From Nitrosomonas sp. (GTDB lineage: Bacteria > Pseudomonadota > Gammaproteobacteria > Burkholderiales > Nitrosomonadaceae), in assembly GCA_021604405.1 (NCBI GenBank), contig BQJA01000015.1, forward strand, positions 1-51,604: a stretch of DNA of 51,604 nt, read 5' to 3'. A model generated the notes under the pieces. That model saw nothing but the letters and a program-made list of their open reading frames with translations. It was not told the DNA's origin and did no database searches. Of the stretch, positions 1-51,604 are shown piece after piece. Every line of letters begins with the position of its first letter. Within the stretch, counting starts at the first letter, position 1. The position numbers and the translations under genes were made by a program.

Positions 1-1
1 G

Positions 2-166
2 TGTTTGCGCTTTCTTTCAAGTATTGCTCACCGCTTTGATGTGATCAGTATGAGCGGCGAATTTTTTGTCAGTGAACTTAAATTCAGCGTGGTTGAAAAT
101 ACCGGGCGGCGCCTGCTGCGGGTGATGATTATCAACCCGACTATGCAAGATAGCACCATATTTTGA
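2..166 (+). CDS. 3' end of an unidentified protein (partial)
   Basis: An open frame enters from the left edge and ends at a TGA at 164-166, giving 54 residues with no in-frame stop. The C-terminal peptide mixes hydrophobic and charged stretches (for example EFFVSELKFSVVE and RRLLRVMIINP) and reads like the edge of a folded domain rather than random DNA. I do not recognise the family. The next intact gene on this strand, a putative secreted surface protein, lies about 1.25 kb downstream, so the two are probably not one operon. Only the sequence to the left of this window can identify it. Confidence 0.4.
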   Translation, partial: CLRFLSSIAHRFDVISMSGEFFVSELKFSVVENTGRRLLRVMIINPTMQDSTIF

Positions 167-1417
167 CAAATCCAGGACGACTTCTTTTTATAGAAAAGTT
201 AAAGAGAGCAGTTGTTTAATAAATTTTTTAACCGACGTTCAAGCTTTTTATGTTGACGCGAGCGGACAGTGGTTGAATCGTTTTTCACTTTCTTTCGACA
301 CAAAACCCTTTTTTGGGCATCGTCAGTGTCCATACATAAGTCGCTGGCCCTGAGTTACCAATAATTTTCAACGCTATGGACACGATGATAGCGATTGTGT
401 TTGGACGCTGAGAGATCAAGTACATAATGTGGATGGTAAATTAACCGTGTCCCTGGGGCAATTCGGTATGATTCGTGCCTGCGTGAAGCATCATATCCCA
501 TAAAGTCCTGGTTTTTTGTGTCCGCAATTTGCCTTTGTCTTTGTCGTGCCACGCTTGGCATAATTCTGGGTAGAGATAGCCCGTATTCATACATTGGTGG
601 AGCATTTTCTTTAGAAGATTCGATCGGAAAGATTGAAATTTCTGTGAATAATAATTACTATCACCTTCATTATATATTTGAGCGTTGGTAAATGCGGCCT
701 GATTTGCCTAAATATTCCCGTAAATTTCTGTTTTTCGCTACTTTGCATTGAAACAATCGCGTGACCAACTTAATGATACGTATCGAAGCAAGTATTTTTA
801 TGTTGATATTTTTGCAATATCGCAAAGTCGGCTGATGCGTTTCTTAATAGGCGGCTTAATTGTAGGAAACATATGAAGTATGGTACGCGCAGGTTGAAGG
901 AAGAACTAATATCGTGGTGGATATGATGATACGATAGCGTGCTGCCAGAACCGTGGCATTGCCACACTAACTGGAGTGAAATTTTCAATATGTATGCATA
1001 TTTGCTGCTTATTGTTTTAAAATTGTGACCGTGAAGATATTTTTTAATGCATTGAGCTAGCTGGTGATCTGTAAATCGATAATCACTTTGCGCGAATAAA
1101 TAACACATGCAGATATCTGATCTAACTTGAATATTTGTAAACTACGCGGATTAATGTATGGCATGGCGGTAAACCGATACATCCTTATATCCTTAATATT
1201 TTCTTCCAAACGGATGCTGTCTTGATTGGAGAGAGTGCAACAGGATATAAAGTAGGCAGGAGAAGCAAGCCTAGGATAGTGAATTTGAATAATATTAGCG
1301 TCAACCGGCCAGCTTTCATGAAACCAGAAAGCCCGCCATACCCCCTAACGGGTTTTATCAATGTCACATTTTTAGAACATGGATTTGTTACTAGATTAAT
1401 TTTTTTGAGGAATTTTG
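167..1417. other. 1.25 kb without an intact gene; probably decayed DNA
   Basis: No reading frame with a start, a ribosome site and a recognisable domain spans this AT-rich stretch. Several short plus-strand frames nevertheless read like coding sequence. One open stretch after a stop near 440 ends in ...YIFERW at a TAA at 689-691. It is followed at once by an ATG at 692 opening MRPDLPKYS, which seems to run on in a different frame near 750 toward ...LIGGLIVGNI, ending near 875. This pattern fits one or two small genes broken by frameshifts, but I cannot name a family. The remaining minus-strand openings look like chance frames. Confidence 0.35.
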
Positions 1418-3052
1418 GTGGCTATCGTGGATGAACAGCAAACTAACATATTAGGTATTGTTGCGGGTCTTTTTAATGCGGCACCCGGTGAACAATATTT
1501 GTCAGATTTTACCACTGCGTTTGAAGACGGATTAACAGAAGCGCCGTTTGCGGATATATTGGCGGCGCATCCGGTTTTTACCGACCAGGTTTTGGAAGGG
1601 CAAAACTCGTTGGTTGCACAAGCAGGGGTACTTATGAATCATTTTGGCCTGGCGCCTCATGATGCAACCGGAGGCGCCGCGTCCCAGGCTGAGGATTTTT
1701 TTGTCAGCCGCATTGGTTCGGGTGCCGGTTTTGGCGAAATTATTATTGACGCTGGCACCTACCTGCTTTACGGCTCCTTGCCTGCGGAATTTTCTGAAAC
1801 GGAAAATCTGTTCAAGAATAAAATAACCGTAGCAGATGTTTATTCTGCGTATAAATCTTCAACGGACTTGGCGACATTACAAAGTCCATTAATCGGTTTG
1901 AATGGCAAAACAGTGATGACAGAATCGGAAGCTGAAAATTTTTTAAAAAATAACGGATTTTTACCGAACCCTGACTTTGCAGCAATTGTTGAAGGAATTA
2001 ATGGTCCGCTGACTGGGCCGGTTGAATTTGTCAATGTTTCGGACACCTTTACGCTTGATATTATTAGTGCGGATGATCGCGCCGGCCTGGGCGGTTCGTT
2101 TGATATTGGTCACAATATCTTGGTTACGCTGTCAGATGCGGCCGGTACTTCAGCGGATGGCGATGCGGAGACTTTTACGTTGAATGCAATAATCAACGAT
2201 GATAATCAAGATATGCTTGCGGATGGAATAAATGCCCAGATGATAACGGTTGCTGGTGTTGAAAATCTGGTAATTTCATCGCTGGTTGTATCCACTGACG
2301 GTGCAACCCCGGATACTGAAGCAGCGGCCCATGCGCTAACAGTAAGTTTCATTGCGGATGATGCCGAAAGTATAATAATCACAGGTAATGGTGGTATTGA
2401 CCTCTCGGCGGTGGCGTCCATTGGTAAGGTAAACACAGTCGATGCGTCTGCCTCAACCGGCAATGTAACAGTGGATTTTTCAGGGCATAGCCAGCATGTT
2501 ATGTATACGGGCTCAGGTGGAGATGATAACTATAGGGGAAGTGCTGCGGGCGATATTATTAAAGCGGGAGCCGGCCATGATTTAATAAACCTGGAAAGCG
2601 GAGTAGCAGTGCAGGATATCGTGGTGCTGGAAGCGATTACCGATTCGCATATCAGTGGTGATACCAACAATGATGGTCGGCTCACTATTCTAGAGGACCG
2701 CGGTTTTGATGAAGTGGACAATTTTATAGTGGGCGCGTCAAGTACCGATGACCGTTTAGATGTGTCCTTTTTGGAGTTTACAGGTGTTGAGCAGGGAATC
2801 GTCGATGTGTCAGCTAAAGTGCCCGCATTTGACACCGATCTTACCAGTATTCCCGACCTGTTCGATGACGCTGGTGTTGATCGCGGATTGGCTTTTTCCG
2901 TAATTGCACTGCCGCCAGAGCTTCCTTTTCCTCCTCAGAGCTTTGTATTTATTGATGCCAATAAAGATGGCGATTTTGCCGCAGCGGATGATATGCTGAT
3001 CGAACTCCATGGTGCAGGTCCTTTATTCGAAGAAGCGATTTTTATCTTTTAA
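1418..3052 (+). CDS. Acidic surface or type I-secreted protein with S-layer/RTX-like architecture
   Basis: A protein of about 544 residues, very acidic and rich in Gly, Ala, Asp and Thr, with no cysteine visible and no N-terminal signal peptide. This is the usual profile of RTX-type and S-layer proteins exported by type I systems using a C-terminal signal (family knowledge). The first ~170 residues are helical and low in glycine. The middle is beta-rich, with GNGGIDLSA near residue 330 and GSGGDDNYRGSAAGD near 370, resembling degenerate RTX nonapeptides. Two Ca-binding-like loops follow: DTNNDGRLTILED near 415 and DANKDGDF near 515. I prefer the GTG at 1418 to the TTG at 1415 because the GAGGA at 1407-1411 then lies 6 nt upstream. 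No transporter genes are adjacent. Function (surface layer, adhesin) is inference. Confidence 0.6.
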   Translation: MAIVDEQQTNILGIVAGLFNAAPGEQYLSDFTTAFEDGLTEAPFADILAAHPVFTDQVLEGQNSLVAQAGVLMNHFGLAPHDATGGAASQAEDFFVSRIGSGAGFGEIIIDAGTYLLYGSLPAEFSETENLFKNKITVADVYSAYKSSTDLATLQSPLIGLNGKTVMTESEAENFLKNNGFLPNPDFAAIVEGINGPLTGPVEFVNVSDTFTLDIISADDRAGLGGSFDIGHNILVTLSDAAGTSADGDAETFTLNAIINDDNQDMLADGINAQMITVAGVENLVISSLVVSTDGATPDTEAAAHALTVSFIADDAESIIITGNGGIDLSAVASIGKVNTVDASASTGNVTVDFSGHSQHVMYTGSGGDDNYRGSAAGDIIKAGAGHDLINLESGVAVQDIVVLEAITDSHISGDTNNDGRLTILEDRGFDEVDNFIVGASSTDDRLDVSFLEFTGVEQGIVDVSAKVPAFDTDLTSIPDLFDDAGVDRGLAFSVIALPPELPFPPQSFVFIDANKDGDFAAADDMLIELHGAGPLFEEAIFIF

Positions 3053-3063
3053 GGGTAAAAAAA

Positions 3064-3095
3064 TTTTCCCCAGGCTTACTGCAGCTTGGGGAAAA
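3064..3095 (-). terminator. Hairpin terminator, minus-strand orientation
   Basis: TTTTCCCC and GGGGAAAA form a strong stem here. Read on the minus strand the hairpin is followed by a run of seven T, as expected of a rho-independent terminator for the dsbB gene that ends at 3180. On the plus strand the hairpin follows the surface-protein gene but is followed by A-rich sequence, so it would be weaker in that direction. It may serve both convergent genes. Confidence 0.7.
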
Positions 3096-3179
3096 CAGAA
3101 AAAAAGCGGATTCCGTTTCTCATCCGTGGCATTCGGTATTTCTATTTATATTCGGGTTGTTGTATTTAACGATGTACCG

Positions 3180-3668
3180 TCATAAACCCTGGTTTTTATT
3201 TTTGGCAAATACTGCGTAGCCTGCTAACAGGCCCAGGCTGACAAAAGCAACCAATGACCAATCTGGAATTGTCAAAGACAAAAATTCCCAATCGACATCG
3301 GCGCAATCGCCATTCGCTTCAAACATGCCAGGCCACCATTCGGCGATCGGCAATGCATTGAGAAATCGTTCTTCCGGGCTGATGCCGCACTCAAAACTTT
3401 CCGGGTAGCGTATTAGCCAAGATTGCCGAAAAGCAACGACTGCGCCAGCCAGTGCAAAAATTGTCATCAGGCCGCCATATAACTGCCGACCAATGTTTCT
3501 CGGGTTTTGCAAAAAAGCTAGCAATGCCGTAAGTCCCAGCAGCCAATAGATGACACGCTGTGCCACGCAAAGTGGGCACGGTAGTAAGCCGTCGATATGT
3601 TGTAAGTATTGCGCATAGCTGATTAGGCCAGCACAACATAGAATAATAAATAAAAAAATTGTTCTCAT
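3180..3668 (-). CDS. dsbB: DsbB disulfide bond formation protein
   Basis: Inner-membrane quinone reductase that reoxidises periplasmic DsbA. The 162-residue protein has four hydrophobic segments, the CxxC pair C31-P-L-C34 in the first periplasmic loop, and a second pair at C94 and C122 (in the FECG and NGDCAD contexts). All four redox cysteines expected for DsbB are present. I start it at the ATG at 3668; a TTG 21 nt upstream would add seven residues that do not look like a DsbB N-terminus. Neither has a strong ribosome site. No dsbA is adjacent. Divergence from the E. coli protein is considerable, but length and the cysteine pattern fit the family. Confidence 0.93.
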   Translation of the reverse strand: MRTIFLFIILCCAGLISYAQYLQHIDGLLPCPLCVAQRVIYWLLGLTALLAFLQNPRNIGRQLYGGLMTIFALAGAVVAFRQSWLIRYPESFECGISPEERFLNALPIAEWWPGMFEANGDCADVDWEFLSLTIPDWSLVAFVSLGLLAGYAVFAKNKNQGL

Positions 3669-3739
3669 TAATACGCTGAAAGGCGACAAATATTAAGTAA
3701 GGGATCGGTTTATATTTTTTCTGCTTATTAGGTGCGATG

Positions 3740-4960
3740 TTAATTGTTATATGTGGCGGGTGTTTCTCGGTGCAAATTATTTGCATTCTTGCGTTTGCGC
3801 ATTTCACCACTTACCATTTTATATTCAAACAAGCGGCAATCCAATGCGCCATTAAACAATGGCGTTCGACGCGAAGTACTAAGCCGGATTAATTTCGGCA
3901 AAGCCGGGTCCGCAGAAAGAATAAAAGCATGCCAGCCGCTGAATTTCTTCTTCAGTAAATCGCCTATTTTTGGATAGAGTTCCATCATGGTTTGCTGTTC
4001 ACCAATGCGAACACCGTAAGGAGGATTGACGACTAAAATTCCATTTGACGCCGGTGGTGAAATTTCCAGGATATTGGCTTGTTTTAATTTTACTGTTTCG
4101 GCTAATCCCGCTGCCGACAGGTTTATTTGGGCATCAGTCAATGCATCGCCATACAAATCGCTCCCGTAAATCGGTCGCGCTATTCTAGGCAACTGTGCTG
4201 CGATTGCGTTTTGTTTCAACCTTTGCCATTGGGTTTGATCAAAATCATTAAATTTTTCGAAAGCGAAGTGGCGTTCAAGTCCGGGCGCAATATTGAGCGC
4301 GATTTGGGCGGCTTCCAGTAAAAACGTGCCACTACCGCACATCGGATCAAGTAGTGGGACGTCAGGCCGCCAACCCGTAAGGCGTAAAATGCCGGCGGCC
4401 AGATTTTCTCGTAAAGGCGCTTCCCCGGCTTTTTTTCGCAGGCCACGCTTAAACAGTGCTTCACCGGACGTATCAAGGTATAGGGTAAATTTTTTTGCAT
4501 CGAGAAAACCATGAATGCGAATATCAGGCTGCGCTGTATTCACGCTGGGGCGATGGCCGGTTATGTCGCGGAATTTGTCGCAAATTGCGTCCTTGATTTT
4601 CAGCGTCGTATAGTCAAGGCTGCGCAGCGGCGATTTAATCGCAGTTAGGTTTACGCGGATGGTGTTATTTGTTGAAAACCATTCGTGCCAGGGGATAGCA
4701 TGGGTGATATCGTAAATATCGGTTTCATTGCGATATGTCTGTGTTGCGATTTGCCATAAAATACGGCTGGCTATTCGGCTTTCCAGATTGGCGCGGTAGC
4801 AGGTGTTCCAGTTGCCCTGAAATTGAACACCACCTTGAGCAGGCTGCGGGGAAGTGACGCAAAATTGCGTTAGTTCATCAATCAGTGCTGATTCCAGTCC
4901 GCGTGGACAAGGAGCAAAAAAATGCAAGGGCGCTTCCTGGCGATTTATTTTTGTTGCCAT
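3740..4960 (-). CDS. THUMP-domain class I SAM-dependent RNA methyltransferase (RlmL N-terminal/YcbY type)
   Basis: Likely modifies guanosine at N2 in 23S rRNA, as in the RlmL/RlmKL and YpsC family (COG0116). The 406-residue protein has an N-terminal ferredoxin-like plus THUMP region (about residues 10-165) and a C-terminal Rossmann methyltransferase. DPMCGSG at 205-211 is the SAM-binding loop, and NPPYG at 312-316 is the base-amine methylation motif typical of N2-guanine and N6-adenine enzymes. The frame is open upstream for 37 more residues, but the ATG at 4960 is preferred: it opens MATKINRQE, as related proteins do, and overlaps the DUF423 gene by only 16 nt. The exact target base cannot be told from sequence. 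Confidence 0.88.
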   Translation of the reverse strand: MATKINRQEAPLHFFAPCPRGLESALIDELTQFCVTSPQPAQGGVQFQGNWNTCYRANLESRIASRILWQIATQTYRNETDIYDITHAIPWHEWFSTNNTIRVNLTAIKSPLRSLDYTTLKIKDAICDKFRDITGHRPSVNTAQPDIRIHGFLDAKKFTLYLDTSGEALFKRGLRKKAGEAPLRENLAAGILRLTGWRPDVPLLDPMCGSGTFLLEAAQIALNIAPGLERHFAFEKFNDFDQTQWQRLKQNAIAAQLPRIARPIYGSDLYGDALTDAQINLSAAGLAETVKLKQANILEISPPASNGILVVNPPYGVRIGEQQTMMELYPKIGDLLKKKFSGWHAFILSADPALPKLIRLSTSRRTPLFNGALDCRLFEYKMVSGEMRKRKNANNLHRETPATYNN

Positions 4961-5319
4961 ATTCCAAAGGCAAGCAATGCCCAAGCGACCAGGAAAGCGA
5001 CGCCGCCAAATGGAGCAATCATGCCAAGCCCACGTATCCCCGTCAGGCTTAAAACATAAAGACTCACGCAAAATAAAATGATGCCGGCAAGCATCAGCCA
5101 GCCTGACAGCCTGACGAGTTTAGCACTGGTGAAATGATGAAGTATGAGCCCAACCAGAATAAGGCCTATCGCGTGGTAGAAATGGTACTGTACGCCAGTA
5201 TGATAAACAACCAGCATCTCAGCTGACAACATCTGTTTCAAGCCATGTGCACCGAAAGCGCCGAGTGCAACACATAGAAAAGCGTTGATTGCACCAAGTA
5301 TTAGAAAAGTTTTTGGCAT
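4945..5319 (-). CDS. DUF423 family small membrane protein (YgdD-like)
   Basis: A 124-residue protein with four hydrophobic segments. The opening (LGAINAFLCVALGAFGAHGLK) and the conserved HTGVQYHFYHAIGL stretch are hallmarks of DUF423, a widespread inner-membrane family of unknown function. An AAGGAA about 11 nt upstream supports the ATG at 5319. Its 3' end overlaps the start of the RNA methyltransferase gene by 16 nt, so the two are probably translated from one message. Nothing here assigns a biochemical role. Confidence 0.9.
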   Translation of the reverse strand: MPKTFLILGAINAFLCVALGAFGAHGLKQMLSAEMLVVYHTGVQYHFYHAIGLILVGLILHHFTSAKLVRLSGWLMLAGIILFCVSLYVLSLTGIRGLGMIAPFGGVAFLVAWALLAFGIWQQK

Positions 5320-5383
5320 GAATAATGGTTTCCTTGTGAAGCAAAATTAGTTAATTTGTTTTTTGGAAAAATACTTGCAGGGT

Positions 5384-6727
5384 TTAGTTGTTTTTCTCAG
5401 AAACATTTGCGCGGCACCAGCCTTTGGCGAATATTACCTGAATGTTGTCACCTGCACTGACCTGATTACTGTTGCGGAGTACGACGCCATCGGCAGTATA
5501 GCTAATACTGTAGCCGCGTGCCAGTACGGCATGTGGATTCAGGTGCGTCAAATGTCCCTGTAAGCGTTGCAAGCTGGTCGCGTATGTTTCAAAACGATGG
5601 GTCATTGCGCGGCGCAGTTGCTGTGCCGTTTCGTGTTGTCGTTTGATTAATTGCGGTACGTTAGGAACAGTTGTTGAAATGCGCTGACTTGCTTCGCGCA
5701 GCTTCAGGTATCTATTATCCAGTTGAAGTGTCAAACTATTAGTCAGACGGTCGTGTAAACGTTGAAATTGCAACTGTTGGTTGTAAATGCGTTCGCCTGG
5801 GTGCAGCAGGCGATGTGTGAGTACGTCGACATTTTGCATATGCCGCTCGATGGTATGCTGCATTATCCGCTGTATCCTTAGGTGTTGTGTTTGCAGGCGG
5901 TGCAGTAATTCCCGTGTCTCAGGGCAGGCGAGTTGTGCGGCACCGGTAGGGGTTGGCGCTCGAACATCAGCGACAAAATCAGAAATGGTCACATCAGTTT
6001 CATGACCAACACCGCTAATTAGCGGAATCGGACAGGCGGCTATCGCATGCGCGACGATTTCTTCATTAAACGCCCATAAATCTTCCATGCTGCCACCACC
6101 TCTGCAAAGGATTAATACATCGCATTCAGCGCGCTTTGCAGCTGTATGAATCGCGTCAACAATGTTGGTTGCCGCGCCATCACCCTGGACCAGGGTTGGA
6201 TAAATAATGATGGATAACGATGGCATGCGTTGTTTTATCGTGGATAATACGTCACGCAAGGCAGCCGCAGATGGGGAAGTGATGATACCAATTTGTTTTG
6301 GGTAAGCGGGGAGCGGCTTTTTGTGGACGGAATCAAACAAACCGGCTTTCTGTAATCTGGCTTTCAGTTGCTCAAATGCTGCATACAATGAGCCCAGTCC
6401 AGCGCGGCGGATAGTTTCAACATTCAATTGGAAATCACCGCGCGGTTCAAAAATCGTGGTCAGTGCGCGCACCTCTACCTGCATGCCATCGATAGGTTGC
6501 CAATCTAGATACTGGTTTTTATGCCGGAACATAACGCAACGCACTTGAGCGTTGGCATCTTTAAGGGAAAAGTACCAGTGGCCCGAGTGATAGCGTTTAA
6601 GGTTGGAAATTTCACCGCTGACCCAGAGTAATGGTATTGCCTGTTCAAGTAATAATTTAGCGTTATAATTTAATTCGCTAACGCTTAATATTTCTCGGGT
6701 GATTTGAGAAGAAATGGAAGAATTCAT
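5384..6727 (-). CDS. xseA: Exodeoxyribonuclease VII large subunit
   Basis: Catalytic subunit of the single-strand-specific exonuclease VII, which works with XseB in DNA repair. The 447-residue protein has an N-terminal OB fold (about 10-110, with ISNLKRYHSGHWYFSLKD), then the catalytic region with IGIITSPSAAALRD, the CRGGGSMEDLW motif, SGVGHETD and DVRAPTPTGAA, and a long helical, probably coiled-coil C-terminus. All of these are XseA signatures and the length matches the family. No xseB is visible in the window. It lies upstream of the DUF423 and methyltransferase genes on the same strand, with a gap of about 65 nt. Confidence 0.96.
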   Translation of the reverse strand: MNSSISSQITREILSVSELNYNAKLLLEQAIPLLWVSGEISNLKRYHSGHWYFSLKDANAQVRCVMFRHKNQYLDWQPIDGMQVEVRALTTIFEPRGDFQLNVETIRRAGLGSLYAAFEQLKARLQKAGLFDSVHKKPLPAYPKQIGIITSPSAAALRDVLSTIKQRMPSLSIIIYPTLVQGDGAATNIVDAIHTAAKRAECDVLILCRGGGSMEDLWAFNEEIVAHAIAACPIPLISGVGHETDVTISDFVADVRAPTPTGAAQLACPETRELLHRLQTQHLRIQRIMQHTIERHMQNVDVLTHRLLHPGERIYNQQLQFQRLHDRLTNSLTLQLDNRYLKLREASQRISTTVPNVPQLIKRQHETAQQLRRAMTHRFETYATSLQRLQGHLTHLNPHAVLARGYSISYTADGVVLRNSNQVSAGDNIQVIFAKGWCRANVSEKNN

Positions 6728-7039
6728 CCTGGCATTTTACAATAACCCGCAGTGTCCGCAGAATTTTATAATGGATGTGATGAAATGTGCATTAGCCAAG
6801 ACGGTGAAAAATGCGTTTCTTTTGTTAACGGCTAGATGCTATCTGCTGTGCAACTGTTCCAAGCTAGAAAGATCGATTGTATTAGCGTAACTTAAGTGAC
6901 TTTATGATGTTGTTCGTGACTTTCCCTAGCCAAACCCGCTGTAACTGTGAATAAGAATAAAATAAATACTTTCTTGCTCAAAAATTAATAGCAAGATACT
7001 TTTTTGATAAATAATTCGTAATGTCGAGGAGATGATTGC
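6728..7039. other. Intergenic region between divergent xseA and exbB
   Basis: This 312-nt AT-rich region separates two divergent genes and should hold promoters in both directions. I do not see a well-spaced -35/-10 pair that I would defend, nor a tRNA or a clear hairpin. A strong ribosome site (GAGGAG at 7026-7031) lies at its right end and belongs to the exbB-type gene. Confidence 0.5.
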
Positions 7040-7648
7040 ATGCTTTCTTTAATTCAAGCGGCTGGTTGGCCAATCTGGCCTATTATTATTGCATCGATTG
7101 TGGCGGTTGCTATTATCGGTGAACGCTTGTGGTCCTTGCGCTTGCGAGTTGTTTCTCCTAAAGAATTATTACCCAGGGTGTTAAATGAATATAGAAGAAA
7201 TGGCGTAAGTGCCGATATGATGGTGCGTTTGCAGAATCATTCGCCGCTGGGACAGGTTTTTGCGGCGGGCCTTAAGAATGTTGATAGTTCGCGTGAAGTG
7301 ATGAAGGAGACAATAGAAGAAGCGGGCCGAGTCGTGGCGCATGAACTCGATCGCTATTTAACGACACTGGGAACAATTGCGTCACTAAGCCCGCTCATGG
7401 GGTTGTTTGGAACGCTGGTTGGCATGATTGAAATTTTCGGCGCCAATTCTCCGACCGGGAGCAATCCGGCGCAGCTCGCCTATGGCATTTCCGTTGCATT
7501 GTATAACGCTGCTTTTGGTATACTTGTAGCAATTCCAAGCATGATTTTCTATCGGCATTTTCGCGCAAAAGTTGATGCGCTTGTTATGGACATGGAGTTG
7601 CAGGCATTAAAACTGGTGGAAATTATGCATGGTGAGCGCCAGGATTGA
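7040..7648 (+). CDS. exbB: MotA/TolQ/ExbB family proton channel protein
   Basis: Inner-membrane proton-channel subunit that normally works with an ExbD/TolR partner to energise TonB-like or Tol systems. The 202-residue protein has an N-terminal transmembrane segment (about 10-30), a cytoplasmic middle part, and two more segments that carry the family hallmarks LTTLGTIASLSPLMGLFGTLVGM (about 110-130, shown here as the conserved core) and AYGISVALYNAAFGILVAIP (about 150-170). GAGGAG lies 8 nt before the ATG. In related genomes exbD usually follows at once; here the next 650 nt hold no ExbD, so this copy stands alone. Whether it is ExbB or TolQ by function cannot be decided without the partner. 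Confidence 0.87.
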   Translation: MLSLIQAAGWPIWPIIIASIVAVAIIGERLWSLRLRVVSPKELLPRVLNEYRRNGVSADMMVRLQNHSPLGQVFAAGLKNVDSSREVMKETIEEAGRVVAHELDRYLTTLGTIASLSPLMGLFGTLVGMIEIFGANSPTGSNPAQLAYGISVALYNAAFGILVAIPSMIFYRHFRAKVDALVMDMELQALKLVEIMHGERQD

Positions 7649-8300
7649 TGCGCTGTCATAAATCAGGCAATGGGCTAACTTTGTGAATAAAGTCGTTGTA
7701 ATGCTAAGGTTCTTAGCGCGTATGACGTTAAATGTGATGAATTAGTACAAGCCGTTTTTTATTTGGGATGCTTCCTGATTTGGTGGTTACTTTTCTGTTT
7801 GTCTAAGTTGAGAACCTCAGGTTGCTGTTAATAATGGGTGGTTCTTTATTTTCGAAAACGGCCTTATAGGCGATATTCTCTTGTCGTCCCCAGCTCCGGG
7901 TTCATGGATCCGATGGAATTGTTGCCGATGCTGATGCGGGGCGGGTAGTCAGTGTCTTGGAACTGCAAGATGGGTTGTTTGGTTTGGTTTAGTGGCGAGG
8001 ATTTCATTCTGTGGCGAGAATATTTTGTAAGGCAACCGTTAGAAAGAGACCAACGTCGCCATCAGAGAGGCACTGATTATTTGCACCGGTTGAGTAACAG
8101 GGCGGTTCATAGTGTCTTCACTGCTTCTTATTGAAAAGGTGGCATTTTAAGCCTTCTACATTATGCACGGTGAGAGGTGTTAATTGAAGAAGAGAATTGG
8201 TACGCGAGGCTATAGTTGCACGACGTGTCTCTTTTCCGCAACAGAAAACCCGGGAAAAATGACACCTGATTTTTCATTATGTATTATCCGTAACTAACGC
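7649..8300. other. Gene-free stretch with possible relic of a second ExbB-like gene
   Basis: No intact gene is present and no ExbD-like frame (short N-terminus plus one membrane segment) can be read on either strand. Two features suggest decay. At about 8050-8090 a plus-strand frame reads TNVAIREALIICTG before a stop, resembling the conserved GI-EAL-TT-GL segment of ExbB proteins. At 8160-8174 fifteen bases match the 3' end of exbB at 7622-7636 with one mismatch, encoding IMHGER in both places. Other frames, such as one around 7930-7990, are open but unrecognised. I read this as a degraded duplicate channel gene, with low certainty. Confidence 0.3.
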
Positions 8301-9170
8301 ATGAAAAGTTCCAATAAAATATTAATAAACAGGGATCTGAGTAAGAAATTAGATGGCTTAACTGTTATTTTGTTTTTTTTTCTGGCGTTTGTCGTTTCAG
8401 GTTGCACTACAGCACCTAAAAATGAACACGAAATAGGGGAGCCAAATGATCCGCATGAGGATATAAATCGGATATCCTACGATTTTACCGATGCGGTTGA
8501 TCGAGCGATACTGGAGCCCGTTGCAACCGTTTATTCCGATTATGTGCCGAAAGGCGCGCAGCGTTCGATTGGGAATTTCTACGGGAACTGGGCTTATCCT
8601 AATACGTTTATAAACGCTTTTTTGCAGGGAAAATTTCGCCAAGGATTTGAGGATACACTTCGCTTCGCAATTAATTCAACGATCGGTCTTTTTGGTTTAT
8701 TCGATATGGCGTCGCATATGGGTTTGCCTGAGAACAAAGAAGATTTTGGCCAAACACTGGCTGTATGGGGCGTGGATGTCGACCAGCCTTATACTTTTAT
8801 TCCGATCCTCGGGCCTAGTAATTATCGGGATATGGTAGGCATTCCGGTGACGGTAACAACTAATATACTGTTCTATGCGGGGACGATGGCAGGAGCCGCA
8901 GTGCTTGGTCCGCTGGTGATAGTGGGTGCAATTGACAAGCGGGCGCGTATGACTGACCCAATGCGTTTTCGTGACCAGGCAGCGCTGGATCCGTATATCT
9001 TTGTACGTGAAGGTTATACGCAGCAGCGCGAATATCTTATCTATGACGGTATGCCACCGCTTGATATTTACAGTGATTTCGAACAGGAAGATGATTTTCA
9101 ACTGAACGTACTGGATGAAAATAAATGTAAGGATTTCAACGCATGTCAAAAAGATTTCATCAAGCAGTAA
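8301..9170 (+). CDS. mlaA: MlaA (VacJ) outer-membrane lipoprotein, phospholipid retrograde transport
   Basis: MlaA removes mislocalised phospholipids from the outer leaflet of the outer membrane and hands them to the Mla pathway (family knowledge). The 289-residue protein has a hydrophobic N-terminus ending in a lipobox with C35 (VVSGC). Its mature part carries the family core: EDINRISYDFTDAVDRAILEP near 50-70, FYGNWAYPNTFINAFLQGK near 93-110, and FGQTLAVWGVDVDQPY near 150. It begins at the ATG at 8301, with no strong ribosome site. Its end overlaps the squalene-hopene cyclase start by 28 nt, indicating translational coupling with hopanoid synthesis. No mlaBCDEF genes are nearby. The C-terminus is acidic and lysine-rich. 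Confidence 0.93.
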   Translation: MKSSNKILINRDLSKKLDGLTVILFFFLAFVVSGCTTAPKNEHEIGEPNDPHEDINRISYDFTDAVDRAILEPVATVYSDYVPKGAQRSIGNFYGNWAYPNTFINAFLQGKFRQGFEDTLRFAINSTIGLFGLFDMASHMGLPENKEDFGQTLAVWGVDVDQPYTFIPILGPSNYRDMVGIPVTVTTNILFYAGTMAGAAVLGPLVIVGAIDKRARMTDPMRFRDQAALDPYIFVREGYTQQREYLIYDGMPPLDIYSDFEQEDDFQLNVLDENKCKDFNACQKDFIKQ

Positions 9171-11128
9171 ATTTTATTCGCACAGAAAAGGTTGCCTTTT
9201 CTCATCAGGCGATGGCTTCGCGCCAGGATACGGTAGATGCTACGGTTTTGAATAAACAATTTAATAAAGCGCGTCAGGCCATGTTGTCCCTGCAACAAAC
9301 GGATGGACACTGGTGTTTTCCTCTGCAGGCTGATTGCACCATTCCGGCTGAATATATGCTAATGATGCATTTCATGGATGAGGTGGATACAAACCTGGAA
9401 GCCAGAATGGCGAACTATTTACGCGACCACCAGGATTTTAAACATGGTGGCTGGCCGTTATATTATGGTGGCGCTTTCGATATAAGCTGCACAGTCAAAG
9501 CTTATTATGCTTTAAAGCTTGCCGGAGATTCCCCTGATGCCATGCACATGATTGCCGCGCGTAATGCAATTTTGGCCCATGGCGGTGCGGCGCGAGCCAA
9601 TGTTTTTACGCGTATTCTGTTGGCGATGTTTGGGCAGATACCATGGCGCGGCGCGCCGGTTGTTCCCGTCGAATTGATATTATTACCTAAATGGTTCCCT
9701 TTTCATTTGAGCAAGATTTCTTACTGGTCGCGAACGGTTATGGTGCCGTTGTCTATTCTGTGTTCACAGAAAGTTCGCGCCGTCAATCCACGCAATGTAC
9801 AGATTCGTGAGCTGTTTACCGTTGCACCGGAAGATGAGAAAAACTATTTTCCTGCAGGAAAGACCCCGCTTAACCGTCTATTCATGTGGATTGAACATGC
9901 TGCCTCGAGTATTGAACCATTTATCCCAAAATTTATACGCCGTATTGCGATACGCCGTGCGGAAAACTGGATTATTGAGCGGTTGAATGGCGAGTGTGGG
10001 CTGGGCGCTATTTTCCCCGCAATGGTTAATGCACACGAAGCACTGGCATTATTGGGCTATGAATATGATCATCCTTACCGGGTGCAATGCCGTACTGCAC
10101 TAAAAGGCTTGTTGGTGGAAGAGGGCAGACGTGCCTGGTGTCAGCCATGTACTTCACCGGTTTGGGATACGGTTTTGGCAAGTCTTGCGCTGCAAGAAGA
10201 TCCAAATACCGACCAACAACCTGTTAATAAAGGTCTGGACTGGCTTATACCGCATCAGGTGCTGGATGCCCCAGGGGATTGGCGGGACAATTGTTCTACG
10301 CCGCTGACCGGCGGTGGCTGGGCTTTTCAATATGCCAACCCACATTATCCGGATCTTGATGATACCGCGGCCGCTGCCTGGGCATTAAACCGGGCGAATT
10401 CATCAGCTTATCATGAGAGCCTGGAGCGATCCGCTGTGTGGATTGCTGGTATGCAGTGCCGTAACGGTGGTTTTGCAGCTTTCGACCTGAACAATACGTA
10501 TCATTATCTGAATGAGATTCCTTTTGCAGATCATGGCGCATTGATCGATCCGCCGACCAGCGATGTGACGGCACGCTGCATCGGTTTTCTGGCGAATTAT
10601 GATGAAACACGCTTTCAGGATGTGGTGGAACGCGGACTGGCATTCCTGTTTCGTGAACAAGAAAAAAATGGCGCTTGGTTTGGAAGATGGGGAACCAATT
10701 ATATTTATGGCACATGGTCAGTGTTGGAAGCTTTCAAACTGGTAAAACTGGATATTGATCATATCGCTGTCCGCCGTGCGATACTATGGCTTAAATCAGT
10801 GCAACGAGATGACGGTGGTTGGGGAGAAAGTAATGATTCTTACTTAACGCCGCAACAGGCAGGAGAATCTGAAACGAGTACTTATTTCCAAACGGCATGG
10901 GCGGTGCTTGGCCTGATGGCTGCGGGTGAGGTGCATAGCCCTCAGGTTCGTCGCGGAATAAATTATTTGTTGTGCAATCAGTCGAGAGATGGCTTGTGGC
11001 AGGAACCCTGGTTTACTGCACCGGGTTTTCCACGAGTCTTTTATTTGAATTACCATGGATACTCTAAGTATTTTCCATTGTGGGCTTTGGCCCGTTATCG
11101 TGCCTTGACGGGAGCAAAAACCTCATGA
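9143..11128 (+). CDS. shc: Squalene-hopene cyclase
   Basis: Cyclises squalene to hopene or hopanol, the core of hopanoid membrane lipids. The 661-residue length fits the family. The acid motif D404-L-D406-D407 (DLDD, equivalent to the DxDD whose middle Asp protonates squalene) is intact. Several QW repeats are visible, such as QQTDGHWCFP near 50, NGGFAAFD near 440, DGGWGES near 555 and SRDGLWQEPW near 615. An AAGGA 9 nt upstream supports the ATG at 9143, which lies inside the end of mlaA. The gene ends in an ATGA overlap with hpnG. The enzyme would sit on the cytoplasmic face of the inner membrane. No squalene synthesis genes (hpnCDE) are in the window. Confidence 0.97.
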   Translation: MSKRFHQAVNFIRTEKVAFSHQAMASRQDTVDATVLNKQFNKARQAMLSLQQTDGHWCFPLQADCTIPAEYMLMMHFMDEVDTNLEARMANYLRDHQDFKHGGWPLYYGGAFDISCTVKAYYALKLAGDSPDAMHMIAARNAILAHGGAARANVFTRILLAMFGQIPWRGAPVVPVELILLPKWFPFHLSKISYWSRTVMVPLSILCSQKVRAVNPRNVQIRELFTVAPEDEKNYFPAGKTPLNRLFMWIEHAASSIEPFIPKFIRRIAIRRAENWIIERLNGECGLGAIFPAMVNAHEALALLGYEYDHPYRVQCRTALKGLLVEEGRRAWCQPCTSPVWDTVLASLALQEDPNTDQQPVNKGLDWLIPHQVLDAPGDWRDNCSTPLTGGGWAFQYANPHYPDLDDTAAAAWALNRANSSAYHESLERSAVWIAGMQCRNGGFAAFDLNNTYHYLNEIPFADHGALIDPPTSDVTARCIGFLANYDETRFQDVVERGLAFLFREQEKNGAWFGRWGTNYIYGTWSVLEAFKLVKLDIDHIAVRRAILWLKSVQRDDGGWGESNDSYLTPQQAGESETSTYFQTAWAVLGLMAAGEVHSPQVRRGINYLLCNQSRDGLWQEPWFTAPGFPRVFYLNYHGYSKYFPLWALARYRALTGAKTS

Positions 11129-11892
11129 GTGTAGTGGGGATTGTCTGCGCCATGAAATCTGAGGCCAGTTGTATTATGAATTTGCGTTTCCCGCTCTATA
11201 AATTGGCGCGTCCTGGTGAGAATACGAGATTATGTCTTTGCGGTGTGGGGACCAATATGGCTGCTGATGCAGCCGCTTTGCTGCAAAGGTATGGTGTCGA
11301 TGCTTTGGCAAGTTTCGGTGTCGCTGCTGCATTGGACCCTCGTTTGACGCCAGGTGACCTAGTGCTGCCAGAATCAATCCTTACCGAGGATAAGATTGAA
11401 AAGAAAGCTGAAGCTGTTAGTGAAATTGAAGACACCCGGCTAGTGAATCAGGAGTGGCGTAACCGGGTGCAGCGGCAGTTGTCTTCGCAATTAACAGTCA
11501 TTGGCGGTAAATTAGTCACCAGTCAGATCCCTTTGACTTCTCGGCATGCAAAACTTGAGCTGGAAAAGCGTACCGGCGCTTGTGCGATGGATATGGAAAG
11601 TGGTGATGTTGCTGAAGTGGCAGCGAAAGCCGGGATTCCATTTATAGCGGTACGCGCGATTGTTGACCCTGTAGAGTTTTCTCCGCCTGAGGCATTACTG
11701 AGCGTGGTTAATCCTGATGGCAGCGTACAACTCTTTCAGTTCTTATCGCTACTGTTGAATCGGTCGGTGGATGTAAAAACGATTTTTCATTTGGCGCTGG
11801 CAATGCATGCGGCGCGGACGTCTTTACTAACCGTTGTAAAAACCCTGGGTATGAATCTGGACGGAAAATTAACCGATAGAATAGCGGGATAA
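11125..11892 (+). CDS. hpnG: HpnG, hopanoid-associated nucleoside phosphorylase
   Basis: HpnG removes adenine from adenosylhopane to give ribosylhopane, a step toward bacteriohopanetetrol and other extended hopanoids (family knowledge). The 255-residue protein fits the nucleoside phosphorylase fold: VGIVCAMKSEA at the N-terminus, a CGVGTNMAADAA loop near 40, SFGVAAALDP near 65, and the ACAMDMESGDVAEVA substrate-binding helix near 155. The start ATG overlaps the stop of shc (ATGA). The frame is open further upstream, but the coupled ATG is the natural choice. It ends 4 nt before the convergent ABC exporter gene. The radical-SAM HpnH, which would supply its substrate, is not in this window. Confidence 0.88.
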   Translation: MSVVGIVCAMKSEASCIMNLRFPLYKLARPGENTRLCLCGVGTNMAADAAALLQRYGVDALASFGVAAALDPRLTPGDLVLPESILTEDKIEKKAEAVSEIEDTRLVNQEWRNRVQRQLSSQLTVIGGKLVTSQIPLTSRHAKLELEKRTGACAMDMESGDVAEVAAKAGIPFIAVRAIVDPVEFSPPEALLSVVNPDGSVQLFQFLSLLLNRSVDVKTIFHLALAMHAARTSLLTVVKTLGMNLDGKLTDRIAG

Positions 11893-11896
11893 TTTT

Positions 11897-13666
11897 TTAT
11901 CGGGAACCATGCTGGAACTGTAAAGTTGCCAACTGTGAATATAATTTGCTTGATTTCATCAGTTCAGCATGGGAGCCCAGAGCTTCCAGCCGCCCTTGAT
12001 TCATGACGGCGATTCGATCGGCTGATTTTACCGTCGCCAATCGATGTGCAATGACCAGCGTAGTACGATTAACCTTTAATTGCGCGAGTGCCTGTTGTAC
12101 CCAGAATTCACTTTGTGAGTCCAATGCGCTGGTTGCCTCATCCAGTAATAAAATAGGGGCGTTTGCCAGTATTGCGCGGGCAATGGCGAGCCGTTGTTTC
12201 TGGCCGCCCGACAGCCCCAATCCTGCGTCACCTAATTGCGTATGGTAGCCTTGCGGAAAATTGCTGATAAATTCATGCGCATAAGCTGCTTCGGCAGCGG
12301 CTATAACTTCACTATCAGGTGCATTGGGCCGGGCATAACGGAGGTTATCGGCAATACTGCCATGAAATAAAGCCGGATTTTGTGATACGAGTGCAAAGCA
12401 TTGCCTCAGCTTGGTGATATTGAGTTGTCGGATATCGATACCTTCCAGTCTGATACAACCGGTGCAGGTATCAAAAAAACGCAATAATAAATCAAACAGC
12501 GTTGATTTCCCAGCGCCTGAAGGACCAACCAGTGCCAGGGTCTCACCTGCTTTGATGTTAAGCGATAAGTCATTGATCACGAAAACATCCGGACGTGAAG
12601 GATAGGTAAAATCTATTCGTTCGAACATAATATTGCCTGATACGGGGGGAAGTGTTAGCGGTTTAATTGGAGACGCGATCTGGTTTGGCGTGTCCAGTAA
12701 TTCAATGGTTCGTTCAGCGGCACCCGCCGCGCGCTGCAGCTCGCCGATGACTTCAGAAATCGAAGCAACTGCCGAACCGACAATGACACTGTAAAAGACG
12801 AAAGCCGCAAGTTCGCCGCCGCTGATTTTTCCTTCGATCACATCGATGCCGCCCACCCAGAGCATTAAACCCACAGCACCCAACACTAAAATGATAACCA
12901 GGGTAACCAAAAAAGCGCGTTGCACGGTGCGGCTTTTGGCGACCGAAAAGGCTTCTTCGACATAATGATGGAATTTGTCTTTATCAATTTCCTGGTGATT
13001 ATAGGCTTGCACTGTTTTGATTTGCCCAAGTATTTCGCCAACATAAGCCCCGACAGTAGCAACTTTATCCTGACTTTGACGGGATAATTTGCGTACCCGA
13101 CGCCCAAATATCAAAATGGGTGCAACGACCAACGGTACACAAATCAATACGATGGCGGTTAATTTCGCATTAGTGATAAACAGCCAGATAATTCCACCGA
13201 TCATCATAATAAAATTACGTAAGGCGAACGATACCGATGAGCCGATCACCGATTGCAATAACGTCATGTCGGCTGTTAATCGCGACTGAATTTCAAGACT
13301 GCGATTCTTCTCAAAAAAACCGGGATGTAAATTAATCAGGTGGTCAAACACCTTGCAGCGAATGTCGGCGATAACGCGTTCTCCTAACCAGGTTACCCAG
13401 TAATATCGCATAAAAGTGCCGATGGCTAAGGCTAAGACCAGTAAAAAAAATATCGAAACATACTGGGTTAATAAATCTGTCGAGCTTGTTGCAAAGCCAC
13501 GGTCAATCAATAGACGAATGCCTTGCCCAATGGAAAGCGTTATTGCAGCCGTGAACAGTAAGGCAAGCAGGCTGTAAAGCACTTGTCGTTTGTAGGGGGA
13601 AATAAATGCAGCTGCCATTTTGACGGCTTGCCAACGGCTGCGGGCTGGCGGTGAGTTACTGATCAT
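11897..13666 (-). CDS. MsbA-family ABC exporter (permease-ATPase fusion)
   Basis: A 589-residue half-transporter: six membrane helices in the first ~310 residues and an ATPase domain at about 340-580. Walker A is GPSGAGKST near 380, the Q-loop VSQNPALFHG lies near 425, the signature is LSGGQKQR near 490, and Walker B is ILLLDEATSALD near 510. It belongs to the MsbA-related group found across proteobacteria, so a lipid substrate is likely. It is not necessarily the essential LPS flippase, because msbA usually sits beside lpxK, which is absent here. It is convergent with the mlaA-shc-hpnG operon, so an export role for hopanoids is possible but unproven. The ATG at 13666 has only a weak ribosome site. 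Confidence 0.88.
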   Translation of the reverse strand: MISNSPPARSRWQAVKMAAAFISPYKRQVLYSLLALLFTAAITLSIGQGIRLLIDRGFATSSTDLLTQYVSIFFLLVLALAIGTFMRYYWVTWLGERVIADIRCKVFDHLINLHPGFFEKNRSLEIQSRLTADMTLLQSVIGSSVSFALRNFIMMIGGIIWLFITNAKLTAIVLICVPLVVAPILIFGRRVRKLSRQSQDKVATVGAYVGEILGQIKTVQAYNHQEIDKDKFHHYVEEAFSVAKSRTVQRAFLVTLVIILVLGAVGLMLWVGGIDVIEGKISGGELAAFVFYSVIVGSAVASISEVIGELQRAAGAAERTIELLDTPNQIASPIKPLTLPPVSGNIMFERIDFTYPSRPDVFVINDLSLNIKAGETLALVGPSGAGKSTLFDLLLRFFDTCTGCIRLEGIDIRQLNITKLRQCFALVSQNPALFHGSIADNLRYARPNAPDSEVIAAAEAAYAHEFISNFPQGYHTQLGDAGLGLSGGQKQRLAIARAILANAPILLLDEATSALDSQSEFWVQQALAQLKVNRTTLVIAHRLATVKSADRIAVMNQGRLEALGSHAELMKSSKLYSQLATLQFQHGSR

Positions 13667-13685
13667 TGATGAAGTATTATGTATT

Positions 13686-13710
13686 AAAAAAGGGAGCTTG
13701 TACGCTCCCT
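13686..13710 (-). terminator. Rho-independent terminator after the parvulin gene
   Basis: A perfect 7-bp stem (AGGGAGC with GCTCCCT, loop of six) is followed on the minus strand by six T. It lies 45 nt after the stop of the parvulin gene and just before the ABC exporter start, so the two minus-strand genes are probably separate transcripts or only partly coupled. A second small inverted repeat (ACCCAA/TTGGGT) sits at about 13722-13736. Confidence 0.8.
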
Positions 13711-13755
13711 GTTATTTACCCAACCCAAAGCTTGGGTGGACAATATGCAATGCGC

Positions 13756-14037
13756 TTATTCGCTGCGCTTAGTTACTTCAACCAAGTGGTAGCCAAACTG
13801 TGTTTCAACCGGTCCTTGTACTTCACCGACAGGCGCGCTGAAAACCACCGTGTCAAATTCCTTGACCATTTGTCCGGGACCAAATTCTCCCAGTTCACCC
13901 CCTTGTTTACCCGAAGGGCATAAAGAATGCTGTTCGGCAATGTCGGCAAATACTGCGCCATTCTCGATTTCTGTTTTTAAGTTGTTACATTGTTCTTCAG
14001 TTTTAACCAAAATATGACGAGCGCTTGCTAGTGTCAT
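13756..14037 (-). CDS. ppiC: Small parvulin-type peptidyl-prolyl isomerase
   Basis: A 93-residue single-domain parvulin that should catalyse cis-trans isomerisation of X-Pro bonds. The family pattern is clear: ASARHILVKTEEQC at the N-terminus, GAVFADIAEQHSLCPSGKQGG near 28-48, LGEFGPGQMVKEFD near 50-62, and TQFGYHLVEV near the end. The size matches E. coli PpiC, a cytoplasmic protein, and there is no signal peptide. A GGAG just upstream of the ATG at 14037 supports the start. A clear terminator follows it. Confidence 0.95.
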   Translation of the reverse strand: MTLASARHILVKTEEQCNNLKTEIENGAVFADIAEQHSLCPSGKQGGELGEFGPGQMVKEFDTVVFSAPVGEVQGPVETQFGYHLVEVTKRSE

Positions 14038-14312
14038 GTCTCTCTCCAGGTAGTTTAAAAAAGTGCAAAAACTTGCATGTTGTATTTAAGCACGGATAAG
14101 GTGCGTTAATGAAGCAAAAATAAACTGACTTGCTACATAATCGCGATGATCACTGAATATGGCCGAATTAGATCTGTACGCACAAATGTAGGGTAACAGC
14201 AGAAATCTTATATTTAATTCATCACTCGTTGGCGTGGGCGGTCATTGCGTTGAACAGAGGATACGTGCGCTATCCGGGATGTAGTGAACTCCTTTTCAGT
14301 TGATTATGTGCT

Positions 14313-14376
14313 CAGGTCTCACAAGCTGCACGGTTGTAGTCGTCGCGTGATGCGATGATATGCAGTGTGAGACCTG
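14313..14376. repeat. 64-nt imperfect palindrome, possible structured RNA or terminator
   Basis: An 11-base arm at 14313-14323 (CAGGTCTCACA) is perfectly repeated in inverse at 14366-14376. The stem continues inward after a two-base bulge with CTGCA/TGCAG (14326-14330 and 14361-14365), and the loop holds another short complementary pair (CGTCGC/GCGATG, with one G-U). Read on the plus strand it is followed by CTTTTTT. It lies 31 nt past the stop of the minus-strand NHL-type gene. Nothing else in the 14038-14406 gap looks functional. Confidence 0.7.
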
Positions 14377-14406
14377 TTTCCAGCTTTTTTATCCGCTTTC
14401 TTGACG

Positions 14407-16569
14407 TTAGAACGAAGATGGCGGTCCGATCAATGGTGTTTTGACCGGGCCGGCGGCCCCGGGAATGATGACAAAAGAATTGCCGCCAGGATTGGTGTCG
14501 TAAACCGGAGCGAAGGGACCCGTTTTCTTCCAGTTGTTTAACAACCAGACATTCCCGGATGGATCGATATTGCCGCCGGTGACCCGATCTAATGCGTTAC
14601 TTACGTAGCCGGTCGGTGGCGAGATTGGATCGCCCGTATTCAGACCAGTCGGGCATTTGCTGATGTCGGCGCCACAGAAATGGGAGAGCGAAGTATCCGG
14701 CCACTCAGTGTTCTCGTCGACGATATCGGTGGGCTTTGTGCCAAAATTAAAGACCCAGAGCGTATCGTTACCGTCGATTGCGTTACCCCAGGGGATCGCG
14801 AGACCGCCGCCGGTGAACATAGAGGGCGAGCTGCCATCGGCAGGATAGAAAGCAACTGATGGTCCCTCGTCTCCATCCTGAGGATCAAGCTCGTCAACAC
14901 AGGGAACCTTCACCGAGTTCGAGTTGGATACCCACATATTTCCGCTGCTGTCGCCGGAAATACCCATCGGCCAGGATAACACCGGTTCGGCGCTGTCATT
15001 CAGGTGCGGCAGCATTTCCACGGCACCATCCGAAGAGACACGGTAGACTCTGCCTACTGCTTCGTTCGGAGATTCAGAATCGAATCCGGCTTGGTTAGCA
15101 GTGACCCATGCGCGACCCTTGGGGTCGATTGCGATGCCGAATGGCTTGAGAAGCGGTGCGTCCGAGTCCGGTTCTGTGTCCGGTATCGAAGGCGTGAAGT
15201 TGCCGGACTCGCCCCGTCCGCCCGAGAGCGCAAAATTTTCTGCCTGATCTGGATTGCCGTTCGGAATAAAGGTGACCGTGTCGTTTCCACAATTTGCCAG
15301 CCAGATGTTGCGCTTCTTATCAGACACAGTTGCTTGCGGCCACCAGATATGACCTTCGGTGAATCCAGTGGGACTGGATACCGGGGTTCCATCCGACTTG
15401 AACAGCGACACGCTGTTATGGCTGGCCGCGACATCCGCGCATGCGTCGTGCGGCGCCTCAAAACCGAAATTACCGACCCAGATCATTCCCTGCGGGTCGA
15501 GTGTGATGCCAAATCCGGCGCCATCGAGGCCGCCCCCGAAATACGGTGAGTCTGGGAAATTTTCTCCCCACGGAAAGATTTTAAGCAGGCGCTGGCCGGC
15601 GCAGGCAACTTCGAAATCGCGCGTCGGAATATAGTTGTCGTTGATCCAGGCAAAGCCGCGCCGATCGAAGGCAATATTGCCCGGACCGCTCATAAGGTTG
15701 TTCTTGTCGTAAATACTGTACTCGCCGCCGGTAAATTTGATAAAGAGCAGGAATGATGTCGGCTGTTCGTCCGGCGTCAGGGCGGGCGCGTAAATCGGGT
15801 TCGCAAAGGAAAGCGTAAAGATGGCGCTGACATGATTCGATGGAAATTTCGTTATATTCGCGATTGCCTGCAGTACGGTTGAAGGTTTTGCACCGCTTGC
15901 CGGTGTGGCTTGCTGAAAGAGTTCTTCGCATTGGTCGTTGTCGTCTACGCAACTCGCGATGATATTGGCCAGGGTGTTGAATGTGGCGCGTGTCGATGTT
16001 TCGCCGGCGTTTGGTGGATTGTCAAGCACTCGGCCGAGTTCGCCGGTCAAGGGATTCGCCATGTTGGCGGCCATCATTACGGCATTGTGTACGCCGTATG
16101 GGTTTCCACTGATCTCGCGGTCGTCGATGAACTGAGCGAATGCAACGCCAAACGCCGCGGTCGTGCGCTCGTTGAGGACAATGGAGCTTATCCCTGCAGT
16201 GCTCCCAATGGCGCTGCCAAGCATGGATTTGTCTTTCTCGGCGAGCACGTATAGAACAGTTTTTTGGTGACGCCGATGACCCGGTGGCAGTTTGTAGCCG
16301 ATCTCGAAATTCCCGAGGTCGTCAGTGGTACCAGTTCCGAGGTAATTGACAGCGTGCTTGCCTTTAACGCCGCTGGCGTAAAGCGTGACCTTATATCCTG
16401 CCTGTCGTTCGCCGCTTCCTTCGACAATACCGGTGAGTATCGACGCTGCGCCGGGATGCGATTCGGCGCTGGCGTTTTGCACCGAGAGCCACGCACAAGC
16501 CACGCCGATAAGCGCTACAAAGACGCGCCAAAAAATAGGGGTACGAATGCCATGGATATTTCCTAGCAT
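14407..16569 (-). CDS. Secreted NHL/Vgb-type beta-propeller-like protein of unknown function
   Basis: About 720 residues. A signal peptide ends near residue 37 (QNASA-ES). A short beta domain follows, resembling a carboxypeptidase regulatory-like fold (ILTGIVEGSGERQAGYKVTLY...DDLGNFEIGY, about 45-95). The C-terminal half (about 290-700) repeats the motif DP-G-IWV or D-SGN-WV: ITLDPQGMIWVGN, AIDPKGRAWVTAN, GISGDSSGNMWVSN, IDPSGNVWLLN, as in NHL-repeat and streptogramin-lyase-like propellers. A perfect AGGAGG five nt upstream fixes the ATG at 16569 rather than the ATG 24 nt earlier. Base composition is visibly richer in G+C than both neighbours, suggesting transfer. Substrate and role are unknown; a periplasmic or extracellular location is likely. 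Confidence 0.7.
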   Translation of the reverse strand: MLGNIHGIRTPIFWRVFVALIGVACAWLSVQNASAESHPGAASILTGIVEGSGERQAGYKVTLYASGVKGKHAVNYLGTGTTDDLGNFEIGYKLPPGHRRHQKTVLYVLAEKDKSMLGSAIGSTAGISSIVLNERTTAAFGVAFAQFIDDREISGNPYGVHNAVMMAANMANPLTGELGRVLDNPPNAGETSTRATFNTLANIIASCVDDNDQCEELFQQATPASGAKPSTVLQAIANITKFPSNHVSAIFTLSFANPIYAPALTPDEQPTSFLLFIKFTGGEYSIYDKNNLMSGPGNIAFDRRGFAWINDNYIPTRDFEVACAGQRLLKIFPWGENFPDSPYFGGGLDGAGFGITLDPQGMIWVGNFGFEAPHDACADVAASHNSVSLFKSDGTPVSSPTGFTEGHIWWPQATVSDKKRNIWLANCGNDTVTFIPNGNPDQAENFALSGGRGESGNFTPSIPDTEPDSDAPLLKPFGIAIDPKGRAWVTANQAGFDSESPNEAVGRVYRVSSDGAVEMLPHLNDSAEPVLSWPMGISGDSSGNMWVSNSNSVKVPCVDELDPQDGDEGPSVAFYPADGSSPSMFTGGGLAIPWGNAIDGNDTLWVFNFGTKPTDIVDENTEWPDTSLSHFCGADISKCPTGLNTGDPISPPTGYVSNALDRVTGGNIDPSGNVWLLNNWKKTGPFAPVYDTNPGGNSFVIIPGAAGPVKTPLIGPPSSF

Positions 16570-16812
16570 ATTGGCCTCCTTAAAATCGAACAAATCATCA
16601 GTATATCATGCAGCAAGCGGTGGGCTGCAAAAAGGGCCGCGAGATACCGCTCATCGGCCTGGCCGTGCCTTTGGTCATTGTCCAGGACTTCGCCAAACGC
16701 GCTATCGTGTTAGTTGCTTCGGTCATCCAAATAAATTGATAAAAAGTCATGTTATTCAGCATATCAAATCTGGCAATTAATCATGTCACATCGCCCAATT
16801 CAGAATAAGTGT

Positions 16813-17283
16813 TTATTTTGATTCGACGTATTTAACTGAATAATCCCAGTCTAATTTACCTTTTATAACAATATCTGAGTAAAGAAAAAGATTCTTTCTG
16901 AAATCTCTGGCTTGCTTTGAAGGAATATCAGCATAAATGTACTCATTTGCCTCCGTAATAATGATGCAATTGTTATTTGCATTTATTTTGCAATCACTTA
17001 TAGTAATTTTTAGTTGTACGCCACGGACATCATATTTGTCCGAGTTATTAATGATACGTCCTGTCAGCCTATAGCTCTCGTTTGAGGATTCTAACGATAG
17101 ATCCTCAAATGTTAATTCTGATGGCAAAATATTTTTCTTTGAATAGTTTTCTTCGTATACCTGGTATTGCCAGATTAATAGACCCCCGATTACACAAAGT
17201 AAGACAAGAGCACCTGCTAACTTTCTAAATCCCGCTGATACCGCAAGTAACACCAGAAAAACTATAATTAAAAGCCATTTCAT
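16813..17283 (-). CDS. Small membrane-anchored protein with a C-terminal beta domain
   Basis: A 156-residue protein with two N-terminal hydrophobic segments (about 2-17 and 22-43) and a ~110-residue soluble part. The latter contains LTGRIINNSDKYDVRGVQLKITISDC, a pattern seen in FxLYD/DUF3426-like immunoglobulin-type domains that sit outside the membrane in proteobacteria. The gene is AT-rich, unlike the G+C-rich gene downstream of it. A GGAATAA lies just ahead of the ATG at 17283. There is no close partner gene. The domain assignment is inference from the pattern and the function is unknown. Confidence 0.6.
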   Translation of the reverse strand: MKWLLIIVFLVLLAVSAGFRKLAGALVLLCVIGGLLIWQYQVYEENYSKKNILPSELTFEDLSLESSNESYRLTGRIINNSDKYDVRGVQLKITISDCKINANNNCIIITEANEYIYADIPSKQARDFRKNLFLYSDIVIKGKLDWDYSVKYVESK

Positions 17284-18063
17284 TTTTTATTCCTTTTTAA
17301 TAACTAGAGTCGCTAGCAAAACGCATTTAAGCATCGGGAGATAGAGTCTGAAACAGCCAAAAGAAGAAAAGAACTTTCTCATAAGTGGTAAAATGCAAAC
17401 ATCCAAAAGATCCGAAAGTATCTGTAAATTAACAAGTTAAAGAACACTGTAACATAACACCGAATAATGATTCAAGCCGCGTCATCCCCCTAACTGACAG
17501 AAGAGTGCGGCGGATTAACGAAGAAACACAAGGGACGGGTAGCGGCTTTGGGATTTCTGCATATAGAAAGACTGACTGATTCCAATTGCTGCTTTCCTGG
17601 CCTGCCACTTGAAAGCCGTAAGGCTATTTATCCGCGCATTTATCACCGAAGCTTACCCTGGATGCATCGTAATTTCTGTAGTCATAACTTGCTACAATAG
17701 ATGCCGACAGTCATCAGGTGATAACTAAATAGAAAAACGCATCGGTGTATAAAAAAATTGTTTTTTATTATGATGAGATTTTTGAACTAGCGTTAAATGC
17801 TTGAGGTTAAGATGAGGTCATGCAAAATAAATTGCTGAAATTGATTTGCAAAATTGCATGACTTATTAACAATGATGAAGTTATATTGTTTAAATGTTGT
17901 CCAAAAAACCATTTGGCATCCAGTTAACTGAAAACCTGCTCTGAGATATTGTCACCATAGTCAGCTACTGTTTTAGATTAAACTATATCAAATGAAGTGA
18001 ACACTAAGCGGCTGCCTGTGTTTTTCATTGCTTAAATTAGGGGTTTTATTAACATGATTAATC
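17284..18063. other. 780-nt gene-free AT-rich region
   Basis: No frame on either strand shows a start with a ribosome site and a recognisable protein pattern. No tRNA or clear hairpin is seen. The right end must hold the promoter for the ABC-lipocalin operon beginning at 18064, but I cannot point to it with confidence. The middle (about 17470-17660) is richer in G+C than the flanks and may be a remnant of a gene or mobile element that I cannot identify. Confidence 0.4.
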
Positions 18064-18720
18064 ATGCTTAAGCTAATTAATATCAATAAGGGATACGCGG
18101 ATGGACGGCAAGTATTGTCAAATTTATCCTACTGTCTGAATAATGGTGAATATGTGGCAATTATGGGGGATTCCGGCGTTGGTAAGTCCACGCTGCTGAA
18201 TTTGATTGCAGGACTGGACAAACCGGATACAGGCGAGATATTAATAGACGATGTTGCCATCTCGTCGTTGGATGATGACGCAGCTACGCGGTTAAGGCGT
18301 GAAAAATTTGGTTTCATCTTTCAGGCGTTTTATATTTTGCCCCATCTGACGCTCAGTCAGAATGTTGCATTGCCTTTGCTGTTGAATGGCGTTTCGATTG
18401 AAGCCGCAGAGCAAATGCTGGTTGCTGTCGGTCTGCAAGGCCGAGGCCATCATTTTCCACGTCAATTATCCGGTGGCGAGTTGCAACGTGTCGCGATTGC
18501 GCGCGCATTGATTCATCGACCTAAGCTTGTATTAGCAGACGAACCTACCGGTAATCTCGACCCGGATACCGCACATGAAATATTAATGTTAATGCGTACT
18601 GAAATCAAGGCAAATGGCGCCTCCGGTATTATTGTTACGCATTCTAAGGCGGCAGCGGCAACTGCTGACCGCGTCCTGGTGTTGACTAAAGATGGACTGC
18701 ATCCTGCAGTTTTGAATTAA
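18064..18720 (+). CDS. ABC transporter ATP-binding protein, LolD/MacB type
   Basis: A 218-residue ATPase of the o228 (LolD, MacB, FtsE) class. Walker A is GDSGVGKST near 36-44, the Q-loop FIFQAFYILPHLT lies near 88, the signature LSGGELQRVAIARAL near 140, and Walker B LVLADEPTGNLD near 160. These transporters act by mechanotransmission on periplasmic substrates rather than by import. It is 5 nt from the FtsX-type permease that follows, so the two form one complex. The start is the ATG at 18064; no strong ribosome site is seen. The third gene of the operon encodes a secreted lipocalin-like protein. Confidence 0.93.
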   Translation: MLKLININKGYADGRQVLSNLSYCLNNGEYVAIMGDSGVGKSTLLNLIAGLDKPDTGEILIDDVAISSLDDDAATRLRREKFGFIFQAFYILPHLTLSQNVALPLLLNGVSIEAAEQMLVAVGLQGRGHHFPRQLSGGELQRVAIARALIHRPKLVLADEPTGNLDPDTAHEILMLMRTEIKANGASGIIVTHSKAAAATADRVLVLTKDGLHPAVLN

Positions 18721-18725
18721 AATTT

Positions 18726-21284
18726 ATGGATCACGGCTTAATCTTTCGCTGGTTGTTGTTTGGAGAATGGCGGTCGCACCTGCTCCAGGCAGTTGTTGTG
18801 ATCACCGCAATCGCACTCGGGGTAGCGCTTGGATACGCGATTCATTTGATCAATACTGCTGCCTATAATGAGTTTTCTGCCGCGACCAAAAATCTCACCG
18901 GTCAATCCGATCTGCAGGTGCGTGGTACGCAGGCGATGTTTGATGAACGACTATATCCGGCATTGATGGCGCGCGACGATGTCGTGACTGCCAACCCGGT
19001 GCTTGAATTAGACGTCGTTGTTTCAGCCAAGCAGACTGAACGTAGTGATAACAAACTTAAAATCCTCGGTATTGATTTGTTTCGCGCCATGGAAATTTCG
19101 CCGGATTTGATTGGTATGCCGGCCGAGGGTAAACCACTAGATGGGTTGTCGGATGATGCTATTTTTCTATCGCCGGCGGCGATGGAATGGCTGCAGGTAA
19201 AACAGGATGAATCATTGCAACTGCGTGTAGGCACGCAAACGATCAATTTTCGCGTTGCCGGTGGTTTGGTGAGGTCTCGGGCCGGGCAGCGGATCGCAGT
19301 CATGGATATCGCTACCGCGCAGTGGCGCTTCCAGCATCTGGGTCTACTGTCGCGTATCGAATTGAAATTAGCTGAAGGCGTTAACCATGCGGCGTTTAAA
19401 ACAAAGCTGACGCAGGAATTGGGTGAATACTACCGCGTCACGGAATCCGCCGATCAGGAAACACGCGTAAATAATATGTCGCGCGCTTATCGCGTTAATT
19501 TAAACATGCTGGCGCTGGTCGCATTGTTTACCGGAGCTTTTCTGGTATTTTCGTCTCAGGCGTTGTCGGTTATTCGGCGGCGTCACCAGTTCGCTTTATT
19601 GCGTGTTTTAGGATTGACACGGCGGGAACTGTTGCAGCAAATTTTGTCGGAGGGTGCGGTGCTGGGCGTTGTCGGATCATTGCTTGGGTTGGCTCTCGGA
19701 TACGTGACCGCATTCATTGCGTTGCAATATTTTGGTGGCGATTTGGGGAGTGGTTTTTTTAAGGGTGTTCAACCGGCGTTATTTTTCAGTGTGTCATCCG
19801 CGGCCATTTTTTTTCTATTGGGATTGGGGGTAACCTTGCTGGGCAGCGCTGTGCCTGCCTGGGAGGCGGCAAACGCCAATACAGCACCGGCGCTTAAATC
19901 TGGCAGCGAAGAAATGGCGTTGAAAAGACTGGCCAGGCCTTGGCCTGCTTTGTTATGTTTGGGACTGGCTGGTCTGTTTGTACTGATGCCGCCCATTTTT
20001 GACTTGCCGGTTTTTGGTTATCTGGCGATTGCGCTGCTGCTGATCGGCGGTATTGCATTGATGCCATACATATCAACATTGTTTTTTTCTATGGCATCAA
20101 CTTGGAATAACACGCGTATTTACAATGTCATCGCGGCGTTGACGCTGGCAAGACTGGCCAATGCTTCCAATCAGGCTTCAATTGCCTTGGGTGGTGTGTT
20201 GGCAAGTTTTAGTCTGATGGTGGCCATGGCCATTATGGTCACCAGCTTCCGGGAGTCCGTCGATGATTGGTTGGAGCAGGTGCTGCCAGCAGATATTTAT
20301 GTGCAATTAGCAGCAAGTGGTGATCAAGGTGGTTTTCAGCTTCCACAGCAAGAAGCAATTGCAGCGATTCCGGGTGTAAGTCGTTACGATTTTTCGCGTT
20401 TTATTAAATTGACACTTGATCCTGGCCGGCCAGAGATTACGTTGATTGCGCGTCCGATTGACGCGACCGACCCGCGTAATACACTACCAATCATTGGTAA
20501 CACAGTCGAGCCTGGTTTACTTACAGACGATGTGATTCCTATTTGGGTGTCTGAAGCGATGGTGGATTTGTATAATTTTACCGTTGGCAAACAGGTCCGT
20601 TTGCCACTGAGAACGGCTGGACCCGATACACCTCAATTTATTGTTGCAGGTGTATGGCGTGATTATGGACGACAGTTCGGCGCAATACAAATGCAGTTGT
20701 CTGATTATCAATTATTGTCCAATGACCTTAACGTAAATACAGCTGCATTGTGGCTGCAAACGGGGACCACTGCAGAACAATTGATGGCATCATTGAAGAA
20801 TTTGTCATTTGGCGGCGCATTGGATATCACGCAATCGAGTGATATTCGCACATTAAGCCTGGAAATTTTTGATCGTAGTTTTGCGGTAACCTATTTGCTG
20901 GAAGCAGTTGCTGTGGTCATTGGATTATTAGGTGTGGCGGCAAGTTTTTCTGCGCAAGCTCTTGCGCGCACTAAAGAGTTTGGCATGCTGCGCCATATTG
21001 GCGTGATGCGCCGTCAGGTTTTACGGATGCTGGCCGCAGAAGGTGGCTTACTGACGGTGCTTGGTGTAATACTGGGTTTTGTGATTGGCTGGGGTATCAG
21101 CCTGATTCTCGTTTTTGTCGTCAACCCGCAATCGTTTCATTGGACCATGCAACTGCATCTGCCTTGGAGTTGGCTGGCAATTGTGGCATTGGTAATGGTA
21201 GTGCTGGCTGGACTAACGGCATTGATCGCCGGACGTCATGCAGTATCTGGCAATGCAATCCGCGCCGTAAGGGAGGATTGGTAA
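18726..21284 (+). CDS. FtsX-family ABC permease with duplicated core (AttF/AttG-like fusion)
   Basis: An 852-residue permease. A first membrane helix (about 17-38) is followed by a periplasmic domain (~40-250) and three helices near 260-385 containing the FtsX consensus (FALLRVLGLTRRELLQQILSEG). The central segment has more helices near 400-500, then a second periplasmic domain (~515-700) and three C-terminal helices with the matching consensus (FGMLRHIGVMRRQVLRMLAAEGG). The length and two FtsX cores put it in the LolE-like, YbbP/AttFG type, where one chain supplies both halves of the channel. It shares a TAATG junction with the lipocalin-like gene. The substrate is unknown; lipids or lipoproteins are the usual guess. 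Confidence 0.9.
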   Translation: MDHGLIFRWLLFGEWRSHLLQAVVVITAIALGVALGYAIHLINTAAYNEFSAATKNLTGQSDLQVRGTQAMFDERLYPALMARDDVVTANPVLELDVVVSAKQTERSDNKLKILGIDLFRAMEISPDLIGMPAEGKPLDGLSDDAIFLSPAAMEWLQVKQDESLQLRVGTQTINFRVAGGLVRSRAGQRIAVMDIATAQWRFQHLGLLSRIELKLAEGVNHAAFKTKLTQELGEYYRVTESADQETRVNNMSRAYRVNLNMLALVALFTGAFLVFSSQALSVIRRRHQFALLRVLGLTRRELLQQILSEGAVLGVVGSLLGLALGYVTAFIALQYFGGDLGSGFFKGVQPALFFSVSSAAIFFLLGLGVTLLGSAVPAWEAANANTAPALKSGSEEMALKRLARPWPALLCLGLAGLFVLMPPIFDLPVFGYLAIALLLIGGIALMPYISTLFFSMASTWNNTRIYNVIAALTLARLANASNQASIALGGVLASFSLMVAMAIMVTSFRESVDDWLEQVLPADIYVQLAASGDQGGFQLPQQEAIAAIPGVSRYDFSRFIKLTLDPGRPEITLIARPIDATDPRNTLPIIGNTVEPGLLTDDVIPIWVSEAMVDLYNFTVGKQVRLPLRTAGPDTPQFIVAGVWRDYGRQFGAIQMQLSDYQLLSNDLNVNTAALWLQTGTTAEQLMASLKNLSFGGALDITQSSDIRTLSLEIFDRSFAVTYLLEAVAVVIGLLGVAASFSAQALARTKEFGMLRHIGVMRRQVLRMLAAEGGLLTVLGVILGFVIGWGISLILVFVVNPQSFHWTMQLHLPWSWLAIVALVMVVLAGLTALIAGRHAVSGNAIRAVREDW

Positions 21285-22399
21285 TGGTATTTTCGACGTA
21301 TGCATATGGTAAAAAAACCTGGCTGTTGGTCTTTGCCAGAATGGTGACAATCGCCTGGAGTTTGTTTACTGCTGTCAGCTTTGCTGAGTCACCCAGATAC
21401 ATGCCTGTGATGCCTGATTATGACCTTGTTTTTCCAAAAGACTATGGTTCGCACCAAGGTTTTCGAATTGAGTGGTGGTATGTGACCGGTTGGCTGGAGA
21501 CACCTGATGAAAAGCCATTGGGGTTTCAGGTGACTTTTTTTCGCTATGCAACGGACCATGATTCAGAAAATCCGAGCCGTTTCGCACCCAAGCATTTGAT
21601 TATCGCGCATCTGGCACTATCTGACCCAGCCGTTGGCAAATTGCTGCATGAAGAAAAAACGGCGCGTGAAAGTTTTGACTTGGCTTATGCCAGGCAAGGC
21701 AATACCGATGTGAAACTGGATGATTGGACCTTTGTGCGCGTAGCGGATGGCAGTTACGAAGTTGAAATGCAAGGGAGTAATATTGGCTTGAAGCTATCGT
21801 TAAAGCCGACACAGCCGATCCTGTTGCAAGGAGGAGATGGCTTTTCACGCAAAGGGCCAGAACCAGAACAAGCAAGCTATTATTACAGTGAACCGCATTT
21901 GCAGGTTGCTGGTACAGTATTTCGCCATGGAAAATCCGTAACCGTTAGTGGAAGTGCCTGGCTGGATCACGAATGGTCATCAGATATTCTGGATCCAAAT
22001 GCGGACGGATGGGACTGGGTCGGCGCCAATCTTGATGATGGTTCAGCCCTTATGGCCTTTCAGATTCGCCTTAAGAAAGGGGGAAAATTATGGGCTTATG
22101 CGGCGCTGCGCGATGCGGCTGGGCATGTCACATTGTTTGAACCAGAACAGGTGGAATTTACCCCGCAACGTACCTGGCGTTCGCCGCACACAGACGCCGT
22201 TTATCCTGTCGAAATGCGTATTCGTACCGGTGAGACGGAGTGGCTGCTCACGCCGTTATTCGATGATCAGGAGCTGGATTCACGCCAGTCAACCGCTGCG
22301 GTTTATTGGGAAGGGGCGGTGACACTCTCCCGCGACGGTCAACCGGCAGGACGTGGTTATCTGGAGCTGACGGGTTATTTCAGGCCACTGGATATGTAG
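21284..22399 (+). CDS. Secreted CrtC/AttH lipocalin-like protein (DUF2006)
   Basis: A 371-residue protein with a signal peptide ending near residue 35 (SFAES). The mature part shows the CrtC N-terminal lipocalin-type domain: FPKDYGSHQGFRIEWWYVTG near 50-70, LGFQVTFFR near 80, then SGSAWLDHEWSS and WDWVGANLDDGSALMAFQIR near 225-260. Carotenoid 1,2-hydratase (CrtC) and the AttH protein share this fold. There are no carotenoid genes here, and AttH-type proteins occur with LolD/FtsX-type transporters, so a periplasmic lipid-handling role is more likely than hydratase activity. The ATG overlaps the permease stop (TAATG) and GGGAGG lies 7 nt upstream. The enzymatic role is inference. Confidence 0.88.
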   Translation: MVFSTYAYGKKTWLLVFARMVTIAWSLFTAVSFAESPRYMPVMPDYDLVFPKDYGSHQGFRIEWWYVTGWLETPDEKPLGFQVTFFRYATDHDSENPSRFAPKHLIIAHLALSDPAVGKLLHEEKTARESFDLAYARQGNTDVKLDDWTFVRVADGSYEVEMQGSNIGLKLSLKPTQPILLQGGDGFSRKGPEPEQASYYYSEPHLQVAGTVFRHGKSVTVSGSAWLDHEWSSDILDPNADGWDWVGANLDDGSALMAFQIRLKKGGKLWAYAALRDAAGHVTLFEPEQVEFTPQRTWRSPHTDAVYPVEMRIRTGETEWLLTPLFDDQELDSRQSTAAVYWEGAVTLSRDGQPAGRGYLELTGYFRPLDM

Positions 22400-22426
22400 G
22401 TTGTGCGCTTGCAAGTTTCACAGATC

Positions 22427-22446
22427 AAAGCGCGTTACGCGCGTTT
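22427..22446 (+). terminator. GC-rich hairpin after the lipocalin operon
   Basis: AAAGCGCG, a three-base loop and CGCGC-G-TTT form a short stem about 28 nt after the stop of the lipocalin-like gene, followed by TTTATAG. It could end the three-gene operon, but the T-run is weak. The rest of the gap to 22713 shows no credible gene; short frames there are rich in cysteine and look like chance. Confidence 0.4.
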
Positions 22447-22713
22447 ATAGGCTCAACGCACGCGTCATCAATCTGGGCGAATAGCATCTTTATTTTTTGC
22501 GCATTGTATCCTGTGAAAGTTTTATTATGATTGTTGCATATCAATTAAGCGATACGCGATGCTCACGCATTTTTACGTCGAAGGCATCAATATTTAATAT
22601 GGCCAATTGCTGTGCTGAATGCCAAGTGAAACGGGCCCTGCGTTGTTCGAATAGGTGTTGTGGTGCCGTGTTATGTTATTAATATTATTTGTTGCTAAAG
22701 GAGCCGAATAATC

Positions 22714-23502
22714 GTGCAAGATGTAGATTTAACCGTGGATCTTAACAAGATTATTGCTGTTGCCATTGCAGCGGGTCAGAAAATTCTTGCAATTTATCAG
22801 AAAGATGATTTTGGTGAGCGCGAAAAAAGTGACAACAGTCCATTGACCGAGGCTGATATTGCATCTCACCAATTAATTATGCAGCAACTGCAAAATTTAA
22901 CGCCTGCAATACCAATTCTTTCAGAAGAATCCGCCAATATTCCATGGGAAATGCGTAAAACGTGGCATCGCTACTGGTTGATTGATCCACTTGATGGGAC
23001 TAAGGAATTTATTAAACGTAACGGTGAGTTTACGGTGAATATTGCGCTCATCGATAATCACAAGCCCGTTCTGGGCGTGGTGCATGCGCCAGCTCTTGGC
23101 ACAACCTGGGTTGGTGAAAAGGAAGGATCAGCGATGAAGATCGTGGCGGGTGAGCAAAAAAAAATTCATGTGATACCCCATGTAACGGGTCAGCCGTGGA
23201 AAGTTGTTGGGAGTCGAACGCATGCCGGAGACAGTTTGAAGACATTCCTGTCCAGCCTTGGTCCGTATGAGTTAATTTCTATGGGAAGTTCGATTAAACT
23301 TTGTCTGGTAGCGGAGGGCAAGGCCGAACTTTATCCAAGGCTGGGACCTACTTCGGAGTGGGATACAGCGGCAGCTCACGCGGTTGTCAATGCAGCAGGC
23401 GGAGAGGTGGTGATTGCTGAGAATGGGCAGCCGCTTTTATACAATACAAAAGATTCGCTACTGAATCCGCATTTTTTAGTGCAAGCGGTAGTACGAAAAT
23501 AG
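22714..23502 (+). CDS. cysQ: 3'(2'),5'-bisphosphate nucleotidase CysQ
   Basis: Magnesium-dependent, lithium-sensitive phosphatase that hydrolyses 3'-phosphoadenosine 5'-phosphate and so supports sulfate assimilation. The 262-residue protein has the inositol monophosphatase-fold signatures: SPLTEADIASH near 43-53, LSEES near 70, the metal-binding DPLDGTKEF at 91-99, and TSEWDTAAAHAVV near 208-220. The start is a GTG at 22714 with AAAGGAG ten nt upstream. It appears to be transcribed alone, about 90 nt ahead of ligA, and the two may share a message. No other sulfur assimilation gene is near. Confidence 0.94.
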   Translation: MQDVDLTVDLNKIIAVAIAAGQKILAIYQKDDFGEREKSDNSPLTEADIASHQLIMQQLQNLTPAIPILSEESANIPWEMRKTWHRYWLIDPLDGTKEFIKRNGEFTVNIALIDNHKPVLGVVHAPALGTTWVGEKEGSAMKIVAGEQKKIHVIPHVTGQPWKVVGSRTHAGDSLKTFLSSLGPYELISMGSSIKLCLVAEGKAELYPRLGPTSEWDTAAAHAVVNAAGGEVVIAENGQPLLYNTKDSLLNPHFLVQAVVRK

Positions 23503-23579
23503 CTCGGCTCGTCTAGGTGTTGTCTTGTCTGTTGGCTGTTGTTAATGAGTTCTTATTACGAAATATATGTTAAGGATGA

Positions 23580-25622
<2,043 letters not shown>

Positions 25623-25649
25623 TAAATATTATTCTGTGCCCGGAATTTC

Positions 25650-26204
25650 ATGACACAATTACTTTCCTTGCAAGAAGCAAACCATATTCTTGATGAAGCT
25701 GAGCAGATTTATGCTGCCGATACTGTTGTCGCAGCGGTCAATCAAATGGCTGTAAACATTACTGAAACCATGTCCGATCAGTATCCTTTAATTCTATGTG
25801 TTATGGGTGGCGCAGTCGTTTTTACCGGCCACCTTCTGCCGCAACTTCAATTCCCACTGACTTTTGACTACCTGCAAGTCACCCGCTACCAAAATACCAC
25901 ACAAGGCGGAACGATCAACTGGAAAGTTTTCCCGCAGGAAAATCTGCGTGGGCGTGTTGTGCTGGTCCTGGATGATATTCTTGATGAAGGAATAACACTT
26001 GTTGCCATTCGTGAGCGTGTAATGAACGGTGGCGCAAAAGCATTTTATAGCGCCGTGCTTGCTGACAAAGATATTGGCAGAGCTAAACCGCTGCAAGCTG
26101 ATTTTGTAGGGTTGATGTTACCCGACCGTTATGTTTTTGGTTTTGGTATGGATATAAAAGGGGCTTGGAGAAACCTGCCGGCCATATATGCCATAAAACC
26201 CTGA
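25650..26204 (+). CDS. Hypoxanthine/guanine phosphoribosyltransferase-type protein
   Basis: A 184-residue purine-salvage type phosphoribosyltransferase that should join hypoxanthine or guanine to PRPP. The PRPP-binding motif VVLVLDDILDEGITL lies near 108-122. Other family features are LCVMGGAVVFTGHLL near 50-64, YQNTTQGGTINW near 79-90, and the C-terminal PDRYVFGFGMDIKGAWRNLP that closes over the base. The exact base preference cannot be read from sequence. It starts 28 nt after ligA, so the two are probably co-transcribed. A minus-strand frame of unknown standing overlaps its last 120 nt. Confidence 0.92.
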   Translation: MTQLLSLQEANHILDEAEQIYAADTVVAAVNQMAVNITETMSDQYPLILCVMGGAVVFTGHLLPQLQFPLTFDYLQVTRYQNTTQGGTINWKVFPQENLRGRVVLVLDDILDEGITLVAIRERVMNGGAKAFYSAVLADKDIGRAKPLQADFVGLMLPDRYVFGFGMDIKGAWRNLPAIYAIKP

Positions 26205-26487
26205 ACCGGTATTTACCTGGCCAGCGCTGTACGGATGTCACTTTTTTCGCCTGTTGTAAGATGGAAAGCTCAGCCTCCGGGTATGCGACGAGCATGTCGT
26301 TGCGACAAGTCGCGTCAGATTTGTTCCATACGTTAGATTCCAGTTCAACCAGTATCACGGGTGTCGTGATGACCCTATCTTCTGGTTTGAACCTTTGTTG
26401 ACAGAAAGCTTCGAAAGCAATGCTTGCCCATTTGTCGACCATTGTTACTATCGGAGCATCTTCGATCGGTAAGAAATCTGATTCCAC
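26083..26487 (-). CDS. Possible small protein, antisense to the end of the phosphoribosyltransferase gene
   Basis: A 134-codon frame runs from a GTG at 26487 (an ATG lies at 26442). Its first ~90 residues have a natural composition (VDKWASIAFEAFCQQRFKPEDRV, then TPVILVELESNVW), while the last ~40 lie opposite the phosphoribosyltransferase gene and look arbitrary. This could be the front of a gene that lost its end, or a short unrecognised protein. No ribosome site or family is evident. It is listed because it would otherwise leave 300 nt unexplained. Confidence 0.3.
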   Translation of the reverse strand: MESDFLPIEDAPIVTMVDKWASIAFEAFCQQRFKPEDRVITTPVILVELESNVWNKSDATCRNDMLVAYPEAELSILQQAKKVTSVQRWPGKYRFRVLWHIWPAGFSKPLLYPYQNQKHNGRVTSTLQNQLAAV

Positions 26488-26501
26488 TAAACAGCATTAC
26501 A

Positions 26502-26963
26502 TTAACGGTAGACACGATGAATTGCCGCGATGATCAAGCCACTTAACTCTGCGAGCCGATTCTCTTTGTCATTTGAAGCCGCGTAACGAATTACTTCGGT
26601 ACAGCTTTGATTTAACATGGCGTTTAAACCCTGGTCTTCGCCTGCGCGCAAATCAGTTCTAATGCCAATCAATTTCTTCCCTTTTGAAAATGCATAGCCG
26701 CATTCGAAGCAAGTCCCTGAGTCGCTGTCAGGACCGTCCAGAATCGCGACAAGCATATCGCATGCGTCAATCCCTTTAAGGCAAATTTGCTGCACTTTGG
26801 CAAAATCAAAGCGGCCATTGAAATAAGCCTTGCCTGATTCTATTTGTGGGAGGAAAACTTCAATTTTCGGATCTTGTCCGGTAATGGTATTGGCTAAGGA
26901 TTGATTCCAGATTCGCTCTGCTTGTGTAAAAAGAGGTGCTGCAAAATAAATTTTTATAGACAT
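26502..26963 (-). CDS. Nucleoside 2-deoxyribosyltransferase family protein
   Basis: A 153-residue member of the family that transfers or hydrolyses the deoxyribosyl group of nucleosides or nucleoside monophosphates (NDT, RCL/DNPH1). Visible features are the opening IKIYFAAPLFTQAERIWN, the FLPQIESG segment near 45, the active-site region ACDMLVAILDGPDSDSGTCFECGYAFSKGK (about 75-105, given as its conserved core), and IGIRTDLR near 108. The ATG at 26963 is preferred over a TTG 36 nt upstream because it opens directly at the family's first strand. Salvage genes lie nearby on the other strand, but no operon is evident. Confidence 0.88.
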   Translation of the reverse strand: MSIKIYFAAPLFTQAERIWNQSLANTITGQDPKIEVFLPQIESGKAYFNGRFDFAKVQQICLKGIDACDMLVAILDGPDSDSGTCFECGYAFSKGKKLIGIRTDLRAGEDQGLNAMLNQSCTEVIRYAASNDKENRLAELSGLIIAAIHRVYR

Positions 26964-27046
26964 TACAAGGCGCACTCTGCTGAACAGAGTGATGCTCAAA
27001 AATGAATGGGGGATATACTTTACTGGGCATCGACTCGGCGCGGTAT

Positions 27047-27529
27047 TCAGCGTGATCGGCGCTGATAAAGCCCAACTAATTCGGTGCTTGCAATAATATG
27101 GTCCCGCATTGCTTTCTCCAGTACAGCTTTGGTGGGAATCTCCAGATCCGGTAAAACCGTATCCAGCGCATAAAGTTTATGAAAATAGCGGTGCGTACCA
27201 ACGGGCGGGCAGGGACCACCATAACCGGCGCGTTGCCAGTCGTTCATTCCTTGTAGCGTACCGGGGGGAAGCTCTGTGCCAGACCCGCCTTCAGCCAAGC
27301 CAGCGGTGCCGGGTGGAATGCTATACAAGACCCAATGCACCCAGGTCATTTTAGGTGCGGCAGGATCTGGAGCATCCGGATCATCAACGATTAATGCCAG
27401 ACTTTTGGTATCTGCCGGAACGCCACGCCACGCAAGCGCCGGTGAAATATCCTTATCATCGCAAGTATGTTTAGCTGGAATAGATTGGTTGTGAGAAAAA
27501 GAATCAGATGTCAGAGTCAGCGCTGTCAT
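27047..27529 (-). CDS. PEBP family protein (YbhB/YbcL type)
   Basis: A 160-residue phosphatidylethanolamine-binding-protein homologue without a signal peptide, so probably cytoplasmic. Hallmarks are CDDKDISPALAWRGVP near 23-38, LIVDDPDAPDP near 46-56, WVHWVLYSIPP near 63-73, GYGGPCPP near 103-110, and HRYFHKLYALD near 113-123, which form the conserved anion-binding pocket. Bacterial members of this family have no settled function. A GGAG upstream supports the ATG at 27529. It is transcribed in the same direction as the deoxyribosyltransferase gene but separated by 84 nt. Confidence 0.94.
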   Translation of the reverse strand: MTALTLTSDSFSHNQSIPAKHTCDDKDISPALAWRGVPADTKSLALIVDDPDAPDPAAPKMTWVHWVLYSIPPGTAGLAEGGSGTELPPGTLQGMNDWQRAGYGGPCPPVGTHRYFHKLYALDTVLPDLEIPTKAVLEKAMRDHIIASTELVGLYQRRSR

Positions 27530-27639
27530 AATTTTCTCCGGATTATATGAAGGTCAGGCCGTTTGCTTATCGAATAATTTCTGCAGCAGAAAGCATCTGT
27601 CATGATCTTATGACCGGTTTTTTTCGTAAACGGATACTC

Positions 27640-28158
27640 CTAACGCGGAGGAATGTCGGCATTGAGCGTAAACGCTGCATCCATCGTGCCATTAACGCGT
27701 ACTGTATAAGTACCCGCATTGAGTCCGGAAACATCCAGCGGAAAAGAGGTTTCGAATGGATCAATCATGGCGATACAACTTGCTTCAGGACCGAGTAAAG
27801 TTTCAGCCAAAACAACGATAAACAGACTGTCTTTTCTTGAAATGGCCGGGGGCAGCAACTCAACACAAGGAACCGACTTGTTTCCGGTTACATTAATGTC
27901 GACTTGTACAGGGAAAGATTCAAGGACGGCGATCTGCACCGTATCAATGGTGACCAGATTGTTCGTTTTTGCATCAGCCAGCTTGAAATTACCACTACCT
28001 TCATGAGATAACTGAATGTCCGTAAAGAAAGTCGGGTTGTCGTTGTCAATGACCGCGCCCTGTGGAATGGTAAAGACATTGTCCTGAAATGTTGCTGGCT
28101 GCGCCACAGCCAGTTGACTCAAAACAAAAACCAAAAGACCAAGTAGAAGCTTCTCCAT
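27640..28158 (-). CDS. Secreted hypothetical protein
   Basis: About 172 residues with a clear signal peptide ending near residue 20 (SQLAVA-QP), so periplasmic or extracellular. The mature protein is beta-rich, with two cysteines that could pair (VPCVELLPP and ASCIAMIDP) and a C-terminal stretch LNAGTYTVRVNGT that resembles the end of a beta-sandwich domain. AAGGGG eight nt upstream of the ATG at 28158 supports this start over one 24 nt earlier. I do not recognise the family. It stands alone between the PEBP and multidrug-exporter genes. Confidence 0.65.
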   Translation of the reverse strand: MEKLLLGLLVFVLSQLAVAQPATFQDNVFTIPQGAVIDNDNPTFFTDIQLSHEGSGNFKLADAKTNNLVTIDTVQIAVLESFPVQVDINVTGNKSVPCVELLPPAISRKDSLFIVVLAETLLGPEASCIAMIDPFETSFPLDVSGLNAGTYTVRVNGTMDAAFTLNADIPPR

Positions 28159-28381
28159 CTTACATGCCCCTTTCCGCAGCAAATGGTTTAAAAAAAAGTT
28201 TTTTGTTAGCGCTGAGTGTAATGGAAGCCAGTTTGGTGGTCAAAAAAATTAATTAACCTATTTATAATCTGAAGACGAATAACGGGATGGTGAGTAATTG
28301 GAATTGAGGTATTCTGGCGCTGCCGGAGGTTGTGTCGTTAGAACACCCGCAGAATGGAAACTCCTCGTGATATGGTCTCGA

Positions 28382-28711
28382 TTAGTGGTCAATGGTTTTT
28401 GAAAAAACATGCATCACCACGACACCGGACACAATTAAACCCATTCCGATTATTGCCGGTAAGTCAGGAACTTGTTTGAATAATACAGCGGCTACTACTG
28501 ATACCAGAACAATGCCCATTCCGGACCAGATGGCATAGGCGACGCCAATCGAAATAGTTTTTAGAACGAGCGATAAAAAATAAAAGGCCGTTCCATAGCC
28601 TACAACGACAATAATGCTTGGGATTAGTTTTGTGAACTCATCCGAGGCTTTTAAGGCGTTTGTGGCGATAACCTCCGCGATAATTGCAATTGCAAGATAC
28701 CAATACCCCAT
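28382..28711 (-). CDS. SMR family multidrug exporter, EmrE type
   Basis: A 109-residue, four-helix proton-coupled small multidrug resistance protein. The essential membrane-embedded glutamate is E13 (AIIAEVIATNALK), and the YAIWSGMGIV segment near 60-69 with Trp matches the EmrE/Qac subgroup rather than the Gdx/SugE guanidinium exporters. The C-terminal helix (LPAIIGMGLIVSGVVVMHVFS) also fits EmrE. It should export quaternary cations as a dimer. A GGAGAAAGGA just upstream of the ATG is a strong ribosome site. I see no paired SMR gene and no convincing guanidine riboswitch upstream. Confidence 0.93.
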   Translation of the reverse strand: MGYWYLAIAIIAEVIATNALKASDEFTKLIPSIIVVVGYGTAFYFLSLVLKTISIGVAYAIWSGMGIVLVSVVAAVLFKQVPDLPAIIGMGLIVSGVVVMHVFSKTIDH

Positions 28712-29143
28712 TCCTTTCTCCTTTGTGTTGTGATTTTGCGCGCTCTGGAGGCGCGGTGCAGAAGCGGACCGAGAAACATTTCAGCCACGGCTGTTATGTA
28801 ACATCCCAGCTTATATCAAGCTGAGAATAGATGCACGCTCGTATCCTTACATCCTGAATTAAAATACAGTTTCCTGATAAGTGTCAAAACCCGAGTCTGT
28901 CGTCTTTGATGATTGTGGCGTAAAACAGTTATTGCTGCCTAACATTAACGGGTCTCTTATCGTCCAGCCGATTTATAAAAATTACACGATCAATTTGACA
29001 TAAAAATTAACAAACATGAGAAACTGACAGCCGGTAATCAAAACAATAGCGTTCACGTTGCATTACATATACTGTTGCGGCCGCTCACTGTGACGTAACT
29101 TTCTTCATTAATAAAACCGGCTGTGATTGCTTGGTAAAGGCTT
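28712..29143. other. Divergent intergenic region upstream of the SMR and lytic transglycosylase genes
   Basis: This 432-nt region holds no gene. On the SMR side a small GC hairpin (CGCGC...GCGCG, about 28739-28755) lies in the leader, and another (CAGCC/GGCTG) sits near 28782-28793. I could not match these to a known riboswitch. The right half is AT-rich and should carry the promoter of the lytic transglycosylase gene. Confidence 0.4.
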
Positions 29144-31318
29144 ATGTGTCATAAAATAATAAGACGTATGATTGAGAAACTCACGGCAGTTTTGTTGATA
29201 TTGTTGCCGGTGCAATTTGTCCAAGCAGAAACCGTAACGGTACCGTTAAAAATTGGTTTTCCATTACTTCGTCAATTGGTTGTCGCCCAATTATTCAATA
29301 ACGAGTCTGGCTCAGCGGAATTATTAAACGACCCTGACGGCTGCAGCGAAATCGTTTTGTCAGACCCGAAATTCAGTGAATTCGACCGTGACTTAAGAAT
29401 CAATTCCCGTCTAAGTGCCAAGCTTGCAGTCAAAGTAATGGGGCAATGTCAACCGCTAATGGCTTGGCATGGGCATATCCAAATAATCAGCAGTCCAGTA
29501 ATTAAAGCGAACAACCCACAGCAAATTTATTTGCAAGTCAAACACAGTGAATTAACCAACCAGAATAACCAACGCTTAACATCGGGTACTTTGTGGGAGC
29601 AAGCCAGTGGGCTTGTTCACCCATTATTTGACCGATTCCATCTGGATTTAAGGCCATCCATCAATGAACTTAAAAATTTTCTGCCGCTGTTTTTGCCTGG
29701 CCACTCACAGGATCAACTGGATCAGATGCTGGCATCATTGCATCTTGCCAAAATGCAGGTGGCCGCGGATGGCATTCATAGTGAACTGGTTTTTGACGTG
29801 GCAACAATTAACGCTCCGCAACAACCGGAGCAAGGCCTGACGCATCAGGAACAGTTACAGTGGCAGCAAAAGTGGCAGAGTATGGATGCTTTGCTGACGC
29901 ATACCATTAAACATTATGCGGCGGCTACCAAACTTGATAATCTTAGGCTGACATTGTTTGATATCCTGATGGATGCGCGTTATGGCTTGCAAGATGCGCT
30001 GCAGCAAGATCAGGTTGATGATCCGGTCAGGCACTGGTTTATAGATAGCTGGACTCGGTTGGTTCCGGTGATGCAGCAAATCAGCGCAGAAAATCCCGAG
30101 TATGCCACCCTGGCATTAATGACCATGGTGACCGCAACAGATGCTTTGCAAGCGCTCGATAAACTGGGCCCGGCTTTTGGCCTGGATATTTCCATCGATG
30201 GTTTGCGCAGATTGGCAAGAATGCTAAATCATAACGATGATATTAATCCGTTAAAATACGACGAAAACATCGACCTGGAATTGCGGCGTTTGTTTCAGTT
30301 TCAATTAGAATCAGAAAACGATAATCGCGGCCAGTCTTCGTTAAATTTCTGGCCAATTCGTGCTGCGATGGCTGCTAGCGATCGACAGCTGGACAACTGG
30401 GTTCCTGTTCCCCAGGAGTTGGATCACTATCTTTCCAGGGTGCGGGCGTTATTGCTTAATTCGGCTACGAAAACCGTGGCAAGATCGGCGTTAACCTCCC
30501 GGCAACAAGCAGTCTTCAGAAAATTGTTATTGGCAACGGCCTGGCAGGAAAGTTGCTGGCGCCAGTATGTCGTGAAGAATAACAAAATCGTACCAATTAG
30601 CTCCTCAACGGGTGATACCGGTATTATGCAGATCAATGAAAGGGTCTGGCGCGGATTTGTCGATCCGCATAAATTACGTTGGGATATTGCTTACAATGTG
30701 AATTCAGGCAGCGATATACTCCTTAATTACATGACACGTTATGCCATTGCAAAAGCGGAACATGAACGACATGGCGGTATCGATAACCTCGCGAGGGCCA
30801 CTTATTCGGCCTATAACGGCGGACCCGGAAAAGTCTCACGCTACCGCAGCCGTCAGGTTTCGCAGGCGCACCGGAAAATTGATGCGGCTTTTTATGATAA
30901 GTACCTGAAAGTGAAAAATGGGCAAGAAATGGCTGTGGCAGAATGTTTAGGCGGAAGCAAAGCCATAACGGCCGACTCGCAGCAACCAAAAACAGACAGC
31001 GTGCCTGCGATAAAGCCTCTATCGCGGCCGGATGTCGCAACAAAACATTTTATCCATGATGAAGCATGGATAAAGCAACAGGACAGAAACCACTTTACGC
31101 TGCAGTTGGGTGTCTTTAGTTCGTACCAAGCGGCGAAAGATTTTATCCGTCAACAAGGGATAAACGGCAATTTTGCAGTGTATCAGAAGCAGAAAAATAA
31201 ACAGCTTCTTTATGGTGTGGTCTACGGTCGCTATGCGACGCATCAAAGCGCTGAAAATGACAGTGCCCGTTTTACGCATATCAAACCCTGGATACGCCCG
31301 TTCAAAGAGATTTGGTGA
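29144..31318 (+). CDS. Lytic transglycosylase with SLT and SPOR domains
   Basis: A 724-residue secreted murein enzyme. A signal peptide ends near residue 30 (VQA-ET), followed by a long helical N-terminal region (~30-440) without a known domain. A Slt-type catalytic domain (about 455-600) has the catalytic E469 in AWQESCW, the GDTGIMQINERVW motif near 490-502, and SAYNGGPGKV near 555. A C-terminal SPOR domain (about 645-720, FTLQLGVFSSYQAAKDF) would bind denuded septal peptidoglycan. This arrangement suggests a role in cell division or daughter-cell separation. The first ATG (29144) has an AAAGG nearby; a second ATG at 29168 would also keep the signal peptide. The N-terminal domain is unassigned. 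Confidence 0.88.
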   Translation: MCHKIIRRMIEKLTAVLLILLPVQFVQAETVTVPLKIGFPLLRQLVVAQLFNNESGSAELLNDPDGCSEIVLSDPKFSEFDRDLRINSRLSAKLAVKVMGQCQPLMAWHGHIQIISSPVIKANNPQQIYLQVKHSELTNQNNQRLTSGTLWEQASGLVHPLFDRFHLDLRPSINELKNFLPLFLPGHSQDQLDQMLASLHLAKMQVAADGIHSELVFDVATINAPQQPEQGLTHQEQLQWQQKWQSMDALLTHTIKHYAAATKLDNLRLTLFDILMDARYGLQDALQQDQVDDPVRHWFIDSWTRLVPVMQQISAENPEYATLALMTMVTATDALQALDKLGPAFGLDISIDGLRRLARMLNHNDDINPLKYDENIDLELRRLFQFQLESENDNRGQSSLNFWPIRAAMAASDRQLDNWVPVPQELDHYLSRVRALLLNSATKTVARSALTSRQQAVFRKLLLATAWQESCWRQYVVKNNKIVPISSSTGDTGIMQINERVWRGFVDPHKLRWDIAYNVNSGSDILLNYMTRYAIAKAEHERHGGIDNLARATYSAYNGGPGKVSRYRSRQVSQAHRKIDAAFYDKYLKVKNGQEMAVAECLGGSKAITADSQQPKTDSVPAIKPLSRPDVATKHFIHDEAWIKQQDRNHFTLQLGVFSSYQAAKDFIRQQGINGNFAVYQKQKNKQLLYGVVYGRYATHQSAENDSARFTHIKPWIRPFKEIW

Positions 31319-31415
31319 TGATGAATCCTTAACGCCATGAGACGGACTAAAGTAGACTTTTTCAGCGCACAGTTTAAGTTTCTCAATTTTCCGGTGTTTT
31401 TTTATGTTTTCTTTA

Positions 31416-32771
31416 TTAGATAAGATAAATTGATGCCAGGCCAAGAAAACTCATAAAGCCGACGACATCTGTGACCGTTGTCAAAACAACCGCGCCGGAT
31501 ACTGCCGGATCGCTGCCGAGTCGTTTCAGAATCAATGGGATGGTTATTCCGGAAATGGCCGCGACAATCAGATTAACGATAATCGCCGCGCCAATTACCA
31601 GGCCTATCCCGACATCGCCAAACCAGGCCCAGGCCAGCAACGCGATGACTATTGCCCATAAAAAACCATTAATCACGCCAATGGCAAATTCTTTCCTGGC
31701 CAGCCAGAATACGTTAGGGCCGGAAATCTGATTAAGCGATAGCCCACGAATGGTAATGGTTAAAGTCTGGCTTCCGGCGATACCGCCCATACTGGCAACA
31801 ATTGGCATCAGGATCGCAAGCGCAACAATCTTGTCAATGGTCGTTTCGAATAAGCCGATCACCCAGGCAGCTAAAAATGCAGTTACTAAATTAATGGCCA
31901 ACCATATGGTTCGCTTTTTTGCGCTGATTGAAACCGGCGCAAACAAATCTTCTCCTTCATCCAGACCCACACCACTCATCAGGGTGTGATTGGCATTGTC
32001 GCGAATAATATCCAATACGTTATCTATCGTGATTCTACCCAACAGTTTTCCTTGACCAACAACCGCTGCTGAGATCAGATTATAACGCTCGAAAATCTGA
32101 GCCACCTCATGTGTGGATGTTGTTGCCTCCAGACAATTGTTGTCAGGTTGCATGACATCTCCTACCAATACCGCGTCGTCATGGGTAACCAACGCTTCTA
32201 TTGGTAACATTCCAAGATACTGGCCTTCGCGATCAACGATAAAGAAGCCATGGGTATGTTCAGGCAGTGCGCCTCGCCAGCGAAGATAACGGATGACTGT
32301 TTCCAGCCTTACGTCGGGCCGGATTGTTACGACGTCGGTACTCATTAGCCGACCTGCTGTATCTTCTTCAAAAGATAAATTTGTTTCCAGCTTTTCGCGA
32401 ATGCTGTCACTTAATGAGTCTTCGACAGCGGTACGCATCTCCTCCGGCAGATCTTCGATAACGTCCGCTAAGTCATCGACCTCCATGGCCGCTGCGGCCG
32501 AAATTAATTCGGCATGATTCATATCCCTGATCAGGGTGGTTCTAACTTCATCCTGAACTTCAGCAAGAATATCGGCATCTAATGCGCTGGGTATATTTTC
32601 CCACAAAAAGCTTCGTTTTTTGGGCGGCATCGATTCCAACAAATCGGCCAGTTCGCCGGGATGAAGGTCACTGATAATGGTTTTAAGAAAAGCAGCATCC
32701 TGCTTCTCAATTGCATCGAAGACATCATCCCGCGTTGTGTTTAAATTTGTTGTGGTGTTTAATTCTTGCAT
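31416..32771 (-). CDS. mgtE: Magnesium transporter MgtE
   Basis: Inner-membrane Mg2+ channel gated by cytoplasmic magnesium. The 451-residue protein has the acidic N domain (~10-135, LHPGELADLLESMPP), tandem CBS domains (~140-260, including MSTDVVTIRPDVRLETV), the plug helix, and five membrane helices from ~285. The latter include MPIVASMGGIAGSQTLT, which holds the selectivity-filter region, and AISGITIPLILKRLGSDPAVSG. All parts are present and the length is standard. It starts 15 nt after the hemerythrin gene, so the two form an operon. No magnesium riboswitch can be placed in that gap. Confidence 0.97.
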   Translation of the reverse strand: MQELNTTTNLNTTRDDVFDAIEKQDAAFLKTIISDLHPGELADLLESMPPKKRSFLWENIPSALDADILAEVQDEVRTTLIRDMNHAELISAAAAMEVDDLADVIEDLPEEMRTAVEDSLSDSIREKLETNLSFEEDTAGRLMSTDVVTIRPDVRLETVIRYLRWRGALPEHTHGFFIVDREGQYLGMLPIEALVTHDDAVLVGDVMQPDNNCLEATTSTHEVAQIFERYNLISAAVVGQGKLLGRITIDNVLDIIRDNANHTLMSGVGLDEGEDLFAPVSISAKKRTIWLAINLVTAFLAAWVIGLFETTIDKIVALAILMPIVASMGGIAGSQTLTITIRGLSLNQISGPNVFWLARKEFAIGVINGFLWAIVIALLAWAWFGDVGIGLVIGAAIIVNLIVAAISGITIPLILKRLGSDPAVSGAVVLTTVTDVVGFMSFLGLASIYLI

Positions 32772-32786
32772 AGCGTTATATTTTTC

Positions 32787-33230
32787 TTAGTTTCTGTTGT
32801 TATTCTCGTTTGATACACGAAGCACTTCATTCAAGTCGTCCTGATTAAAGAATCGTTCAACCTGCGGAAACAATTCACGTTCTTCTGTTCGAGTATGTGT
32901 TTTCAAAATTATGCCAAATGTTTCCAGACTGTTGTAATTTCCCTGCTGCATTTGTTGTTTCATTTCTCTGAGCAATTGATGTTGTTTTGTCAGATCATCA
33001 CATAAACGCTGCAATTGTTCATTATATGAAGCAGCCAATTTAAATAAAGTTTGCTCTTCTACCGCGAAATGGCTTTCCCAGATTTCGTCAAATTTTTGTA
33101 CGATCTGTTTGCATTGCGCTGTAATGAGCGCCATATCATTAGACCGGCTGATATCAATACATTTTTTCGCCAACACGAGCGACTGATGATGCTCTCGTGA
33201 AAGCGGGGCTAATTGCTCTTTACGTTTCAT
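32787..33230 (-). CDS. Hemerythrin-like HHE-domain protein
   Basis: A 147-residue four-helix bundle predicted to bind a di-iron centre. The spaced ligands are visible: H14-H15 (REHHQS), H54 and E58 (HFAVEEQ), H84 (KQHQLL), and H112 with E116/E117 (HTRTEERELFP). Such proteins sense or store oxygen or nitric oxide or take part in iron homeostasis, and the sequence does not say which. It is soluble and cytoplasmic. It is the first gene of a pair with mgtE (15-nt gap). The start is the ATG at 33230; no strong ribosome site is seen. Confidence 0.9.
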   Translation of the reverse strand: MKRKEQLAPLSREHHQSLVLAKKCIDISRSNDMALITAQCKQIVQKFDEIWESHFAVEEQTLFKLAASYNEQLQRLCDDLTKQHQLLREMKQQMQQGNYNSLETFGIILKTHTRTEERELFPQVERFFNQDDLNEVLRVSNENNNRN

Positions 33231-33366
33231 ACCATTTTTTTACGATTTCAGAACTGTGGTTGTTCGTTATTAATCACTGGCGGCCAGATAAATTAGCGGT
33301 AACGACTCATCACTATCCGCCGGCCAACGGTAATATTCAGGATTATTTATTTACCCAGATATCGGA

Positions 33367-34060
33367 TTATTTGTTTTTTTCGATGCTTTCTTGCTCTCGT
33401 GCACTGAGAAGGCTGAGGCCAATATATACCATCGCCAGCACCGCGAAAATGTAAGCTCGTATCATGCCTGGTAAGTAAGCCGAGCAATTGCATAATAACA
33501 GGGAAAAAATAGGGTGTCAGGCTCAACAGGATAGCAACAATGACGCTGCCACTCATAATATTGCCGTACAAGCGCACCATCAGAGCAATGGTGCGGGAGA
33601 TTTCGCCGATAACATTAAATGGCAGCATGAACACAGTCGGCTTAATTTAATGTTTAACGTAAGTGAGTATCCCTTCAGAGTTGACGCCATACAAGGGTAC
33701 CGCAATAAAAAACGTAAATAGCCAACACCGTGGTAGTAGATAATGATGCGGTTGGAGAGGTGTAACCCGGTACGATGCCGATGATTAGCACTTTCAGGAG
33801 AGGTTGCCAGCGTGAAACAGCCACGGTGGTTGACAGGTGGCACGTTACCAGCCCCGCACACGCCATTCAGTGTAGATACGTATACTTCCTGGTCGCATTT
33901 GAGCAAAATACCCGGGTCGATTGCTGCAAAATGTTCATGATTTGCCTCGTCGTAGAAGCGCAAAATGCTCGGTACCAGTGTAGATATTAAATCAATGCGC
34001 CTATCATGTTGGGTTGGGTTCTGCGTAACATTCGTGTGGTGCAGAAGATAATTGACGCGA
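33367..34060 (-). pseudogene. Broken subunit a gene (atpB) of an N-type ATPase
   Basis: Pieces of ATP synthase subunit a of the N-ATPase type can be read in sequence on the minus strand, but in different frames. LLKVLIIGIVPGYTSPTAS and LSTTTVLAIYVF (about 33720-33805) shift near 33708 to FIAVPLYGVNSEGILTYVKH. A TAA at 33647-33649 interrupts, then VFMLPFNVIGEISRT, VRLYGNIMSG and FFPVIMQLLGLLT follow. An extra base near 33470 shifts to GMIRAYIFAVLAMVYIG, ending in EKNK at 33367. The N-terminal part upstream of 33810 is badly degraded. Three or more lesions make the gene dead. No other N-ATPase genes are adjacent, so it is a leftover of a lost operon. Confidence 0.85.
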
Positions 34061-34077
34061 CGATAATTGTTATTCAA

Positions 34078-35085
34078 TTAATGGTTCTTGGTGAAACGTA
34101 ATCCCAGTTGGAGCATTTCATCCCAGATATCTCCTTTGGCAACACCCTTGCTGATTCTGTCGATTTTAGCGGCATGCAATAGGGCAAGTTTCAGAGATTT
34201 TAAATGGGTAGATCTGACAGCTGTCATGATTGTATGCTGTCGATTCCCCCATACTCTGGCTTCTTTCATTAATTGCGCAATGGGTTTGCCTGCATCCAGT
34301 CCATGATGAATGCGAATCAGTAAACGAATCTGTTCCGCCAGAACAGCAAGTATCAGCGGTGGCGCGGTTCCTTCTCCCTTTAATTCATCCAGAATGCGTG
34401 AATAACGAGTGGGATCTGCCGCGACCATGGCTTCTGATAATTTATACACATCGTAGCGTGCGACATTCAGCACGGCATTTTTTATCTGGTCGAATGACAA
34501 TACCCCGCTTGGGTAGAGTAATGCAAGTTTCTGGATTTCCTGATGCGCGGCGAGAAGGTTGCCTTCCACGCTGTCAGCGAGAAATTGCAAGGTGTCGGCA
34601 TGAGCTGATTGGTGTTGCCTGGCTAGACGTTGCTCGATCCATTTTGGTAAAACACCGCGTTCAATTGGCGATATCGCCACAACAATACCGGTCGTATCAA
34701 GTGCCTTGAACCATTTTGCTGCTAGGCTTTGTTTGTCAATTTTAGGTAATGTAATCAGCGTAACCGTATCCGGCGGCAATGCCTGACAATAGGCTTCAAT
34801 CGCTTTGCTGCCTTCTCTTCCCGGCTTTCCGGAAGGGATGCGTATATCCATAATTCGACGATTGCTGAATAGCGACAGACTGTTTGCGGCAAATTGCAGG
34901 TTCGACCAGTTGAAGCCGGGATCAACGGTAAAAATTTCGCGTTCGGCGTAACCCTGTTGGCGGGCTGTGTGACGAATTAAATCTGCCGCTTCACCGAGTA
35001 ATAGCGGTTCGTCGCCAAATAATGTATAGAGTGGCGCCGTATTTTTTTTAAGCTGTTGGGAAAGCTGATCCGGTTTAATATGCAT
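34078..35085 (-). CDS. holA: DNA polymerase III delta subunit HolA
   Basis: Clamp-loader subunit that opens the beta sliding clamp. The 335-residue protein has the family N-terminus MHIKPDQLSQQL followed by PLYTLFGDEPLLLGEAADLIR near 17-37, and later LSLFSNRRIMDIRIPSGKPG near 85-105, GNLLAAHQEIQKLALLYP near 180, and LAEQIRLLIRIH near 255. The delta subunit is poorly conserved, and these match its three-domain pattern without the AAA+ Walker motifs of gamma. The ATG at 35085 is chosen over one 45 nt upstream because it matches the family's N-terminus. It follows lptE and leuS on the same strand, a common arrangement in beta- and gammaproteobacteria. Confidence 0.95.
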   Translation of the reverse strand: MHIKPDQLSQQLKKNTAPLYTLFGDEPLLLGEAADLIRHTARQQGYAEREIFTVDPGFNWSNLQFAANSLSLFSNRRIMDIRIPSGKPGREGSKAIEAYCQALPPDTVTLITLPKIDKQSLAAKWFKALDTTGIVVAISPIERGVLPKWIEQRLARQHQSAHADTLQFLADSVEGNLLAAHQEIQKLALLYPSGVLSFDQIKNAVLNVARYDVYKLSEAMVAADPTRYSRILDELKGEGTAPPLILAVLAEQIRLLIRIHHGLDAGKPIAQLMKEARVWGNRQHTIMTAVRSTHLKSLKLALLHAAKIDRISKGVAKGDIWDEMLQLGLRFTKNH

Positions 35086-35156
35086 GGTTATAAATGAATC
35101 TGCACATGCCAAGGCAGATGCAATCAGCAAGCCATCTTGATCCCAATGAATTTACG

Positions 35157-35657
35157 CTAGGATTCCGTTTTTAATGCAGACAGACGCCAGATAAGTTGTT
35201 GTACTGCATCTTGTTGCATATTATCAAAGAGCATTTGTTCTTCTTGTTGTTTGGCTAGAATCTGTGTATTAAGAAAAGGCAAAATACGTGTTAGAATAAT
35301 TTGATTAGACGGTATAATTTCTCTTCCGTCGGTGTCGACAAGACGTGAACTAAGCCGGTAAACCAGTTCAAATTCGTTTACTACGCCGCCTGCTGAGAGT
35401 GTCAAAATACGCCGTTCAGTTGTTGCGCTGATGATATGCAGTACGGCTTCTGCATCTTCCATTTTATGAACAATGTCGGTGGTTGTGCCGCTACCGATAG
35501 CACGCTCCAGATCCGGCCCAATGGAGTGGCCCAAAGGCGCTGAAATATACAGTGACTCAAACGGCAGGCTCGAGATAAGTCCGCGCAGCTTGAAGCCGCA
35601 GGCAGTGAGCGCAAGCAACAATAATACGAGAAAGATGTTATGTATGGCGAATTTCAT
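35157..35657 (-). CDS. lptE: LPS assembly outer-membrane lipoprotein LptE
   Basis: Plug lipoprotein of the LptD translocon that inserts LPS in the outer leaflet. The 166-residue protein has a signal peptide with a lipobox LTAC at residues 17-20, immediately followed by the family mark CGFKLRG. The mature part has a mixed alpha/beta pattern with FELVYRLSSRLVD near 105. The length and the position between leuS and holA are typical. The start is the ATG at 35657, 45 nt after leuS. Confidence 0.93.
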   Translation of the reverse strand: MKFAIHNIFLVLLLLALTACGFKLRGLISSLPFESLYISAPLGHSIGPDLERAIGSGTTTDIVHKMEDAEAVLHIISATTERRILTLSAGGVVNEFELVYRLSSRLVDTDGREIIPSNQIILTRILPFLNTQILAKQQEEQMLFDNMQQDAVQQLIWRLSALKTES

Positions 35658-35702
35658 AGAACAATTTTTAATTTACCGGGATTTAGCCAGCTATTGGGAT
35701 AA

Positions 35703-38610
<2,908 letters not shown>

Positions 38611-39225
38611 CTACTCTGGCTCGACTGGTGAGAATTTTCGCCAAACAATCATGCGATTATTAGCCGGCATCTGGTCGTCTTCCTGTAACAGTAGGCCGCA
38701 CTTCTCTGCCTGACATCGTAAATCAGCAAGATCCCGGATTCCGCTCTCAGGATCACGACATTTAAGCCAGTTATCGAACTGTGCATTGCTTTCGCTGGTA
38801 TAGCGGCCATTTAAGTTAAAAGGCCCATATGTGCAGCAGATCCCGTTTTTCGGCAGCAACTTGCCGACCTGAACAAAAAAACGGCAAACCAGAGGCCAGT
38901 GGATGATATGGAGTATGTTGGCGGAAAACACCGCATCGGGCTGTGTGGCGGGCCACTGCACATCATTAATGTCCAGCGCAATGGGGGCGGCAAGATTATC
39001 GGAAGGGTATTGCCGGCATTGAGCGCATAGCTGCGGCAGATTTTCAGGTAATTCCGTTGGCTGCCATTTCAGGTGTGGTATGGCGTGAGCGAAGTAGACG
39101 GCATGCTGCCCCGTGCCGCTGCCAATTTCAAGCACTGATTTGCAGGTGGCCAAAAGCGGTTGCAGTTTTTCCAGAATGGGATGTTTGTTGCGTTCGGCAG
39201 CTTCTGAATAGGCGATTTGCATCAT
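38611..39225 (-). CDS. DUF938 family, SAM-dependent methyltransferase-like protein
   Basis: A 204-residue Rossmann-fold protein with the DUF938 pattern: AERNKHPILEKL at the start, motif I VLEIGSGTGQHAVYFA near 31-46, WQPTELPE near 55, FSANILHIIHWP near 100-111, and YGPFNLNGRYTSESNAQFD near 133-151. The SAM site looks intact, but the substrate of this family is not established. It is translated after the sugar dehydrogenase gene (10-nt gap), so the two likely share a message although a functional link is not obvious. Confidence 0.93.
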   Translation of the reverse strand: MMQIAYSEAAERNKHPILEKLQPLLATCKSVLEIGSGTGQHAVYFAHAIPHLKWQPTELPENLPQLCAQCRQYPSDNLAAPIALDINDVQWPATQPDAVFSANILHIIHWPLVCRFFVQVGKLLPKNGICCTYGPFNLNGRYTSESNAQFDNWLKCRDPESGIRDLADLRCQAEKCGLLLQEDDQMPANNRMIVWRKFSPVEPE

Positions 39226-39235
39226 ACTGAGTTTG

Positions 39236-40375
39236 TTATTGTGCGGCGGGTGTTATTTTAAGAATCTTGCCATCATCTTCGTCTGTGAGCAGATAAATGG
39301 CGCCGTCCGGTCCTTGTTCTACGTCCCGGAATCGCAAGGTATTTTGCAGTAACTGTTCTTCATTCAAAATTTTGTTATTGCTGATGGTCATTCTGATCAA
39401 GTGCCGGCCAGCTAAAGTGCCCACAAACAGATTGCCTTTCCAACGGGGGAAAAGGTCGCCATTATAAAACAGCATGCCGGAGGGCGCGACGGAAGGTGTC
39501 CAGTAATGAATCGGCTCTTCAAAGCCTTGTTCAGCATGCTCGTCCTTGATCGGCGCCATCGAATAGTGTACGCCATAGTTGGCTTTGGGCCAGCCATAGT
39601 TTTTTCCGGCTTTGGGGATGTTGATTTCATCCCCACCGCGTGGACCATGTTCATGAATCCATAATTCGCCTGTTTCCGGATATATTGCCGCGCCTTGGAT
39701 ACTCCGGTGTCCATAAGACCAGATTTCCGGTTTTGCTTTGGCATTTTTTGCGAAGGGATTGTCATCGGGTATGGCGCCATCTGGACGGATGCGAATGATC
39801 GTGCCGATATGGTTGTCCAGATTCTGCGCATCTTCCATATGACTGCCGCGGTCACCAAGCGTGATGAACAAATTACCGTCTGAGGCGAAAACCAGACGCG
39901 ATCCAAAATGCTGTCCGCCGATGGTTTTAGGTTCCTGGCGGAATATCACCTTGAGATTTTTTAGGCTGTTACCCACGAGCTCGGCGCTCGCCACAGCTGT
40001 GCTTGCTGAAGCACCGGCAGGTTCGGCGTAGGAGAGATAAATCAGCCGATTGGCAGCATGGTTCGGATCGAGCGCAACGTCGAGCAGACCGCCCTGTTGC
40101 TCGCTAAATACAGTCGGCACGCCTTTGACCGGCCCGGATATGCGGCCGTCCGGCGTGACAATGCGTAACCGGCCAATACGTTCGGTTACCAGCATTCTGC
40201 CGTCCGGCAGGAAAGCCATGCCCCATGGATGGTGCAGACCGCGGGCGAGAATTTTGACGTCAATCTGACCCGCTGTGGCTTGAGCGGTTGCTGTATAGGT
40301 AAAAAAACAACTGCATGCCAGTAAAATTAAAACACTTGTTTGTAAGCGTACTGTTAGCAAAAATTCTCGAAACAT
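39236..40375 (-). CDS. Secreted PQQ-dependent sugar (aldose) dehydrogenase-type protein
   Basis: A 379-residue six-bladed propeller of the glucose/sorbosone dehydrogenase family (YliI/Asd type), which uses PQQ to oxidise sugars in the periplasm. A signal peptide ends near residue 30 (TATAQA). Hallmarks are GLHHPWGMAFLPDGRMLVTER near 40-60, GGLLDVALDP near 95, GQHFGSRLVF and LFITLGDRG near 155-175, WSYGHRSIQG near 213, and HEHGPRGGDEIN near 233-244, which holds the catalytic and PQQ-contact residues. The start ATG at 40375 with GAGGA just upstream is preferred; 56 codons of upstream open frame look non-coding. Electron acceptor and natural substrate are unknown. Confidence 0.9.
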   Translation of the reverse strand: MFREFLLTVRLQTSVLILLACSCFFTYTATAQATAGQIDVKILARGLHHPWGMAFLPDGRMLVTERIGRLRIVTPDGRISGPVKGVPTVFSEQQGGLLDVALDPNHAANRLIYLSYAEPAGASASTAVASAELVGNSLKNLKVIFRQEPKTIGGQHFGSRLVFASDGNLFITLGDRGSHMEDAQNLDNHIGTIIRIRPDGAIPDDNPFAKNAKAKPEIWSYGHRSIQGAAIYPETGELWIHEHGPRGGDEINIPKAGKNYGWPKANYGVHYSMAPIKDEHAEQGFEEPIHYWTPSVAPSGMLFYNGDLFPRWKGNLFVGTLAGRHLIRMTISNNKILNEEQLLQNTLRFRDVEQGPDGAIYLLTDEDDGKILKITPAAQ

Positions 40376-40886
40376 TATTTTCCTCGCTTTCTGAAAGTGT
40401 TCGCGGCAGATGAGTTGCTGTATGAATTTATCTTCATCAAAGTTGTTTTCTTGCGATAGTGACGCGATATGTTTTGCGAAACTGAATGTAACATCACTGA
40501 CGGTCTGTCTCAATACTTGGCAACGATTATTATAAGGATTCATTAAAAAGCGTATTGACGGGGAGTGGCATCTGCCGGGCTGGAGCTTTTAAATAACCGT
40601 TCCTGTACAGAAGCAGGAGATGAAATGATTAGCTAATCCAGGGTATGGCTATTGATAATTTGAGTAGCGGATTACTGGGTTCAAGACGTAACAAAAAATT
40701 GGTATCAGATAGATTGGTACGATGGCGCGTGCTACGCTTTGCACGTGTTTTTGTTAACCATTTCGACAAGAAAACAGCAAATTATTCTATTTTTTTGGGT
40801 CGGAATGGTCATCCGTATCATAAATAATATCCCATAATATCAGTTACTTGACTAATTATCCCGGATCAGTTGTTTACATCATAAAC

Positions 40887-40905
40887 AATAGTGATTATCA
40901 TTTTA
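40887..40905. promoter_or_regulatory. Candidate Fur box
   Basis: The 19 bases matching AATAGTGATTATCATTTTA agree with the classical Fur consensus at 14 of 19 positions by eye, including the central TGAT-ATCATT block. It lies about 510 nt upstream of the sugar dehydrogenase start and 620 nt upstream of the sigma factor gene, so its target is uncertain. Confidence 0.5.
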
Positions 40906-41496
40906 ATTATTAACCGTTAAAGTAAGCGCCTGATTCTGTATATGCAATAGAGTTGCTCATTCATAAAAGCGAATTAGCAGCCTGTTTGCATACGCTTAAT
41001 CGTAATGAAGCGCATGATAGCCAGCCAATATATCTTACTCAGCCAGCCAACAACTTAACGATTTGGACATGGATTTACGCGTGTGAGAAAGATGTCAGTA
41101 GAAAATGCGCGATTTCTCAGCGAGGCGATTCGAACCTGTGCGGGACATGAATTCTACAAAAACCAAATACGCAATTTTTGAGTTGCTGGTTGCAAAGCAC
41201 CTTTCTGACGAGCAAATCCTTGCCCGTGATCAACGGCATAGTCGGTTTAGTTCGGTGAATACCGAATTGGCCTCAGCTTAGCTGTATTCGAATTTCGTTA
41301 CCGGGCTAACAAATAAGACAAGTTCACAATCATTCATCCAAGAGATCTTTTAGCCAATGTGCTTGGATGTGGATTTTATGTTGCCAGATTTCAGCGTTTC
41401 ACGAGGGATGATTTTCTTTCTGCGTGAGCGGATTGGTCTGAGTAAGCACTGTCGTTGCATACTCATGGATACACAATCTTTGAGATGTAAACATTA

Positions 41497-41511
41497 TAAA
41501 AATAATTATCA
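41497..41511 (+). promoter_or_regulatory. Candidate Fur box in front of the sigma factor gene
   Basis: TAAAAATAATTATCA fits the 7-1-7 Fur site TGATAAT-N-ATTATCA at 12 of 14 specified positions, with a perfect right half-site. It ends 15 nt before the sigma factor ATG, where a bound repressor would block transcription or its start. This is the usual control of PvdS/OrbS-type sigma factors by iron, and supports iron regulation of the whole cluster. Confidence 0.65.
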
Positions 41512-41526
41512 ATAAATATAAATGTC

Positions 41527-42048
41527 ATGATGATGCTTGTTGAAAATTGGACTCAGGATTTGAGCACACTGTTCATTACTAATCGTGTGCAATTGCGTCG
41601 AGCTGCATACAAAATTTTAGGGGATTGGAACCTTTCGGATGAAATTGTGCAGGATGCTTATATTAAGACAACCGAATTATCGGCGAAACAGAATGTCAAG
41701 CAGCCGCTATCTTATCTATTCCAAATCGTACGTAACCTGGCTATTGACCAATACCGGCGCAGTGGATTTGAAACAGAGCTGTTTAGGTCAGAGGAAGAAG
41801 GATTACACGTTCATGCGGTGACTGGATTGCCCGAAGCCAATGCGATTAATCGCCAGCACCTAATGTTGATTGCGCAGGCGCTAGACAGGCTTCCTGAGCG
41901 CACAAAGCGCGTTTTTGTGCTTTATCGTTTAAATGGCTATACACATAGAATGATCGCAGAAGAGCTGAATATTTCAACCTCATTGGCAAATATTCTGATT
42001 CATGAGGCAATAGATCATTGTAAAAGCGTTTTATTAAGAAATCTATAG
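41527..42048 (+). CDS. ECF sigma factor, iron-starvation (PvdS/OrbS/FecI-like) type
   Basis: A 173-residue sigma-70 family regulator with region 2 at about 15-80 (LRRAAYKILGDWNLSDEIVQDAYIK, then YLFQIVRNLAIDQYRR) and region 4 at about 110-165 (ALDRLPERTKRVFVLYRLNGYTHRMIAEELNIS). The layout sigma factor, MbtH, thioesterase, NRPS matches siderophore clusters such as ornibactin's orbS-orbH, where the sigma factor drives the synthetase genes and is itself repressed by Fur. No FecR-type anti-sigma gene or TonB-dependent receptor follows, which argues for Fur control rather than surface signalling. Three ATG codons in a row (41527, 41530, 41533) leave the exact start open. Confidence 0.87.
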   Translation: MMMLVENWTQDLSTLFITNRVQLRRAAYKILGDWNLSDEIVQDAYIKTTELSAKQNVKQPLSYLFQIVRNLAIDQYRRSGFETELFRSEEEGLHVHAVTGLPEANAINRQHLMLIAQALDRLPERTKRVFVLYRLNGYTHRMIAEELNISTSLANILIHEAIDHCKSVLLRNL

Positions 42049-42159
42049 GGCGTGCTATAAAAATCCCAAACAATTTTTATACTTCGCTGCATACAAATGA
42101 ATTTCATCCAATGTCTTCGTTTTTTTTTGTATTCTTCATCAGCCGGTTCGTCTAATCTA

Positions 42160-42178
42160 AATAAGAAGCATTCTTATT
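42160..42178. promoter_or_regulatory. Perfect inverted repeat upstream of mbtH, possible operator
   Basis: AATAAGAA and TTCTTATT flank a three-base centre (GCA), a perfect 8-bp inverted repeat 51 nt before the mbtH ATG. It partly resembles a Fur-type TGAGAAT-N-ATTCTCA site but may serve another regulator. Its position suits an operator or promoter element. No obvious TAAAT/CGT (PvdS-type) promoter pair could be placed with correct spacing. Confidence 0.5.
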
Positions 42179-42229
42179 GAAGACAGTTAATATTTGTTAT
42201 TTGAACCTGGAATTGAGGGAGTGGACTAT

Positions 42230-42445
42230 ATGACGAGTTGCTTTGATCGCGAGGATGGAGTGTTTCGCGTGCTGGTTAATCATGAAGAACAATATTCTAT
42301 TTGGCCGGAATGGAAAACTGTTCCAGGCGGGTGGAAGGATACTGGCGTATTAGGCGACAAAAAAGCTTGTCTGGATCATATTGAAAAAGTCTGGACGGAT
42401 ATGCGTCCACTAAGCTTGCGGTTGTTTATGGACAACCAGAATTAG
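42230..42445 (+). CDS. mbtH: MbtH-like NRPS accessory protein
   Basis: A 71-residue MbtH-family chaperone that binds NRPS adenylation domains and helps their folding or activity. The family pattern is plain: [26 protein letters not shown] (about 12-37, with the conserved N, E, S, L/I-WP), then [28 protein letters not shown] lies about 8 nt before the ATG at 42230; a TTG 36 nt further up is unlikely. It is followed 12 nt later by the thioesterase gene and serves the NRPS at 43547. Confidence 0.96.
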
Positions 42446-42457
42446 TGTGTTACTTCA

Positions 42458-43195
42458 ATGCAAGACCAATTAACACTTTTTTGCTTTCCATGCGCAGGGG
42501 CAAGTGCATCGATGTATCGTCGCTGGCGGCGCTTGTTGCCTTCTTGGGTAACTTTAGTACCGATTGAATTACCGGGTCGTGGCAGCAGGATGGATGAACT
42601 GCCGAATGATAGTTTTGCTGCGCTGATTCAAAGCCTGTGCCATGAACTTATACCTTCGCTGCCTGAGAAATATGTTCTTTTTGGTCACAGTATGGGTGCT
42701 TTGCTTGCCTACGGTGTCGCACAGGGCTTGCGTGCTGAGCGCTCATTTACACCTAAGGCTCTATTAGTAGCGGGTTGTGCGGCACCGATTCGCCAGGACA
42801 GTCAGCGTTACAACAACTTGCAGAGTGATGCAGCATTTATTGCCGAGTTGGATAAACAAGGGGGTACGCCAGACGAAGTATTCAATGATCAGGAATTACT
42901 GGCCATGACGCTGGATTTAATGAGAATTGATTACCGCGTTTGCGGGAGCTTCGAATACGCCCAATTGCCGCCGTTACCGATTCCCGTCCATTGCTTTGCT
43001 GGGCGATCAGATGAGATAAAGGCTGCAAAGTTAAATGACTGGTGCTTAGAGAGTACGCAATTATTTACGTTGGATTGGTTCGATGGTGGGCATTTCTTTC
43101 TTCGTCAATCTGAAGACCGGTTTCTGTTTATGTTAAAAAAACGCTTGATGACGTGCCGGGGAGAAGTGCTGCGTGAAACGATTGCATCCGCCTGA
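42458..43195 (+). CDS. Type II (external) thioesterase of an NRPS/PKS pathway
   Basis: A 245-residue alpha/beta-hydrolase that clears wrongly loaded or stalled acyl groups from carrier domains. The nucleophile motif is GHSMG with S78, the N-terminal LFCFPCAGASASMYRRW is the family signature, IELPGRGSRMDE near 38-49 is typical, and the catalytic His lies in WFDGGHFFLRQ near 208-218. It is a separate protein like GrsT, not a releasing domain. It lies between mbtH and the NRPS in one transcription unit. Confidence 0.95.
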   Translation: MQDQLTLFCFPCAGASASMYRRWRRLLPSWVTLVPIELPGRGSRMDELPNDSFAALIQSLCHELIPSLPEKYVLFGHSMGALLAYGVAQGLRAERSFTPKALLVAGCAAPIRQDSQRYNNLQSDAAFIAELDKQGGTPDEVFNDQELLAMTLDLMRIDYRVCGSFEYAQLPPLPIPVHCFAGRSDEIKAAKLNDWCLESTQLFTLDWFDGGHFFLRQSEDRFLFMLKKRLMTCRGEVLRETIASA

Positions 43196-43409
43196 ACGTG
43201 TACTTGTCGAAACTGTGGTTTGGCTTTTCAGTTTTAATTTTTCAGATACCGGTGACTTTGCATTGATTGTGCATTATCTGCAAAAAGTGAGATTGGCAAT
43301 GCGATCGAATATTGTTATGGCTATGGGTGGGCGGAAGTCAAAGCCTGGACCATTGAGTCGCCCACCCACAGAAACCGCGTCTACGTTAACAAATCAGCGT
43401 AAATATTGA
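43173..43409 (+). CDS. Possible small ORF overlapping the thioesterase end; unidentified
   Basis: A 78-codon frame starts at a GTG (43173) with GGGGAG about 9 nt upstream and overlaps the thioesterase stop by 23 nt. The coding look (ERVLVETVVWLFSFNFSDTGDF) fades after about 45 residues. In a second frame near 43280-43405 a further segment (SAKSEIGNAIEYCYGYGW) resembles the C-terminal part of an IS66-like transposase, weakly. It may be the remnant of a gene broken by an insertion. A perfect 14-bp palindrome (43513-43526) and no clear ribosome site precede the NRPS gene. Confidence 0.25.
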   Translation: MKRLHPPERVLVETVVWLFSFNFSDTGDFALIVHYLQKVRLAMRSNIVMAMGGRKSKPGPLSRPPTETASTLTNQRKY

Positions 43410-43546
43410 GAAATTGATTATCTTTACCGCTTTATTTTTTGAACCCAATGAGGTTCCAGTGAAGACTGGATCGTCGAAAAACAATCGGCTGTAGAAATAC
43501 GGGCTTGAGGCTATAAAAGCTTTTATTTGTTTCAATTAATATAAAA

Positions 43547-46500
43547 ATGAATACAAGATTGATTCCATCACGCAGTTTCCCTGAAAATTTTGTAACACAT
43601 CTGCAAACATTGGCGCGCGAACGATCGGATGATACTGCGTTGATTGTGGTTAGTGTCGAAAACGAAATGCTCGTTGACAAGAAATTTGAATATGCATCGC
43701 TTGATTTGCAAGTCAGGGCGCTTGCTGCGGTAATGCAAAATCAGTTCTCACCAGGTGAACGTGCGCTATTGCTGTTAAACAACGGTGAACATTATGTTAT
43801 TAGTTTTTTTGCGTGTCTGTATGCGGGCATCATTGCTGTGCCTGTTTTTCCACCAGAATCACTTCGTGAAAAGCATTTGGCAAGACTGACCGCGATCGCA
43901 GCTGATGCAAGGGCAAGTTGTATTCTTACCAGTAAAAAAATTCTTCCGTTGATCGCCAGTGCGGCGACAGTGCAGTTCTCCGAAGCAACCATACTTACCG
44001 TAGATACGGTGGATCAAAGTAACGCGTCACATTGGCGCGCTTATATGCCGAAGGGTGATGAAATTGCTTTTCTTCAATATACATCAGGCTCCACTTCAAC
44101 ACCCAAAGGGGTCATGGTCAGTCATCAGAACCTGATGATGAATGCCAGAGTGTTTGAAGAAGGCATGTCGATTAATGCAGATGACATTTTTGTCAGCTGG
44201 TTACCGCTTTATCACGATATGGGACTGATTGGCGGGTTATTGCAACCAATACATCGCGGTATTCCAGCAATACTGACGTCACCGAATTTTTTTATTGAGA
44301 AACCTGTGCGTTGGCTGGAAGTTATATCGCGTTATCGTGCTACGGTCAGCGGCGCGCCCAATTTTGCTTTCCAACTCTGTGTCGATCGTGTCAGAAGCTC
44401 GCAGTTACGAGATATTGATTTATCCACTTGGCGTGTTGCATTCTCAGGCGCGGAACCCGTACGGAAAGAAACAATTCAGGCATTTATAAAATGTTTTAAT
44501 CCTGTCGGTTTTTCAGCAGGCACGATTTATCCCTGTTATGGTTTAGCTGAAGCTACGTTGTTTGTAACGGGTGGGTTGCGTGGCGGGGGGGTGCAAACAC
44601 ATACTTTTTCTTCTGAAAAACTTGCGCGAGGCTGCGCAGAATTGGCTGCAGATGGCGCGCCGATTGTGGCATGCGGCTTCCCGGCATCCAATCATTCGGT
44701 AAAAATTGTAGATCCGGAAAAATTGGTTCAATTGGCGGATGGAAAAGTTGGCGAAATATGGACGAGCGGTCCTAGTCTGGCGCATGGTTACTGGCAACAT
44801 CCTCAGGAGACTGCGCAAGCTTTTGTTTGTCAGGAAGGAGAACGTTGGCTGCGAACAGGCGATCTTGGTTTCATTCATGCCCGGCAGTTATACATTATGG
44901 GTCGATGTAAGGATCTCATTATTATCCGCGGGCAAAATATCTACCCACAAGATATCGAGTTGGTTATCGAAGAAGAAGTGGAAGCCGTTCGTAAAGGGCG
45001 GATTGCTGCATTTTCTGTGGAAACGATCGCGGGAGAAGGTGTCGGTGTGGCCGTTGAAGTATCTCGCAATATGCAAAAGTTGATTTCTGCTGAGTCATTG
45101 GTCAAGGTGCTTAATGAAGCAGTCAGCGCGAGCTGCCACGAATCTTTATCTGTGGTTGTATTGTTAAATCCGGGTGGCCTGCCCAAGACATCAAGTGGCA
45201 AGCTGCAACGAGCAGCCTGTCGCCAGGGATGGCTCGAACGAACACTGGATGCATATGCAATGTATGAGCATGATTGCTTTATCCTCGGTGGGGAAGAGCG
45301 CTTGCCGTCTGTACTGACCGATGAAACAGAAATCGTGCTGGCAAAGGTTTGGGAATCAGTTTTAAATCGTACCGGTTTGGTGCGTGAAGATCATTTTTTT
45401 GCGATTGGTGGCAATTCATTGACTGCTGTGCAGGTTGCCGCGCGTGTTTCGGGAAGTTGGTCTATTCGATTTTCTCCGCGTAGCTTGTTTGAGAACCCCC
45501 AATTGCATGCGTGCGCAGCGGAAATCAAATCCCTTTTGGCATCCGACCCGTCTCAGCCGGTTATTGATAATCGCATCTTGCCTATAAGCAGGAAAAATAG
45601 GGTACTGCCTTTATCTTACGGGCAGCAGCGATTATGGTTTCTTTGGCAACTTGATCCATCAAGCGATGCCTATCATGTTCAACATGCATTACAGTTATCC
45701 GGCGCACTAAATAAGCGAGCATTTTCAACAAGTATTGATGATTTGATTGAACGGCATGATTCATTACGCACCGTCTTCCGAGCGGGTGATGATGGTGCAG
45801 TTGAGCAAGTCATTCATCCGGGAGCGTTAAATGTGACAACCGTTATCGATTTGCGTGATGTCGCGATAGCGGAACGTAATGCAAGAATTGAAAGAGAAGT
45901 ACAGCAGATCATCTCGAGCCCTTTCGATTTAACGCAAGGTCCTTTACTGCGCATCGCCTTAATCCGGGTAACCGAGCGCGAAAGCGTTTTTGTAATCGTC
46001 ATGCATCATATCATCTCAGATGGTGTTTCAATGCAAATCTTGCTGGATGAATTCGCTTTATTTTATCAGGCGCATGTACAGCAGAAATCGCCCTGCTTGG
46101 ATAGTTTGCCAATCCAGTTTGTGGATTACGCGCTTTGGCAACAGAAATGGTTGGAAGCGGGTGAAAAAGAAAGGCAGCTGGCTTACTGGCGAAGTCACCT
46201 GGGTGACGAGCATCCGATTCTGCAGCTTCCAACCAGCCACCTCAGACAGCCCGCCACGAGTTATCAAGCAGGTCGCTATCGTTTTGATTTGCCTCTCGAT
46301 TTGCTGGGCAAGTTACGGCAATTGGCGTTGCGTCAGGGCGCCACACTTTTTATTTCATTACTGACAGCTTTTCAAGCTTTATTGTTTCGCTATACGGGAC
46401 AACAAGATATTCGTGTGGGTGTGCCGATGGCTAACCGCAATCAAGTCGAGACAACTGATTTAATCGGATTTTTCGTTAACGCTCAGGTTCTGCGGAGTCA

Positions 46501-48842
46501 GCTCGATAATCGGATGTCACTTGGCGAACTGCTGAAACAAACCAGCGAGGCTGCGATTAATGCGCAAAGCCATCAAGATCTTCCTTTTGAGCAATTGGTT
46601 GAGGCGCTGCATCCTCACCGTGATTTAAGTCATAGTCCGTTGTTTCAGGTAACTATTAATCATTTGCTAAAGGATTATCGTCGTTTTCAGGAGATTACGG
46701 GACTTTCAGTGGCTGATTATTCGCTTCCCGAGCAATCAGCGCAACTTGAATTGCGGCTTGAAACGGTTGAATTACCCGATGGACGCGTAAATGCCAGCTT
46801 CATCTATGCGTCAGAATTATTCAATTCATCGTGGATTGAACGTCTGTCGTTTCATTATCTGCGCATTCTGGAGGTATTGGTAAATGGTCAGGATTTGGCG
46901 ATTAGCGATATCGATCTGTTGAGCAAAGAAGAAAAGCAACAGCTTAAATTCTGGGGGACCAACCAGTATGAATCGCCGGGATTTCAGCCTGTTCATAAAT
47001 TGATTGAGTATCAAGCAATCAGTAATCCCGACAAGGTGGCCGTGATATCGGATCACCTCGAGTTGAGTTATGCAGAACTTAATCACAAATCAAACCAACT
47101 GGCGCATTATCTAATCAGTCTTGGCGTTAAGCCTGAAATGGTGGTTGGCATTGCCGTCGAACGTAATGCCATTGAATTGATTATCGGCCTTTTAGCCATT
47201 CCTTAAAGCGGGTGGCGGTTATGTTCCGCTAGACCCGGAATATCCGAGAGAACGATTGAATTATATGCTCGAAGATAGTGGAATTCAGTTTTTGCTGACA
47301 CAGGCACATGTTAAATCAAAAATTCCCTGCCATGAAAACGTAAAAATACTGGCGCTAGATGCACTTGATCTGAGCGCTGAAATAAAAAACAATCCTGAGA
47401 TTGTTATGCATCACCATAACTTGGCCTATGTTATCTACACTTCGGGGTCAACCGGCCAACCCAAGGGGGTTTCAGTCTCGCATGGCCCGCTGGCCATGCA
47501 TCTGGCTTCAATTAAAGAAATTTATGACGTGCGGCCTGGCGATCGTGAATTGATGTTTTTCTCAATAAATTTTGATGCAGCCGCCGAACAATGGATCACC
47601 CCTTTGACACAAGGCGCCGCATTGGTGCTTTCCTCAGCAAATGATCTGGCAGGTGATGGTTTCGTGGACTTGATTGAGAAACACCGGATAACGACGCTGC
47701 ATCTTCCCCCTGCCTATTTGAGAATGCTGTTGCCGATGATGCATGGCAAAGCAAACTCCATTCGTACCTGTATTGCAGGCGGGGAAGCCTGGTACGTCAC
47801 CGACGTGGCAGGCGTTCGGGATGTGCTCCGGAACGCCCGGCTGGTAAATGCGTATGGTCCGACTGAAAGCGTGATTACGCCAACGGTATGGATTAGCCAT
47901 ACGGATAAAAATACCCGGAAGTTTTGTACCGGGGGGGAGTACGTACCCATAGGAACACCCGTTGGTGCACGTAACGTATATGTGTTGGATACGCAACTCA
48001 ACCTTGTGCCGCAAGGTGCGATAGGCGAGCTCTACGTGGGTGGAGAAGGGCTGGCACGCGGCTATCTTGAACGAACTGCGTTGACCGGCGAGCGTTTTAT
48101 TCCGAACCCCTTTGATTCAATGGGTAGCCGCCTTTATCGAACGGGTGATTGGGTGCGCTGGAACGACGAAGGGCTGCTGGAATATCTGGGCCGTGTCGAT
48201 CATCAGATAAAAATTCGTGGTTTTCGGGTGGAGTTGGGAGAAATTGAGGCACAGCTGCTTGCCCAGACCGGTGTGCGTGATGTGGCGGTGGTGGCTCAGA
48301 AAGGAAGTGGCGGCTTGCGTTTAGTCGCTTATTTAGTCCCGCATGACGGTGTACAACTGAGTTCGGCTTTGTTGAAGACGTCGTTAACAGCGACACTTCC
48401 TGATTATATGATCCCCAATTCATTTATTTTTCTTGATGCAATGCCTATTAATCCTAACGGAAAAATTGATCGGAAGGCACTTCCATCACCAGAACAATAT
48501 GACCAAGACGATTACGAACCGCCTGTTAATGAACTGGAAATGATCATCGCTGAAATATGGTCGGATGTACTGGGGATCCATCAGGTTGGGTTACAAAGCA
48601 ATTTTTTTGATTTGGGCGGTCACTCGCTGTTGTTGATCAAGGTTAAACAAAGACTGGAAGAACACCTTGGTATTCAAATGGCTATCGTAGATCTTTTTAA
48701 ATATACCACGGTTGCGGGTTTAGCTAAATTTGTAACTCAGGGAAATACCGGTAATGCATCGTTACAGCGTCACCGGGAGCGGGCACAACGGCAACGCGGT
48801 ACTTTTATTCGACAAAAACAGAAAGCAAAGAGGATACATTAA
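43547..48842 (+). CDS. NRPS: FAAL-PCP-C-A-PCP, frameshifted in the A domain
   Basis: A fatty acyl-AMP ligase at about 1-585 would load a lipid starter: FLQYTSGSTSTPKGVM, SWLPLYHDMGLIGG and CYGLAEATLFVTGG are FAAL-type motifs. A carrier domain with S624 (GGNS) follows, then a condensation domain (~690-1110) with H820-H821-IIS-D825-G826 (HHxxxDG). The adenylation domain starts near 1155. One extra C at 47201-47202 shifts the frame and gives a TAA at 47204-47206. Removing it joins LAI to LKAGGGYVPLDPEYP and the domain continues with IYTSGSTGQPKG, NAYGPTES and YRTGDW, then a second carrier domain (Ser codon at 48624-48626). Without repair, two fragments result. The protein would acylate one amino acid. 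The PKS start overlaps its stop (TAATG). Substrate prediction is unsafe by eye. Confidence 0.9.
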
Positions 48843-51481
48843 TGGCCAGACCTGAAGAATTTCCGGAAAACACTGATCTCGATATTGCAATCGTTGGTAT
48901 GGCGTGCCGTTTGCCTGGCGCGGAGGATATCGAGTCTTTTTGGCGTAATTTGCACGCGGGGATTGAATCCATTAATTCCTTTACCGATGAGGAACTGCTT
49001 GCGTGTGGCGTATCGCCTGAAGTACTTAAAGATCCGCTCTACATAAAGGCAGGCGCTCAACTCAAGGATGTCGATCTCTTTGATGCTTCTTTTTTTGGTT
49101 ATACACCACGTGAAGCCGCGGAAACAGACCCGCAACATCGAATTTTTCTTGAAGTGGCATGGCAGGCTTTGGAAGACGCGGGCTACGATATATCAAGGTA
49201 CACCAATCCGGTTGGTGTCTATGCGGGATGCGGTGTCAATATTTATCTGTTAATGAACCTAATGTCCAGCGGATGCATGTCAGATATGCAGGATATTTCT
49301 GCATTGCAAGGGCTTATGAACGGTAATAATAAGGACTCCATGACCACAACGGTTGCCTATAAGCTCAATTTGCGCGGACCGGGTATTACCGTTCAAACTG
49401 CATGTTCGACCTCTCTTGCTGCAACGCATGTGGCTTGTCGCGGCTTGCTCAATCATGAGGCTGATATGGCCATCGCGGGTGGGGTATGGGTGAATTTGCT
49501 GCATAACGAAGGCGGTTATCTTTATCAACCGGGTGCGATTCTTTCGCCGGATGGTCATTGCCGTGCGTTTGATGCCAAGGCTGCGGGGACGGTGATAGGC
49601 AGTGGTGTGGGTGTTGTGGTCCTCAAGCGGCTGGCAGATGCCCAGGCTGAGGGCGATACGATCCATGCGGTGATTAAAGGATCTGCGATCAACAATGATG
49701 GATCAGCAAAAGCCGGTTATACCGCTCCCAGCATTGAAGGACAAGCGGAGGTCATTCTGGCGGCCCAGGCCAATGCAGGTGTTTCTGCGGATACCATCAG
49801 CTATGTTGAAACGCATGGCACTGGCACAAAGATTGGTGACCCGATTGAAATTGCAGCGTTGACGCAGGCTTTCCGGGAGAGTACCGATAAGCGTGGTTTT
49901 TGCGGTATCGGTTCAGTCAAGACGAATGTGGGTCATTTGGATGCGGCGGCTGGCGTGGCAGGTTTGATTAAAACTGTGCTTGCTTTGAAATATCGGAGTC
50001 TCCCGCCCAGTTTAAATTTTGAACAGCCTAATCCGGAAATCGATTTTGCTTCGAGTCCGTTTTACGTCAATACCGAGCGTAAAGCATGGACAAACGGATC
50101 GACGCCGCGTCGTGCAGGCGTCAGTTCGTTTGGGATTGGTGGAACTAATGTACACATGGTTGTTGAAGAAGCGCCCGCGATCATATCATCCGAGTCTTCG
50201 CAGGACTGGCAAACATTAATGCTTTCGGCTAGAAGCGCAAGTGCACTTGAAAAAGCAGTTACTCGTTTGCAAAATCATTTGACTGCTCATTCAGAACAAC
50301 CCTTATCTGATGTTGCCTATACGCTTCAGGTCGGAAGAAAGAATTTTTCTTACCGGACGATTGCATTGTGTCGAGACCGTGAAGATGCCGTGATGTTGCT
50401 GCAGAATCGCGATGAAGACCGTTTCATGACACAGCACGTGGCATTTGAGAATCGTCCGGTCACATTTCTTTTTCCGGGGCAAGGGTCGCAATATACCAAT
50501 ATGGCTCGCGATCTCTATCACAATAACAATACGTTAGTTTTCCGCCAGGAGCTGAATCGTTGTTTTGATTTGCTTAAACCGCATCTTGATTTTGATCTGT
50601 GCAGCATATTGTTTCCTGATAACAATGAGGAAGACCTTGCTTTAGCCTCGGCGCGGCTCGAGCAAACCGAAGTTACACAGCCTGCGTTGTTTGTTATTGA
50701 ATATGCCTTGGCGAAATTATGGATGTCATGGGGTATTCAGCCCACATCAATGATAGGTCATAGTGTTGGTGAGTACGTGGCAGCATGTCTGGCAGGTGTG
50801 ATTTCCCTGGAGGATGCTTTGCAGTTAGTCGCGATGCGTGGACGCTTGTTACAGCAAATGAACAAGGGGGCTATGCTGGCTGTCATGCTGTCTGAGGACG
50901 AACTCATGGCATTAAAGATTGCGGACTGCGATTTGGCGGCGATAAATGGGCCAGCATTTTGCGTTTTATCTGGTACTTCTGCCGCTATCGACGCGGCTGA
51001 AAAAAGGCTTGCCGAGCAAGATATCGGTTGTCGGCGGTTGCATGTTTCGCATGCTTTTCATTCCAGTATGGTGGAGCCGGTTGTGTCCGTTTTTGTTGAT
51101 CGGGTAGCCCGGGTAGCGTTGCGTCGACCTAAAATTCCTTTCTTTTCAAATTTGAGCGGGGATTGGATTACTCCTCAAGAAGCCATGGATGCCGGTTACT
51201 GGGGACGTCATCTGCGTGGAACCGTGCGTTTTAATAATGGCTTGCAAAAGTTACTGGAAAATGAAGCGCAGGTTATTCTCGAAGTTGGTCCTGGTGAAAC
51301 ATTGATTACACTGGCTCAGCGCCATCCTTCAGCAAGACCTGAACATCTGATGGTGTCCTCGCTGCCTCACCCAAACAAAAACTATGGCGCGCAAAAACAC
51401 CTGTGGCTCAGTCTTGGCAAGCTTTGGCTCAATGGATTAACCATCGATTGGGAGAGTTATTATCCTAAATTCCTCAGTTAA
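48842..51481 (+). CDS. Type I PKS module, KS-AT, ending early
   Basis: An 879-residue protein with a complete ketosynthase (~15-440) bearing C188 (TACSTS), H325 (THGTGT) and H365 (NVGHLDAA), and an acyltransferase (~525-820) with S641 (GHSVG) and the HAFH motif at 737-740 that points to malonyl-CoA. It would elongate the aminoacyl chain by two carbons. The post-AT linker reads LWLSLGKLWLNGLTIDWESYY, after which a normal module goes on to YPFERQ-type sequence; here a TAA comes ten residues later. No KR or carrier domain follows in this window. It is either a split module needing a carrier in trans, or a truncated gene. The ATG overlaps the NRPS stop. Confidence 0.9.
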   Translation: MARPEEFPENTDLDIAIVGMACRLPGAEDIESFWRNLHAGIESINSFTDEELLACGVSPEVLKDPLYIKAGAQLKDVDLFDASFFGYTPREAAETDPQHRIFLEVAWQALEDAGYDISRYTNPVGVYAGCGVNIYLLMNLMSSGCMSDMQDISALQGLMNGNNKDSMTTTVAYKLNLRGPGITVQTACSTSLAATHVACRGLLNHEADMAIAGGVWVNLLHNEGGYLYQPGAILSPDGHCRAFDAKAAGTVIGSGVGVVVLKRLADAQAEGDTIHAVIKGSAINNDGSAKAGYTAPSIEGQAEVILAAQANAGVSADTISYVETHGTGTKIGDPIEIAALTQAFRESTDKRGFCGIGSVKTNVGHLDAAAGVAGLIKTVLALKYRSLPPSLNFEQPNPEIDFASSPFYVNTERKAWTNGSTPRRAGVSSFGIGGTNVHMVVEEAPAIISSESSQDWQTLMLSARSASALEKAVTRLQNHLTAHSEQPLSDVAYTLQVGRKNFSYRTIALCRDREDAVMLLQNRDEDRFMTQHVAFENRPVTFLFPGQGSQYTNMARDLYHNNNTLVFRQELNRCFDLLKPHLDFDLCSILFPDNNEEDLALASARLEQTEVTQPALFVIEYALAKLWMSWGIQPTSMIGHSVGEYVAACLAGVISLEDALQLVAMRGRLLQQMNKGAMLAVMLSEDELMALKIADCDLAAINGPAFCVLSGTSAAIDAAEKRLAEQDIGCRRLHVSHAFHSSMVEPVVSVFVDRVARVALRRPKIPFFSNLSGDWITPQEAMDAGYWGRHLRGTVRFNNGLQKLLENEAQVILEVGPGETLITLAQRHPSARPEHLMVSSLPHPNKNYGAQKHLWLSLGKLWLNGLTIDWESYYPKFLS

Positions 51482-51603
51482 CCAGAATCTGACGCCAAGA
51501 AAAATGTAGGTGAGTCGAGAAATTGTGTTTTTTGGGGTCTGGTAGCGACAATTTTGCTGATGATATAGCGAACCAAAGCTGGCCAGCGTTCTGCCTTAGG
51601 CAA
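51478..51603 (-). other. Open minus-strand frame at the right edge
   Basis: A frame without stops runs from the right edge to a TAA that overlaps the PKS stop codon, ending in QFLDSPTFFLASDSG. It could be the 3' end of a gene or mobile element on the minus strand, which would explain why the PKS ends abruptly. 42 codons are too few to decide, and I recognise no family. Confidence 0.2.
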
Positions 51604-51604
51604 C

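Follow-up and report, generated by a model that had tools for sequence, protein, structure and literature searches.

The window analysed was the whole of contig C15 (51,604 nt), part of a 3.74 Mb, 199-contig draft genome of Nitrosomonas. A first-pass annotation of this DNA had proposed a run of genes beginning with a Fur-like site and an ECF sigma factor, followed by MbtH, a type II thioesterase, a FAAL-PCP-C-A-PCP NRPS (here NRPS1) and a KS-AT PKS. This order was recovered. The features of C15 were as follows:

41497–41511 (+): Fur-like site
41527–42048 (+): ECF sigma factor (Pfam Sigma70_r2 and r4_2)
42194–42445 (+): MbtH-like protein (PF03621)
42458–43195 (+): type II thioesterase (PF00975)
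43328–43390 (+): what seems to be left of a PPTase gene, from its 3′ end (gapped alignment to four relatives, raw scores 80–107)
43547–47206 (+): first piece of NRPS1, FAAL-PCP-C-A (N-terminal part), from domain searches
47196–47206 (+): site at which the NRPS1 frame shifts by one base, inside the first A domain
47256–48842 (+): second piece of NRPS1, A (C-terminal part)-PCP, code DAEHIGAITK
48842–51463 (+): PKS KS-AT, the first half of a KS-AT-KR-PCP gene, from Pfam and alignment to relatives
51459–51463 (no strand): ATTAT, a 5-bp duplication with its second copy at 138–142 of contig C4
51464–51604 (no strand): left end of an IS-like repeat, 138 bases of which were identical at the ends of contigs C61 and C68

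The MbtH gene probably starts at 42230, because alignments to its relatives begin only at residue 10 or 13, and the AT domain of the PKS was presumably malonyl-type. C15 carries the 5′ half of an operon which, in relatives with an intact copy, should yield an acylated peptide siderophore. Elsewhere in the window, 9143–11128 (+) encoded a squalene-hopene cyclase, which points to hopanoid lipids, and a 728-codon frame at 14407–16593 (-) had no Pfam match at 1e-5. An Rfam search of the window gave no matches.

The Fur-box candidate that had been proposed 15 nt before the sigma gene was borne out. The 15-mer matched 12 of the 14 positions of the 7-1-7 Fur consensus, ended 15 nt upstream of the sigma ATG at 41527 and lay in a block conserved in five aligned upstream regions. 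When the 100 nt ahead of the sigma gene were shuffled 5000 times by mononucleotide, 16 of the shuffles reached a score of 12. Across the window, eight Fur-like sites with three or fewer mismatches were observed against 4.06 expected; seven of 100 shuffles reached eight, so that this excess was not significant. Eleven rows were scored in this way, in which G082 (L093) and G080 (L035) each figured twice, leaving nine distinct clusters; within 100 nt, at least 11 of the 14 Fur positions were matched in six of the nine, with the sigma start guessed for three (L040, L044 and L050). The best NCBIfam match of the sigma factor was PRK07037, at 180 bits and therefore under the cut-off of 190. A functional Fur box has been reported in N. 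europaea (PMC3050691). The arrangement at C15 suggests that the operon may be controlled by Fur and the sigma factor, as in a PvdS/OrbS-type regulon.

The KS-AT gene was not a complete PKS. Its frame continued to 51481 inside inserted DNA, and the stop there was not its natural end; similarity to the PKS of relatives ceased at residue 874–876 and repeated IS-like DNA ran from 51464 to the end of the contig. Contig C4 started near the middle of the PKS and, past its own copy of ATTAT, resumed the PKS sequence as found in relatives. The remainder of the cluster was located there:

C4 284–2095: KR-PCP, the second half of the PKS, in frame
C4 2092–5415: NRPS-B, C-A-PCP
C4, after NRPS-B: NRPS-C, 3979 codons, C-A-PCP-E-C-A-PCP-C-A-PCP-TE
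C4, downstream of NRPS-C (-): penicillin acylase, PepSY-type protein and ABC exporter
C4: GNAT acetyltransferase (PF13523), the putative N-hydroxyornithine acyltransferase
C4: L-ornithine N5-monooxygenase (PF13434)
C4 27194–29455: TonB receptor, the putative dedicated receptor of the cluster
C4: alpha/beta hydrolase, outer-membrane efflux protein and PPTase-like protein
C4: putatively, a first PepSY-like frame and, past the efflux protein, two frames for an adaptor and an RND pump

By Pfam, NRPS-C contained four condensation-type domains, three A domains, three PCPs and a single TE; the second condensation-type domain was read by eye as an epimerase from its motif and its place. Genome-wide there were six condensation-type matches, one on C15 and five on C4. 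The additional NRPS modules, TonB receptor, TE and ornithine N5-monooxygenase for which a search had been recommended were thus all present, and the earlier statement that there was neither a receptor nor an ornithine hydroxylase was correct for the window but not for the genome.

The C4 block was also present in G080, G083 and G002, the compared stretches being clipped at their ends. In G080 it lay directly behind the NRPS genes, as it does here, and a single contig encoded the PKS, NRPS-B, NRPS-C, acylase, exporter, GNAT enzyme and monooxygenase consecutively; in G083 a block of the C4 type was approximately 180–220 kb away from the NRPS genes. Orthologous clusters of Nitrosomonas, Nitrosospira and Nitrosovibrio shared this gene set and its order. 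The compared relatives differed from the present copy in that a PPTase gene and unbroken NRPS1 and PKS genes were found in 5/5, and in that the type of the second residue varied.

The codes of the five A domains, in order, were DAEHIGAITK, DILQLGMIWK, DGECTGGITK, DGEDHGTVTK and DGEAVGGVTK. They were read by the usual rule, with the usual assignments to Gly, Ser and Asp. At position 278 of the fourth A domain the script gave A; D is used here, as read by eye in this genome and in a Variovorax sequence. Four of the five codes were constant across all six compared clusters, save for one position in G002. The second code, that of NRPS-B, varied: G081 and G083 had a Gly-type code, G080 and G002 a Ser-type one and G082 one of another type; this may represent either a natural module swap or drift. 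Of the three codes in NRPS-C, DGECTGGITK is hydroxyornithine-type and the other two are likely to be so. This genome had no match to the TauD family, and neither did 22 of its 23 PKS-bearing relatives; the sole match, in G019, was on a different contig from the PKS of that genome. A beta-hydroxyaspartate chemistry was dropped, the genome having no TauD and the cluster no Asp-type code. Because there are three ornithine-type codes and no TauD-type Asp hydroxylase, we infer from the module content that the product would be an N-acylated lipopeptide siderophore, probably with three and at least with two hydroxamates, and without beta-hydroxyaspartate. The acyl group and the single malonate of the short N-acylated product envisaged earlier were retained; its small size was not, as the modules predict five amino acids.

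If the fourth A domain loaded lysine or unmodified ornithine there would be only two hydroxamates, and the product would be tetradentate or completed by another group. The shorter code DGEDHGTV is tied to lysine in two pyoverdine papers (PMC3207962, PMC7139650). Against this, a survey assigns the exact code DGEDHGTVTK, which here includes the D read by eye, to ornithine-activating domains and DGECTGGITK to modified ornithine (PMC12283262), and no TauD was available to furnish a third ligand. We regard the two-hydroxamate product as possible but rather doubtful.

The distribution of the cluster was analysed in 85 genomes of the genus, including this one, with an orthologous PKS defined as a KS-AT match of at least 70% identity. 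KS-AT matches at 1e-50 were found in 39/85 genomes, of which 24 satisfied this definition. The PKS was one frame of 1536–1608 codons in 22 of the 24; it was 908 codons here, and in G043 it consisted of two distant pieces. G043, whose KS-AT pieces were approximately 440 kb apart and may stem from a further broken copy, from two separate genes or from misassembly, was included among the 24 PKS genomes and excluded from the intact ones. The monooxygenase was found in 27/85 genomes and the receptor (at least 62% identity) in 31/85, these 31 including all 27 with the monooxygenase, and every one of the 24 PKS genomes had both. Fisher's tests, in which the kinship of the genomes was ignored, gave 3e-18 for the PKS with the monooxygenase and 3e-15 for the PKS with the receptor. 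G028, G032 and G060 encoded the monooxygenase and receptor without a PKS of 70% identity. A receptor orthologue (65–73% identity) without monooxygenase or PKS was observed in G006, G012, G020 and G040, of which G020 was only 66% complete; these four may take up a siderophore that a neighbour makes. KS-AT relatives were encoded by 69 loci of the named collection, of which 32 were from ammonia oxidisers (70–85% identity) and 37 from other bacteria (35–63%). The KS-AT relatives on plasmid records were all below 60% identity.

This co-occurrence, together with the monooxygenase, GNAT enzyme, TonB receptor and exporters on C4, supported the suggestion that the product is a siderophore. The other suggestion made for it, a signalling lipid, was weakened, the chelating groups probably being hydroxamates. 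Many FAAL-NRPS-PKS lines do yield signalling or surface-active lipopeptides, but the monooxygenase, the TonB receptor and also the GNAT enzyme accompanied the PKS in 24/24 genomes, and such a product was judged very improbable and dropped.

Ornibactin, malleobactin and amphibactin are likewise hydroxyornithine siderophores, and the ornibactin system has a sigma factor with MbtH; to our knowledge, none of the three involves a PKS round. A closer likeness was to the var cluster of Variovorax, which was compared, by its genes alone, through a similar cluster on a plasmid of Variovorax sp. PDNC026 (NZ_CP070344.1). The two have in common the order of sigma factor, MbtH, type II thioesterase, FAAL-C-A-PCP and KS-AT-KR-PCP. 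The first A code of PDNC026, DAEDLGAITK (read by eye), matched DAEHIGAITK at 8/10 positions, and because of this agreement the first residue is likely to be basic. Variochelins are described as acyl-tailed peptides whose Arg-derived residue is lengthened in a single PKS round and which also contain Ser, Pro, two acetyl-hydroxyornithines and a beta-hydroxyaspartate; the last is made by the TauD domain of VarG, and knocking out varG abolishes production (PMC10999976). The KS-AT here was only 54% identical to its PDNC026 counterpart, and the C and TauD domains with which the PDNC026 PKS ends (KS-AT-KR-PCP-C-TauD) were absent. Unlike the variochelin type, the cluster had no Asp-type code and three ornithine-type codes. 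It shared the FAAL-NRPS followed by KS-AT-KR-PCP, but because the TauD hydroxylase and Asp module were lacking it was not classed with the variochelin clusters, though it would work like one. Cyanochelin B of Leptolyngbya is described as also coming from a FAAL-started NRPS/PKS siderophore line, but with its own aspartate beta-hydroxylase and other modules (PMC12628792). The cyanobacterial KS-AT was approximately 55% identical to that of C15. A cursory screening of the literature on siderophores and NRPSs of Nitrosomonas and Nitrosospira, in which subscription journals were thinly covered, brought up no paper recognised as dealing with the product of this operon.

The copy on C15 and C4 appeared damaged in three places, none of which was affected in the five relatives examined in detail (G080–G083 and G002). 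The first was the PPTase gene. The interval between the thioesterase and NRPS1 was 352 nt here vs 777–1310 nt in 5/5 relatives, where it contained a PPTase-like match (43–45% identity to the PPTase of C4; that of G083 was checked with Pfam), and approximately 63 nt of the PPTase tail seemed to be left at 43328. The second was NRPS1. Its FAAL-PCP-C-A-PCP domains were as the first-pass annotation described them, but not its single reading frame, which a one-base length change in the A domain splits. The intact NRPS1 and PKS were 1767 and 1536 codons, respectively, in both G083 and G082, the two for which frames were listed. A programmed translational frameshift would accord with the stop codon immediately after the shift; the frame was continuous at this position in 5/5 relatives, however, and no stimulating element was found by eye, making such an event extremely unlikely, and it was dropped.

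The third lesion was the interruption of the PKS. The first bases of C4 recurred at the start of C107 and within C149 (96–97% identity), both types of repeat end began with CCTA, and the PKS-side flank of both was ATTAT. Further ends of IS-like elements were observed on C61, C68, C107 and C149, with flanks of TTAA or TTAT. The inverted repeat alone scored 26, inside the range of 500 shuffles (maximum 28). In a related copy, a frame of 104 residues matched nothing in Pfam, and its one match on a plasmid was to a Polaromonas hypothetical protein. A single IS insertion between AT and KR is something we can only infer, because none of the 199 contigs contains the entire element.

In this assembly the operon therefore had neither an unbroken NRPS1 nor an unbroken PKS, and because its synthesis genes were hit in three places the siderophore is probably not made; production has probably been lost from this genome. 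Against loss, the IS-like element is not assembled in one piece, a lone frameshift in a 199-contig draft may be an assembly error, and the second PPTase-like gene on C4 could stand in for the lost one. The operon might then still work, with the PKS halves acting in trans and the C4 PPTase serving the carrier domains. The two PKS halves, like the remaining genes, form long open frames, and all gene pieces appeared to be under purifying selection (pairwise dN/dS of 0.07–0.19 for 12 gene pieces vs G080 and G083). As dS was mostly at least 0.8 for these pieces, dN/dS is little informative on recent relaxation; it attests to open frames under constraint over the long term and does not date the damage. 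The dN from G002 was slightly higher here than for G080 in 9/10 gene pieces, kept and broken alike. A working operon is countered by the single frame of the PKS in nearly all PKS-bearing genomes of the genus, by the three lesions within one stretch and by the IS-like DNA, which would need to permit downstream transcription; we consider it unlikely. The reading we favour, and hold to be probable, is that of a conserved nitrifier siderophore system in which synthesis has been lost here while the genes for tailoring, export and uptake are still open.

In an intact cluster, iron shortage would cause Fur to vacate its site upstream of the sigma gene, whose product would switch the operon on. The FAAL would load a fatty acid, to which NRPS1 would attach the first, probably basic, amino acid, and the PKS would add one malonate and reduce it, giving a beta-hydroxy-gamma-amino acid. 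NRPS-B, by its code in this genome, would add glycine and NRPS-C three ornithine-type residues, the first turned to D by the E domain, before the TE freed the product. The monooxygenase and GNAT enzyme would make N5-acyl-N5-hydroxyornithine beforehand, so that the product could carry as many as three hydroxamates, which would suffice for hexadentate binding of iron. The pumps would export the siderophore and the TonB receptor would return its iron complex. In the present genome synthesis would fail at the lost PPTase, the frameshifted NRPS1 and the PKS split by the IS-like element. Because the operon appears broken while the receptor is kept, this bacterium may rely on siderophores that other organisms produce.

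Ammonia oxidation has a high iron demand. N. europaea is described as making no siderophore although it devotes 4% of its genes to acquiring iron, and genes for siderophore synthesis are noted, with no product given, in the genome report for N. communis (PMC3050691 and PMC4714114, respectively). What is new here is that the pathway has been completed, that it is spread among nitrifiers, that it lacks the beta-hydroxyaspartate step and that production has probably been lost with the receptor kept; from the operon, a class of product can be predicted for many members of Nitrosomonas and Nitrosospira. We tentatively suggest, while giving it somewhat less than even chances, that a nitrifier has been caught switching from siderophore producer to user, with a constrained trihydroxamate system, up to three separate lesions, a retained receptor and four receptor-only congeners. 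If this is true, siderophore 'cheating' among ammonia oxidisers would become directly testable. Retention of the receptor beside a damaged copy also suggests that nitrifying communities may share their iron carriers as common goods.
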